Origin: a virus | Strand: one strand, 5' to 3' | Virus record (IMG/VR): IMGVR_UViG_3300001533_002311 | Span: 1-41,383 of that record | DNA: 41,383 bases | Shown: in pieces, positions 1 to 41,383 of the stretch | Position numbering within the stretch: position 1 is the stretch's first letter | How the letters are laid out: each line of letters begins with the position of its first letter | Notes under the pieces: generated by a model | The model's database searches: none | What the model was told of the DNA's origin: nothing | What the model saw: only the letters and a program-made list of their open reading frames with translations | Translations under genes and position numbers: made by a program

Positions 1-210
1 GATTAGTGCCGTTCTCAAAAAAGATGAAGAAGCTTTGAGCAAAATAATCGGTTCTCTTGAAGGATATAGTTTAGAAGACATAGAAAATCTCAAAGAAAGT
101 TTTAAAAAACTAAAACAACGAGATTTTCTATGTCTTCTAAACTATATCCTTCAAGAGAACCGATTATTTTGCTCAAAGCTTCTTCATCTTTTTTGAGAAC
201 GGCACTAATC
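1..210. repeat. Perfect 91-bp fold-back inverted repeat
   Basis: Bases 1-91 are the exact reverse complement of 120-210, with a 28-nt loop at 92-119. Read on the plus strand, 1-118 is the forward continuation of the tape-measure-like segment (reads ISAVLKKDEEALSK, then ends NLKESFKKLKQ). At 120 the same sequence turns back and runs the other way. Natural phage genes rarely contain such a perfect long palindrome, and fold-backs of this kind at a contig end are typical of multiple-displacement-amplification or assembly chimeras. A real inversion or terminal hairpin cannot be excluded. Confidence 0.95.
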
Positions 211-2159
211 ATTTTCCTGAAATCAGACATATCCAAACCAAGTGGCTTAAGTTTATTTTTAACGTATTGGAATATGTCAGCAAAATCGCTAAGATGTCCT
301 TCCATATTAGTGAGCAAGTCTTTATATGCAGGGAATAACAGGCGCACAGTATCAGCTAGTTTTTTTCTTTCCATATCAAGACCAAACTTAGCTAAATCCT
401 TCGCGAGGTCTGGGGGTTCAATGTCATTGATTATTTCTTCTAGTTCATACAACGTAGCATTTTTTATTCTTTCGAGCCAGTTGCTTGTCTCTCCCGTCAG
501 GTTACCCATTAACTCATCATAAATAGCAAGAACCTGTGAATATATTTCAATCCTTTCTTCGTCACTCTTGGCGTTTTTTACTGCATATCTTACATTTTCC
601 GTAAATGATGCTTGAATCTGTTGCATTAATTCTGGGACAAGGCTATCAATAATGTTTACAAGATTTTCACCAAGATTCTTTATTCTTGGGTCAGGACTAC
701 CAGACAAACGCTTAGAAAGTCTTTCAACCCATCTTGTCGCATCGCCAGAATCTATGCCACTTTGCTGGTTCATCATATCTACGAATAATTGATATGCTTC
801 AATGGCCTGTCTTGCGTTTTCAACAGTATCTTTAATAGTTAGCGGTTTCTTTTTCGTTAGCGTACTAACTTCACCAAGAACAGACAACTCATCTGCTAAG
901 TCAGATAAAACTATGTATGTATCATTAAGTATTTGATTCTTTCTATTCTTTATCTTCTCAATTTCGCGCCTTATATCTTCAAGTTTATCATCATATCTGG
1001 TTTCTGCTGAAACCCCCTCGCCAGAAAGAAGACCAAGAAACTTGTCTATTATATCCTTTGTCCTATCTGTTATAACTTGTGATGTCTCATTTGCCAAATC
1101 TTTAAGTGCTTGTGACACCTTTTTAGTATATGAGGAAGTAACATCATAATCTGTTGATTTAAGAGCTTGCAAATAATCTTCTATGTAAAGACCAATTGCC
1201 TCACTATTGCCGAGATAGGTAAGGATTTCACGTTGAGCTTGTTCTGTGGCACTTATTTGTTCTTTGGTGGGCTTTATTTTCCGTTCGGCACCATATATAG
1301 ATTCTAAATAGATTTGGGCTATTTCTTTTGGTTTCTTGTTTATATTTTTAATAACAACTTCATTTATGTCTTCCAAATCACTTTGAGCGCTGTCTACTAA
1401 CATAAGAAGTTCATGCTCAACATTTCCTACTTTATATATAAACTCTTTTCTGCTTTTACGAAATTCTTCCAGTTGTTCGTCTGTTGCATCTTCACCAAGT
1501 TTTGGTATTTGACCAAGAAGAGGCTCAACCTTTTCTCTCATAAAGTCTTCAAACGCAAAATACTGGTTATATGCCTTTTTACCCATTTCTTTTAAATCTT
1601 TATCTAATGTGTTAAAAGAAGGTGTAAACCACTGGTCAAAGAAACTCTTTCTGCCAATCCATTGATTATCAATATCCTTCCAGTATTCTGCTCTTGCTTC
1701 AGACATATAGCCCTTTACATCAAGCTCCTTTTGCCGTAATTGTAAGTTTATTATATCCCGTCTTGCATTTAACTCTTCTCCGAGCATTGATACCCTTGCT
1801 TCCTGTAATGCTTCCATTTTGTTTGCATTTGAAATATCAAGGTTTATTATATCAACCATTGAACCAATTATGAGGTCATAACTCTCATTGAATTGTTCAT
1901 TTGCCCGTTGATTATCCTTCATATTTTTACCGAGTTCAACCGTCTGGTCAATTAAACCAACAAATCCATGTATTGAGCTAATTTTAGATTCGAGCTTATC
2001 AACCTCCTTGCCTAAAGAATCCATTTGGGTTTCTAAATCATAAACGCCAACTTCAATATCCCGCGCAATGCTTTCTTGTTCTTTTTTCCATGCCTTTACT
2101 GCCGCAACAATCTGCCAAATTATTACAGCAACATTGTCATAATACTTGTCATAAACACA
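102..2159 (-). pseudogene. Truncated, inverted second tape measure segment
   Basis: The minus-strand frame is open from about 2159 (a stop codon lies at 2160-2162) down to 102; the first ATG is at 2024. The product is collinear with residues of roughly 1015-1665 of the tape measure protein encoded at 17927-23941. Both share a start rich in hydrophobic residues, then KISSIHGF versus KIGALHGM, QASFTENVRYAVKNAK versus EASFVKNIKYAIRNAK, and KPLGLD versus EPLGLD. Similarity begins about 35 residues before the first ATG, so that Met is probably incidental and the N-terminal 1000 residues are missing. The last few residues (VVLVF) are created by the fold-back. It has no visible ribosome binding site. 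It may be an alternative tape-measure cassette, a paralogue remnant, or a strain variant joined by a chimera. Expression as a free protein is unlikely. Confidence 0.75.
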
Positions 2160-2160
2160 C

Positions 2161-2742
2161 TAAATACAAGTAACTCTATATATTACAAAACAAACTACAA
2201 AACAATATATAAAAATCCTTATGTCGTTTTATAACAATTAAACACACATATAAAACAATAAAACCCTCAACCTGAGATGTAATGTAAAAAGCTAGGCGGT
2301 TAATTTTCAACACGGGGTAGTAACCAACCCACTTTTTCACTTGAATTAGTCAAAAAACACCACACATTTTTTACAAATCTACCTATTTATTTTATTTTCG
2401 TAACGTTAATTTAATGTTTTTCCATCAAAAAAATATAGACTTACGTTATAATTCTCGGCAATTTAAACGTTTTTTTACAAATACTTCATATATATAAGTA
2501 TGACAATAAAATGACAAGTTACAGTGCCATTAAAATACCATCACCCGAAATTTACGTAGTTAATTTTAAATTTATAGAGATGACCTAATTAACCCCATCT
2601 TTATCAGTGTTACACTTTTGGAAAACCTATAACACCTTGGGGCACAGGCAGTTACGTGTAAATATATAACATTAACCTTGACAGGTGGTATGTTTTTTAA
2701 AAATACTTGACATTTAATTGAGCAAAAGGAATAGAAGCTTAT
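2161..2742. other. AT-rich non-coding region; possible control or replication region
   Basis: This 582-bp stretch has no convincing gene. It is strongly AT-rich, with runs of T and A. The motif ATGACAA occurs twice near the right half (2500-2506 and 2511-2517) and twice in the opposite orientation just left of the region (2134-2140 and 2146-2152), like paired protein-binding sites. Two TTGACA boxes lie close to the downstream gene. Its position before a RepL-like winged-helix gene makes an operator or a replication origin possible, but this is inference. I could not recognise a preQ1 riboswitch despite the deazaguanine genes downstream. Confidence 0.4.
2678..2712 (+). promoter_or_regulatory. 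Possible promoter: two TTGACA boxes
   Basis: Consensus -35 hexamers TTGACA occur at 2678-2683 and 2707-2712, 29 bp apart, in the gap before the first plus-strand gene at 2743. Neither has a good -10 box at the usual 16-18 bp spacing (AAATAC and AATAGA-like sequences are the best matches). The plus-strand gene series starts here and no other gap in the operon is large enough, so a promoter is expected in this area. Confidence 0.35.
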
Positions 2743-3165
2743 ATGGTTAGAATATTTAAGGTTGATATTGAACAAGATAGACGAAAAACTATCGGGGTTT
2801 CGTTGTATTATATTTTGTCAACTTGTGTTGATGGTGAGACAAATATGCTCAAAATAAATGGCAGACCAATGAACACAATGGATATATGTGCATATGCTAA
2901 TTATACAAGAAAGGAATTGTCAAAGGCAATCAGAACATTGTACTATAAAGGGATTATATTGAACGTCAGAACTGGTGGCAAAGATTTGTTCTTTATAAAT
3001 CCAGAATTTGTTAGAGACGAAAATAAGACCGTATTGGATTTCCCGTTTTTGAATGAACTATTTGACGGTGAGAGTAATATGGATGTAAAAGACCTTGTGT
3101 ATTTTAGGAAAGGTCATCGCAAAATAAGCATAGATATAGGTAGTGTTCTACCAGAGGTAAAATAA
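2743..3165 (+). CDS. RepL-like winged-helix DNA-binding protein
   Basis: This 140-aa protein carries a winged helix-turn-helix in the middle: residues near 45-65 (MDICAYANYTRKELSKAI) form the helix pair, followed by a GIILNVRTGG wing and the phrase FFINPEFV. The helix plus 'NPE' pattern is like the RepL family of Firmicutes plasmid replication proteins and like phage wHTH regulators. It has an AAAGGA ribosome site about 12 nt before the ATG. It overlaps the next gene by one base (TAATG), so it is the first gene of the deazaguanine operon. It may initiate replication at the upstream AT-rich region or control the operon; the sequence does not decide between these. Confidence 0.6.
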   Translation: MVRIFKVDIEQDRRKTIGVSLYYILSTCVDGETNMLKINGRPMNTMDICAYANYTRKELSKAIRTLYYKGIILNVRTGGKDLFFINPEFVRDENKTVLDFPFLNELFDGESNMDVKDLVYFRKGHRKISIDIGSVLPEVK

Positions 3166-3518
3166 TGTATACGATAAGCAAACGATTCCAATTCTCAGCA
3201 TCACATTTGTTAAATAATTTAGAAGAAGGACATCCTTGTTCGAGAAATCACGGGCATAATTACGAATTGACGATATACCTTGCCAGTAAGGAACTTGACA
3301 AACAGGGGTTTGTTCTTGATTATCAGAAACTTGATTTTGTAAAACAATATGTAAATAAGTTTCTTGACCATCGCTGTCTTAACGATGTCTTTGATTTCAA
3401 CCCGACAGTTGAGAATATGACAAAGAAGATATATGACTTATTTAAGCCAAAATGTCCACAGTTATTGGCAGTTGCGTTAAGTGAAACACCTAATACGGAG
3501 TGCATATATGAACCTTAA
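3165..3518 (+). CDS. queD: 6-carboxy-5,6,7,8-tetrahydropterin synthase (QueD)
   Basis: This 117-aa protein converts 7,8-dihydroneopterin triphosphate to 6-carboxytetrahydropterin, the second step towards preQ0. The zinc ligands are His14 (SASH), His29 and His31 (NHGHNY), and the catalytic Cys25 and the LDHR motif at 67-70 are in place. The C-terminus ends with the family-typical SETPN and E-IYE. The length matches bacterial QueD (about 120 aa). Its ATG overlaps the stop of the preceding gene and its end overlaps the queE start by 11 bp, so translation is probably coupled. Confidence 0.93.
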   Translation: MYTISKRFQFSASHLLNNLEEGHPCSRNHGHNYELTIYLASKELDKQGFVLDYQKLDFVKQYVNKFLDHRCLNDVFDFNPTVENMTKKIYDLFKPKCPQLLAVALSETPNTECIYEP

Positions 3519-4089
3519 TATAGTAGAAATATTTTCGTCTATTCAGGGCGAAGGATTACATACTGGTCAGCTTGTAACATTTGTTAGACTTGCCGGGTGC
3601 AATATGAACTGTCCGTTTTGTGACACAGATTGGCAAAGCAATCAAAAACAAATGAGTCTTAGTGCAGTTTTGAGGGAGGTTAGGAAATATCCGTCAAATG
3701 TTATTGTTTGGACTGGTGGAGAGCCATTGCTCCAGTTAAAGGAAGAATGTTTATTTTTCGGGTATAAACACTATTTAGAAACAAACGGCTCATTGCCGCC
3801 GATTAAGGGATTAGATTATATTACAATAAGTCCAAAAGTACCCACAGATATGTTAAACAAAAACTTTCGGGGGTTTTGGAATATAGGAGAAATAAGGTAT
3901 CCGATAAAAGTAGGCGATGTTGTTCCGAATATAGATGAACTACCTATTGCACGGAATTACTATTTAAGTCCAATTTTTGACGGAGATAAGTTGATAATAC
4001 AGAATGTAAAATATTGTATGGAACTAATAGAAAGGAGACCAAGGTGGAGACTGTCAGTACAAACACACAAGCTATTGAATCTTACCTAA
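3508..4089 (+). CDS. queE: 7-carboxy-7-deazaguanine synthase (QueE), radical SAM enzyme
   Basis: This 193-aa enzyme makes 7-carboxy-7-deazaguanine from 6-carboxytetrahydropterin by a radical S-adenosylmethionine ring contraction. The [4Fe-4S] ligands are Cys31, Cys35 and Cys38 in [12 protein letters not shown]. The SIQGEG start motif is at 11-16 and the SAM-binding GGEP at 70-73. I chose the ATG at 3508, which starts directly at the conserved N-terminus; an in-frame GTG 27 bp upstream lies deep inside queD. The end overlaps folE by 46 bp. Confidence 0.93.
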
Positions 4090-4613
4090 AAGACATATTG
4101 GGTTATATAGGTGATGACCCAGATAGAGAGGGTTTAGTTGAAACGCCGCACAGGATTGTAAAATCTTGGGAAAAGTTATTTGGTGGGTATGAACAAAATC
4201 CTTACGATGTAATTAAAACATTTGAAGACGGTGCTTGCAATGAAATGGTGATATTGAAAGACATAGAGTTTTACTCTACGTGTGAGCATCATTTCTTGCC
4301 ATTTTTTGGCAAAGTACACATTGCGTATATCCCGAATGGGAAAGTAGTCGGTGTTTCAAAACTTGCAAGATTAGTTGAGGTATATGCAAGACGATTACAA
4401 ATACAGGAAAGACTTGTAGGACAAATAGCAGATTGCATTTCTGAGGTTCTTAATCCAGATGGTGTCATGGTTGTTTGTCAGGCACAGCATTTTTGTATGA
4501 TAAGCAGGGGAGTTGAAAAACAAAACTCTATTATGGTAACAAGTGCAGTGCGTGGCGTTTTCAAGGATATTGCAAAGACAAGAGAAGAATTTATGTCTCT
4601 TATATCCATGTGA
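4044..4613 (+). CDS. folE: GTP cyclohydrolase I (FolE)
   Basis: This 189-aa enzyme converts GTP to 7,8-dihydroneopterin triphosphate and so feeds QueD. The zinc ligands Cys80, His83 and Cys151 are at the family spacing (CEHH; later QHFCM). The substrate-binding [17 protein letters not shown] stretch at 103-119 is intact. The start is a GTG at 4044, placed 7 nt after the ribosome site AAAGGAG; the upstream TTG at 4014 has no such site. Phage-borne FolE raises the flux into the pathway above the host level. The stop overlaps the next start (ATGTGAG). Confidence 0.93.
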
Positions 4614-4927
4614 GTTGTATCGTGAAATTTGTTATTGATATAGATGGAGTTATAGCAGAAGAGAGAAGTAATCATCTTGAATATAGTAAGTGTGTACCTA
4701 AAAAGGATGTAATTGATTGTGTAAATAAACTATTCAATTCTGGCAATTATATCATCTTGTTTACATCGAGATTTGAGGTTGATAAACAAGTAACAATGAC
4801 ATGGCTTGAAAAAAACAACGTATTATACAATGAACTAATTCTTGGAAAACCAAGGGCAGATTTTTATATAGATGATAGAGCAATGCGTCCAAATGAATTT
4901 AAGGAATTGTGTGAGCAAAATGTATAA
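4610..4927 (+). CDS. HAD-superfamily phosphatase-like protein
   Basis: This 105-aa protein has the HAD motif I DIDGV near residues 10-14 (nucleophile Asp and the second Asp), motif II Ser/Thr-like FTSR near 48-51, and a C-terminal [12 protein letters not shown] that fits motifs III and IV (Lys and the Asp pair). The length fits small capless HAD hydrolases. The start is GTG at 4610, overlapping the folE stop; GTG at 4622 is an alternative that gives the usual 'xKFVIDIDG' N-terminus. It sits inside the deazaguanine operon with overlaps on both sides, so it may act on a pathway intermediate or nucleotide, but its substrate is unknown. Confidence 0.7.
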
Positions 4928-5579
4928 ATCTGTTTTGTTAATGTCTGGCGGTATAGATAGTTTTATAGGCTACTATCTGCTCGGTTATCCGCAACCTGTT
5001 TATTTTAACCTAAATTCCAAGTATTCTAAGGTTGAAATTAATACGGTGCATAAAATATCTGATAAAGTGATTATAGATAATGACTTGAATTTTCTTGGGA
5101 GACTTGAAGATAAAGATGCTCATATTCCATATAGAAACTTGTTTTTTATGTTGCTCGGTGTTACCAAATATTCTGATACTGTGATAATATGTGGGGTTAG
5201 AGATGACAATGTGTCTGATAAAGACAGTAAGATTTTTAGGAAGATGTCTGACTCTTTATCATATGTAGCAAAAAGAAAAATTGAGATAGTTTCTCCGTTT
5301 TGGAATTTTACAAAGGCAGACATTTGTGCCAAGTTTGCAAACAAATTTGACAAAAGACTCTTATTGCAAACATACTCTTGTTATTCTGGCAAAGAGATTG
5401 AATGTGGAGCTTGTCCTGCTTGTTTTAGAAAAAGAGTTGCTCTTTTTAGCATAAATATTTTTATGCCATTCAATAATGACTTGTTGCTTTCTAAATATGA
5501 AGCCAATATGAGTAACTATGACGACCAAAGACAACTTAATATGAAAAAATATATCAAGTATATAAGGGACAGTAAATGA
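4920..5579 (+). CDS. queC: 7-cyano-7-deazaguanine (preQ0) synthase (QueC)
   Basis: This 219-aa ATP-dependent enzyme turns 7-carboxy-7-deazaguanine into the nitrile preQ0. The PP-loop SGGIDS is at residues 9-14. Four zinc-binding cysteines (154, 162, 165, 168) lie in the C-terminal CGACPACFRKR segment, as in QueC. It overlaps the HAD gene by 8 bp and the DpdA-like gene by 4 bp (ATGA). No amidotransferase domain is fused to it and no QueF is seen nearby, so the end product is expected to be preQ0 rather than an amidated or reduced form. Confidence 0.92.
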   Translation: MYKSVLLMSGGIDSFIGYYLLGYPQPVYFNLNSKYSKVEINTVHKISDKVIIDNDLNFLGRLEDKDAHIPYRNLFFMLLGVTKYSDTVIICGVRDDNVSDKDSKIFRKMSDSLSYVAKRKIEIVSPFWNFTKADICAKFANKFDKRLLLQTYSCYSGKEIECGACPACFRKRVALFSINIFMPFNNDLLLSKYEANMSNYDDQRQLNMKKYIKYIRDSK

Positions 5580-6313
5580 GATTGTATTTTGCTGGAGATG
5601 ATGGATATAAAGCAACAAATGAGATATTGTTAAGATATGGCGCAAAGAACCGTCTTGAGAGCTTTTTTTATTTGAGGAAGGGAAACCCAAGTATGCAGTT
5701 TGAAAACTATCTTTTAGATAGCGGGGGATTTACAGCCAGAAAAAGTGGTGTAGAAATAGATATTAGAAATTACATAGATTTTATAAATAAAAACTCAATC
5801 AAGCAGGCATTCAATCTGGATACAAATGACTTAAATGAAAGTCGAAAAAATCAAAGAATCTTAATGCAAAATACAGATGCGGAGATTGTTCCAATTTATC
5901 ACGCGACAGAGCGGGAACACGAAAAAACAAGAGATATGTTAATGCAATATATAGAGGAGTATAACTATATCGGCATATCTGGTCCGAAGAGAAAGAGCGT
6001 TAGGAAGGAATATAAGCTTGCATACTTTGATTTTGTTTTTTCTCATTTTGATTTATCCGTAAGGTTTCACGGACTTGGAATAACTACTCCTGATTTTCTA
6101 AGAAGGTATTCTTGGTATTCTGTGGATTCTACAACTTGGATTTCAATAGGGAAATATGGAAGAGCTTCAAATCTAAAGATAAAACAAATGCAAAAGTACC
6201 TTGCGAAAGGGAGAAGAAGAAATCACAATATAGAGAGGGATTTGCCTTATTGGATTGGGTTAGAAAAAACAATGACAAAATACTGGAAAAATCGCGATAT
6301 AGATTATTCATAA
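5576..6313 (+). CDS. dpdA: DpdA-like DNA 7-deazaguanine transglycosylase
   Basis: This 245-aa protein belongs to the tRNA-guanine transglycosylase superfamily. It has LLDSGGFTA (Asp48), the same motif as the proton-acceptor region of TGT enzymes, FNLDTND near 79-85, and VDSTTW with Asp184, the likely nucleophile region. It is shorter than cellular TGT and lacks the zinc-binding tail, like the short phage DpdA group that exchanges guanine in DNA for preQ0 or its derivatives. It follows queC with a 4-bp overlap, which ties it to the synthesis genes. Known function of the family: base exchange in DNA; that this one uses preQ0 is inference from its neighbours. Confidence 0.82.
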   Translation: MRLYFAGDDGYKATNEILLRYGAKNRLESFFYLRKGNPSMQFENYLLDSGGFTARKSGVEIDIRNYIDFINKNSIKQAFNLDTNDLNESRKNQRILMQNTDAEIVPIYHATEREHEKTRDMLMQYIEEYNYIGISGPKRKSVRKEYKLAYFDFVFSHFDLSVRFHGLGITTPDFLRRYSWYSVDSTTWISIGKYGRASNLKIKQMQKYLAKGRRRNHNIERDLPYWIGLEKTMTKYWKNRDIDYS

Positions 6314-6324
6314 GGAGAAATACA

Positions 6325-6852
6325 ATGAAAAAAGGATTTTGCGAGATACCAATTGAGCAGTTAGTTAAAGCAGACTGGAATTACAAAGAGGACAATCCAG
6401 AACTTGAGCAAAAATTGCTGGAAAATATCAAACGAAATGGACAAATTGAAAACATAATTGTTAGAGACGTTAGTAATGGAAAGTTTGAAATAGTAAATGG
6501 AAATCACAGGCTTGATGTTTTGCATTTGGCAGAATTTAAAACTGTTTACTGTTTCAATTTGGGGAAGGTATCTGACACACAGGCAAAAAGAATTGCTATA
6601 GAAACTAACGAAACGAAGTTTGAAATTGATATGTTGCGTATGTCTGTTTTGTTAAAAGATATATTTGAAGAGTCGGATATAAACGATATGCTAAAAACAA
6701 TGCCTTTTAACGAATTAGAATTGAATGATTACTTGGACTTTTCTGAATTTTCGCCAGATAAACTGGAAACAAATACTGATATTGTAGATGAAGAAAAGAA
6801 AAGAAAAGAGGTAACTTGCCCAGCTTGCGGGCATACATGGGACGGTTCATAA
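6325..6852 (+). CDS. ParB-like nuclease domain protein
   Basis: This 175-aa protein has an N-terminal ParB/sulfiredoxin-like domain (about 5-85): IPIEQLV, then NGQIENIIVRD and the NGNHRLDVL motif that corresponds to the ParB 'GxRR' box. The C-terminus ends in CPACGHTW, half of a zinc ribbon. The ATG at 6325 follows TAAGGAG closely. Such proteins are common just before terminase genes in siphoviruses, where a role in DNA cutting or packaging is suspected but not proven. The stop overlaps the next start (TAATG). Confidence 0.75.
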   Translation: MKKGFCEIPIEQLVKADWNYKEDNPELEQKLLENIKRNGQIENIIVRDVSNGKFEIVNGNHRLDVLHLAEFKTVYCFNLGKVSDTQAKRIAIETNETKFEIDMLRMSVLLKDIFEESDINDMLKTMPFNELELNDYLDFSEFSPDKLETNTDIVDEEKKRKEVTCPACGHTWDGS

Positions 6853-7463
6853 TGGCAAATATCAAACAAATAGACTGGGATAAAATACATGGCGACTATG
6901 TGCTTGGAACAGATTATCCCTCGTTTGATGAATTAGCTAAGCGATATGGAATATCAAAACCACTTTTGATTGCGAAAGCAAATGATATTGATGACCCGCT
7001 TAATAGAGGCAGGACTTGGCTCGAACAAAGAAAGGATTATATAGAGAAAAAACAGTCATTGCAGGAAGATATTGCCGTTAATGAAGCAAAAAAGGCAGTA
7101 AAAAACTATGTTAAAATAATAAACAATATGGGCATAAAGGCGTTTCAGTTAATAAACAGGGAACTTGATAGGCTTGACAAGAAGCAAAGAGAGGCAATTG
7201 ATGTGGGAGAATCATATCCAATAGGTAAGTTTGTAAAAATATCTGACATTACTAAAATTGCTGAAGTATTGCATAAATTATCCGGTGCGGATAATGCGCG
7301 TGAAATGTTGGTTAAACTTGAGTTGGCAGATAAAAAATCAGAAAGCGATAATATTAAATTACAAGATTTAACTGATGAGGAAATTGAGGATATAGATAGG
7401 CAGGTTAAACATGGCGGTGCAATTATGATAGATACAGAGAATGAAAAAAATGGCTCAGGTTAA
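6852..7463 (+). CDS. Terminase small subunit
   Basis: This 203-aa protein has an N-terminal helix-turn-helix (FDELAKRYGISKPLLIAKAN, about 25-44) followed by long charged helices. It lies directly before and overlaps the large terminase by 23 bp, the standard place for the DNA-recognition subunit that binds the packaging site. The phrase WDKIHGDYVLGTD near the N-terminus is like other phage small terminases. The ATG at 6852 overlaps the ParB-like stop codon. Confidence 0.75.
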   Translation: MANIKQIDWDKIHGDYVLGTDYPSFDELAKRYGISKPLLIAKANDIDDPLNRGRTWLEQRKDYIEKKQSLQEDIAVNEAKKAVKNYVKIINNMGIKAFQLINRELDRLDKKQREAIDVGESYPIGKFVKISDITKIAEVLHKLSGADNAREMLVKLELADKKSESDNIKLQDLTDEEIEDIDRQVKHGGAIMIDTENEKNGSG

Positions 7464-8988
7464 GTTTACAAAACAAGAGTTTATTGAAGAAAAACAACGT
7501 AGGTACAGAGAGAAGTCTGATAAGTATCAGGCTGATTTTGCCCCACATAATAAGTATAGTTTCTGGAAGTTTTGTCAGCATATTGCGCCTGATTTTTATT
7601 TTGATGATAAAAAGCCACTTATTGAATTGACTGAGATATTCAGAAGAGTAACAATTGGAGAGCTTAGAAAGGTTTTAATATCGTTTTTTCCGCGTGGTGG
7701 CAAAAGCAGGACCACAAGCCTTTGGATAGCATGGTGGCTTGGCTATGACCCTGAGGGTTCTTTTATGCGTAATTGTTATAATGATAATCTTGCTTGGGAT
7801 TTGTCAAAGTCTGTGCTTGATATAATGGAACTTGAAGAATATGGGCAAGTATTCCCGAATATTTCTATCGACCCCAATGCACGTTCAAAAGCAACCTGGC
7901 AGTTGAGAAATACTACGATAACTACTTATTTCGGGGCAGGAATAAACGGGACTATAACAGGCAGGGGTTGTAATCGTGCCGCCATATTTGATGACCCTAT
8001 CAAGAACCCAGAAGAGGCCTTGTCAGAAAGTTATCTTGATAAAGTAGATACATTCGTTGAATATGCTTTGACTACCCGCGTAGAAGAAGGCTCTAATTGT
8101 GCGGAAGTGATAATAAGCACACGTTGGTCTGATAGAGATGCAATAGGATTAAGAGAAAATGACAAGGAGTGGCATAAGTTTATATTTCCTGTTTTAGACG
8201 AAAATGATAAGAGTATTTGTGAAGCCATGTTTTCTACTGAACGTGCTTTAAAGATACGTAAAAAATGGATAGATACCGGCAAGAAATGGATGTGGGATGC
8301 CCTTTATATGTGTGAGCCATCTGAAAAGACATTTGCAAAGCTTTCTCTTGACACGCTAAAACGCTTTTCAATGAAAGACCTTGATAATGTAGAGATAGAT
8401 GAGAGAATTGCTTGGTGTGATTATGCAAACAAGGGAACAGACTTTCTCTCATGTCCGTTCGTGTGGAGAGTCGGTGATAAAAAATACTTTCCAGGAGTTA
8501 TGTTTTCAAACAAAGACAGCAAAGAACTAAAAGAGCCGTTAATAAAGAAAGTAATTGAGTTTAAGCCAAGTAATATCACATTTGAAAGTCAGCAGGGCGG
8601 TCAGGAATTTGGGGAGAACTTTGAAGAAAGGTATGCTAAGATATTGCAGGCAATTGGAACAGAAGTAGAAATGCGTTCTTCAACCGTGAATAAAGAAATA
8701 AGGATATTGTTGAAAATAGGCGAAATAAAAAGCGAGTGTTATTTTCTTGTTGACGAAGAGCAGGACGAACATTATTCTTATTTCATTGAAAATCTTACAT
8801 CTTACGGAAAGTATAAGTTCACGAAAGATGATGCAATAGATTCGGTATCTGGAGTATTGTCAGCATTGTCAACTTCTGGTGATGTTGATATAGATTATTT
8901 GGATGATAACAAAATACTTGACATCGATATTGATAATGACACAGATGAATTAGAGTCTGATATGGACTCAGATGTTGTAGTTTTTTAG
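7441..8988 (+). CDS. terL: Terminase large subunit (ATPase and nuclease)
   Basis: This 515-aa packaging motor has a Walker A-like PRGGKSR at 84-90 (Lys88), a Walker B with FDD at 183-185, and the coupling motif STRW further on. The C-terminal RNase H-like nuclease has acidic residues in WCDYANKG, in TFESQQGG and in KDDAIDS. The length is normal. It drives DNA into the prohead and cuts concatemers. ATG at 7441 is followed by a second in-frame ATG at 7450 that could also be used. It ends with an acidic tail rich in Asp. Confidence 0.92.
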   Translation: MKKMAQVKFTKQEFIEEKQRRYREKSDKYQADFAPHNKYSFWKFCQHIAPDFYFDDKKPLIELTEIFRRVTIGELRKVLISFFPRGGKSRTTSLWIAWWLGYDPEGSFMRNCYNDNLAWDLSKSVLDIMELEEYGQVFPNISIDPNARSKATWQLRNTTITTYFGAGINGTITGRGCNRAAIFDDPIKNPEEALSESYLDKVDTFVEYALTTRVEEGSNCAEVIISTRWSDRDAIGLRENDKEWHKFIFPVLDENDKSICEAMFSTERALKIRKKWIDTGKKWMWDALYMCEPSEKTFAKLSLDTLKRFSMKDLDNVEIDERIAWCDYANKGTDFLSCPFVWRVGDKKYFPGVMFSNKDSKELKEPLIKKVIEFKPSNITFESQQGGQEFGENFEERYAKILQAIGTEVEMRSSTVNKEIRILLKIGEIKSECYFLVDEEQDEHYSYFIENLTSYGKYKFTKDDAIDSVSGVLSALSTSGDVDIDYLDDNKILDIDIDNDTDELESDMDSDVVVF

Positions 8989-8997
8989 GAGATAGTT

Positions 8998-10473
8998 TTG
9001 AACGAAGAAGTAACAATTCAAAAAGAAGTTCCCATTGAAGATGATACAATAGAAAAGGAAATGGAAGGCGTAACTCAGATATTGACGCTTTCGCCTAATG
9101 TCGTTAAGACTATTTCTTTTCCGCGTAGTTCTGTGAAGGTATCTAATCCCTCTCTTATAAGACAATTTGGTTGTGTATTGCCCCCATATAATCCTGCTGA
9201 GATTTTAAGATATAAGGAGCTTGATATAACATATCAAACTTGTGTTGAGATAAAGGCAGACACAGCAATAAGTCTCGGGTATTCTTTCAGTAATTATGTT
9301 GAGAACAAGAAAGACATAAAAGAATTCTTTAAAACTCCTAATCGCAATTTTTCTGATACAATGGCGGGAATTCTAAGAGCTATGTATGTTGACCTTGAAG
9401 ATTTTCATAACGGTTATCTTGAGTTTGTCAGGAGCGGGAACAAGCGTTCTATTTATTATATGCCGGCAAAAGATGTTTATATAAGACCTAAAATGGACAG
9501 CAAGGGTAATATGCTTCGTGACGTTGACAAATATTTATTTATCCCCAGCGGGTCAATTACGCCGATAGAACTTGAGCCTTATCCAATTACAAAAAAGGTC
9601 AGGGATGGCGTTCATTATATGTTGCATTTTAAGATACATTCACAAAATGACTTATATTATGGCGTCCCACAAAATGCACACCTTTTTGACCTTATCAAAT
9701 TAAATTATCTCTCAGACCAGTTCAATATAAATTTCTTCTCAAATGGCGGACAGCCTGCTTGGGCGTGTCTTATCACTGGCGGTAAATTATCGGCAAAAGC
9801 TTATAGGAAGATAAAAGAGTTTTTTGAGACCAATTTAAAGGGCGTGGCTAATGCACACAAAATGTTGTTTCTTTCTGTCCCCAACGAAAAGGCAACGATA
9901 AAGCTTATTCCACTTTCAAAGAGTATTGACGAGCAATTCATACATTTAACTGACAAGATACAATTTAAGATAGCATTGAAATGTCGTGTTCACCCGAAGT
10001 TGCTCGGCTTGAACGCAGGCGGCGGTTTGGGTGGCGGTTCTGCCGGCATTACTGACTTGAAGTTGTTTATTGAGACAGTGTCAAAAGCGGCTCAAAGCAA
10101 TATTTCCATGCTTTTTAATAAGTTCCTTGAGCTTGAGTTTGGTGTTTACTGCGGATTTAATTTCAACGGGATGAATATATCGAATGATAAGGATGACGCA
10201 GTCATAGCAAATCTTTACTGGAATATGGTTGACAAGAATGGCAATAGAGTTCTTAGCTTGAACGAGATAAGACAGTTATTTTTGCACCTTAAAGCCATAG
10301 ACTTAAAGAATACGCCTGCCAATGAAGAGCAAACAGAAGAAATAGGACATTTTGAGATTTCGCCAACCAAAGAAGGCGAGATGAGGTCAAGTGATGGTTC
10401 TGATTTAGGTTTGGGAGATGGCGAACAGCCGAATAATCTTGACCCCAATAAGTTTGATAACGAGAAAATATAG
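8998..10473 (+). CDS. Portal protein
   Basis: This 491-aa protein fits phage portals of the PBSX/HK97 type: an N-terminal clip region, YVDLEDFHNGYLEF, PAKDVYIRP, the YGVPQN loop near 220, then NINFFSNGGQPAWACLITGG and a Gly-rich GGGLGGGSAG segment. The portal ring is the DNA gate at the head vertex and docks the terminase. The start is a TTG at 8998, preceded by TAGGAG at a good distance; no ATG fits. The C-terminus is acidic and low in complexity. Confidence 0.88.
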   Translation: MNEEVTIQKEVPIEDDTIEKEMEGVTQILTLSPNVVKTISFPRSSVKVSNPSLIRQFGCVLPPYNPAEILRYKELDITYQTCVEIKADTAISLGYSFSNYVENKKDIKEFFKTPNRNFSDTMAGILRAMYVDLEDFHNGYLEFVRSGNKRSIYYMPAKDVYIRPKMDSKGNMLRDVDKYLFIPSGSITPIELEPYPITKKVRDGVHYMLHFKIHSQNDLYYGVPQNAHLFDLIKLNYLSDQFNINFFSNGGQPAWACLITGGKLSAKAYRKIKEFFETNLKGVANAHKMLFLSVPNEKATIKLIPLSKSIDEQFIHLTDKIQFKIALKCRVHPKLLGLNAGGGLGGGSAGITDLKLFIETVSKAAQSNISMLFNKFLELEFGVYCGFNFNGMNISNDKDDAVIANLYWNMVDKNGNRVLSLNEIRQLFLHLKAIDLKNTPANEEQTEEIGHFEISPTKEGEMRSSDGSDLGLGDGEQPNNLDPNKFDNEKI

Positions 10474-10481
10474 AGGTTAAA

Positions 10482-11705
10482 ATGGATGAAGTAAAGAAAA
10501 AGAAACTTCTAAAGGATGTAACGATAACTCACGTTTCCTATGTCAAGCGTGGCGCAAATCGCAGGCAGTTTTTCTTGGCTAAGGATGAATGCGTTAATCC
10601 TGACATCCAGTTTGACGTAAAGTTCTTTGCAAAAAATGACGAAGAGAACGATGAGAAAAAACTTTTGTATGGTATCGTCTATGAGCCTGATGTTGAAGAT
10701 GCTCATGGCGATTTTATGGAATCCAAAGAAATCGAGAAAACTGCTCACGAGTTTTTAGAGCATTACAGAAATGTTGACACCGAACACAATATGCTTGCAG
10801 GCGCAGGCGTGGTTGTGGAGAGCTATATTGCCCCGAAAGACTTATACATAGGCACTAATGTCGTAAAATCTGGTAGTTGGATTTTAGTGACACGTGCCAA
10901 TGATGAGATTTGGGAAGCATGGAAAGAAGGCGAAATTACTGGATATTCCATGTTTGGTGTTGCTCGTGAAACTCAAATGAGCAAAGGAGAGTCTAAAGTG
11001 AAATCCTTAATCCGAAAGGCGCTGGAAGCTTTAGGCATTAAAAAGAGTTTTGAGGAAACGCTTGATGAGATTATCAATTCTCTCACGAGTAACCCGCTCT
11101 TTATAATTGACGTTATGCAGGAAGACTTCTTTAAAAGTGTTGCGTGGGACGCATTGAGCGAGGAGCAATTAGTTGCTCTTTCTAAATCTATGCGGTCAGC
11201 CGCCGAATTCATTGATAAGAAAGTATCTGGCATAATTAAGACTGATGATGCCGAGCCGAAAGCGGAAACAGAAACTGAACAAGACAGCGTGAAAACCCCT
11301 AACAACGATGCTGAGCCTGTTGAGAAACCAGACAGCACCGAAGATAATGTAGAGAAAAAACCTGATAAAGACCAGTTGCCTGAGCCTGACGAGGACGAAG
11401 AAGATGAAACTGAGCCTGAAAATGACAATGAAGAAGAAAAAGAGCCTGAGATGAAAGTTGACGTTGAAGAGCCAGAAAAAGCAGGCAATATCCAAAACGA
11501 GGTTGACACGATTGCCGAAAAACTTCAAGAAAGCCTTAATGGAGCAATTCTTAAAATGGAAAAGCGTCTTGATGAAAAGATAGACAAGCTTCAAAAGGAA
11601 CTTGATACAACCAACGAAAAACTAAACGAAACAAGAACAGACTCCATTGTCAAGGTTGCCCCGCAAAGGGTCGAACCGAAACAAAGTGGATATGGACTTG
11701 TATAA
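10482..11705 (+). CDS. XkdF-like prohead protease with scaffold-like tail
   Basis: This 407-aa protein has an N-terminal XkdF-type putative phage serine protease domain: YGIVYEPDVEDAHGDFM, FLEHYRNVDTEHN, VVVESYIAPKD and a GEITGYSMFG segment. From about residue 245 on it is very acidic (repeats of EPE, DED and PE) and then forms a coiled coil (about 345-390), as expected of an internal scaffold that is removed during head maturation. The order portal, protease, capsid supports this. A GAGG ribosome site precedes the ATG. The exact catalytic residues are not certain from sequence alone. Confidence 0.8.
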   Translation: MDEVKKKKLLKDVTITHVSYVKRGANRRQFFLAKDECVNPDIQFDVKFFAKNDEENDEKKLLYGIVYEPDVEDAHGDFMESKEIEKTAHEFLEHYRNVDTEHNMLAGAGVVVESYIAPKDLYIGTNVVKSGSWILVTRANDEIWEAWKEGEITGYSMFGVARETQMSKGESKVKSLIRKALEALGIKKSFEETLDEIINSLTSNPLFIIDVMQEDFFKSVAWDALSEEQLVALSKSMRSAAEFIDKKVSGIIKTDDAEPKAETETEQDSVKTPNNDAEPVEKPDSTEDNVEKKPDKDQLPEPDEDEEDETEPENDNEEEKEPEMKVDVEEPEKAGNIQNEVDTIAEKLQESLNGAILKMEKRLDEKIDKLQKELDTTNEKLNETRTDSIVKVAPQRVEPKQSGYGLV

Positions 11706-11721
11706 ATAGGAGAAATTGAAG

Positions 11722-13218
11722 ATGCCTGATAAAATCACCATCAATGCCAAAGACATTCTTGAGATGGTAAACATTCTCAAGTCAACTGTCGAAAATGGCG
11801 GGTCGCCAGAGAACAAAAACGAAAAAGCTTTAAGTCCTATGGCGGCTTATCTGCTTGCAAAAGCGGATTATCCGATACAGGATGTAGATGGCAAAATGTT
11901 GGCAAAGTCCGAGATTGACGAGGTTACTCTTGACTTTACGCGTGGTCGCACCCTTACAGAAGAGGAAAGCGAAATTGCCATCAATTACATCTATAACACC
12001 AACCCGTATTTATCAATGTTCAATACACGCATTGTCAAAAAGCTGGTCACGCCAGTTGAAGGCAAGGCAATTACCCGCAAAAACCTGATTTCCAACGAGC
12101 AGAAGGGCGGTGAGGTTTCTGTTATCAATCGCAGGATTGTTCACAACTTCGGCGTTAATCTCTATTTGAGACACACCCAGTTGCAAAAGGACATTCCGCT
12201 TCAGACCGTGATTGACAATCTGCACAATCCGGGCTGGGAAACTCAGGTTATCAATGATGTTGCAACTGCTCTCGGCAATGACATCCTGTTGCTTGCCCTG
12301 AATGGGCTTGGCGGGAATTACGCCAGCACTGAAGATTTTTATGACCTTAACAAAGGTTTCAATAAAATCTTGCAGGAAGCTGACGGAATACACACCAATA
12401 CCTATGGCGAAATCACCGTTGTCGGTTTCTTGGGAATTTACCTGACGCCGCAAAAGGTGGATGCCTCTGGAGCAATTGGCACAGACTACACAGGCACAAA
12501 CTTGCTTGCGTTGATGCGTAAAATCTACAAGGCTATGCCCAAGAAATATCGTGACAACCCAAACAACGTGTTTATGATGTCTCAGGCTGATATTGACCTT
12601 TATCTTGACACACGTTCGGATATGACCAACCCAAGCAATACCACGCGCGAAGCAATCCTCAATACTGGAATCGTGCCTTCCTTTATGGGATTCCGTCTTG
12701 TCGCAATGCCCGGCTGGTTGTCAATCAATGAAACTCACGAGTCTGACGACACTTTGTATGGTTCGATTGTTTTTGGTGACCTCAAGAGTCTTGACGTTGC
12801 CTCTGACAAAGTGAACTATATGCGGACTTCTTCGTTCAATGCTCGTGCTGACCTCGGTCCTGCCTTTGAGTATAACTATGATATGTATCTGGACTTCCAG
12901 CCTGCCATCCCTGAAAGCTTTGTAATTGCTTTCAATGGAGCAAAGGTTTCTGACCCTGTCCTGCTGTCTGCTGACAACTCAAAGAATGGTATGGTCGGGT
13001 TTACTCCTTCGGGAACTAATACCTATGCCGAATCTGGTAGCGCCGATACTCCGTGGCACGTGTGTGTTGATAATCGGGGCGCAGTTATCGTGAAATCACC
13101 AAATTCACTTACTGCCGCCACCACGCTTGCTGATGCGTTAGAAGTCGCAGATGCAGTGGTGCAACTGATGATATTTATATCCGCGCCTACCATCCTTATA
13201 TGGACGCTTCGGATATGA
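11722..13218 (+). CDS. Major capsid protein; C-terminus probably frameshifted
   Basis: This 498-aa protein resembles P2-type HK97-fold capsid proteins: INRRIVHNFGVNLYLRHTQL, then a long NALGNDILLLALNGLGG-like region and PGWLSINETHESDD. The ATG at 11722 has AGGAGA 9 nt before it; TTG at 11716 is too close to that site. The last 17 residues (LMIFISAPTIL and on) look hydrophobic and foreign. In the -1 frame the same DNA encodes TDDIYIRAYHPYMDASDMIT and ends at 13244, close to the next gene's ribosome site. This suggests a one-base indel in the read, a recent mutation, or a programmed frameshift near 13159-13164. Confidence 0.87.
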   Translation: MPDKITINAKDILEMVNILKSTVENGGSPENKNEKALSPMAAYLLAKADYPIQDVDGKMLAKSEIDEVTLDFTRGRTLTEEESEIAINYIYNTNPYLSMFNTRIVKKLVTPVEGKAITRKNLISNEQKGGEVSVINRRIVHNFGVNLYLRHTQLQKDIPLQTVIDNLHNPGWETQVINDVATALGNDILLLALNGLGGNYASTEDFYDLNKGFNKILQEADGIHTNTYGEITVVGFLGIYLTPQKVDASGAIGTDYTGTNLLALMRKIYKAMPKKYRDNPNNVFMMSQADIDLYLDTRSDMTNPSNTTREAILNTGIVPSFMGFRLVAMPGWLSINETHESDDTLYGSIVFGDLKSLDVASDKVNYMRTSSFNARADLGPAFEYNYDMYLDFQPAIPESFVIAFNGAKVSDPVLLSADNSKNGMVGFTPSGTNTYAESGSADTPWHVCVDNRGAVIVKSPNSLTAATTLADALEVADAVVQLMIFISAPTILIWTLRI

Positions 13219-13263
13219 TTACATTCACTGCGACAATCTCATGAACAATCTGAGAGGTAAGAA

Positions 13264-13551
13264 ATGAACAAAGCAAAAAAGAACTCTGACAAAAAGACAG
13301 AGCCTAAAATCACCTTGCAAGAGGAAAAGGTAAAAGACAAAAAGGTGACAGACGAGGTTGTCGAAACGACAACAACGTTTAAGCCGCTTCCCAAGAAGAA
13401 GAAGCCTACGAATGAACAGGTCAAGGTGTTTATGAGACGTGACGTAACGATAAAAGGATTGAAGCCAATGACTGCTCATATTCGTTATCTCGTTCCAAAA
13501 GACCGTTTGCCTGATTTTCCGAAAGGCTCGTTTGTCATAATCGACAAGTAA
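13264..13551 (+). CDS. Small basic protein of the head region, unknown
   Basis: This 95-aa protein follows the capsid gene. The first half is Lys/Glu-rich and likely disordered (MNKAKKNSDKKTEPK and KPLPKKKK). The second half reads VFMRRDVTIKGLKPM and YLVPKDRLPDFPKG, which could be a small beta fold. The position suggests a head decoration or connector protein, but I do not recognise a family. A GAGAGG site lies 8-12 nt before the ATG. Confidence 0.65.
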   Translation: MNKAKKNSDKKTEPKITLQEEKVKDKKVTDEVVETTTTFKPLPKKKKPTNEQVKVFMRRDVTIKGLKPMTAHIRYLVPKDRLPDFPKGSFVIIDK

Positions 13552-13566
13552 TAGGAAAGGTTACGC

Positions 13567-14073
13567 ATGGCATACTCTCACGATAGTATAGTCCAGGACA
13601 AAATGGCACAGCTTGCCAATGTCACGAAATCTGCTCAAGGATTTATCAATACGCAGATTCTTTCGTCAGGCGCAAGAGATATGCACGACAATCTCGGCGA
13701 GACTCAATACAGCGAATACATCACAGACTTCAATCTGTATGATGAAACTTCGTTTGGCACGTTTGATGCCAAGAGTTTTGACGAATTGACTGACGATGAA
13801 AAAGTCATGCGTAACCTTATTTTTGCAGAGTCTTATTTCTGCCTGTATTATCTTGCTATTGCACTCAAGAAACTTGTCAAGGGCGCAGTAAATACTACCC
13901 GCGACCAAGCAGGCGGTGCTTCAATTGTTGCCGCAAAATATGATGATATAATAGCCAACGCTGACAACTACCGCGAACAGGCTTTTCAATGTCTTTCATC
14001 TGCAGGCGCAATTGGTGGTGACGAAGATAATGATATTCACGTTGAAGGAACTTTTGGAGCATTTGTAGTATGA
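13567..14073 (+). CDS. Probable head-tail connector protein
   Basis: This 168-aa, mainly helical and acidic protein lies between the capsid and tail tube genes. It has FDELTDDEKVMRNLIFAESYFCLYYLAIALKK cut into helices of about 20 residues, as in gp6-like adaptors. There is no catalytic motif. It starts with ATG at 13567 after AGG and overlaps the next gene by 4 bp (ATGA). The assignment rests on position and helical content. Confidence 0.6.
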   Translation: MAYSHDSIVQDKMAQLANVTKSAQGFINTQILSSGARDMHDNLGETQYSEYITDFNLYDETSFGTFDAKSFDELTDDEKVMRNLIFAESYFCLYYLAIALKKLVKGAVNTTRDQAGGASIVAAKYDDIIANADNYREQAFQCLSSAGAIGGDEDNDIHVEGTFGAFVV

Positions 14074-14471
14074 GTATTACAAGTCCGTTCCTGTTGAAAC
14101 ATCAGGTCTTGGTCGCTCAACTTACCGTAAGCTATGGCGAAATATATAGCATCGCAAGAAGTGAGTCTGAATTGACAATGGGAACATTCCCCGCAATCGG
14201 ACTTTTTCTTGGGATTAGTGAACACTCAAAAGAATCACGTGCATACGCACCCATTAACTATACATATATTCTTGTTTGTTTTGACAGTTATGAGTTCGAG
14301 ACCGATACAGATTTACTAGAAAAACAGCAAGCTATGTTTGGGTTAATGGAACAAATCATACAAGAAATGTCATTTGAGGTTCTGACAGATATAGAGCCTG
14401 TAGTTTCTATCGGTATAGAAGAAGGCTCTTTCATAACTGGCTGGACATCAACCATAACATTTAACGCTTAA
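14070..14471 (+). CDS. Probable tail terminator or completion protein
   Basis: This 133-aa protein lies directly before the tail tube genes, where siphoviruses encode the tail terminator or minor tail completion protein. It has an alpha-beta pattern: SPFLLKHQVLVAQLTV, then YTYILVCFDSYEFETD and a helix EKQQAMFGLMEQIIQEM, ending in a GWTSTITFN strand. That order of strands, a helix and a final strand fits the terminator fold. No sequence family is recognised with certainty. Confidence 0.5.
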   Translation: MSITSPFLLKHQVLVAQLTVSYGEIYSIARSESELTMGTFPAIGLFLGISEHSKESRAYAPINYTYILVCFDSYEFETDTDLLEKQQAMFGLMEQIIQEMSFEVLTDIEPVVSIGIEEGSFITGWTSTITFNA

Positions 14472-14486
14472 TAGGAGAAACATAAA

Positions 14487-15029
14487 ATGGCTTTAGAATA
14501 TGGAACTACTGGAATCAAGCAGAAAGACTGGGATGTCTATGTTGCCCAAAATGGTGACAGTCATGCGTCCGCAATGACAACTTATAAAAGTATTCAAGAT
14601 AAAACGAATCTTGATGCTCTTATGACGGCTATGTCTGGCGTGACAAATGGCGGACGTCTCGGTGAATGTCGTGCTGATTCTATTGACCTCGGGCTGGACA
14701 AAGGTGATACGGTTGACGGAAATAATCTCGGTGAGATTGTTCTCAACAAAGCCTGCACCTTTGCCGCCGAACTCATCAACGCTACTCCTGCAAACATTGC
14801 CGCACTTGAAGATATTGACGGACTTGCTTGTGATGTCCTTCTGGTTGAAGTCGATACTCATGATGTAAGCGGAAGTCCCTACAAGACGGTAGTCCTGCTT
14901 GAGAATCTCGTTGTGAACTATGCTGAAAAAATCACTGGTGGTGATTCTATCCGCTCAACTGTGTCCATCTCAAGGAATGTTGGTTCGCCTTCATCCTTCC
15001 GCATTATTGACGATATAGATTACACCTAA
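14487..15029 (+). CDS. Major tail tube protein (copy 1)
   Basis: This 180-aa protein has the features of a phage tail tube subunit: a beta-rich fold and the conserved core RADSIDLGLDKGDTVDG followed by NLGEIVLNKACTFAAELINA. It has a strong AGGAG ribosome site. The next gene encodes a longer paralogue with the same core. It is the shorter of the two and so the more likely main tube protein. Confidence 0.75.
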   Translation: MALEYGTTGIKQKDWDVYVAQNGDSHASAMTTYKSIQDKTNLDALMTAMSGVTNGGRLGECRADSIDLGLDKGDTVDGNNLGEIVLNKACTFAAELINATPANIAALEDIDGLACDVLLVEVDTHDVSGSPYKTVVLLENLVVNYAEKITGGDSIRSTVSISRNVGSPSSFRIIDDIDYT

Positions 15030-15042
15030 TTTGGAGGTAAAA

Positions 15043-15972
15043 ATGTGTCCTCCACTTAACTATGGAACTGAAAACGTAAAGCGGAAAGGCTACAAAGTTT
15101 GGCTTGCGAGCATAAACGATTCAACATGGTCTGATGCCCTGTCTGCCGTTAGTGCCTTGCTTGCAGGTGCTTCAACTGCCAGATTTACGCCAGAACTTGA
15201 ATCATTGCTGTCTGACGCGCTTGCCTACTTTCAACACGTGGGCGAGATGCGTGCTGACTCAATAGATATTGGTCTTGAGAAAGGCGACACGGTTGATGGT
15301 AACAACTTGGGAGAGATTGTTCTTTCAAAGGCTTGCACATTCTCGGCTGAGTTGATAAACGCCACTCCTGACAATATCAATGAACTGGCTAATCTTGGCG
15401 ACAAGGAAGCACTTGTTATCCTGCAGGAAGTTGACGAGTTCCGCAGAAGCTGGTCAATGGATGCACCGGAAGGAGAAGAAGGTGCTTACGATGCGGCAAC
15501 AACCCACACAAAGTCCATTATTGTAATTGGAAACGGAAACAACGGGTTCAATCTGTCCGTATCTGAGAAAGTGACTGGTGGCAACATTACAACTGCCACT
15601 CTCACATTCTCAAAATCTGTAAGTTCAATGAGCAATTTCAGACAGATATTTGACGTTGAGATGAATGCAGACCTGATAAGTTATTTTAACGCTTTCTTTG
15701 ACACCATTGATGATGCCTGGATTAGCGACTTAGCAGCTTATAGGACTGCATATAATGTAGAATATCCAACTGATTATACTGATAAGGAAATGTTCTATTA
15801 CATAATGTATAGATACAAAGAAGAGGGTGGATATGATGATGCCTACTTTGATGGACTGCTTGCAACTGATATTAAAAGTGGCGAATCTATCTTTACATTG
15901 GATACCGCGGAAGGATTACTTGTTCCTGACCTTTTGCTATCACTTTCGGCTACAATTGACGGAAGTGTATAA
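15043..15972 (+). CDS. Tail tube paralogue with C-terminal extension (copy 2)
   Basis: This 309-aa protein repeats the core of the preceding tube protein almost word for word (RADSIDIGLEKGDTVDG, NLGEIVLSKACTF, AELINATPDN) and shares the KVTGG/KITGG and SMSNFR/SPSSFR segments. It adds an insertion near 130-160 and a roughly 100-residue acidic, Tyr-rich C-terminal domain (VEYPTDYTDKEMFYYIMYRY and on). The start is the ATG at 15043, just after GGAGG; TTG at 15031 lies on the ribosome site itself. It may form a tube variant with surface domains. A strong terminator follows directly. Confidence 0.72.
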   Translation: MCPPLNYGTENVKRKGYKVWLASINDSTWSDALSAVSALLAGASTARFTPELESLLSDALAYFQHVGEMRADSIDIGLEKGDTVDGNNLGEIVLSKACTFSAELINATPDNINELANLGDKEALVILQEVDEFRRSWSMDAPEGEEGAYDAATTHTKSIIVIGNGNNGFNLSVSEKVTGGNITTATLTFSKSVSSMSNFRQIFDVEMNADLISYFNAFFDTIDDAWISDLAAYRTAYNVEYPTDYTDKEMFYYIMYRYKEEGGYDDAYFDGLLATDIKSGESIFTLDTAEGLLVPDLLLSLSATIDGSV

Positions 15973-15985
15973 TAAACCTAAAACC

Positions 15986-16017
15986 GGGGCAGGCAGAAAT
16001 GTCTGCCCCTTTTTTTT
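15986..16017 (+). terminator. Rho-independent terminator after the tube genes
   Basis: A 10-bp stem (GGGGCAGGCA with TGTCTGCCCC, one G-U pair) closes a GAAA tetraloop at 15996-15999, followed by eight T residues at 16010-16017. It is a textbook intrinsic terminator. It would lower transcription between the abundant structural proteins and the tape measure group. Confidence 0.95.
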
Positions 16018-16027
16018 GGAGTAATAT

Positions 16028-16669
16028 ATGAGTAATTTCAAAAAGGACGTTCTAACAGTCTCGCGCGTAATGTTTGCACTTAAAAATGCAGACATAGATA
16101 CTGGTAATATTAATTTGGGCGATATAAGTTCTTATGTAAACGTAATGTCCGCATTGAATGATGAAAAGCTGGCTGAAGAAATATTTGGGTTGATAACAAC
16201 AGATAATTCTGCCGACAGCCTGAAAACAATCAATATGTATTTTATCTACTTAATGGAACAATCGCTTTTCTTTACAAAAGAAATATCTCGCAGGGTTGAA
16301 CACGCAAAAAAAATGGAGGTATATAAAGAGGATACTGAAGAGGAAATCGAAGTAAAACGACTGGAGCATAAAGACGATTATCCAAGCGACTATTATATGT
16401 CCTGCTTTATGATACTGGCAAAGAATGGGATTGACGCAAGCAATCTATGTGTAGGCGAGTCTCTGATAATGATGGAAAACATTCTTTGTGAGGAAATGAA
16501 CAAATCAACAATGGAACTACTCGGCTATGTTTCAATAAAAGATAATGGCAAATCTTTTGCTGAAAACATAAAGAAAATAATCAAATATGCAAACTTTTAT
16601 GCTTTTGCTCTTGACATATATAATGGAGTAAGTGAAATGTATGATAGATTAGAGAAGAAGGAAAAGTAA
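16028..16669 (+). CDS. Probable tail assembly chaperone
   Basis: This 213-aa acidic, helical protein sits between the tube and tape measure genes, where siphoviruses encode the tail assembly chaperone that coats the tape measure. The Lys/Glu-rich middle (EDTEEEIEVKRLEHKDD) and the helical ends fit. I see no slippery heptamer joining it to the next frame, so the usual G/GT frameshift is not evident. ATG at 16028 follows GGAG. Confidence 0.55.
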   Translation: MSNFKKDVLTVSRVMFALKNADIDTGNINLGDISSYVNVMSALNDEKLAEEIFGLITTDNSADSLKTINMYFIYLMEQSLFFTKEISRRVEHAKKMEVYKEDTEEEIEVKRLEHKDDYPSDYYMSCFMILAKNGIDASNLCVGESLIMMENILCEEMNKSTMELLGYVSIKDNGKSFAENIKKIIKYANFYAFALDIYNGVSEMYDRLEKKEK

Positions 16670-16672
16670 GAA

Positions 16673-17911
16673 ATGGCTACAAGGTTGTATGAATCATCTT
16701 TTGACATCAGCTCATTTATTAATGAAATTCTTGAATACGCCCAATTAGCGGGTAAAAATTCTGAAGATATAAGGCATGATTTATATTATAAGTTGCCTAC
16801 GGAGATAGGCAGAGACAAAGAACTAAAAAGGATGTTAAATGCTGAGATTCTTAAGAGATTGAAGTATTCAACTGGTAGCCTTATAAATTCATTGGCTATT
16901 AATGCAAGTGTTGATTTAGATAGCAAATCAAGAACAGTAAAACCAGTAATAGACAAAGGGAAACGTCATTGGGTTGCTCAATATAATACCAGTATGAAAA
17001 TTGCTGTTGATTTAACAACTAAAGACAAAACCTTAATTAATGCTTTATTGTCTGAGCCAGAATTATCTGGGAAAGTGCCAAGTATTGCTAAACTAACCGA
17101 ATGGATAAGGGGAAAAGATAGATATTTTGAAGAATCAATAGAAGACATACATGAAAGAAGAGTTTTAAAGGCTTTAAGGTTACAGCGAAATAAGTTAGAG
17201 AGACAAACATCTACTGGTGGAATTGTAAAAACCGCCACAAGAATGGTACAAGAGGATAAAACCCCGCCAATTGAAGTTATAGCGAAAACAATAAGAAGTC
17301 GGATGCGGGGAAGAGTAAAGGCAGGACTTCCGCCTACAAAAGGTAGTGAGTACATATTCTTAGGGTTATATGAATCTGGGTTAACCAAAAAAAGGGGGCA
17401 CCCACAAGAATTTCTTATGCCTAAATACAGGGTGGAATCAAGACCTTTATATACCATAAATCCAAATATTACGCCAGAAGGAATTTTAAACCAGATAATC
17501 AGACGAGTATTATCTGCCTATATAAAAAAAGTGTTAAAACTTGTCGCGAAAAAGTTCAAAGAAGGTGGCGGCATTGCCAGCGATTACAAATCAATATCTT
17601 ATAAGATTGGTCTTATGAGGGCACTCGGTTGGTCAGACGAAGGAATAAAAAAGGCAAATTACTTGATTGATTCGCTTAGGGGAAATTTAAGTACTCCAAA
17701 GAGGCAAAAATATCATGACGAAGTATCAATGTACTTAAATAATCTGGAATCAAAACAAGTTAGAATTATAATGGATTATGCTCGCAGTGATTCACTTGCG
17801 TTAAAAAGAACCATAATAAGTGCAGTAAAACACCTAAATTCTATGAAAGTTTACTACATTAAAAGACGGCGTGCAAAACGACGCAAAAGAAAAGCAAGAA
17901 GAATAAGTTAA
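16673..17911 (+). CDS. Unknown basic protein before the tape measure
   Basis: This 412-aa, Lys/Arg-rich protein is not recognised. It starts 4 bp after the previous gene and ends just before the tape measure gene. It is mostly helical and finishes with a very basic tail (KRRRAKRRKRKARR). The middle contains a hydrophobic-charged stretch, GGGIASDYKSISYKIGLMRA. The slot usually holds the second chaperone product, but the size and charge do not fit that. Binding to the acidic tape measure coil or to DNA is possible; this is only inference. Confidence 0.7.
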   Translation: MATRLYESSFDISSFINEILEYAQLAGKNSEDIRHDLYYKLPTEIGRDKELKRMLNAEILKRLKYSTGSLINSLAINASVDLDSKSRTVKPVIDKGKRHWVAQYNTSMKIAVDLTTKDKTLINALLSEPELSGKVPSIAKLTEWIRGKDRYFEESIEDIHERRVLKALRLQRNKLERQTSTGGIVKTATRMVQEDKTPPIEVIAKTIRSRMRGRVKAGLPPTKGSEYIFLGLYESGLTKKRGHPQEFLMPKYRVESRPLYTINPNITPEGILNQIIRRVLSAYIKKVLKLVAKKFKEGGGIASDYKSISYKIGLMRALGWSDEGIKKANYLIDSLRGNLSTPKRQKYHDEVSMYLNNLESKQVRIIMDYARSDSLALKRTIISAVKHLNSMKVYYIKRRRAKRRKRKARRIS

Positions 17912-17926
17912 TTTTGTGAGGAACAA

Positions 17927-20900
17927 ATGCCTGTAGAAAAAAAGAAAATATCTTTGGAAGTTGAACTTAAAGGCATACAGAAAACCATTTCTGAGATAAA
18001 GAAAGTTGAACAATCTAAGCCTGCCATAGATTCTTTAAATAAATTTGTAGCCAGTCTATCTGCTGCGATTGAGGTGCTTGGTACTCTTGAAAAGGAAGGT
18101 CTTAGCATACAAGCGAACAAACTTTACAGCAGTTTGGCTAAGATTGTTGCCCAGGTAAAATCACTAAATTTAGAACAAGTGCCAGATGTTATTTTTCCAG
18201 ATGTAGTTTTGCCGCCAGATTTAGACAAACTTATAGAAGAGTATAGACAAAAAGCAATCAAACTAAAAGCTGCTCAAATGGGTATAACTGAAATGAAGCC
18301 GGGTTATGCCCAGGAAATTGAAAAAAAGCTCACGCCCAAAGAACTCGCTGGCATACAGGCACAAGCACAAGCTACTTATAATGAACAGGCTACTGCATAT
18401 AGTAATTATGTCACGAAAAAGGAAGAAGCCTCAAAACGCGAAGAACAAATCGATAGTGAAAGAATACAGAAAGCTCTTGAATTTCGTGATAAAATAAAAC
18501 CATTAGCTAAAGAAGTAAGAGGTTTAACAACAGAAATAGTGACCAGGGCTCCCAAAAAAGATGAGTCATGGCTTAAGGAAACTCGCAAATTAGAACAAGA
18601 TGAGCAAAAAATAATAGACGATAGGTTGGCGCAAAAACAAAGAAGCGATAGTGAATGGATAGAATCTGAGCGGAGAAAAAACGAACAACTATTAAAGGAA
18701 AGGAAAGATTACTACACACGTGAAGCTGAATTAAAAAGGCAAGAATCTGTCACACTTGAGCCTGTTGATTATAAGAAAAAGTGGGAAACACCAGAACAAA
18801 TAAGTCATATAGATAAAGATTTTAGAGTAACCCAAAAGGAAGAAATTGCAGACGCTATACGGCTTAGAGATGAACAAGGACTTCTTGTAAAACAATTACA
18901 AGAGAAATTATCTGTTGCACAATCTATTTCTGAAGTTGATGATATTGGAAAGAAACTTGTAGGAGCAAAAGAAGAACTTGCTATAAGACAGAAAGAAGTT
19001 GATAATCAAAAGCATGGTCTTAAGGTAGTAACTGAAGGTAATAAGCTTCGTGAGGAAAGACTAAAAAACACTATTCTACAAGCAAAAGAAGAAGTAAAAG
19101 TTAGAGTTGCTCAAAATGAAATATCAAGTATTACGGCAAAAGATATTGGTGAGGCAAATGCAAAAGTAGCCGTTCAAAGCAAAAACCTTGATATAATTAC
19201 GCAAGAAGAATTAAAATATGGACAACAGTTAATAGATTTGCAGAAATTAAAGGCTCAGCTTGATAGTAATGTTAAACTTGCAGAAAAGGGTTTAAATAAT
19301 GCAAAAACAGAAAATGAGGTAATAAAGAAAAAATACAAACTATCTGGTGCTTTATTGGCTCAAGCAGAAAACAGACATAAAATTGATGTTACCACTCAAA
19401 CTCTAAAAAGTATAGATGTTGAAAAAAAGAAGGTTATTGAATCTCAAAAATATGAAGCAATCCTAAAAAATATAAATTTTATTTATAAACAAATGGCGGG
19501 GCATGTAGGGCGCATAAGATTTTGTGATGCAGAACTTGATATAAAAAGGGTAAACAATGAATTAAAAAAACTTCCTGTGAAAATGCGCGAAGTAAAAGCA
19601 AAAGAGTTGGCAGAGCATTTTGATAAAGCAGGCATAAGGGTTCATAATATCGGTGGTGGCCTACAATTGGCGGCTCGTGGGGGTAAAAAACTTGAAACAT
19701 CTATAGGCAAGGGTGTGCGGGAAATGTTTTCGATGGAAAAACTTATTTCCCGTATGACCTTCGTTATTACAGCTAAACTCTCTTATCAAATGTTTGATAC
19801 GCTAACGCGAGCACTTAAAAATGCTATAATGTTAAACGTAGAGTTTCGCAATGAAATACAAAAGACTTTTGCCTTGATAGTTGGTGAGACTGAAGCTACA
19901 AAGGCTCATTTAACGGAACAAGTTGCCCTTCTTGCGAAAGAATACAGGTTGGCTCTTAACGATGTATCGCAGGCATTTTATCAAATTATATCCGCTCAGA
20001 TTGGCGTTGCTGAGGCAACACATGTATTAGAGGCAGCACTTAAGCTTGCGGTTGGCGGTTTTTCATCTGCGAATGATGCAGCACTTGCTCTTGTTCAAAT
20101 ACTTAATGCTTATGAATTAGGTGCAGAAAGAGCAGAACATATTGCTGACGTAATGTTTCAAACAACTAAACTTGGTATTCTTACTACTCAGCAATATGCG
20201 GATGAAGTTTCAAAAGTTGCGGCAACAGCTTCTATGTTTGGGATTTCTATTGAGGAAATATCGGCAGCAATTTCTGTAATGACAAGAAATGGCGTTAGAG
20301 TTGACCAGGCATTTACTTCATTAAATCAAATGTTAATGAAGATTGCAAAACCTACTGAAAAAGCCAAAAGAATGTTTGAAGCTTATGGCGTTGAAATAAA
20401 CATGAATACTGTCCGTACTCAGGGATTGGTAAATACTCTCCTACAATTAGAAGGTATTCTTGAATCCGAAGAAGCAATGACTACATTCATGTCAACCAGA
20501 ACTGGTGCAAAGGCTATGTTCTCATTGGCTCAAAATGCAAAAGAATATGCCAGTGATTTAACGAATATGTATAATTCTGTCGGTGCGGCGTCAGAGGCGG
20601 CTGAGTCGAGACTCAACACTACCGCTTCTTTAATGGTGAGCATAAAATCAGAAGCAATAGAAATAGGCCGGCAAGTTGGACACGAAATAGAACCATTCCT
20701 GCGTACTGGTTTATCGCTTCTTATGCCCATTCTTAGTGCTTTTCGCAAACATGCCCCATATATAGTTTCTTCGCTCAAAATGATAGTTATCCAGCTAACC
20801 GTCATATTTGCGAAGAAATTTCTTGTGAGTATTATCGTATTTCTCAAAAGCATGCAAGCCTATATATTGGTAATGAAATCGGAGGTATTGGATTTATTCA

Positions 20901-23900
20901 ATAAGGCTACAATAAAAGCAAAAGGATTTGGGGCAACGCTTGCTCAGGCGACAGGCGGGTTAACTATAATGGTTGCCTTATTAATGCAAGTTATAGGATG
21001 GATAGTAACAGCTACCAAAAAACAAAAGATATTAAATACAGATATAAAACTGGGTGTTAAGGGAATTGAAACCGAATTAAAGGGTGTCTCAAAAGAAATA
21101 TCTATATTAGACAGTAAAATAGGTGCATTACATGGGATGAGGGAGCTTATAGAGCAAACAATAGAATTTGGCAACACTATAGGCGATAATATAAAAAAAC
21201 AGGAGCAATTTGATAAAACTTATGACGCAATAATAGAATCTATTGGCAATATGCTTGGTGTTGAATATAACTTTACGGATAAATTTATTGGGTTAACTCA
21301 AATAAGAATTGACGCACAAAATGAGGAATTACGGATAAGTAGGCAAAGGTTAGAACTTAAGGGCAAAGAATTAGCTTTAGAAAATAGTATTGCAATATCA
21401 CAATGGCGTAGAGGTTATCAACAAGATATTGATAGTCAAAAAATAGGAACAGACTTTCAAAGATTACGCTTTCGTATGTTTTATACTTTAGATGATGTGC
21501 TTGAGGGTTGGGCCATTGACCTTAACAATGTATTATCGAATAAATTATATAAATTAGGAAAAGAGGCTCCGAAATATCCAGAAGAACCCAGCGAAGAAAC
21601 ATTGGCAGAGTATCACAGTAAATTAGCAACTTGGAGTAACAGGCTAAAAAGGGTATATGATGAACTTGAGAAACTCTCTGATACTGAATCTATGGAAGTA
21701 TCAATAGTAGAAGCGGCAAAAGCATATAATGATGAAGCGGGAGCACTTGCAAAAACACTTTTAGATTTTAGTACCTTATCAGAATCCGATAAAAAGATGA
21801 TGCAAAAGTCGAAAGATGAATGGGACAATTATATTGCAAATGCAACATCTTTTATACTTGACGGGTTAAATTATGTACAGATTTTGATGAACTCAAATCT
21901 TGAGACAATAAACGTTGACCTTGAAACCATGCTATCTCAAACCATGAAAGACCTTGGGGGGAGGGGAACAAGTAAGCCTGTTAATAAAACCGCGGAAATA
22001 ATAGATAAATGGCTTGGTCTTTTAAAGTCTGTGGATGTATCTGTTGAGACCAAATATATCGATAGAATAACAGACCTTGAGCGAGCCATTGATGATATAA
22101 AAAAGAGTGATAACCAACTTCTAAATGAAGCCGTTATTGAACCGTTAAAGATGTTGGGCGGCGAGTTTGAGGAACTTGGACAACTCAGCGATTTAGTAAA
22201 GAAAAAACCGCTTGATGCTGAAGCCTCTGTCGCCAATTTCCGAGAAATGGTTAATGTCTATAATAACTTCTTTGCTAGAATGAATGAGGCCAATGAAAAC
22301 GGTGAGAGATATATTGAACAACTTGCGGCTGAACTTTTAAAAAGTGGTGACTCGCGCATAAAGTCACTTGGTGAGGGTCTTGTCAATGTTGCTGATAGGT
22401 TGGAAATAGAACTGATAAAAGAGATTGAAGCAAGCTTTGTAAAGAATATAAAATACGCAATCAGAAACGCAAAGGATAATGCTGAGAAACATAACATCTA
22501 TGAGACAATGACCAAGGCAATGGGTTATACATTTGATGAGGCAGGAAATATAGTAATATCTTGGTTTGACGAACTCAAAGATAAAAGTATAAAAGCTTTG
22601 GAAGATATTGTCAAAGATGACAAAACGCCTGAAACTGTAAAAGACTATATTGGACTTTTAATAGGGGAACAGCAACGTGAGATTGCGGATTTAATACGAG
22701 CAATGTTTGGCAAGTATGGCGGTATGCTCGTTGATTTAGAAAAGAATATGGATGATTTTGCAGATGTATTTGATTATGTATCTAAAACGCTTGAGCCACT
22801 TGGTTTGGATTTAACTATATTTCAAGACATACTCAAAGCCGTTCTCAAGAATGACACTGAAGCATTGAAAGATATTTTATTTGATTTAGGTGAGATTGAA
22901 TTTCCACCAGAGTATCTTGAAAAATTGCAGGCACTTATAAAATTGCTTGGTCAATTGCGACCAGAAAGATATAAAGATTGGACCGCTGAAGCACAAAGAC
23001 AATATGACTATAAGATGCGCGGCAAAGGCCCAGGCGAAGTTCCGGTTGAAGAAATGGAAGAAGGCGAGCTTGGTGATTTTTTAAAGAAAAAGTTTGGGCT
23101 TGATGAAGCTCTCACGGTTGCTGAAGCCTTTCAAATGGCAGAAAGCAAAGTACTTGAGTTATCTTCTCAGGTTTGGGGTCAGTATTGGGAAAACAAGATA
23201 CAAGCGGCAGAAGACGCAAAGGAGCGTCTATTAGCTATTGAAGATGCACGTCAGGAAATGATGCTTGCAAACGAAAACCTTTCTGCTGAACAGAGGACAC
23301 AATTACAAGAAAGATTTGAGGAAAGAAAGAAACAAATAACTCTCAAGGCAGACAAAGAAATTGCGCGTGAGAGGAAGAAGCAGGCAAAAGCCGAACTAAC
23401 GATAGACTTTGCCAAATCAATAGCCACCATTTGGGCGCGAGAATTGGCGAGCAAGGGAGGGCTTGGAGTTATTACTGCTTCCCTCTTGACAGCTTTGCTC
23501 ACTGGTATTTATGGTGCGCAACTGAATATTATAGACAAGCAAAAGTTTGCAGGTGGCGGCTATACTGGAAGTGGATATGGTTTTACTGATTCTACTGGTT
23601 ACAAGCCGGCTGGCATTGTTCACGAGGGTGAGCTTGTCATAGATAAAAAGACTCTGGATATGAACTTTTCCCCGCTTATATCTATGTATGACTTCCTTAA
23701 AAAGGGCAATGACTTTGGTTCATTCATGCGGTCATATGTAACCGGGCTTGGCGGTGTTAATAGTCCTGCGTTGAACAAAAGCGGGATGTTCGCTTCTGGT
23801 GGCTATGCAATTACTAATCGTGTTCCAAATGAGCCGTTTAATGTCTTTGTTGACTTTAAGGGGATGAGAACGCTTGACGATGTTGATATGAGTGTAATAG

Positions 23901-23941
23901 TTGAGAAAGGTAATAGGAAAAGGAGAGTAATACGTGGATAG
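17927..23941 (+). CDS. Tail tape measure protein
   Basis: This 2004-aa protein sets tail length. Residues 1-600 are mostly coiled coil (KKEEASKREEQIDSER and many similar). Residues about 603-865 match the TP901-type tape measure core (MEKLISRMTFV, QAFYQIISAQIG, FGISIEEISAAISVMTRNG, STRTGAKAMFSLAQ). Two hydrophobic stretches follow (about 935-985 and 1009-1030). Residues about 1015-1665 have a divergent inverted relative at the left end of the window. The C-terminus has the usual hydrophobic helix (ITASLLTALLTGIYG, near 1848) and GIVHEGELVID. At about 1.5 angstrom per residue the tail would be near 300 nm. The end overlaps the next gene by 8 bp. Confidence 0.92.
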   Translation: MPVEKKKISLEVELKGIQKTISEIKKVEQSKPAIDSLNKFVASLSAAIEVLGTLEKEGLSIQANKLYSSLAKIVAQVKSLNLEQVPDVIFPDVVLPPDLDKLIEEYRQKAIKLKAAQMGITEMKPGYAQEIEKKLTPKELAGIQAQAQATYNEQATAYSNYVTKKEEASKREEQIDSERIQKALEFRDKIKPLAKEVRGLTTEIVTRAPKKDESWLKETRKLEQDEQKIIDDRLAQKQRSDSEWIESERRKNEQLLKERKDYYTREAELKRQESVTLEPVDYKKKWETPEQISHIDKDFRVTQKEEIADAIRLRDEQGLLVKQLQEKLSVAQSISEVDDIGKKLVGAKEELAIRQKEVDNQKHGLKVVTEGNKLREERLKNTILQAKEEVKVRVAQNEISSITAKDIGEANAKVAVQSKNLDIITQEELKYGQQLIDLQKLKAQLDSNVKLAEKGLNNAKTENEVIKKKYKLSGALLAQAENRHKIDVTTQTLKSIDVEKKKVIESQKYEAILKNINFIYKQMAGHVGRIRFCDAELDIKRVNNELKKLPVKMREVKAKELAEHFDKAGIRVHNIGGGLQLAARGGKKLETSIGKGVREMFSMEKLISRMTFVITAKLSYQMFDTLTRALKNAIMLNVEFRNEIQKTFALIVGETEATKAHLTEQVALLAKEYRLALNDVSQAFYQIISAQIGVAEATHVLEAALKLAVGGFSSANDAALALVQILNAYELGAERAEHIADVMFQTTKLGILTTQQYADEVSKVAATASMFGISIEEISAAISVMTRNGVRVDQAFTSLNQMLMKIAKPTEKAKRMFEAYGVEINMNTVRTQGLVNTLLQLEGILESEEAMTTFMSTRTGAKAMFSLAQNAKEYASDLTNMYNSVGAASEAAESRLNTTASLMVSIKSEAIEIGRQVGHEIEPFLRTGLSLLMPILSAFRKHAPYIVSSLKMIVIQLTVIFAKKFLVSIIVFLKSMQAYILVMKSEVLDLFNKATIKAKGFGATLAQATGGLTIMVALLMQVIGWIVTATKKQKILNTDIKLGVKGIETELKGVSKEISILDSKIGALHGMRELIEQTIEFGNTIGDNIKKQEQFDKTYDAIIESIGNMLGVEYNFTDKFIGLTQIRIDAQNEELRISRQRLELKGKELALENSIAISQWRRGYQQDIDSQKIGTDFQRLRFRMFYTLDDVLEGWAIDLNNVLSNKLYKLGKEAPKYPEEPSEETLAEYHSKLATWSNRLKRVYDELEKLSDTESMEVSIVEAAKAYNDEAGALAKTLLDFSTLSESDKKMMQKSKDEWDNYIANATSFILDGLNYVQILMNSNLETINVDLETMLSQTMKDLGGRGTSKPVNKTAEIIDKWLGLLKSVDVSVETKYIDRITDLERAIDDIKKSDNQLLNEAVIEPLKMLGGEFEELGQLSDLVKKKPLDAEASVANFREMVNVYNNFFARMNEANENGERYIEQLAAELLKSGDSRIKSLGEGLVNVADRLEIELIKEIEASFVKNIKYAIRNAKDNAEKHNIYETMTKAMGYTFDEAGNIVISWFDELKDKSIKALEDIVKDDKTPETVKDYIGLLIGEQQREIADLIRAMFGKYGGMLVDLEKNMDDFADVFDYVSKTLEPLGLDLTIFQDILKAVLKNDTEALKDILFDLGEIEFPPEYLEKLQALIKLLGQLRPERYKDWTAEAQRQYDYKMRGKGPGEVPVEEMEEGELGDFLKKKFGLDEALTVAEAFQMAESKVLELSSQVWGQYWENKIQAAEDAKERLLAIEDARQEMMLANENLSAEQRTQLQERFEERKKQITLKADKEIARERKKQAKAELTIDFAKSIATIWARELASKGGLGVITASLLTALLTGIYGAQLNIIDKQKFAGGGYTGSGYGFTDSTGYKPAGIVHEGELVIDKKTLDMNFSPLISMYDFLKKGNDFGSFMRSYVTGLGGVNSPALNKSGMFASGGYAITNRVPNEPFNVFVDFKGMRTLDDVDMSVIVEKGNRKRRVIRG

Positions 23942-26552
23942 AATAGTTGTTTCAATAAAAGATGAGAATGGACAGGACATAATAGACTCTGGAAAACTAA
24001 CCGCAAATATTGCCAATGGTTCACTTAATATCGGTGCTGAGAAATTACGTGGCATGGATAATTTCACGATTGACGCAAAACGTCTGACCTGTAAAATCAA
24101 TTTGCCTTATAGAGACGACAATTTCAGGAATAGTCTTGTAAATACATTGACTGACACAAGCAGGCTTATTCAAGACGAACTTGAGACCGTTAGTGTTCCC
24201 TGCGTTTATATACAGCCTGATTTCATAAAAGATTTCTATTCATTTAGGACTGTTTGGGGGACTAATTATGCGGAAATTCCATTGAATGCTAACAACGAAG
24301 AAATAGATGATGGAACTAACAATACTTGGGATTATCATAACGAAAGAAAGTTTATTCTTAAATCTGCCCCATTACAAAAGATGTTGGGCGGTGCGTCTTG
24401 GAACTTTTTATATAGAGGGTATCGACAGCACACCACGAATTGGGTTGGTTTTGATCAAGATAGCAGTAATCGTGGCTGGAAGGATGACAATGATAATCAG
24501 TTTGACATAGGATTTTATACTGTTATTGAAATGTTTGCTCAGGGATTAATAGATTGGTATGCTCAGCATTATGGCAGTGGAACTGCCAATTATAGAAATG
24601 TAGACAATTATCTTGAGCTTTATTTAAACAGCATATATGGTGATTTTGGGACAGTCTTGAAAAATGAGCTTGATGGAACAGAAGATAGGTTTATGAGGAA
24701 ACTTTTTGTTCAAGATTGGCAGGGTTCTGCTCTAGATTGGTATGTTTTTGAAAACCCGACATATTACTCTTGGGTGAGGCTTGATCATTTGTTATGCAAT
24801 AGCACGGCTCAGGTCAATCTCGGCAATGACACAATTGATTTAAAGGATGTGATAAGGTTTTACAAAATTGAGGATGATGCTCCTGTCCAAATGTCAAGCA
24901 CGTATGAGTCTTTTTCTTCTTATAGTTATGCAAGAATAGCGGCCTTTATAAACTCTCTTATAAGATATGCTTGGTATAAAAGGGCAATCAATTACTATGT
25001 TGCAAATGGATTTCCTGCGCCTCTTCAGTCCAGACCTGACAGTGGAGATGTTATCAATCACACAAGCACGGTTATGTTTCATCAATGTATCGAGCCTATA
25101 GCCGGCACACCCGCGTTCAACGACCCTCCCAGTGAAGATGTTGAAGGCAGTATGTGGAGTTGCCCCAAATATCACAGAATATGGGATACAACCTCTAATT
25201 TCAGAAATATAGAAGTATTACGGCCTGTTCCATCTAATCAGTTTGAATATCGTATAAAGTTTGGAAAGCCTAAGTTAATGACGCGGATTACAGACCCTGA
25301 TGGAGAGCTATATACAGATTCGGGAATGGCGATAGAGCAGGTCATAGCGGGAAATCACGTTAATACTGATAGATTATTTGTGCCAGTATATCGAACATAT
25401 ACTTTCCACGATTCATATTTTTACGAATTTCATTCCACGCCTGCGTATGGACACAAAATGTTTATTGACGCACTTGATTATATGAATTTAGCCTCTAATC
25501 CCGCCCTTGAGAACATTCTATTGGGGACAGGTTATACAAATACCAATTGGATGTTTTTTGATAACATGGGAATAAGAGAATGGGTCTTTATGATATTTGA
25601 GCCCTACCCAAATACTGAGCTTGATGGTTATCCTGACCCGCCTGGCGTTGTTCTTGACGATAATTTGCCGCGTCACGAAATTCCTGTTTTTGACCCAATA
25701 AACGGAAATCAGTCTGATAATTACGGCGCATATATTTACAAGGACTATTTTGATAAGTATTATACCAAAGAGCCTTCCAAATTAATGCACTTATACATTA
25801 CCGTTTCTATTGTAAGAGACTCGAATATATCTGAAAGCATATATAAAGGCATAATAGATTATTCCACGATGAAGATTGAAAAAGACAGCATATCATTTGA
25901 GGCTACTGATTCAATTGGCGCATTAATCGAGAATCTAAAGAAGCTTGCTGATTTTGTTGATTTTTCCCAGTTTGATATATTGAATGGCGCAAGCGACATT
26001 GCTATTCTTATGGCGGGAACAACCTTGAGAGGGTTTATCCTGAATTTATTGTCGCATCCTATGCCATATAGACATAAACTGAGAGAGACAAATCTGCAGT
26101 TTTATATTTATGATATACCTTTTGGCTGTGCGATTGATAACAAGATATTAGATAACATATCTGCCGAAGATGCTTTTATGATGGCCATTCAATCATCAAA
26201 TTCATTCATTCTTATTGATAATGAGTCTGGTTGTGTCAGGCGTGTTGACGCCAATGATTTATTAGATACCGAAAATTTAAACGAGGCCGATATTGATGGA
26301 CATATAATATCATTTTCTGAGAATACCAATATTGATTATGAGCCGTTTTCTATAGATAAATTGAAGAAGATTGCGGGCTGGAATAAATTTGCGCCACAAG
26401 TTGCCGCTCTTTATAACCAGACACGCGGTCGTTATCAAAAACAGGCAGAGGTCAGCATTTTTGGACAGACATCTGAAATTAAAATACTTGACAAGATATG
26501 GATAAATGGTCGGCTCTACTTGGTCACTGAGAAGAGCCATGAATTGAGGTAA
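23934..26552 (+). CDS. Large tail hub or distal tail protein
   Basis: This 872-aa protein comes directly after the tape measure, where distal tail (Dit) and hub (Tal) proteins are encoded. Its N-terminus (MDRIVVSIKDENGQDIIDSG) is beta-rich, the middle is rich in Trp and Tyr (WYAQHYGSGTANYRNVDNYL), and the C-terminal part ends in a small beta domain (GQTSEIKILDKIWINGRLYLV), as in hub proteins. No peptidase or glycosidase motif is clear. The start is GTG at 23934 after AGGAGA. Confidence 0.65.
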   Translation: MDRIVVSIKDENGQDIIDSGKLTANIANGSLNIGAEKLRGMDNFTIDAKRLTCKINLPYRDDNFRNSLVNTLTDTSRLIQDELETVSVPCVYIQPDFIKDFYSFRTVWGTNYAEIPLNANNEEIDDGTNNTWDYHNERKFILKSAPLQKMLGGASWNFLYRGYRQHTTNWVGFDQDSSNRGWKDDNDNQFDIGFYTVIEMFAQGLIDWYAQHYGSGTANYRNVDNYLELYLNSIYGDFGTVLKNELDGTEDRFMRKLFVQDWQGSALDWYVFENPTYYSWVRLDHLLCNSTAQVNLGNDTIDLKDVIRFYKIEDDAPVQMSSTYESFSSYSYARIAAFINSLIRYAWYKRAINYYVANGFPAPLQSRPDSGDVINHTSTVMFHQCIEPIAGTPAFNDPPSEDVEGSMWSCPKYHRIWDTTSNFRNIEVLRPVPSNQFEYRIKFGKPKLMTRITDPDGELYTDSGMAIEQVIAGNHVNTDRLFVPVYRTYTFHDSYFYEFHSTPAYGHKMFIDALDYMNLASNPALENILLGTGYTNTNWMFFDNMGIREWVFMIFEPYPNTELDGYPDPPGVVLDDNLPRHEIPVFDPINGNQSDNYGAYIYKDYFDKYYTKEPSKLMHLYITVSIVRDSNISESIYKGIIDYSTMKIEKDSISFEATDSIGALIENLKKLADFVDFSQFDILNGASDIAILMAGTTLRGFILNLLSHPMPYRHKLRETNLQFYIYDIPFGCAIDNKILDNISAEDAFMMAIQSSNSFILIDNESGCVRRVDANDLLDTENLNEADIDGHIISFSENTNIDYEPFSIDKLKKIAGWNKFAPQVAALYNQTRGRYQKQAEVSIFGQTSEIKILDKIWINGRLYLVTEKSHELR

Positions 26553-26558
26553 TAAAAG

Positions 26559-27206
26559 ATGCCGATAAATTACACGCCTTTAAAGGGAAACGCCGGGACG
26601 ATAAAGTTTATACTCGTACGTCAGGCAATAAACAGGCTTCCCGTGCCGCCTGCTCTTGTCAATCAGGTATGGATAAATGTAATTGACTTTTCTGAAGAAA
26701 TGGAACATAGCTCTCTTAATAGTGACTTCGAAGATATAAATGCCAACCTCAGGCAAAATTATTATGGTGATAGACAGGTCGTGTCATTCAGTCTTGTCAA
26801 TTCGCCAAAGATACCTATTCCCGATGGGGCGACAAAGTCAAATCTCGTGGCAATACAGGAAATAGTTCAAATGATTAATCATATCAGACTTGAGCCAGAC
26901 TATAGACTGAAAATACAATATCGTGATAATGTCACGCTTGGAATGATTGAAGATGCCGTTTTTACCGGAAAGGTGTCGCTACTAGAGGTAAGGTCTGATT
27001 CTAATGTTGCCCAAACAATCCCGCTTGAGTTCAAGTCACGTCAAGTTTCTAATCCTGATTTTGGTTATGACGGCGGTATTATCCCGCAGATAGTAACAGA
27101 AGATTCAACTGCAGGCAATGAAGTGGTAATAATCCGCGAGAATTCTCAGATAGGCGAAGAAATTCCATTAGCTTGCGAAATCAACATTTATTCAAGTAGT
27201 CCATAG
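26559..27206 (+). CDS. Probable baseplate or tail-tip protein
   Basis: This 215-aa protein follows the hub gene with a 6-bp gap. It is beta-rich, with a NYYGDRQVVSFSLVNSPKIP segment and a helix SNLVAIQEIVQMINHIRL. The order of genes suggests a baseplate part. I do not recognise the family. GAGGT lies a few bases before the ATG. Confidence 0.55.
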   Translation: MPINYTPLKGNAGTIKFILVRQAINRLPVPPALVNQVWINVIDFSEEMEHSSLNSDFEDINANLRQNYYGDRQVVSFSLVNSPKIPIPDGATKSNLVAIQEIVQMINHIRLEPDYRLKIQYRDNVTLGMIEDAVFTGKVSLLEVRSDSNVAQTIPLEFKSRQVSNPDFGYDGGIIPQIVTEDSTAGNEVVIIRENSQIGEEIPLACEINIYSSSP

Positions 27207-27215
27207 GAGATAAAA

Positions 27216-27917
27216 ATGGGAGTAACATATTCAAAGGGCAGTGAGTTTCCTGAAAGAGCGATAGGGGCCGCCACACTTGCGGACCTACTTATTGGTTTCG
27301 TTGGTACAGATAACTTCAAGATTGCCATAGCAACGTTGCAATATCTGATATTGAATAGTTCGGGTGGAACGACACGAGGAATTGGGACAAACGTTCTAGA
27401 CGCAATTGTTACAACAAATGATAGTCAGGATTTGTCCAGCAAAAATCTGGATAACACTTGTAAAATTCTTAGCGGTAATCCTCTTACGGTAAATTCTACC
27501 GAACTTAACCATTGTAAGAGTCTATCGCAAAACGCGGAATCAAGATTTGGCACAGATGAAAGTGCCATAACTGCTTTGCAGGGTTCTGTTTCTACGCTTT
27601 CAGGTTCAGTGGCAGAAGTACAAAGTCAAGTAAGTGCTCACAAAAAGTATACTGCAAAGATAACTGCAACTGCAGGGGGTACTTTGAGTATCAATGACAC
27701 CACGATAGAAGCGACTGACGCTATTGAGTGGGACAGTCTGATGATAAGTGTTTATGAAGCAACTAATGACGGCCTAATGACTCTTGCATCACCAACTATT
27801 GAAGTATATTCTAAGGTTGTCGAAACAGACAGAGTCTTGTTGCGAATTGATTTTTCAGGCCTTACTGGCGGCGAGGAACACTACTTTGTTATCTATTATA
27901 GCTTGTATAACTCATAA
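27216..27917 (+). CDS. Probable tail-tip or short fibre protein
   Basis: This 233-aa protein has an N-terminal helix, a middle coiled coil (ITALQGSVSTLSGSVAEVQS) and a beta-rich Thr/Ser-rich C-terminus, the common build of trimeric phage fibres. It uses the translation start pattern ATAGGAGATAAAAATG that also occurs before the genes at 28205 and 31639. It overlaps the next gene by one base (TAATG). Confidence 0.55.
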   Translation: MGVTYSKGSEFPERAIGAATLADLLIGFVGTDNFKIAIATLQYLILNSSGGTTRGIGTNVLDAIVTTNDSQDLSSKNLDNTCKILSGNPLTVNSTELNHCKSLSQNAESRFGTDESAITALQGSVSTLSGSVAEVQSQVSAHKKYTAKITATAGGTLSINDTTIEATDAIEWDSLMISVYEATNDGLMTLASPTIEVYSKVVETDRVLLRIDFSGLTGGEEHYFVIYYSLYNS

Positions 27918-28195
27918 TGGCAAACACGATGATTAAACTGAAACTTGTTGACATAACAGAGAGTACGCGGGAAATCTATATTCCCAAACTCTCGATATTG
28001 TCTGAACCAACGGGCGCAGAAATATATAAAGACTCTGAGTCGCTTGGTATTTACACAAATCATACGTTCCTGCATTGGTCGGCGGGAACTTATGAAGTAA
28101 AAATGAACGGGTATGATTTTGACCCCGTTTCTATAACCGAAAGCGAAACGCCAGACACCCATAAAACGCTGGTCTTTATGGGAACACCATCATAG
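27917..28195 (+). CDS. Small PEGA-domain-like protein
   Basis: In this 92-aa protein, residues 26-75 fit the PEGA fold: ILSEPTGAEIYKDSESLG, then HWSAGTYEVKMNGY, the typical 'PxGAxVyidg' and 'l.aGtyeV' pattern. PEGA domains bind cell-surface material or sit in surface proteins; here the domain lies among tail-tip genes. There is no signal peptide. A role in attachment is inference. Confidence 0.6.
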   Translation: MANTMIKLKLVDITESTREIYIPKLSILSEPTGAEIYKDSESLGIYTNHTFLHWSAGTYEVKMNGYDFDPVSITESETPDTHKTLVFMGTPS

Positions 28196-28204
28196 GAGAT
28201 AAAA

Positions 28205-28510
28205 ATGATTAAGAATCAATGGAAACATTTCACCATCTCAGTTACCATATTCCACATAATCGGGTGGATACATTGGTTGCTTGAGCAGAACCCCGAAAAT
28301 ATTGTAAATCTTTGGTTGTTTATGATATTCGTATGGGTGATTGTTGTTATAGGTTTTGAAATAAATCAAATGCGGATAGCTGTTTACGATTCAAATGGCG
28401 AGTTATCGCCGCGCGATTACTGGCGTCTCAAATGGAAGGATTCCTTATTTGACGTGATTGCGGGAATGGTTGGCTGTATCGTAGGTATCCTGCCTTTTTG
28501 GTTGATGTGA
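28205..28510 (+). CDS. Small membrane protein, possible holin
   Basis: This 101-aa protein has three hydrophobic stretches: about 9-26, 34-52 and 82-100. Between the last two lies a charged loop (SPRDYWRLKWKDS). It overlaps the amidase gene by one base (TGATG), the classic holin-endolysin arrangement. It may therefore form the lysis hole. Holins are too variable to assign by sequence. Confidence 0.6.
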   Translation: MIKNQWKHFTISVTIFHIIGWIHWLLEQNPENIVNLWLFMIFVWVIVVIGFEINQMRIAVYDSNGELSPRDYWRLKWKDSLFDVIAGMVGCIVGILPFWLM

Positions 28511-29166
28511 TGTGTCTTAATTTAAAGATACCAGAAATCCTGAAAAAGAAACCAGAGCCTGAGCCCGAGCCGGAGATAATGGAAACAAGCACAGAGCAGG
28601 TAACCATCTTTAAAGGGCATATCAGCGAAAACTACTTCAAGGAAATATACGAGAAGCTAAGGCTTGTCATACATTTTACTGCTGGTAATATGCCGGGCGC
28701 GGAAAACTGGCTCAACTTTCACACGAACAAAGTTAACGTGCCTTTCATAATTTGCAGGAATGGTAATATCAACGAGTATTTTGACCCTAAATACTGGGCG
28801 TATCACACGGGTGTCGGTCTTTGTCGCGAATCAATAGGGATAGAAATAGAGTGTTGGGGCGGTCTTGATTTTGATAACGGGTATTTTTTGCCGTGGACAG
28901 GTGACAAATCGCAGGCCGTATCGCCTGAGCGTGTGCTTACTACTTCTCTATGGCGTGGTAAAAGATATTGGGAAATGTTAACGTTTAAACAGGTAATCTC
29001 GCTTGATTATTTGGTAAAGCTTATGATAAATGACTTTTCCAAGATACGCACTGTCTGCACACATGCCGACATAAACGCTGAAAAGACCGACTATCCTCCA
29101 GAATACAAGCAGGTTTATGACATAGTAAACAAATATAACAATTCCATATTGTTGAAAAGTGGTTAG
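28510..29166 (+). CDS. Endolysin: N-acetylmuramoyl-L-alanine amidase
   Basis: This 218-aa protein carries an Amidase_2/PGRP-type domain. It has LVIHFTAGN with the first zinc His near residue 54, WAYHTG, SIGIEIECWGG, and THADINAEKTDYP with the second His and the Asp/Lys part of the active site. The family cuts the bond between muramic acid and L-alanine in peptidoglycan. Residues about 12-22 form a Pro-Glu linker (KKKPEPEPEPE). I chose ATG at 28510, which overlaps the previous stop; GTG at 28507 or TTG at 28498 is possible. Confidence 0.85.
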   Translation: MCLNLKIPEILKKKPEPEPEPEIMETSTEQVTIFKGHISENYFKEIYEKLRLVIHFTAGNMPGAENWLNFHTNKVNVPFIICRNGNINEYFDPKYWAYHTGVGLCRESIGIEIECWGGLDFDNGYFLPWTGDKSQAVSPERVLTTSLWRGKRYWEMLTFKQVISLDYLVKLMINDFSKIRTVCTHADINAEKTDYPPEYKQVYDIVNKYNNSILLKSG

Positions 29167-29176
29167 GAGTATTATT

Positions 29177-29827
29177 GTGAAGAGTGGATTACAAGGAATT
29201 ATTATTGCCGTTGTTACCGGGTTGTTTAGTTCTATTGCAGTTGTTGTAAACTCTAAGGACCCACTTGTCGCTATTATTGTATTTGTCATTACTATCGTAT
29301 CTGTTTATTTATTTGTCAGTTTTGTGTCAAAAAAGGCAAAAACCGAGGTACATGACCCGCTTCATCATCCTGTTTTTTACAATATAGAGCGTTTTCTACA
29401 AGTCGAGTTATACAGTATTTCGATAAGTGACCCAATTAGAAAACGTCTTATTACAATGTTTTTGGAAAAGAAAATTAAAATGATAAAGTTAGTTCTTATA
29501 AAGGCATTGGAAACCGGAAATATTGAGTGTATTCCCAAAGAGCTTTTATATATAAACAAAAAAGTAAAAGACGAACTTGGTGACACTTTGCCGGATATAT
29601 TCTTTGCAAAAATATCAAAATGGGACAGCAAGCATAATTCGTGGGCGTTAAACACAATTTCACGCATAATTGACAGCGATTATTATACCAATAAGGATAT
29701 AAGGACAATCGCCATATTTGATTGTGTGCAGGCAATGTTGCAAGGGATAATTGTAGCCACAGAGACCACACTTAACAGTTTAAATGGCGAGATTGAAGCC
29801 TATTTCCGGGACAGAAAAAATGAATAG
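29177..29827 (+). CDS. Membrane protein of the lysis region, unknown
   Basis: This 216-aa protein has two N-terminal membrane helices (about 4-24 and 30-50), then a long soluble, mostly helical domain rich in Lys and Ile. The start is the GTG at 29177 with TAGGAG 7-8 nt before it; an upstream GTG at 29159 lies inside the amidase gene. It could be a lysis regulator or holin-associated protein. No family recognised. Confidence 0.6.
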   Translation: MKSGLQGIIIAVVTGLFSSIAVVVNSKDPLVAIIVFVITIVSVYLFVSFVSKKAKTEVHDPLHHPVFYNIERFLQVELYSISISDPIRKRLITMFLEKKIKMIKLVLIKALETGNIECIPKELLYINKKVKDELGDTLPDIFFAKISKWDSKHNSWALNTISRIIDSDYYTNKDIRTIAIFDCVQAMLQGIIVATETTLNSLNGEIEAYFRDRKNE

Positions 29828-30218
29828 CATATTTATGGCAATACTAGGCGGGTGTGGTATTAATGGCGGGAGTTTGTTTTATCCCGTAGTTTCGTTAGTA
29901 GTTGGCATAATTTGTTTGTATGAGTTCATTCGAGCCGTTATAATCAACTTAAAAATAAAAAAGAACGGCTATCGGAATTTGCCAATGGCAGCACACATAC
30001 TTTGTTCATTGAATAAGGTCTTGCTTTTCCTCTTGTTTGTAAGGGAAGTTCTTGATTTTATCTTTTGGCGCGAGTTATGTTTGCACGGAACTGTTTCAAT
30101 TATATTAAGGATAGTGCCGCCTTTAATTTATGTTTATATGCAGAAAATAGCGGTAGATGTTCTATTCAATACCAATGTAGGTGAATTTAGAAACAATCAT
30201 AAGGAGAAACACAAATGA
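29820..30218 (+). CDS. Small membrane protein, unknown
   Basis: This 132-aa protein has about three hydrophobic stretches (around 5-40, 55-72 and 90-112). It overlaps the previous gene by 8 bp and the next by 4 bp. No clear ribosome site is seen; the ATG at 29820 is probably reached by coupling. The place in a row of small membrane proteins suggests a role in lysis or membrane change. Confidence 0.55.
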   Translation: MNSIFMAILGGCGINGGSLFYPVVSLVVGIICLYEFIRAVIINLKIKKNGYRNLPMAAHILCSLNKVLLFLLFVREVLDFIFWRELCLHGTVSIILRIVPPLIYVYMQKIAVDVLFNTNVGEFRNNHKEKHK

Positions 30219-30604
30219 TTAACTTCAAGATACTCTCGCGTAAGTTGATTCTTACGATAGGATTGGCTATGCTGGCGTCCCTATTGATATTTGTGAAGAG
30301 CAATGTTACCGGCAAGCCATTCATACTTGATTATCAATGGCAGGCCGTAATCATGGCAACCGTGATAACCTATATCGTGGGTTGTAACATTCAAAATAAC
30401 AATATGCCATCAAGCGTGGACATCAAAACATTTTGGGAACGTATAAAGGATTTGTTTAGATGGGATTTCGTGCTTGCTGTGCTTACCATTATATTTACAA
30501 CCTTCCTGCTCGTAAGGGGACACGTTGAAAATACTGTCTGGTTTAGCATCATAAGTGCCATTGGCGGTGCTTATAACATAATGAATCCAATTGGCAAGAA
30601 ATGA
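30215..30604 (+). CDS. Membrane protein, holin-like
   Basis: This 129-aa protein has hydrophobic segments at about 11-27, 42-57, 84-101 and perhaps 108-122. It has a strong AAGGAG site 8 nt before its ATG and overlaps the next gene by 4 bp (ATGA). It may be a second holin-type protein. No family recognised. Confidence 0.6.
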   Translation: MINFKILSRKLILTIGLAMLASLLIFVKSNVTGKPFILDYQWQAVIMATVITYIVGCNIQNNNMPSSVDIKTFWERIKDLFRWDFVLAVLTIIFTTFLLVRGHVENTVWFSIISAIGGAYNIMNPIGKK

Positions 30605-31170
30605 ATAATACCCTGCTCCTGATAATAGTTGGGTTACTAGTTATTGCAGGCTTGATGCTTGGTGCTTTTTATGTCGGGCACAAGCTTGCAAAGCCGGTCA
30701 TCAATGAGAATACTACGATACATGAGCATAATACCATGCTCCCAATTGAGACCCGCATTATTCGCGAGAATGTGCCTGCCGTTATTGATACTGTTGGCGA
30801 AGGTGAAGATGCCTATGAAGTTGCTTATTATAGTGAGCAAATAGTGGAAAATGACGGCAAAGTCAAGATAGGCCTGAACATTGACTATAATGAAAAGACA
30901 AATTTGTTTAATGTGGGCGCAGACATTAACGTGGTCAGAGACAGTATTTATGTGGAAAAAATAACCACGAAAACAATTGAACAAAAGCCGCCTTTTGTCA
31001 GGCTAACTGGTCAGGTCGGCATAGGATTTGGAAAAGATGAAAGAGAAAATGGTATTAGTGTTAAAAGTTCTGATGTGGCTATTGGCGTTAAGTTTGTTAA
31101 TCGTTATTCTGTTCTTGCTTTTGTGGACATAGACCTTACGTATGGCTTGAGATTTGGCGTTGACTTTTGA
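30601..31170 (+). CDS. Single-pass membrane protein with beta-rich outer domain
   Basis: This 189-aa protein has one N-terminal membrane helix (about 4-25, LLLIIVGLLVIAGLMLGAF) and then a soluble domain with alternating strands (TGQVGIGFGKDE, VAIGVKFVN, VDIDLTYGLRFGVDF). The layout is like a spanin or a phage-made envelope protein, but no lipobox or coiled coil is present. It is the last gene before a 51-bp gap with a possible promoter. Confidence 0.55.
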   Translation: MNNTLLLIIVGLLVIAGLMLGAFYVGHKLAKPVINENTTIHEHNTMLPIETRIIRENVPAVIDTVGEGEDAYEVAYYSEQIVENDGKVKIGLNIDYNEKTNLFNVGADINVVRDSIYVEKITTKTIEQKPPFVRLTGQVGIGFGKDERENGISVKSSDVAIGVKFVNRYSVLAFVDIDLTYGLRFGVDF

Positions 31171-31176
31171 AAACTC

Positions 31177-31205
31177 TTGACATATTTTTATGAGTATAGA
31201 ATATG
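31177..31205 (+). promoter_or_regulatory. Possible promoter before the fibre genes
   Basis: A perfect TTGACA lies at 31177-31182 in one of the few real gaps of the plus-strand cluster. The -10 match is weak: AATATG at 17 bp, or TAGAAT at only 14 bp. It could drive the receptor-binding group from 31222 on. Confidence 0.35.
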
Positions 31206-31221
31206 GTATTAGGAATGAGTT

Positions 31222-31629
31222 ATGTTAAGCAATCAGTTTAGACAGAGAAGCAACAATCTCTCGCGACAGCAAGTAGAAGGCAGTAATGAGCGCTTTCTTG
31301 CCGGTCTGATTGCTCGCATAAACTCAAATCAGCTTGCTCATCAATATAATTCTGCTCAGATAGAAAGTATCCTGAGTTCTCTTACTGGCGGCATAGTCGA
31401 TGGCGGGAATATCTACATATCAACTATCCAACCAAAACCCAAGTCTGCATCAATCGGGGATGTTTGGATAAATATAGGGACAACGCCGAGCATTATGGTA
31501 TTTGCCGATGTCGGAATGGGGCCCGATTGGGTCTCAATCAGTTCTACAATCAATGAAGAAAACATAAATACTTATATTTCTGACTACTTGCAAACTACTG
31601 GTATAGATTGCGAAAGTTGGAACGAATAG
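31222..31629 (+). CDS. Small tail or fibre-associated protein
   Basis: This 135-aa protein has a helical, Gln/Asn-rich N-terminal half (QFRQRSNNLSRQQ) and a beta-rich second half: STIQPKPKSASIGDVWINIG, then GPDWVSISS. The second half resembles the short beta domains found in fibre proteins. It starts the receptor-binding cluster. Confidence 0.55.
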   Translation: MLSNQFRQRSNNLSRQQVEGSNERFLAGLIARINSNQLAHQYNSAQIESILSSLTGGIVDGGNIYISTIQPKPKSASIGDVWINIGTTPSIMVFADVGMGPDWVSISSTINEENINTYISDYLQTTGIDCESWNE

Positions 31630-31638
31630 GAGATAAAA

Positions 31639-32802
31639 ATGGCTGTTAAGATTTTAATAAAACGTGGCACAAACAATCCTACTGGCACTGCTGACCTTGA
31701 TACTAATGAAATAGGTTGGCAGTCGACATCTAAACGTCTATATATAGGCGGGACCAACCCTCTCGCTATTGGTGGCGAGAAGGTGGCGTTTAAAGATGAG
31801 GCGAACACATTTGATGAAAACATTACAATGGCTGCCTCCAAGAAGATTATTCAATCGCAAGCTCCGGCAAACGCAAATGATTTAGCTAATAAAGCTTATG
31901 TAGATAAGGCAATCGAAGGGTTAAACATAAAAGAAGCCTGTGATTTTGCTACTACTCAAAATCTTCTTTGTGGCTATGATGAAGAAGTCGGGATATTAAC
32001 AGGAAGTGATAATGGCTCACTTGGAACTATCGATGGACATTTAGCCGCTGTAGGTGAAAGGCTTCTTGTGAAAGACCAATCGGCTGGGGTTCATAATGGG
32101 ATTTATATAGTATTAGACCTTGGAAGTCCGACCACCAAGTGGGTATTGACTCGTGCAGATGACGCAAATGCGATAGATGAATTAGATACTGGAACGTATG
32201 TATATGTTGAAGATGGAACTGCAAATGGCGGGGGAGGATTTGTAATATCGCAGGGTGCATCTGAAGACTTTCCTGCAACTGGCGACATTATTTGGACTAA
32301 ATTCTCAAGTGCGACCATTGTGGAAAGCTTTACCGATTTGGGTGATACACCAGAGGATTATGCTAGTCACGGTAATGCTTTAGTTATTGTAAATGACTCA
32401 GAGTCAGAGCTTGATTTTAAGGATGTAGGAAGCGATGGCACTTTTCTAAAATCACATAGTGGCGCACTTGTTTGGGCAAATGTTGCATTGGATGATATAG
32501 GGGCTTTTGGTGATTTGGAGGGCATTACAACTGGCGACATCATTTATTGGGATGGAACTGATTTTGCCAAGCTTAGCGGCGTAGATGGACGATTTCTTAA
32601 ATCAAATGGCGCGACGGCTCCTGTGTTTTCTAAAATAAGAATAGGCGATATTAATGGAAATACTCAAGGCGGTATTTTATATGTAAAGTCTGATAGTTCA
32701 ATTGGTGATACTACAGCGGGAACAGAAGGAAATATATTATTGCAAGGTTCTATGAATGTACCACAGTGGAGCGATATTCTGGATGGCGGGAGCTGGACAT
32801 AA
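31639..32802 (+). CDS. Tail fibre protein
   Basis: This 387-aa protein has the common phage fibre start: IKRGTNNPTGTADLDTNEIG, then LYIGGTNP and a helix (KIIQSQAPANANDLANKAY). The middle has GERLLVKDQSAGVHNGIY and WVLTRADDAN, found in many phage fibres. It ends in repeats with GDIIYWDGTDF and GRFLKSNGA. No enzymatic motif is seen. The start has the ATAGGAGATAAAAATG pattern. Confidence 0.75.
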   Translation: MAVKILIKRGTNNPTGTADLDTNEIGWQSTSKRLYIGGTNPLAIGGEKVAFKDEANTFDENITMAASKKIIQSQAPANANDLANKAYVDKAIEGLNIKEACDFATTQNLLCGYDEEVGILTGSDNGSLGTIDGHLAAVGERLLVKDQSAGVHNGIYIVLDLGSPTTKWVLTRADDANAIDELDTGTYVYVEDGTANGGGGFVISQGASEDFPATGDIIWTKFSSATIVESFTDLGDTPEDYASHGNALVIVNDSESELDFKDVGSDGTFLKSHSGALVWANVALDDIGAFGDLEGITTGDIIYWDGTDFAKLSGVDGRFLKSNGATAPVFSKIRIGDINGNTQGGILYVKSDSSIGDTTAGTEGNILLQGSMNVPQWSDILDGGSWT

Positions 32803-32833
32803 TATCACAAAATAAATACAAGGAGAATTAATT

Positions 32834-33295
32834 ATGTCAGATTGGAACAACCAGTCAGTCGAGCAGGACACAACTATTGAGATGGGTAAATTCTTGCAAT
32901 GGTATGGGGAATTGTCTATTCAGAATAGGCAAATGCGTGAGCAAATGCAAATGTTGGTCAAACAAATTCAGGGACTTGCGGCTGAAAACGCAAAGATGAA
33001 AGAGTCCTTTGAAAAAAACAAGACAGCCAATGATGAGCTTGAGACGGCGAGGAAGGCAGTAACAGGCAATCTTGAGATGATGCAAAATCAGGCTAAACAG
33101 ATTGAGCGTCTCAAATTTGATGTGAAAACTCTCAATGGCTTACTGGCTGAGAAGGACACTATAATTACAGGATTAAAGACAGAGTTATCAAACGTCAGAG
33201 ACAGGATTGCTGAACTTACACCCAAGCCTGAGCCAAGCCCGCCTGTCAAAAAAACCCCCAGTAAGAAAAGTAAGGCAAAGATAAAGAAGAAATAA
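32834..33295 (+). CDS. Coiled-coil protein with basic tail
   Basis: This 153-aa protein has residues about 25-125 as one long coiled coil (RQMREQMQMLVKQIQGLAAE, then QAKQIERLKFDVKTLNGLL). A Pro-rich bridge (PKPEPSPPVKK) leads to a Lys-rich tail. Its stop almost touches the next start. Placed between two fibre genes, it may be a fibre trimerisation factor or chaperone, by inference. Confidence 0.6.
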   Translation: MSDWNNQSVEQDTTIEMGKFLQWYGELSIQNRQMREQMQMLVKQIQGLAAENAKMKESFEKNKTANDELETARKAVTGNLEMMQNQAKQIERLKFDVKTLNGLLAEKDTIITGLKTELSNVRDRIAELTPKPEPSPPVKKTPSKKSKAKIKKK

Positions 33296-34933
33296 ATGGC
33301 GTGGAATGACGACAGGCTGACATTTCAGATAAGACGTGCAAATGCTTCTGAGTGGCCGCCTACATTAATACTCTCGGAGGGCGAGCCCGGGATAGAGATA
33401 AACACAAACAGGTTCAAGATAGGCGATGGGTTTACTGAATGGAGTGATTTGCCTTATGTAAACAATGACACGAATATCTATTCAGACTATGGCATTCATA
33501 AGTATTTCTGCGGTTGGGTTACTGTCTTCCAATATTTGAAAGTAGCCACAATCACGCTTGATTATGTAAGCGGTTATACTGGCGGGCATACTTTCAATAC
33601 CATTCTTCATATTGATGAGTTGAGAAGTGGTGGTGGCTTTTATGAATTGCACGTAATGATAAATGTGGCAGGTGCGGCAGATTCTTCTGCGTTTGATAGT
33701 GCCGTACCGAGCATCTCAATGTTTTTAGGAAAGCGCGCAGTAACGTCAGGCTTTAATTTTCATGCTCAGGTATCTTATGCGTCAGGTGGAACAAAGAAAG
33801 TAGACATATATGTAATGGGGATAGCTACAGATTACGGCATAGCTATATCTTCGCTAAACAAATATGGTCATACTTATGCAACGTCTGGAAATAATACAAT
33901 AGGTGCGAGCATATCATATGTCAATGGCAGTTCTGGCTTATTGCCTTCACCAATACAGGGCAGTGATATTCAGGCTTTTGATACTATTCAGTATCGTCCT
34001 GATGGAGTTCCCAAATTTAGAAATATGTTAGCGACTACTGGTAGTTTTGTTTTACAAGTTGATTCATCTGGTGTTCTGCGAAAAAGGACTCTTTTGCAAA
34101 CAAAAACAGACATAGGTGCGTTAGACTCGTCTCATGGAGCTACTTTTATGGCTCATGGTTTCGGAGAGCTTTATAAACCGGACATTCCTTTTGACCCATT
34201 TAATTATGATTCCCCTGAATCAGGACAAATCCTGTATTTGTATGGCAAGGAAATTACGCAACGCGAACTCCATTTTGGATTTAGTGATGGAGCGACTGAC
34301 TGGTGGGCAATAAACGGATTTGTTGAATATCACATAAGAGACTGGTACAGAAATATTCCACCTGTTGGGCGTGGTATTATCGGCTTTTGTACAGATGACC
34401 CCAGTTTATTTTATATCTCATATGTAGATAATGGCGAGCATAAATGGCGGGAATTTATTACAGACGCTAATGATTTTCTTAAAGAATGGATTGATTCTGG
34501 GTCATATAGCAGTAGACCTTCTACGCCAACTTTTGCCGGGAAGTTATATGTGGCAACGGATAAAGATATATTGAGCGTAGGTGTTAGTACGTCGACAGAC
34601 CCAAAATGGATTGATATATTTGGTGAGAGTGTAGAAACCCAGACCTCTGTTACTGGAGACACAAATGCTTCGCTTACAGATAGGATATTTTTATGTGATA
34701 CGAGTAGTGCTAGCGGTGATGTAACGATTACATTGCCAGCGGCATCAACTGCAAAGGGCAAGGAATATTATGTCAAATTTGTCAAGAGAGGTTCTTGGAA
34801 TATCATAATTGATGGCAACTCTACAGAATACATTGATGTTGCACAAACACAAGGGCTGTCGTCAGAAATGGAATCAATGCACATTGTTTGTGATGGAACA
34901 AAATGGCATATTTTAAGTTGGTATAGGCCATGA
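33296..34933 (+). CDS. Receptor-binding or tail fibre protein
   Basis: This 545-aa protein begins with the domain seen in Mtd-type and other receptor-binding proteins: FQIRRANASEWPPTLILSEG, then EPGIEINTNRFKIGDGFTEW and SDLPYV. A beta-rich body follows, and the C-terminus (SGDVTITLPAAS, then YYVKFVKRGSWNIIID) resembles the terminal domain common in phage fibres. It is the last gene of the plus-strand late region and is followed by a strong terminator. No reverse transcriptase or template repeat is present, so it is not a diversity-generating target here. Confidence 0.75.
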   Translation: MAWNDDRLTFQIRRANASEWPPTLILSEGEPGIEINTNRFKIGDGFTEWSDLPYVNNDTNIYSDYGIHKYFCGWVTVFQYLKVATITLDYVSGYTGGHTFNTILHIDELRSGGGFYELHVMINVAGAADSSAFDSAVPSISMFLGKRAVTSGFNFHAQVSYASGGTKKVDIYVMGIATDYGIAISSLNKYGHTYATSGNNTIGASISYVNGSSGLLPSPIQGSDIQAFDTIQYRPDGVPKFRNMLATTGSFVLQVDSSGVLRKRTLLQTKTDIGALDSSHGATFMAHGFGELYKPDIPFDPFNYDSPESGQILYLYGKEITQRELHFGFSDGATDWWAINGFVEYHIRDWYRNIPPVGRGIIGFCTDDPSLFYISYVDNGEHKWREFITDANDFLKEWIDSGSYSSRPSTPTFAGKLYVATDKDILSVGVSTSTDPKWIDIFGESVETQTSVTGDTNASLTDRIFLCDTSSASGDVTITLPAASTAKGKEYYVKFVKRGSWNIIIDGNSTEYIDVAQTQGLSSEMESMHIVCDGTKWHILSWYRP

Positions 34934-35261
34934 TGAATGAAGCTGGGCTCACATCTCCCCTCCTGACTGGGATGCCTCCGACAAGAGAGCAGGTTTGCAC
35001 TTCCCTCCGCGACCTGCTCTCATTTTTTTGTTTTTATAAATTTATAGACCTGCTGTCTCGTATTTGCTTCTCAGTTAGCAAATTTAGGGTCATATCAATT
35101 TATCTTTCTATATCTAGTAAGTTTATCCTAATAAAATATAAAACTCGTTCTAGGCTATCAAATGACCCCTTAAAAGCAAAATGAGATTTTTAACTGATTT
35201 CTAGACATAGTATATGTATATATATATATATATATATTATATATATTATCTCTGTCTGAAT
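34934..35261. other. Gap between converging gene groups with a TA repeat
   Basis: This 328-bp stretch separates the plus-strand late genes from the minus-strand accessory genes. It holds the terminator at 34985-35029 and, at about 35213-35251, a nearly pure run of TA dinucleotides. An 84-codon frame crosses the terminator and is not believed to be a gene. Apart from this I see nothing in it. Confidence 0.7.
34985..35029 (+). terminator. Rho-independent terminator of the late operon
   Basis: A perfect 10-bp stem, GAGAGCAGGT (34985-34994) with ACCTGCTCTC (35012-35021), has a 17-nt loop and is followed by seven T residues (35023-35029). It ends the plus-strand late genes. Confidence 0.93.
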
Positions 35262-35558
35262 TTATGGCTTTTCTGGTTTGTTGTTAATTGATATTTTGAT
35301 TTCTGCCCCATTAACAAAGAATTGGCAATGTTGTAAAAAATTAAGAATATCGTCTACATGAATTGACCTATAGTGGGTTTCATCTGTGGTTAAATCCCTT
35401 ATCTCCCAATACCTCTTCCTTTCCAAGCTGGTTTTATTCGTTCTGAATATCTTTATGTATTTTCCATAGAATGTGCAAGAACCTAGTTGCTCAAAGCCAA
35501 GCCTTTCAAGTTTCGTGGCAAAATCGCTTTTTTGAAATTTACTCTTGCGATTAGCCAT
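35262..35558 (-). CDS. Small protein of the accessory region, unknown
   Basis: This 98-aa basic protein reads KFQKSDFATKLERLGFEQLG, then CTFYGKYIKIFR and a WEIRDLTTDE segment. The fold appears alpha-beta. It is the last minus-strand gene before the TA repeat and overlaps the gene before it by 8 bp. The ATG at 35558 was preferred over GTG at 35561. Family not recognised. Confidence 0.6.
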   Translation of the reverse strand: MANRKSKFQKSDFATKLERLGFEQLGSCTFYGKYIKIFRTNKTSLERKRYWEIRDLTTDETHYRSIHVDDILNFLQHCQFFVNGAEIKISINNKPEKP

Positions 35559-35712
35559 CACGCGCCTCTATTCGCGCCAGCAAATCCGATTGACACATTG
35601 TTAAAACAGAGATTAATTCATCACGCAAGCCATTAAGGTTCTTTGCCTTTTTGCGTGATAACTTGTCAATCAACGCAGTTATCCGACCGAGCAGGTACTC
35701 TTCGTTTTTCAT
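35551..35712 (-). CDS. Small helical protein, 53 aa
   Basis: This short frame (MKNEEYLLGRITALIDKLSR at its N-terminus, ending LLARIEARDG) is one long amphipathic helix. It overlaps the genes on both sides (47 bp and 8 bp) in the same direction. The codon content looks real, but the ribosome site is weak (GGT before ATG). Confidence 0.5.
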   Translation of the reverse strand: MKNEEYLLGRITALIDKLSRKKAKNLNGLRDELISVLTMCQSDLLARIEARDG

Positions 35713-36040
35713 AACCATGCCGTCTGCGAAAGTCAGTTACATACTCATTTATTTTATTCACACATTCTGAAATAAATAACTCTTTATCAGAATCTTGATG
35801 ATGCCAGACCATATTTAAATTAACCCTTATTCTTCCAAGTATTTCGTGGTCTGATATTCGCATTATTAATTGCTGATGAGAATTGAGCTTACAATATTTA
35901 AACCTTACATGAATATATACAGACCCATTGTCAGAATGCTTGTGAAAACATTTATAATCATCAGGCAACCTGCCGATAATTTCACGCGCAATCTGTTTAT
36001 GAGACCTCGTTCTTTCCTTGTTCTTCTTGCGTGAAAACAT
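35666..36040 (-). CDS. Accessory protein, unknown, basic
   Basis: This 124-aa basic protein starts MFSRKKNKERTRSHKQ, followed by IAREIIGRLPDDYKCFHKHS and a strand-rich middle (SVYIHVRFKYCKL). The N-terminal helix is Arg/Lys-rich, as in nucleic-acid binders. It begins 5 bp after the stop of the interrupted small gene at 36046-36211. No family recognised. Confidence 0.55.
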   Translation of the reverse strand: MFSRKKNKERTRSHKQIAREIIGRLPDDYKCFHKHSDNGSVYIHVRFKYCKLNSHQQLIMRISDHEILGRIRVNLNMVWHHQDSDKELFISECVNKINEYVTDFRRRHGYEKRRVPARSDNCVD

Positions 36041-36045
36041 CCAGA

Positions 36046-36211
36046 TTAGTGTTTGCGTTTTTTCATGTGCTTAAACATTTCAATTTGTCTTAACCGTTTC
36101 TGCGCCTGCTTCTTTGTTTTATAAGTCCCAAGCTTGCGACCACTACGGCCAATATCACTCTATAGTTGTTTGGTGTCAAGCTGAAACAGTATGCTGTGAG
36201 TATGTTATCAT
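36046..36211 (-). pseudogene. Small gene split by an R2 repeat (43 aa when rejoined)
   Basis: On the minus strand ATG at 36211 follows GAGAGG and reads MITYSQHT, then runs into R2 copy D (36154-36187), which brings a stop codon. The frame continues after the repeat as IGRSGRKLGTYKTKKQAQKR and ends KHMKKRKH at 36046. Without the 34-bp unit the two halves join in frame (132 bp, 43 aa). The second part resembles small phage proteins with the 'GrxLGTYkTkxqAqkRLrQiE' pattern. This is direct evidence that the repeat is an insertion in a gene. Confidence 0.7.
36154..36187 (+). repeat. R2 repeat, copy D (solitary, CRISPR-repeat-like)
   Basis: This 34-bp unit is read on the plus strand from ATCACTCTATAG to the end CAAGCTGAAAC. 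It is identical to copy A (39491-39524), and is alone here with no spacer. The 3' GAAAC end is typical of CRISPR repeats. On the minus strand it contains TTGACA with GATATT 17 bp further, so it also looks like a promoter. Confidence 0.8.
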
Positions 36212-36318
36212 TTTTTAACCTCTCATAAGTTGGTTGTTATTTCCGAGAAGGGACAAGCCGAAGCCTGCCCCTGTCTCGGTTCTCATGGGGGAAATCTATC
36301 TACTATAAGAGTGTCATA

Positions 36319-36534
36319 CTAAAACTCCTCCTCGCCTGAGATAAATCTCCAGGTAATCATTCCGAAGACATATGCGAAACCGGCAGACAATAGCGTCCCT
36401 ATTAACGCATATATGTCAGGACGGAGTGACATGACCCCGACGGAAAGTACGGCGCATAATACACCTAATCCCATCAGGAGTTCTTCAAAGATAATCAGGA
36501 TGAATGCGATGATACCGAATTTTACTTTTTTCAT
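36319..36534 (-). CDS. Small membrane protein, 71 aa
   Basis: This protein starts MKKVKFGIIAFILIIFEELL and has about three hydrophobic segments (5-20, 22-37, 43-60). A strong AGGGAG site precedes the ATG at 36534. The acidic end is SGEEEF. It may be a superinfection or membrane protein, but no family is recognised. Confidence 0.65.
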   Translation of the reverse strand: MKKVKFGIIAFILIIFEELLMGLGVLCAVLSVGVMSLRPDIYALIGTLLSAGFAYVFGMITWRFISGEEEF

Positions 36535-36610
36535 TTTTTTCTCCCTTCCCTCTGGAGCAGGGGACAGGAAAAATAGCCAGAGCTATGACCTATCCCCCAC
36601 TCAGGGGTTA

Positions 36611-37051
36611 TTAGTATTTAAATTTCCAGTCCTCTCCCTCCACAGCATTAACGCTGGAGCAGATAGACTGCCATAATCCTGCTCTGAAACTATCTTTTTG
36701 AGTGCATCTCATCAGTAAGCAAACTTCCTGCCACTCATCAGACAACTTATCCATAGGACTGAGAACGGTCTCGATTTTCATATTGAAATCTGTCCCTTTC
36801 CTATTCTCAACCACATTTATCTTGACAGAGACTGCTTCCCCAATCAAGATAACTTCTATGCCTTCTTCGGTCTTCATAACATAGGCAGTTCTCTCCTCAA
36901 AGAGGAGTTCTGCCTCATAAATCAGCTCTCTCAATTTCTGGCGAGCATAGAACTTTGCGCAGGAGTCTCCATGCCCTTTTGTAACCAAACTCAGTTCGAG
37001 TTTTTTTCTTGTTATGTATTTGATTTCATCTGAGGTCATAATGTGACTCAT
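36611..37051 (-). CDS. Accessory protein, unknown, 146 aa
   Basis: This soluble alpha-beta protein starts MSHIMTSDEIKYITRKKLEL and has a strand segment (GIEVILIGEAVSVKINVVE) and a helical C-terminus with three Cys. GGGAGG precedes the ATG at 37051. It is a middle gene of the minus-strand group. Family not recognised. Confidence 0.6.
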   Translation of the reverse strand: MSHIMTSDEIKYITRKKLELSLVTKGHGDSCAKFYARQKLRELIYEAELLFEERTAYVMKTEEGIEVILIGEAVSVKINVVENRKGTDFNMKIETVLSPMDKLSDEWQEVCLLMRCTQKDSFRAGLWQSICSSVNAVEGEDWKFKY

Positions 37052-37159
37052 TTTGAGCCTCCCTGTTTTTTTTTGTGCAAGGCTTGCGCCTGCACATAAG
37101 CTTAAAATATAAAGAGTACAGTTTCAATCCTTGATGTATTGGATATATGGATAAATACC
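37026..37159 (-). pseudogene. Possible tiny gene split by R1 copy 1 (31 aa when rejoined)
   Basis: Just after the resolvase stop there is TAAGGAGA on the minus strand, a strong ribosome site with no gene behind it. If the 38-bp R1 unit (37121-37158) is removed, a GTG forms across the junction 9 nt after this site and opens a frame of 31 codons (MYSLYFKLMCRRKPC and on) that ends inside the start of the next gene. The product is short and overlaps another gene, so it is only weakly supported, but it matches the pattern at the other repeat sites. Confidence 0.3.
37121..37158 (-). repeat. R1 repeat, copy 1 (solitary, CRISPR-repeat-like)
   Basis: This 38-bp unit begins GTATTTATCCATATATCC on the minus strand and ends AAGGATTGAAAC. 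The ATTGAAAC end is the classic 8-nt handle of many CRISPR repeats. It is identical to copies at 38770-38807 and 38843-38880. It lies alone between the genes at 37051 and 37173. Confidence 0.85.
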
Positions 37160-37172
37160 CGAAAGAGTCTCC

Positions 37173-37691
37173 TTATTTTATGACCAAATGATTTTCCAAA
37201 CAATAGATTGCAATTAGAAATGCTTCTGCCCTGTCGTGTTTTAATACCCTTGTGTCCTTTCGTCTGTATTTGAAACACTTGGCATCTTCAGGCGACAAAT
37301 AACAGGCTTTCTCAACCGACAATAACTTTTTCTTTTTATAGGTTATGTTGCCATTAGTTATGTTAAAGTAGTTTTTCCAGACAGGCGGCGATACACGCAG
37401 GAATTTAAATCCCATTCCCACAACTGCACCATAAATTGTTCCGACTGCCTTGCCGTATTCAAAACCACCATAGACAGTCTTTACTTCGTCTTTACTACCA
37501 TGCGGATGCGGATTCTCTGACATAATCAGGTCAAGCTCAGAATTAAACTGGCTTAAAAAGTTTACAATACCAGTAATATCTATGTCATTGCCGATTTTTT
37601 CTATATCGTGAAATCCTATTGTCTTGCGTGTCATTGCGTCAATTGCCCATAAGCAACCTGACTTTCCAGGGTCTATGCCTATAATGTTCAT
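37173..37691 (-). CDS. RuvC-like Holliday junction resolvase
   Basis: This 172-aa protein has an RNase H-like fold: IGIDPGKSG at the N-terminus (Asp7), then an acidic residue in LIMSENPHPHG (Glu60 region) and the C-terminal HDRAEAFLIA with the last Asp. These are the catalytic acids of phage RuvC-type nucleases that resolve branched DNA before packaging. It overlaps the ribbon-helix-helix gene at one base. Confidence 0.85.
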   Translation of the reverse strand: MNIIGIDPGKSGCLWAIDAMTRKTIGFHDIEKIGNDIDITGIVNFLSQFNSELDLIMSENPHPHGSKDEVKTVYGGFEYGKAVGTIYGAVVGMGFKFLRVSPPVWKNYFNITNGNITYKKKKLLSVEKACYLSPEDAKCFKYRRKDTRVLKHDRAEAFLIAIYCLENHLVIK

Positions 37692-37888
37692 TATTCACCA
37701 ATCTTTTTGGTTGGACGATAAGTTTTTAATGATTGGTCAATAAGATTACAAATACAAGCACTCATTGATAACCCTGTTGCCTGCATTAAAAATTGTAGGT
37801 GACCACGATGTCTTGGGAGCAGATAAATTGTTGTCGGTATCTTCTCTGCTCCACTAATATACTTTCTACGTTTTAATTGTCTTTTCAT
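37691..37888 (-). CDS. Ribbon-helix-helix-like DNA-binding protein
   Basis: In this 65-aa protein IPTTIYLLPRH forms the strand and HLQFLMQATGLSMSACICNL the two helices, matching the RHH pattern (strand, helix, 'G.S.S' turn, helix). The ATG at 37888 lies 8 nt after AAGGAG; ATG at 37906 is before that site and less likely. It may repress its own group; a TTGACA is present upstream on the same strand. Confidence 0.65.
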   Translation of the reverse strand: MKRQLKRRKYISGAEKIPTTIYLLPRHRGHLQFLMQATGLSMSACICNLIDQSLKTYRPTKKIGE

Positions 37889-37917
37889 ATCTAAATTCTC
37901 CTTCATCGGCAGAATTT

Positions 37918-37939
37918 TAGACTTTACACTTTATGTCAA
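37918..37939 (-). promoter_or_regulatory. Possible promoter for the minus-strand group
   Basis: On the minus strand TTGACA (37939-37934) is followed by TAAAAT at 14 bp and AATTCT at 17 bp. It sits in a 120-bp gap upstream of the ribbon-helix-helix and resolvase genes. The -35 box is consensus but the -10 spacing is poor. Confidence 0.35.
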
Positions 37940-38008
37940 GCATTATTATGCAATCATAATAAAATCACACTTATTAATGTAAAACAAAGACAGTAGATAT
38001 AATTATGT

Positions 38009-38392
38009 TTAGTGGTCAGTCCGAGATGCTAATTTTTTCATACGACTGAATTTAACATGCTGTTTCACACAAGTTTTACACCAAGAATTTATAATACCGT
38101 CTCTGACGTAGAAATCGTTTTTAACTGATTTTAATTTACCACATCTCTTGCATGGTTTATATAATTCGCCGTTGATTAACCGACATCCTGAATGAATACG
38201 TTTATGCGTCCGACGAGTAACAAGAACAAGATTCTCGAGACGGTTATCCCTTTTGTTAAAATTTATGTGATGTATCTCATGGCCTTTTGGGATTCGTCCA
38301 TTAGCTTGTTCCCAAACAACACGATGTTCAAATTCGCCATTGCTTAATTTCACATATCCCTGGTCAGTCTGTAATTTCTTTCTCAACCTCAT
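38009..38392 (-). CDS. HNH endonuclease
   Basis: This 127-aa protein has an HNH core EHRVVWEQANGRIPKGHEIH followed by HINFNKRDNRLENLVLV and THKRIHSG, the HNH_3 pattern with paired His and the central Asn. A C-terminal zinc-binding part has CKRCG and CKTC. Such proteins are often mobile homing nucleases or take part in packaging next to terminases; here it lies in the accessory part. It overlaps the preceding gene by 29 bp. Confidence 0.85.
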   Translation of the reverse strand: MRLRKKLQTDQGYVKLSNGEFEHRVVWEQANGRIPKGHEIHHINFNKRDNRLENLVLVTRRTHKRIHSGCRLINGELYKPCKRCGKLKSVKNDFYVRDGIINSWCKTCVKQHVKFSRMKKLASRTDH

Positions 38393-38633
38393 CTTCCTCT
38401 GGTGGCGTGATAATTGGGGTTGTTCCAGTCACGCTTTTTTTGTTATCTTTCTTGAGTCTTTGCATAAGTTTTACGCCCACATATTTCCTGTTATGTTTGT
38501 CCTGAGTTTTTGTATAAAGATTAGCGAATGTCTTTGTTAAATAGGCAAACAAAAGAGCAGGCGCGGCCAGCACAAGACAAATAATAAAACATATCGTAAA
38601 GATAATGGCTATCAAAGCATAAATAAAACGCAT
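38364..38633 (-). CDS. Small membrane protein with charged tail
   Basis: This 89-aa protein has residues 3-35 as one or two hydrophobic helices (IYALIAIIFTICFIICLVLA), then a Lys-rich stretch and an acidic tail (TPPEEDEVEKEITD). The ATG at 38633 lies behind AAGGAG; the GTG at 38642 is too close to that site. Its start follows directly after the interrupted zinc-ribbon gene. Function unknown. Confidence 0.65.
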   Translation of the reverse strand: MRFIYALIAIIFTICFIICLVLAAPALLFAYLTKTFANLYTKTQDKHNRKYVGVKLMQRLKKDNKKSVTGTTPIITPPEEDEVEKEITD

Positions 38634-38734
38634 GATAAACACTCCTTATTGGTTTCCATCGTTTGAGAAGAAACCGTCATTGGCGTCTTCGCTTGAATAT
38701 TGATTAGATTTGGGTAGGCTTGCCCCGCAATAGG

Positions 38735-38880
38735 GGCAGATTACATGGTCAAGGTCGCAGTCACGCTTCGTTTCAATCCTTGATGTATTGGATATATGGA
38801 TAAATACGGCAGATTACATGGTCAAGGTCGCAGTCACGCTTCGTTTCAATCCTTGATGTATTGGATATATGGATAAATAC
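38735..38880. repeat. Perfect 73-bp tandem duplication
   Basis: 38735-38807 and 38808-38880 are identical. Each copy consists of 35 bp of gene sequence (GGCAGATTACATGG to CACGCTTC) and one R1 repeat. Thus the 'spacer' between the two R1 copies is an exact copy of the gene sequence to their left. Confidence 0.95.
38770..38880 (-). CRISPR. R1 mini-array: two 38-bp repeats, one 35-bp spacer
   Basis: R1 copies at 38770-38807 and 38843-38880 are identical to each other and to the copy at 37121. The spacer 38808-38842 is 35 bp, a usual CRISPR size, and equals the flanking 38735-38769. The repeat end on the minus strand is GGATTGAAAC. No cas gene or leader is seen. It may be a viral mini-array, a tandem duplication of an inserted repeat, or a trace of a host array that targets this phage. 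Confidence 0.6.
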
Positions 38881-38944
38881 AATTGTGCAGGAATAAGTCC
38901 CGTTGGAATTTCTCTGCAAATACGGGCAAGCATCAAGACCTTAT

Positions 38945-39005
38945 ATCACTCTATAGTTGTTGGTGTCAAGCTGAAACTGTCAAGCTGAAACTGTCAAGCT
39001 GAAAC
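38945..39005 (+). repeat. R2 repeat, copy C, with tripled 14-bp end
   Basis: 38945-38977 is R2 with one T missing (33 bp). Its last 14 bases (TGTCAAGCTGAAAC) then occur twice more, at 38978-38991 and 38992-39005, in perfect tandem. Small tandem growth of one end like this suggests slippage or repeated end-joining at the repeat. Confidence 0.85.
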
Positions 39006-39025
39006 ATAAGCGCACCCTATCAATC

Positions 39026-39042
39026 TGTCAATTTTGCGTCAA
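39026..39042 (-). promoter_or_regulatory. Possible promoter boxes on the minus strand
   Basis: On the minus strand ATACTTGACG (39042-39037 is TTGACG) is followed 17 bp later by TAGGGT, with a second TTGACA at 39031-39026. The stretch resembles the ATACTTGACA box before the gene at 2743. It could drive the interrupted zinc-ribbon gene group. Confidence 0.3.
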
Positions 39043-39050
39043 GTATTTTT

Positions 39051-39425
39051 TTAACCGAGATTTTGAATAACAATCTCAGTTGCCATGTCCAATATAGACA
39101 GCATCTGATATTGGTTGATTTTAAATTCAAAGACGCTATATTTATCTTCCACTACCGCGCGATATATCCACTTGTCATCCTCTCTATAGGTATGCGATAT
39201 TGAGATTGTTACAAATAATGGCGCATTATTAAATACGGGATTCTGTTGCTGAATAATCGAACATAGTTCCCTTGTCTTTATTGAAATTAAAATCAACGAC
39301 TCTTTAAAGACTTCATTGACAAGCCTGCCAACGGAATTAACCGCAATCTCACGCAATCTTTTAAAGTTCTCTTTACAATAGAACCCATCGCCTGTTTCTT
39401 CAGTTGCTTGTAGTTGGTTTATCAT
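39051..39425 (-). CDS. Accessory protein, unknown, 124 aa
   Basis: This protein starts MINQLQATEETGDGFYCKEN and has a helical first half and a beta-rich second half (APLFVTISISHTYREDD, then YSVFEFKINQYQ). A very strong AAGGAGGAG site lies before the ATG at 39425. Family not recognised. The gene upstream of it is the one split by R2 copies A and B. Confidence 0.65.
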   Translation of the reverse strand: MINQLQATEETGDGFYCKENFKRLREIAVNSVGRLVNEVFKESLILISIKTRELCSIIQQQNPVFNNAPLFVTISISHTYREDDKWIYRAVVEDKYSVFEFKINQYQMLSILDMATEIVIQNLG

Positions 39426-39446
39426 CAGTTCTCCTCCTTATAAGTA

Positions 39447-39595
39447 TTAGGTTTTCATCGCCAATAGCGGTGAAATTACTTGTAGCCTTAATCACTCTAT
39501 AGTTGTTTGGTGTCAAGCTGAAACTTAGACATATTGCGGTTGTAAGCATTTGTTCATATCACTCTATAATTGTTTGGTGTCAAGCTGAAATGCAT
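39447..39595 (-). pseudogene. Tiny gene split by two R2 repeats (26 aa when rejoined)
   Basis: If R2 copies B (39558-39591) and A (39491-39524) are removed, the minus strand reads ATG right after the previous gene's stop (GGATGAAAA, a ribosome-site-like stretch), 26 codons (MHEQMLTTAICLIRLQVISP and on), and TAA just before the next gene's AAGGAGG. The fit between neighbours is good, but so short a product is not proof. Confidence 0.4.
39491..39591 (+). CRISPR. R2 mini-array: two 34-bp repeats, one 33-bp spacer
   Basis: Copy A (39491-39524) is identical to copy D at 36154. Copy B (39558-39591) differs at two bases (A for G at position 12, T for C at the last base), like the worn last repeat of a CRISPR array. 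The spacer 39525-39557 (TTAGACATATTGCG and on) is 33 bp and appears to be original phage gene sequence. No cas genes are nearby. Confidence 0.55.
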
Positions 39596-39598
39596 TTT

Positions 39599-40021
39599 TC
39601 ATCCTATCCGTCCCTTCACATACATTACAAGAATTCTACAGTAAGCAAGTTTATCTATGATACTATCGCAATCCTCCAATGATTCTGCTTCAAGATGGAC
39701 TCTTATCGAATTCTTTATATGTTTTTCATCATATTCCAGAATGTGGTAAAGGTCACTTATAATGCTGTTAAGATTTGCGTGAACCTCGGCACAACCAAGT
39801 TCTAGCGTTGATTCTTCCATGCCCAATATGGTTACGATTTCCTTTGACGGGTTTTTCCATACTTCAATCTGTTTACGCACAAAGCCATAATCAGACGATT
39901 TAACTTCTAAATCCAATCCCTTTTCTATCCTGCGTTTCATATCTCGCAGAAAATCATTCAATAACTCAACGAATTTTTCATCGGATAGGTTTTTTACAAG
40001 GACTTCTTGTTTGCCAAACAT
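39599..40021 (-). CDS. Accessory protein, unknown, helical, 140 aa
   Basis: This protein starts MFGKQEVLVKNLSDEKFVEL and is mostly helical and charged, with DEKFVELLNDFLRDMKRRIE and a C-terminal helix (CDSIIDKLAYCRILVMY). The ATG at 40021 lies behind AAGGAG; the upstream ATG at 40036 overlaps that site. Family not recognised. Confidence 0.62.
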   Translation of the reverse strand: MFGKQEVLVKNLSDEKFVELLNDFLRDMKRRIEKGLDLEVKSSDYGFVRKQIEVWKNPSKEIVTILGMEESTLELGCAEVHANLNSIISDLYHILEYDEKHIKNSIRVHLEAESLEDCDSIIDKLAYCRILVMYVKGRIG

Positions 40022-40074
40022 CTTATTCTCCTTCATGTTTTTCTAATGTCTCACCTGAGACGTTTATTGTTCTG

Positions 40075-40554
40075 TCATGCTTCCAGATTGGCTTCATAGG
40101 TTATCATCTCATGCAGGGTTTTTAAATCAATGTTCATCTTGCCACCAAGTATGTCAGCGGGGTCTAACTTCAGGCATACTTTTATCTTGCCGGTTATTGG
40201 CGATATTTCTATTGAGATAATCCACCACTGCTGTCCCATTAGTTCAATGTCTCGCGTGTGCATTAACCTGATGAGTAGTTCTTTTTTGTCTATCACTTTC
40301 CTTTCCTCCTTTGGCGGCACGTAGTTTAGATTTGGCTCGCCAGGCTGACAGGAAGGCGCAGGCAATATAAGATATTCCACGCCAATCGCATTGTCATAAT
40401 CATCGTCAATCATTATCCTGTCGCTTTTCATAACCTTGATTACTGGCGGGAAATTGTTATCAAACAAATACCTTACCACTATGAATACTGGCTTAGATAG
40501 TTTAGTTATTGTCTGGGTATCAAGGTCGAAGGTTGTCCATTGTCCGACTTTCAT
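40075..40554 (-). CDS. Accessory protein, unknown, 159 aa
   Basis: This alpha-beta protein starts MKVGQWTTFDLDTQTITKLS. It has strands (PVFIVVRYLF; QQWWIISIEISPITGKIKV), an acidic KSDRIMIDDDYDNA and a PSCQPGEPN loop. The DNA of that loop carries a 20-bp sequence that occurs again at 41038-41057. ATG at 40554 follows GGAGAG. Family not recognised. Confidence 0.62.
   Translation of the reverse strand: MKVGQWTTFDLDTQTITKLSKPVFIVVRYLFDNNFPPVIKVMKSDRIMIDDDYDNAIGVEYLILPAPSCQPGEPNLNYVPPKEERKVIDKKELLIRLMHTRDIELMGQQWWIISIEISPITGKIKVCLKLDPADILGGKMNIDLKTLHEMITYEANLEA
40340..40359 (+). repeat. 20-bp direct repeat, copy 1
   Basis: CCAGGCTGACAGGAAGGCGC at 40340-40359 occurs identically at 41038-41057. 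Here it lies inside the gene at 40075-40554; the other copy lies in a gap. The region between holds the reading frames at 40566-40998, so it may be a recombination footprint. Confidence 0.85.
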
Positions 40555-40565
40555 TTGTTCTCTCC

Positions 40566-40667
40566 TTATTCGTTGTAGTTCAGACACTCATTGCATCTGT
40601 ATGTATTCCCATTATCAGGGTCTTTCGTGTGCATTGTCGGCTTTTTACAAGACCAACAATAAATCAT
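40566..40667 (-). CDS. Tiny zinc-ribbon protein, 33 aa
   Basis: The sequence MIYCWSCKKPTMHTK ends with YRCNECLNYNE, giving CWSC and CNEC at the spacing of a zinc ribbon. It lies directly upstream of the gene at 40554 with an 11-bp gap. GGCGG stands before the ATG at 40667. Very short phage zinc ribbons of this kind are common; the role is unknown. Confidence 0.6.
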   Translation of the reverse strand: MIYCWSCKKPTMHTKDPDNGNTYRCNECLNYNE

Positions 40668-40713
40668 CTTACCGCCTGACCTTTCTCTTTTTAAAGCCTT
40701 CAATATAGCGATA

Positions 40714-40998
40714 GTGAACGACTGGAATTGGGGCGGGAAACGCTCATTTTGTGGTCTCAGACACCTTATCTTGGACAGACAGGGTCTGATATCGCAGGGG
40801 ATACTAAAGTTCGGCTCAGCCCACAATTTCGGCTATGCGTTGGATATGATTTTCTTTGACTATACTGCCGAAGAAGTTCGCTGGCATATTATCACCCATG
40901 CTGACCGCTATCCCGAAGTCAAGGGGATAGAGACGGACATATCATGGTTACACATAGACGCAAGGAATGTGGAAGCATTGATGATATTCAAGCCTTAG
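40714..40998 (+). pseudogene. M15-type peptidase-like protein, N-terminus missing
   Basis: This 94-aa frame has NDWNWGGKRSFCGLR, then FGSAHNFGYALDM and SWLHIDARN. The SxH..G.A.D and WxHxD motifs are those of M15-type zinc peptidases, which cut peptidoglycan cross-links; the ligands would be the His of SAH, the Asp of ALD and the His of LHID. Relatives usually have 30-40 more residues before NDW. Here the frame is open only to 40663 and runs into the opposite-strand zinc-ribbon gene. It is the only plus-strand coding stretch in this region. It is probably a truncated remnant; GTG at 40714 is a possible start. Confidence 0.55.
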
Positions 40999-41037
40999 AC
41001 CCATACATCACCACTCCCCTCCACCCCACCAGCGTCC

Positions 41038-41057
41038 CCAGGCTGACAGGAAGGCGC
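41038..41057 (+). repeat. 20-bp direct repeat, copy 2
   Basis: This is the second copy of the sequence at 40340-40359. It is followed directly by a small hairpin (GCGGG, six-base loop, CCCGC at about 41056-41071) and a pyrimidine-rich stretch, a weak terminator candidate for the plus-strand peptidase-like frame. Confidence 0.8.
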
Positions 41058-41103
41058 GGGTTTTATCCCGCCCCTCTTCTTTTAGTTGAACTATTCTATA
41101 ATA

Positions 41104-41124
41104 TCGAATAGTTGAGTTATTCGA
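41104..41124. promoter_or_regulatory. Inverted repeat, possible operator
   Basis: TCGAATA (41104-41110), a 7-nt gap and TATTCGA (41118-41124) form a perfect dyad. It lies just after the end of the minus-strand gene at 41127. It could be a binding site or a weak hairpin. Confidence 0.4.
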
Positions 41125-41126
41125 CA

Positions 41127-41318
41127 TCATTTCTCTTCCTCCGTCCCCATTATCCTCATGTCCCACACACTCGCCCAGCCCACAAATCCTATCCTGTTCA
41201 GGTCAGATTTTAGCTTTTCCAATGCGGTCTGCGGGGACGTTGCGTCATAGGGGACTGTCACGTGAACGGACATATTCCCCACACGTGTAGTCGCCACTCC
41301 CATATACTGTTTGTTCAT
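41127..41318 (-). CDS. Small protein, 63 aa, unknown
   Basis: This protein starts MNKQYMGVATTRVGNMSVHV, then PYDATSPQTALEKLKSDL and GFVGWASVWDMRI. The fold may be a small alpha-beta one. The ATG at 41318 is preceded by AGAGAG; the frame is open further up to 41378, but the start at 41318 fits the ribosome site better. Family not recognised. Confidence 0.55.
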   Translation of the reverse strand: MNKQYMGVATTRVGNMSVHVTVPYDATSPQTALEKLKSDLNRIGFVGWASVWDMRIMGTEEEK

Positions 41319-41383
41319 TTCTTTTCTCTCTGTTCTGGCACAAATGTGGATGTCATCCCCACTACTTTGTCCAGCCATCCTTC

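Follow-up and report, generated by a model that had tools for sequence, protein, structure and literature searches.

Tandem genes for predicted tail-tube paralogues, the second with a variable C-terminal extension, in a virus with the gene order of long-tailed phages

The window analysed here, a stretch of 41,383 nt from an IMG/VR virus record, carries two adjacent genes, A and B, within the succession TerL, portal, protease, major capsid protein (MCP), A, B and tape measure, which is that of long-tailed phages (Table 1). The stop codon of A and the ATG of B are separated by 13 nt, and each gene is preceded by its own ribosome-binding-site-like sequence. The likely start of B is the ATG at 15043 rather than the listed TTG at 15031, since the latter overlaps the GGAGG ribosome-binding site; production of B by frameshifting from A, in the manner of phage SPP1, is ruled out by its own ATG and GGAGG. 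Upstream, the window also harbours a 7-deazaguanine-type cassette (3165-6313) with QueD/PTPS (E 3.8e-29), GTP cyclohydrolase I (E 9e-74), QueE-like, QueC-like and queuine tRNA-ribosyltransferase-like genes, which suggests that the phage DNA or tRNA may be modified.

Table 1. Features of the tail-tube gene pair and of the flanking structural genes, in window coordinates
Feature	Position	Strand	Basis
Major capsid protein gene	11716..13218	+	phrog_1623, E 1.5e-15
AGGAG, ribosome-binding-site-like, 5' of A	14473..14477	+	Sequence inspection
Gene A, predicted tail-tube paralogue without extension, 180 aa	14487..15029	+	AF2 pLDDT 75.1, pTM 0.72; tail-tube/Hcp structure matches
A residues 73-86, GDTVDGNNLGEIVL, predicted β2-β3 loop	14703..14744	+	A-B alignment, A model
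A motif AELINATP, end of predicted β3	14766..14789	+	A-B alignment, A model
GGAGG, ribosome-binding-site-like, 5' of B	15033..15037	+	Sequence inspection
Gene B, 309 aa, predicted tail-tube paralogue carrying an insertion and a C-terminal extension	15043..15972	+	AF2 pLDDT 68.7; core vs YSD1 major tail protein, Z 9.2
Helical β1-β2 insertion in B, approximately residues 24-66	15112..15240	+	B model; counterpart hypervariable in close relatives
B residues 81-94, identical motif GDTVDGNNLGEIVL	15283..15324	+	A-B alignment, B model
B motif AELINATP	15346..15369	+	A-B alignment, B model
Acidic, Tyr-rich C-terminal extension of B, residues 207-309 plus stop codon	15661..15972	+	A-B alignment, B model
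Terminator-like hairpin, 10 bp, loop of 4, followed by T8, 13 nt past the B stop	15986..16017	+	Hairpin scans
Tape measure protein gene, 2004 aa	17927..23941	+	PhageMin_Tail, E 5.4e-29; phrog_1533, E 1.7e-36

The products of A and B are identical at 77 of 204 positions (38%; BLASTP, 118 bits, E 2e-37), and their local alignment score of 307 compares with a maximum of 54 among 500 shuffles. Both contain the peptides GDTVDGNNLGEIVL and AELINATP, beneath which 32 of 42 and 18 of 24 nucleotides, respectively, are identical; the same peptides being encoded by differing DNA, the motifs appear to be maintained at the protein level. The earlier note on this DNA had placed neighbouring genes with these identical motifs at the correct coordinates, and its acidic, Tyr-rich domain of about 100 residues on the second gene is likewise borne out: B has about 103 extra C-terminal residues, and a 109-residue slice of its tail contains 22 Asp/Glu, five Lys/Arg and 11 Tyr. 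A further difference, absent from that note, is a β1-β2 insertion that is longer in B than in A in the alignments.

Searches of Pfam, PHROGs and PDB sequences gave no match naming A or B, nor did a phage-record collection searched with the two proteins give an identifying match. Among the 18 members of the family now known from eight loci, none matched a tail-tube family in Pfam or PHROGs at E<=1, the sole named PHROG being 'minor tail protein' in two members (best E 0.017). The identification was made instead from AlphaFold models, computed from alignments of 18 rows for A and 16 rows for B. The best 50 PDB matches listed for A all bear phage tail or tail-tube, Hcp/type VI secretion, contractile-tail, neck, baseplate or connector titles (Z 7.0-8.8); they include 80alpha, lambda gpV and SPP1 (Z 7.7-8.8), as well as two rows titled SPR, which we take to be a tail-tube protein. 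The core of B (residues 12-207) matches the YSD1 major tail protein and phage Chi best (Z 9.2), and the BFVD matches of B include, amid many unnamed proteins, some bearing the name major tail or tail tube protein. A Z-score near 8 could by itself reflect a common arrangement, and the Foldseek TM-scores of the structure matches are modest (about 0.2-0.55). Both predicted models nevertheless display the tube fold, a β-sandwich with a long β2-β3 loop and an α-helix, and the identification is solid though still predicted, because the structure matches form one functional class and the genes lie between the connector genes and the 2004-residue tape measure. That A and B are tail-tube proteins, as the earlier note had inferred from the sequence, is thus supported by predicted folds of middling confidence together with synteny. 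The length of such tails follows the tape measure at about 0.15 nm per residue, and by this rule the tail would be about 300 nm long.

Relatives were sought by a capsid-protein scan and by profile scans of 2.9 million viral contigs, which yielded seven contigs spanning the tube-array region; an eighth (L030) ends inside the capsid gene and is not countable for the array. Two scans of species genomes, one with an MCP query, found no relatives. An array of sister tube genes is present in all seven relatives that reach the region, and thus in eight of eight loci with the window, the gene order in all seven being TerL, portal, protease, MCP, small connector-type genes, tube array and two genes. 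The position between the capsid/connector genes and the tape measure is seen in its upstream part in all eight loci and as far as the tape measure in seven, L016 ending earlier. In L022 (2476-3930), a 484-aa gene is inserted between portal and protease, with no counterpart among the window proteins compared. Five of the seven relatives (L010-L013 and L004) carry a pair in which the second protein is longer at its C-terminus by about 95-105 residues, while the other two (L009 and L014) carry three copies without extension, of 180, 175 and 216 aa and of 170, 180 and 206 aa, respectively. These three tandem paralogues occupy positions 6001-7733 of L009 and 6001-7692 of L014, and the last two overlap by one base. 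Across the 18 copies in the eight loci, 18 alignment columns are invariant.

The recurrence of the array extends to its downstream boundary. Since a standard scan found 16 terminator-like sites in 17 kb against 11.1 expected, single sites mean little, whereas recurrence at one place does matter. In seven of the eight loci, our own scan rule ranks the post-array hairpin above every other hairpin-plus-T site between TerL and the tape measure, its T-run beginning 38-64 nt past the array; in L021 the post-array hairpin lacks a T-run. The codon use of A (0.713) and B (0.719) resembles that of the capsid gene more than does that of the tape measure gene (0.657). The hairpin, with codon use as a weak hint, suggests abundant synthesis of A and B, with lower expression of the genes downstream. 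Directly before the tape measure lies a conserved 412-aa gene (16673-17911) whose codon use resembles that of the capsid gene least and which has no family match better than E 0.01; it occupies the position of a tail assembly chaperone, yet is unusually long.

The C-terminal extension is a fast-changing part of B. Structure prediction of this domain, as proposed in the earlier note, gave a helical model but no confident fold (pLDDT about 55-60 up to residue 260 and <50 from residue 262). The extension of the window has no Pfam family match and no relative was found for it, the best weak match having E 0.02; homology with the extensions of the relatives was rejected, as hhalign gave no link. 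A profile of the relatives' extensions yielded one chance-level match only in the PDB. The extension of L004 resembles fn3 (E 0.00035, a match that falls below the curated cut-off), no fn3 was detected by Pfam in those of the other four relatives, and one whole member has a weak Big_6 match (E 0.039). The site of the extension on B is constant, and the domain itself differs between genomes.

The same turnover is visible at short distance, between close relatives in which the B core remains 95-98% identical in nucleotide sequence while the exterior segments change. Between L017 and L019, identity is 96.7-100% over parts of A, 98.1% in the B core and 97.5% in the next gene, but 62.9% in the β1-β2 insertion of B and 60.3% in its extension; in the other two pairs among L017, L019 and L020, the values for insertion and extension are 80.3 and 62.3%, and 58.0 and 71.7%. 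In all three pairs the extension has the lowest protein identity of 11 gene parts (54.0-56.9%). Synonymous divergence of the extension is above 2 in two pairs, whose remaining gene parts range from 0.02 to 1.05, and is an ordinary 0.41 in the third; the high values suggest an exchange of divergent alleles. The major capsid gene also contains a variable stretch (about 5500-6600 of L017 compared with L019), with 73-90% nucleotide identity in most blocks against 97-100% around it, which resembles an exposed or exchanged part of the capsid. In lambda, the Ig domain contacts the β1-β2 loop of the neighbouring subunit (passages of PMC8718954). A contact of this kind between the extension of B and a neighbouring A subunit is not favoured, since the B loop varies with the extension and the A loop does not; the covariation of the two B segments beside a static A loop weakly favours B-B neighbours, and hence whole B rings, over strict A-B alternation within a ring.

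The shared motif points to a different surface. In the A model, residues 73-87 form the loop that joins strand 57-72 to strand 88-96, the tube strands β2 and β3 (named here by their order in the model). The motif GDTVDGNNLGEIVL is thereby predicted to lie in the β2-β3 loop, the ring-stacking element of known tubes: according to passages of PMC8718954, this loop makes inter-ring contacts in T5 and lambda, and aspartate mutants in it block tube growth in lambda. The match between A and B was compared across six of the eight genomes, L012 and L013 being dropped as near copies of L010 and two middle copies being left out. A and B of the same genome are 40.4% identical, whereas pairings average 36.5%, and the true pairing ranks first of 720. 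The excess is found in A residues 59-92, with identities of 0.672 for own pairs, 0.581 within the same group and 0.505 with the other group (rank 2 of 720); identity in loop 73-87 by itself is 0.66, compared with 0.53 (rank 2 of 720), strand 57-72 also ranks second of 720, and residues 93-143 have no own-genome excess. Recent gene conversion was rejected as the cause of the shared motif, since the codon is the same at 77 of 187 identical residues of 59-92 in own pairs (summed over eight rows) and at 472 of 1079 in others. We take this to mean that A and B have to be compatible with common partner surfaces, the simplest case being that they contact each other.

The within-genome match could also stem from shared ancestry only, with separate duplications in each phage group still showing in slowly evolving segments and no functional pairing, an explanation that contests the pairing argument and not the tube identity. 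The free tree places the eight last copies on one side of a branch with weak support (68/17), while a tree constrained to group copies by genome group is not rejected and has a slightly higher likelihood (p-AU 0.534); the tree is compatible with one ancient duplication as well as with separate ones and does not settle the matter. Separate duplications alone would give some own-genome resemblance, and the pairing signal does sit in slow columns. Shared ancestry alone would, however, have to accommodate an own pair that still ranks second of 36 when residues 59-92 are paired within genome groups, and a conserved helix segment (0.50 identity) with zero own-genome excess, in addition to the weak grouping of last copies in the free tree. 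It is a serious minority explanation, somewhat doubtful on balance.

The conserved array, together with a fast-changing outer domain on the last copy in most loci, indicates that the tube is probably made of several subunit kinds and carries an exchangeable outer coat. The reading that we prefer, with a probability of roughly 0.7, is that the tube is co-built from the encoded paralogues A and B, B displaying a swappable exterior domain. The earlier suggestion of a tube of two subunits, or of one decorated variant, is thus still the best reading, and it is strengthened by the presence of the array in every locus, by a stacking loop matched within genomes and by hypervariability confined to exterior-type elements of B. 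Both siphophage-type subunits would be encoded on one transcript ending at the terminator just past B and would polymerize around the same tape measure, the common β2-β3 loop allowing A-type and B-type subunits or rings to stack on one another. The exterior elements of B would place exchangeable surface domains along the tail, exposed at intervals or in runs. Both proteins are expected in the virion, and in abundance; by analogy with SPP1 and lambda, the exposed extension may touch cell surfaces transiently, or protect, stabilize or stiffen the tube. A bolder form of this model, somewhat short of an even chance and held tentatively, is an obligate co-polymer of two (three in relatives) separately encoded, mutually adapted subunits in alternating or mixed rings (A3B3; A2C2B2), equivalent to the double-domain tubes of T5 and P74-26 but unfused, with B as a replaceable exterior coat.

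A different division of labour would have A alone form the tube, with B, and the middle copy where present, as a low-copy ring at the head- or tip-proximal end whose extension contacts the neck or baseplate. In known tails the Hcp/tube fold indeed recurs in rings of the neck and baseplate, and neck and baseplate entries occur among the structure matches of A, although many of those chains are tube rings. The three copies of diverged length in two relatives are also what would be expected if each had its own place, and by branch length the last copies evolve faster than the first. A few-copy ring would, on the other hand, need neither the position upstream of a strong terminator-like hairpin that B shares with A and the capsid genes, nor a GGAGG site and a codon use equal to that of A; moreover, a hypervariable extension fits display towards cells or the environment better than a fixed internal joint. 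A low-copy role for B is accordingly considered unlikely. Far less probable still is that B is a superfluous copy on its way to being lost. Its extension and length do vary, and SPP1 virions with gp17.1 alone are described as viable in passages of PMC8718954, but the 18 invariant columns retained in every copy imply that B is not a decaying one, the array is kept in all eight loci with a broken last copy in none of the seven relatives, and the core is conserved between close relatives beneath the changing exterior.

To our knowledge, the long tails described so far consist of a single stacked subunit, or of that subunit and a frameshifted variant of it. Decorated tubes and frameshift pairs (passages of PMC8718954) and fused double tube domains (passages of PMC10034513) are already known. 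In SPP1, gp17.1 and gp17.1* occur at 3:1, the latter with a frameshifted FN3 extension (passages of PMC8718954); as proposed here, one long tail would likewise contain two forms of tube subunit, one of them with a C-terminal extension, which in SPP1 is of the Ig/FN3 type. The SPP1 forms derive from one gene and have identical cores, whereas here the genes are separate, the cores are 38% identical and some relatives have three; gene duplication would thus achieve what SPP1 does by translational frameshift. Lambda gpV and T5 pb6 share the succession of a tube domain and an exterior C-terminal domain, and the stacking of rings through the β2-β3 loop (passages of PMC8718954), but a single gene decorates every subunit with an Ig-like domain, while the product of gene A is undecorated. 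The tube of P74-26 is built from a duplicated fold whose two copies have diverged to 16% identity (passages of PMC10034513) and are fused in one chain as a trimeric pseudohexamer instead of being encoded separately. The first-listed structural match of A, PDB 9vne (Z 8.8, tied with other rows), is by its title, our source for it, the Hcp2-Hcp3 heterohexamer of the Bacteroides fragilis T6SS, with two paralogous tube-fold proteins in one ring, although of a secretion-system tube and not of a virion. A conserved two- or three-gene tube array with a swappable extension on the last copy was not found in searches of the open-licence literature, including passages of PMC8718954, PMC11445458, PMC10504331, PMC10034513 and PMC3556154. 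In those searches no paper came up under exact wordings for a tail-tube protein that is second or paralogous, 'two tail tube proteins' occurred once in an unrelated sense, for tube proteins A and B in pelagiphage Skadi-1, and the passages on phiCbK contained no tube paralogue.

With two or three tube paralogues in a conserved array, it would become possible to study how several kinds of subunit are retained or put in order within a helical polymer. Such an array would also offer a natural route to varying the exterior of the tail without touching its channel, and natural variation of that sort is already present in the close relatives L017, L019 and L020.

Follow-up and report, generated by a model that had tools for sequence, protein, structure and literature searches.

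CRISPR-like repeats of two unrelated families, solitary and in one-spacer arrays, in a small-gene region of a tailed phage

How do short repeats that end like CRISPR repeats come to lie among the small genes of a phage, and what could they do there? The locus belongs to a tailed phage record of IMG/VR (IMGVR_UViG_3300001533_002311) of about 41 kb. The window, the whole 41,383 nucleotides of this record, encodes a terminase, a portal protein, a tape measure protein and a 7-deazaguanine pathway. The last comprises PTPS/QueD-like, QueE-like, GTP cyclohydrolase, QueC-like and queuine tRNA-ribosyltransferase-like genes at 3165-6313 (+), and 7-deazaguanine DNA modification by the phage is probable from this set. 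We analyzed two repeat families, R1 and R2 (Table 1). The answer that we prefer, held tentatively, is that they are phage-borne CRISPR-derived units, solitary repeats together with two one-spacer mini-arrays from two unrelated families, placed without cas genes in a small-gene region.

Table 1. Repeats, spacers, interrupted frames and a promoter-like site of the locus (positions in the window)
Feature	Position	Strand	Remark
Small ORF MITYSQHT/IGRSGRKLGTYKTKKQAQKRLRQIEMFKHMKKRKH with Shine-Dalgarno	36046..36211	-	intact only with the 34-nt R2 removed
R2, solitary copy	36154..36187	+	identical to 39491-39524; splits small minus-strand frame
R1, solitary copy, GTATTTATCC...GGATTGAAAC	37121..37158	-	Rfam CRISPR-DR7, 24.8 bits, below gathering threshold
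Zinc-ribbon-like ORF MLARICREIPTGLIPAQL/KRDCDLDHVICPYCGASLPKSNQ...	38646..38933	-	intact only with R1-A-R1 (38770-38880) removed
Phage 35-nt sequence equal to spacer A, directly downstream of R1	38735..38769	-	inside zinc-ribbon-like frame
R1, downstream repeat of two-repeat array	38770..38807	-	CRISPR-DR7, 24.8 bits, E=0.0043 (161-bp stretch)
Spacer A, 35 nt between both R1 copies	38808..38842	-	exact copy of 38735-38769
R1, upstream repeat of two-repeat array	38843..38880	-	CRISPR-DR7, 28.5 bits, E=0.00045 (161-bp stretch)
R2, altered copy	38945..39005	+	1-nt deletion; last 14 nt (TGTCAAGCTGAAAC) three times in tandem
Promoter-like site TTGACA-17-TATGTT, 10 of 12	39003..39031	-	among the best-scoring of the region
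Small ORF MHEQMLTTAICLIRLQVISPLLAMKT across both R2 copies	39447..39595	-	open only without those copies
R2, first of two-repeat array	39491..39524	+	identical to 36154-36187
Spacer of R2 pair, 33 nt	39525..39557	+	core without exact match in viral contigs
R2, second of array, degenerate	39558..39591	+	one internal change, ends GAAAT

R1 is 38 nt long and its three copies are identical at 38 of 38 positions. It reads GTATTTATCCATATATCCAATACATCAAGGATTGAAAC on the minus strand, so that its TGAAAC-type terminus, GGATTGAAAC, lies on the strand of the surrounding genes. Matches to the 21-nt core numbered 3, against 0.00 expected in shuffles. The final 8 nt of the repeat, ATTGAAAC, correspond to the usual class 1 CRISPR handle, and a stem AUCC/GGAU is followed by UGAAAC. 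Among Rfam models, CRISPR-DR7 (RF01320) ranked first for the R1 stretch with 28.5 bits and E=4.5e-4 over 161 bp, under the curated gathering threshold of 37; DR9 and DR10 gave weaker matches. The alignment covers model positions 12-37, including the stem and the UGAAAC tail, whereas the 5′ third of R1 falls outside the model fit. R1 is probably a true class 1 CRISPR repeat by ancestry, because it combines the ATTGAAAC end with the covariance match and with spacer-sized spacing in the pair.

R2 is 34 nt long, reads ATCACTCTATAGTTGTTTGGTGTCAAGCTGAAAC on the plus strand and occurs in four copies. Its CTGAAAC end is opposite to the gene strand; the two families thus lie on opposite strands relative to their TGAAAC ends, and similarity between them is confined to TGAAAC. 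The copy at 38945 has lost one T, and its tandem TGTCAAGCTGAAAC units occupy 38964-39005. The second repeat of the R2 pair is degenerate, as is common for the terminal repeats of CRISPR arrays. With up to 3 mismatches allowed, the 15-nt R2 end was found 8 times, where 1.3 matches were expected. A stem GUUUG/CAAGC, then UGAAAC, is possible, with a folding energy no better than that of shuffles, and Rfam returned no CRISPR match for R2. A search of the rest of the window for anti-repeats or diverged copies gave nothing better than shuffles did. Taken by its sequence, R2 is possibly a CRISPR repeat by ancestry.

The original prediction had placed near-identical copies of both families at these positions. 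This was borne out, with all three R1 copies identical and two R2 copies perfect, one degenerate and one altered. The CRISPR-like 3′ handles that it had read in both families hold for R1, by ATTGAAAC and CRISPR-DR7, and in part for R2, which has the stem-plus-TGAAAC end only; in the repeat-database comparison, likewise, R1 found a counterpart (below gathering) and R2 found none in Rfam.

Both families also form pairs in which near-identical repeats surround a unique sequence of spacer length (R1-35-R1 and R2-33-R2). In the R1 pair, positions 38735-38880 are a perfect tandem of 2 x 73 bp, each unit made of 35 nt of A and one R1, and the gene strand reads B-R1-A-R1-A-X. Sequence A is part of a zinc-ribbon-like coding frame (...KRDCDLDHVICPYCGASL...) and is unique apart from the copy in its own flank. 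The predicted spacer lengths of 33 and 35 bp, and the mixture of single units and two-repeat arrays, were therefore recovered; that the R1 spacer copies the adjoining 35 nt of the phage had been missed. Both edges of the 73-bp duplication coincide with those of R1 as set independently by the solitary copy at 37121; the repeat was thus duplicated whole, together with a stretch of spacer length.

We then considered the sites in which the repeats lie. Upon excision of the repeats, a frame with Shine-Dalgarno and ATG ran across the junction at three of the four clusters (36154; 38770-38880; 39491-39591). Random joins in the same region gave such frames in 8.6% of trials, for which three of four clusters correspond to about 0.002 (binomial), a figure to be read with a criterion chosen post hoc and with the 39-63% success of random right flanks when left flanks were fixed. 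When R2 is cut out at 38945, TTGACA and a TATA-type hexamer come to lie 17 nt apart (by eye). The ORF at 36046..36211 showed weak family matches in its C-terminal half, and scans of viral contigs with the zinc-ribbon and small-ORF codon patterns returned no match. A strong hairpin, ccgagacaggggcaggcttcggcttgtcccttctcgg, lies at 36240-36280, just upstream of the same R2-interrupted ORF (by eye).

The carrier has seven nearest relatives, with terminase identity of 58-68%. R1 and R2 are absent from all seven, the best windows having at least 12 mismatches. Two of the seven, G004 and G005, have in common with the carrier a RuvC-like gene (37173-37691, about 51-53%), a 71-aa gene (37691-37906, 60% identity) and a weak homologue of the gene at 39599-40036, in the same order. 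The gene of a homing-type HNH_3 endonuclease (38009-38392, -) stands between the 71-aa gene and a small membrane protein gene, which are neighbours in G004. This HNH homing-type endonuclease is the one exception among the accessory proteins tested, which otherwise had no cas or defence match; the repeats are thus carried on a virus record and, by these proteins, are not cas-associated. Further to the right, a frame at 40714-40998 (+) resembles the C-terminal part of an M15-type peptidase (by eye), has no clear start and is alone among minus-strand genes. A 26-nt direct repeat (92%, core CAGGCTGACAGGAAGGCGC) is found at 40337-40362 and 41035-41060, one copy being within the gene at 40075-40587.

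Outside the relatives, exact pattern scans of viral contigs found neither R1 nor R2, nor the core of the R2-pair spacer. The arrays in host genomes by which the original prediction could be checked did not appear: no array with the R1 21-mer was seen in 84,980 GTDB species genomes, and R2 with 3 mismatches was absent from 399 genomes of one phylum, which may not be that of the host. Two R1 21-mer matches in a Lachnospiraceae gene (a transporter permease by eye) were set aside as chance, without array. Blastn of both repeats against plasmids, and of R2 against phages, gave only partial chance matches, and a literature search for the repeat sequences retrieved no CRISPR paper.

Could the repeats have been joined to the phage during library preparation or assembly? 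In such a chimera the assembler would have walked from a phage protospacer into a host CRISPR repeat and back, the host holding spacers from this phage. The identity of the R1 spacer with adjoining phage sequence is what a host spacer against the phage would give, and the absence of R1 and R2 from every relative agrees with it. The contig also bears a second likely artefact, a perfect inverted repeat at its left end (1-91 / 120-210), which is probably an assembly or amplification fold-back; hence the contig is not artefact-free. It is this inverted repeat that gives the frame at 102 its apparent stop. The frame itself (102-2024, -) encodes a 640-aa protein with 22% identity to the tail tape-measure protein of the relative G002. 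This protein also resembles the C-terminal part of the tape measure that the carrier encodes on the other strand (17927-23941), and it is either another piece of tape measure or the product of a mis-join.

A chimera nevertheless makes demands that the locus does not readily satisfy. A k-mer walk would need reads for both junctions of each repeat. If the phage sequence is contiguous, each site would require two host spacers that border exactly on phage sequence; without contiguity, gene order should be scrambled, yet the homologues flanking 38.7-39.6 kb match G004 and G005. Frames restored at three of four clusters also exceed what random joins provide, within the post hoc limits given above. 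The original prediction had named a chimera as the main alternative. It keeps that place, weakened by the gene order of the relatives and by the frames restored on excision, and we regard it as rather unlikely. These same two observations favour true insertions into a contiguous phage over a random assembly jump.

If the insertions are real, they may still be passive. After a cut or gap at a CRISPR target, the phage DNA could have been repaired from the matching spacer of a host array, with the repeats copied in; the repeats would then persist by destroying the PAM side of the target and have no RNA function. R1 borders on the 35-nt target A to the nucleotide, and template slippage between array repeats would yield the exact 73-bp duplication. 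The breaking of small ORFs and of a promoter-like site also fits selection for escape over a designed RNA gene. Against such scars, no host array containing spacer A is known, and the solitary copies share neither a common flank nor a PAM-like motif. We consider this explanation improbable.

Transcription of the repeats was approached by a promoter scan, a promoter no more than about 250 bp upstream being a mark of solitary repeat units; its outcome was weak (27 sites against 19.4 expected, barely above shuffles). The site at 39031-39003 (-) is upstream of the R1 pair and would read across R1-A-R1 in the R1 sense. In the scanned region no convincing promoter was found for R1 at 37121, nor nearby for R2 in the plus direction, its presumed sense, which is opposite to the genes. 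On the gene strand R2 contains TTGACA, a consensus -35 box, and as a promoter its copy at 36154 reaches 10 of 12.

The last observation raises the question of whether at least one of the families has nothing to do with CRISPR and consists of small regulatory or mobile repeats of the phage, R2 being a dispersed promoter. The single orientation of all R2 copies within a minus-strand gene block agrees with this, as does the -35 box. The -10 region, however, is not part of the conserved 34 nt and varies from copy to copy, and for this reason a promoter role of R2 was ranked low. Full-length identity over 34-38 nt is unlike promoters, and R1 has no -35 box and matches CRISPR-DR7. A non-CRISPR origin is thus very improbable.

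For the CRISPR-derived units that we prefer, exact repeats far beyond chance, the 35- and 33-nt spacing and the degenerate end repeat of the R2 pair are arguments in favour. Against them stand the splitting of small frames in place of clean intergenic sites, R2's lack of an Rfam CRISPR match and of a good promoter near it in the plus direction, and the missing link to a host CRISPR, R1 and R2 being in no searched genome, plasmid or other virus. The repeats would probably derive from two CRISPR arrays in one host or more, via recombination or repeat-templated copying; the exact 73-bp duplication would fit repair from an A-containing host array with slippage between repeats. Co-transcribed with the minus-strand early genes, repeat RNAs may divert host Cas proteins as decoys, in a Racr-like manner, and the R1-A-R1 mini-array may give a crRNA against the 35-nt A. 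Both A copies have an R1 handle, and not a PAM or foreign flank, on the spacer 5′ side. By PAM and tag recognition rules the carrier would be spared, because the handle precedes both copies, and sibling phages with uninterrupted A (B-A-X) would be targets. Least probable of all is that R1-A-R1 works as a gene-drive-like mini-CRISPR array with natural homing. On this reading its crRNA would steer host Cas to cut phages with uninterrupted A, and repair from the carrier would copy the insert into the cut site, which would then be immune as the repeat replaces the PAM side; the insert would spread among co-infecting phages like a homing intron, with no nuclease encoded.

Two kinds of known system are closest to phage-borne units of this sort. 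The first are solitary repeat units, whose published members work as RNA anti-CRISPRs (Racr); the best studied one binds Cas6f and Cas7f (PMC10651486). On viral sequences, including those of IMG/VR3, Camara-Wilpert et al. (2023, PMC10651486) described 2,103 such units. They resemble the present locus as lone CRISPR-like repeats without cas in phage accessory regions. It differs from them (PMC10651486) by two unrelated families, with seven copies in one 3.4-kb stretch and partly in mini-arrays, by its position inside small frames, by the lack of a matching host repeat among those searched, and by most copies having no clear promoter.

Spacers of viral mini-arrays, similarly, target sequences of sibling viruses, often near the array, while avoiding self (Medvedeva et al. 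2019, PMC6858448). These arrays share with our locus one or two spacers, the absence of cas and stand-alone repeats in the same virus; their targets lie near the array in siblings, self-targeting is avoided, and the phage cases have no leaders (PMC6858448). The R1 spacer, unlike theirs, is the carrier's own directly adjacent sequence, and sparing could come only from the repeat before the target, not from target mutations. Medvedeva et al. (PMC6858448) called the origin of the proximity between array and target unclear, and the R1 array is its limiting case, the spacer being the very 35 nt that adjoin the repeat. If real, the locus hints at a route by which mini-arrays and solitary repeats enter phages, through repeat copying at a CRISPR target, and at how a phage may bear a spacer against its own sequence unharmed. 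For a phage, two repeat families would imply that it interferes with two CRISPR systems at the same time.

Follow-up and report, generated by a model that had tools for sequence, protein, structure and literature searches.

How does a phage come to carry a one-spacer CRISPR-like array whose spacer is identical to the sequence that directly abuts it? The locus in question lies in a 41,383-nucleotide IMG/VR virus record (IMGVR_UViG_3300001533_002311; the window hereafter, meaning the whole stretch of DNA analyzed). This record represents a tailed phage with terminase, portal, protease, and tape-measure genes, and it has relatives in IMG/VR. Solitary repeats and mini-arrays are known from viruses, but the means by which phages gain repeats, and the step from a solitary repeat to an array, are unsettled. 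Here, a solitary repeat, a mini-array with a self-matching spacer, and a probably interrupted gene are found side by side, and the arrangement looks like a snapshot of the repeat-to-array step.

A Perfect Tandem Duplication Contains a Repeat–Spacer–Repeat Unit

Tandem Repeats Finder reports positions 38735–38880 (no strand assigned) as a tandem of period 73 with 2.0 copies and 100% identity, and a letter-by-letter comparison finds the two 73-bp units equal. The initial annotation had described a perfect 73-bp tandem duplication whose spacer is identical to the 35 bp beside the first repeat, and both analyses confirm this description. The duplication is therefore firm. Each unit consists of a 35-bp flank and a 38-bp repeat, which we call R1 (GTATTTATCCATATATCCAATACATCAAGGATTGAAAC). 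The unit cannot be slid along the sequence, given that the bases beyond it differ at both ends. Read on the minus strand, it starts exactly at the 5′ edge of R1 and ends exactly 35 nt beyond the R1 3′ edge.

R1 is present without mismatch at 37121–37158, 38770–38807, and 38843–38880, always on the minus strand (three exact copies in the window versus zero expected in shuffles). In CRISPR orientation, which is that of the minus strand, the locus reads as an upstream sequence (A), R1, the spacer, R1, the same 35 nt, and the remainder of a gene. The upstream repeat of the pair (copy 1, 38843–38880) is identified both as an exact repeat and by its match to the Rfam family CRISPR-DR7. It is followed by the 35-nt spacer GAAGCGTGACTGCGACCTTGACCATGTAATCTGCC at 38808–38842 and then by the downstream repeat (copy 2, 38770–38807), an exact repeat. 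The segment at 38735–38769 (minus strand) is identical to the spacer, abuts copy 2 with a gap of zero, and runs on into codons for a CPYCG zinc ribbon, making it the protospacer-equivalent, original segment of the probably interrupted gene. Thus, the spacer equals the stretch that immediately follows the final R1 copy.

The third copy is solitary (37121–37158, minus strand) and is likewise an exact repeat with a DR7 match. It lies between a RuvC gene and the gene at 36611–37051, within the right arm of the phage, a region of small minus-strand genes. In two relatives (L018 and L020), the RuvC gene is followed by AAGGAG and then by the start codon of thyX. The window carries the same AAGGAG ribosome-binding site, and 10 bases on, where these relatives have the thyX start, is the solitary R1. 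R1 is absent from the related phages G004 and G005, in which the RuvC gene and one neighbor are shared and AAGGAG and the thyX start come after RuvC; other genes occupy the site of the probably interrupted gene there.

Several features of these genomes are recorded here in their own right. The thyX gene of L018 (10180–11844) contains a long internal insert, probably an intein, and encodes 554 amino acids compared with 220 in L020. Two tRNA genes are present in L020 (3219–3378) and none in the window. Genes at window positions 3165–5579 encode 6-pyruvoyl-tetrahydropterin synthase/QueD-like, radical SAM, GTP cyclohydrolase I, and QueC proteins, and constitute a 7-deazaguanine cassette, probably for DNA modification.

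R1 Has the Characteristics of a Type I-B CRISPR Repeat

When the R1 38-mer alone was compared to 4227 Rfam families, the top match was CRISPR-DR7 (28.5 bits, E value 1.1e-4), with a score below the curated cutoff of 37 for this family. The three matches listed are all to CRISPR families, and the DR7 match has the correct strand and 3′ end. On this strand, R1 terminates in ATTGAAAC, as is typical of such repeats. The three R1 copies are the only matches to CRISPR families in the whole window, and a search of 58 kb of sequence from relatives against Rfam yielded no CRISPR-family match.

The 3′ half of R1, when up to 3 mismatches are allowed, identifies arrays in two of 250 Bacillota genomes, with 89 copies in G055 and 7 copies in G126; a reversed-pattern control in the same scan gave one stray match. 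Among 13 genomes from the order of G126, five carry the 3′ half and three of these five have several copies. The closest array, in G412, has 2 mismatches and a period of 73. The arrays of G055 and G126 adjoin Cas8b, Cas7, Cas5b, Cas3, and Cas1 genes of type I-B. These two arrays have periods of 71–77 bp and spacers of 34–40 nt, mostly 35–37; those of G055 are 35–40 nt long, with 35 nt being one of the two commonest lengths. The phage pair (38 + 35, period 73) falls within these ranges of period and spacer length. In its 3′ half, R1 is identical to repeats of type I-B arrays at 21–22 of 24 positions, and over its full length it matches the two operon-linked repeats (G055 and G126) at 24–25 of 37 positions, with a differing 5′ third. 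Judged by these sequence comparisons, R1 as read on the minus strand belongs to the type I-B class of CRISPR direct repeats. The term “mini-array” used by the initial annotation is correct as to form, and it gains independent support from this class assignment.

Searches for a matching host array covered several collections. Neither exact R1 nor its 21-mer core was found in IMG/VR, and the exact 21-mer was absent from arrays in GTDB r220. Two GTDB r220 matches of the core are located inside Lachnospiraceae coding sequence and were rejected as chance occurrences. Full-length R1 was not found at up to 3 mismatches in 399 Bacillota genomes, plasmids and phages gave weak matches only, and searches for R1 and R2 (a second repeat family, described below) as words in papers returned nothing relevant. 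The spacers of the G055 and G126 arrays have no match in the phage or its relatives, with the best alignment having 10 mismatches. Because DR7 also matches one of the controls, Methanosarcina acetivorans, we considered an archaeal host, but the amidase and DnaB helicase genes of a kin phage make a bacterial one likelier. No cas genes were detected by PADLOC among 20 proteins of the window.

The Mini-Array Probably Interrupts a Small Zinc-Ribbon Gene

If the 111-bp R1–spacer–R1 segment is left out, the flanking sequences at 38641–38936 (minus strand) join into a single 58-codon frame (MLARICREIPTGLIPAQLKRDCDLDHVICPYCGASLPKSNQYSSEDANDGFFSNDGNQ) that includes the CPYCG motif and is preceded by AAGG five bases before the ATG. 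With the segment in place, this frame is broken. Flanks would be expected to match in frame by chance about one time in three. The 58-codon product has matches to zinc-ribbon families, all of them weak, and no intact copy or close relative of the gene was found in IMG/VR. This modest evidence suggests that R1 probably interrupts a small gene.

A Second Repeat Family Is Present Nearby

A 34-nt repeat family that we call R2 (ATCACTCTATAGTTGTTTGGTGTCAAGCTGAAAC), found on the plus strand at 36154–36187, is another candidate CRISPR-like element. Two copies at 39491–39591 (plus strand), the second starting at 39558 and having 2 mismatches, are separated by a 33-nt gap in a layout resembling a mini-array. 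A damaged copy at 38945–39005 (plus strand) has its last 14 nt tandemly tripled, with the unit ending exactly on the R2 edge. R2 ends in TGAAAC, and the pair spaced 33 nt apart has a CRISPR-like layout with a weak hairpin. Neither the rest of the window nor the relatives nor phage records contain a match to the 33-mer between the paired copies, and searches for R2 in IMG/VR, plasmids, 250 Bacillota genomes, and Rfam gave nothing convincing. R2 could be another repeat of CRISPR-like type, or else a promoter or operator element of the phage.

Origin of the Identical Spacer

Three origins had been offered for the spacer: tandem duplication after a single insertion, self-acquisition of neighboring DNA, and an assembler path from a phage protospacer into a host array. 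The first of these fits best. Duplication of a repeat together with its flank is the simplest explanation because a randomly drawn spacer would need to abut the repeat without a gap. Self-acquisition agrees with the observed order, as A-R-S-R-S (where R is R1 and S is the 35-nt segment) is expected from leader-side acquisition, but the sequence upstream of the mini-array is no more similar to the G055 and G126 leaders than shuffled sequences are. The assembler path does not fit in the form offered, since it predicts A-S-R-S-B (B being the remaining gene) rather than the observed A-R-S-R-S-B; it requires A beside S, and A is never beside S here. The most that a host array with this spacer could have done is to add apparent copies to an R1 that was already in place.

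The edges of the duplication deserve attention. An edge that falls exactly on a repeat edge has a chance of about 1 in 18, and plain slippage does not explain an ending on the repeat edge together with a remainder of spacer length. A second local duplication, the tripled 14-mer of the damaged R2 copy, likewise stops precisely at the border of a repeat (about 1 in 12). Both duplications could stem from cuts made at repeat borders, which is where Cas1–Cas2 cuts.

Possible Functions of the R1 Elements

Phage repeat RNA can inhibit CRISPR systems, and solitary repeats act as RNA anti-CRISPRs, including against type I systems (PMC10651486). With this precedent, we lean toward the interpretation that this cas-less phage carries repeat mimics of the RNA anti-CRISPR type and that one of these became a one-spacer mini-array by tandem duplication. 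A repeat of the type I-B class would have been acquired without cas genes and, we infer, inserted twice into the early minus-strand region. One inserted R1 would have remained solitary. The other would have broken the small zinc-ribbon gene and then been duplicated with the next 35 bp to yield repeat–spacer–repeat. Transcripts that cross the R1 sites may offer repeat RNA to host Cas6 and Cascade proteins. By analogy, the likeliest role of R1 is that of a decoy that mimics the repeats of a type I-B host, in which case the duplication would raise the repeat dose. Against a decoy, the searches described above gave no host array with R1, the DR7 score and the full-length identity to the operon-linked repeats are low, and two R1 copies reside in what appears to be coding sequence, while the solitary repeats counted in published searches are intergenic.

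As a side effect, the R1 pair may give rise to one true crRNA. Such a crRNA is predicted to be harmless to the carrier because both genomic copies of the spacer are preceded by R1, which would constitute a self signal rather than a PAM. It could be harmful to relatives that have an intact version of the gene.

An alternative that we consider unlikely makes this targeting the primary function. The mini-array would then be a crRNA gene for conflict between phages, with a spacer that matches a gene of close relatives and with R1 at the 5′ edge of the target removing the PAM of the carrier itself. Host adaptation, or else recombination with a host array, would have supplied the spacer. Published phage mini-arrays can target related phages, usually without leaders, and their spacers are often directed against adjacent genes of close relatives rather than against themselves (PMC6858448). 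The gap-free repeat–target junction and the A-R-S-R-S order, which fits leader-side acquisition, are also consistent with this proposal. Moreover, only 2 of 8 letters agree between the crRNA handle ATTGAAAC and the flank in its ancestral state, GCACAATT, and so a relative would not resemble self; comparison of this flank with the type I-B PAMs of Clostridium pasteurianum gave no PAM assignment. However, no relative with an intact gene was found in IMG/VR, phage records, or the relatives (G004 and G005 have other genes at the site), no leader-like sequence is present upstream of the mini-array, and spacer identity is more simply explained by duplication. A kin-directed crRNA could nonetheless be produced from a locus with this sequence.

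A more elaborate version, which we regard as improbable, combines insertion and adaptation. A repeat would first have landed precisely on the 5′ edge of a protospacer. Host Cas1–Cas2 would then have taken the repeat-flanked 35 bp as a spacer, creating a crRNA gene that spares the carrier and targets its relatives alone. If true, the R1 insertion would at once strip the phage of its PAM and arm it against related phages.

It is similarly doubtful that the phage has one R1 or none and that the remainder was added from a host array by the assembler or by chimeric reads. R1 is repetitive, and the same contig has another likely artifact in the form of a perfect 91-bp inverted repeat at its left end (1–91 and 120–210), which is probably a fold-back read or an assembly error and on which two Rfam matches are probably spurious. 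But besides predicting the wrong order, this explanation needs separate reads for the A–R junction, and the third R1 has different flanks. By our own reasoning, a two-copy 73-bp tandem also forms no cycle in a de Bruijn graph at k of at least 73.

There is little likelihood, and the findings on R1 already disfavor it, that R1 and R2 serve the phage as operators or promoters and are CRISPR-like by resemblance only. In favor of regulation, R2 contains the hexamer TTGACA as read on the gene strand, three intergenic regions have it upstream of genes on the minus strand, one of its copies resembles a promoter at 10 of 12 positions, and it lacks Rfam and genome matches. On the other side, the R2 −10 region is outside the conserved block, and R1 has a specific CRISPR-DR7 match, related true arrays of the same period, and two copies inside a small reading frame, which would be odd for an operator.

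Comparison with Known Systems

The Bacillota type I-B arrays (G055, G126, and G412) and CRISPR-DR7 share with R1 the handle ATTGAAAC, the period, and the spacer length. They differ in the 5′ third of the repeat and in being full arrays with varied spacers, two of which (G055 and G126) are adjoined by cas operons.

Virus-borne mini-CRISPR arrays, which are known from portogloboviruses and from phages (PMC6858448), also have one or two spacers between repeats and no cas genes, as is true of 38770–38880 with its single spacer, and those of phages are leaderless. Archaeal-type examples have an upstream leader that allows acquisition, which the phage mini-array lacks. A further distinction is that their spacers match other viruses and not the carrier, whereas the spacer described here is the sequence abutting the array in the same genome, matching its carrier exactly and no other phage searched.

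Solitary repeat units, or Racrs, are known for almost all CRISPR types (PMC10651486). Unlike these, R1 is also doubled inside a probable gene, possibly accompanied by a second repeat family, and has no host match; the pair at 38770–38880 would be excluded from Racr searches as an array. For a Racr, identity to a known repeat should reach 90%, or the subtype should be that of the host system; the 3′-half and full-length identities of R1 given above are to be set beside the first of these. R1 is a CRISPR-class repeat in a phage without cas genes, and the solitary copy at 37121–37158 is, as Racrs are, a cas-less intergenic repeat on a mobile element.
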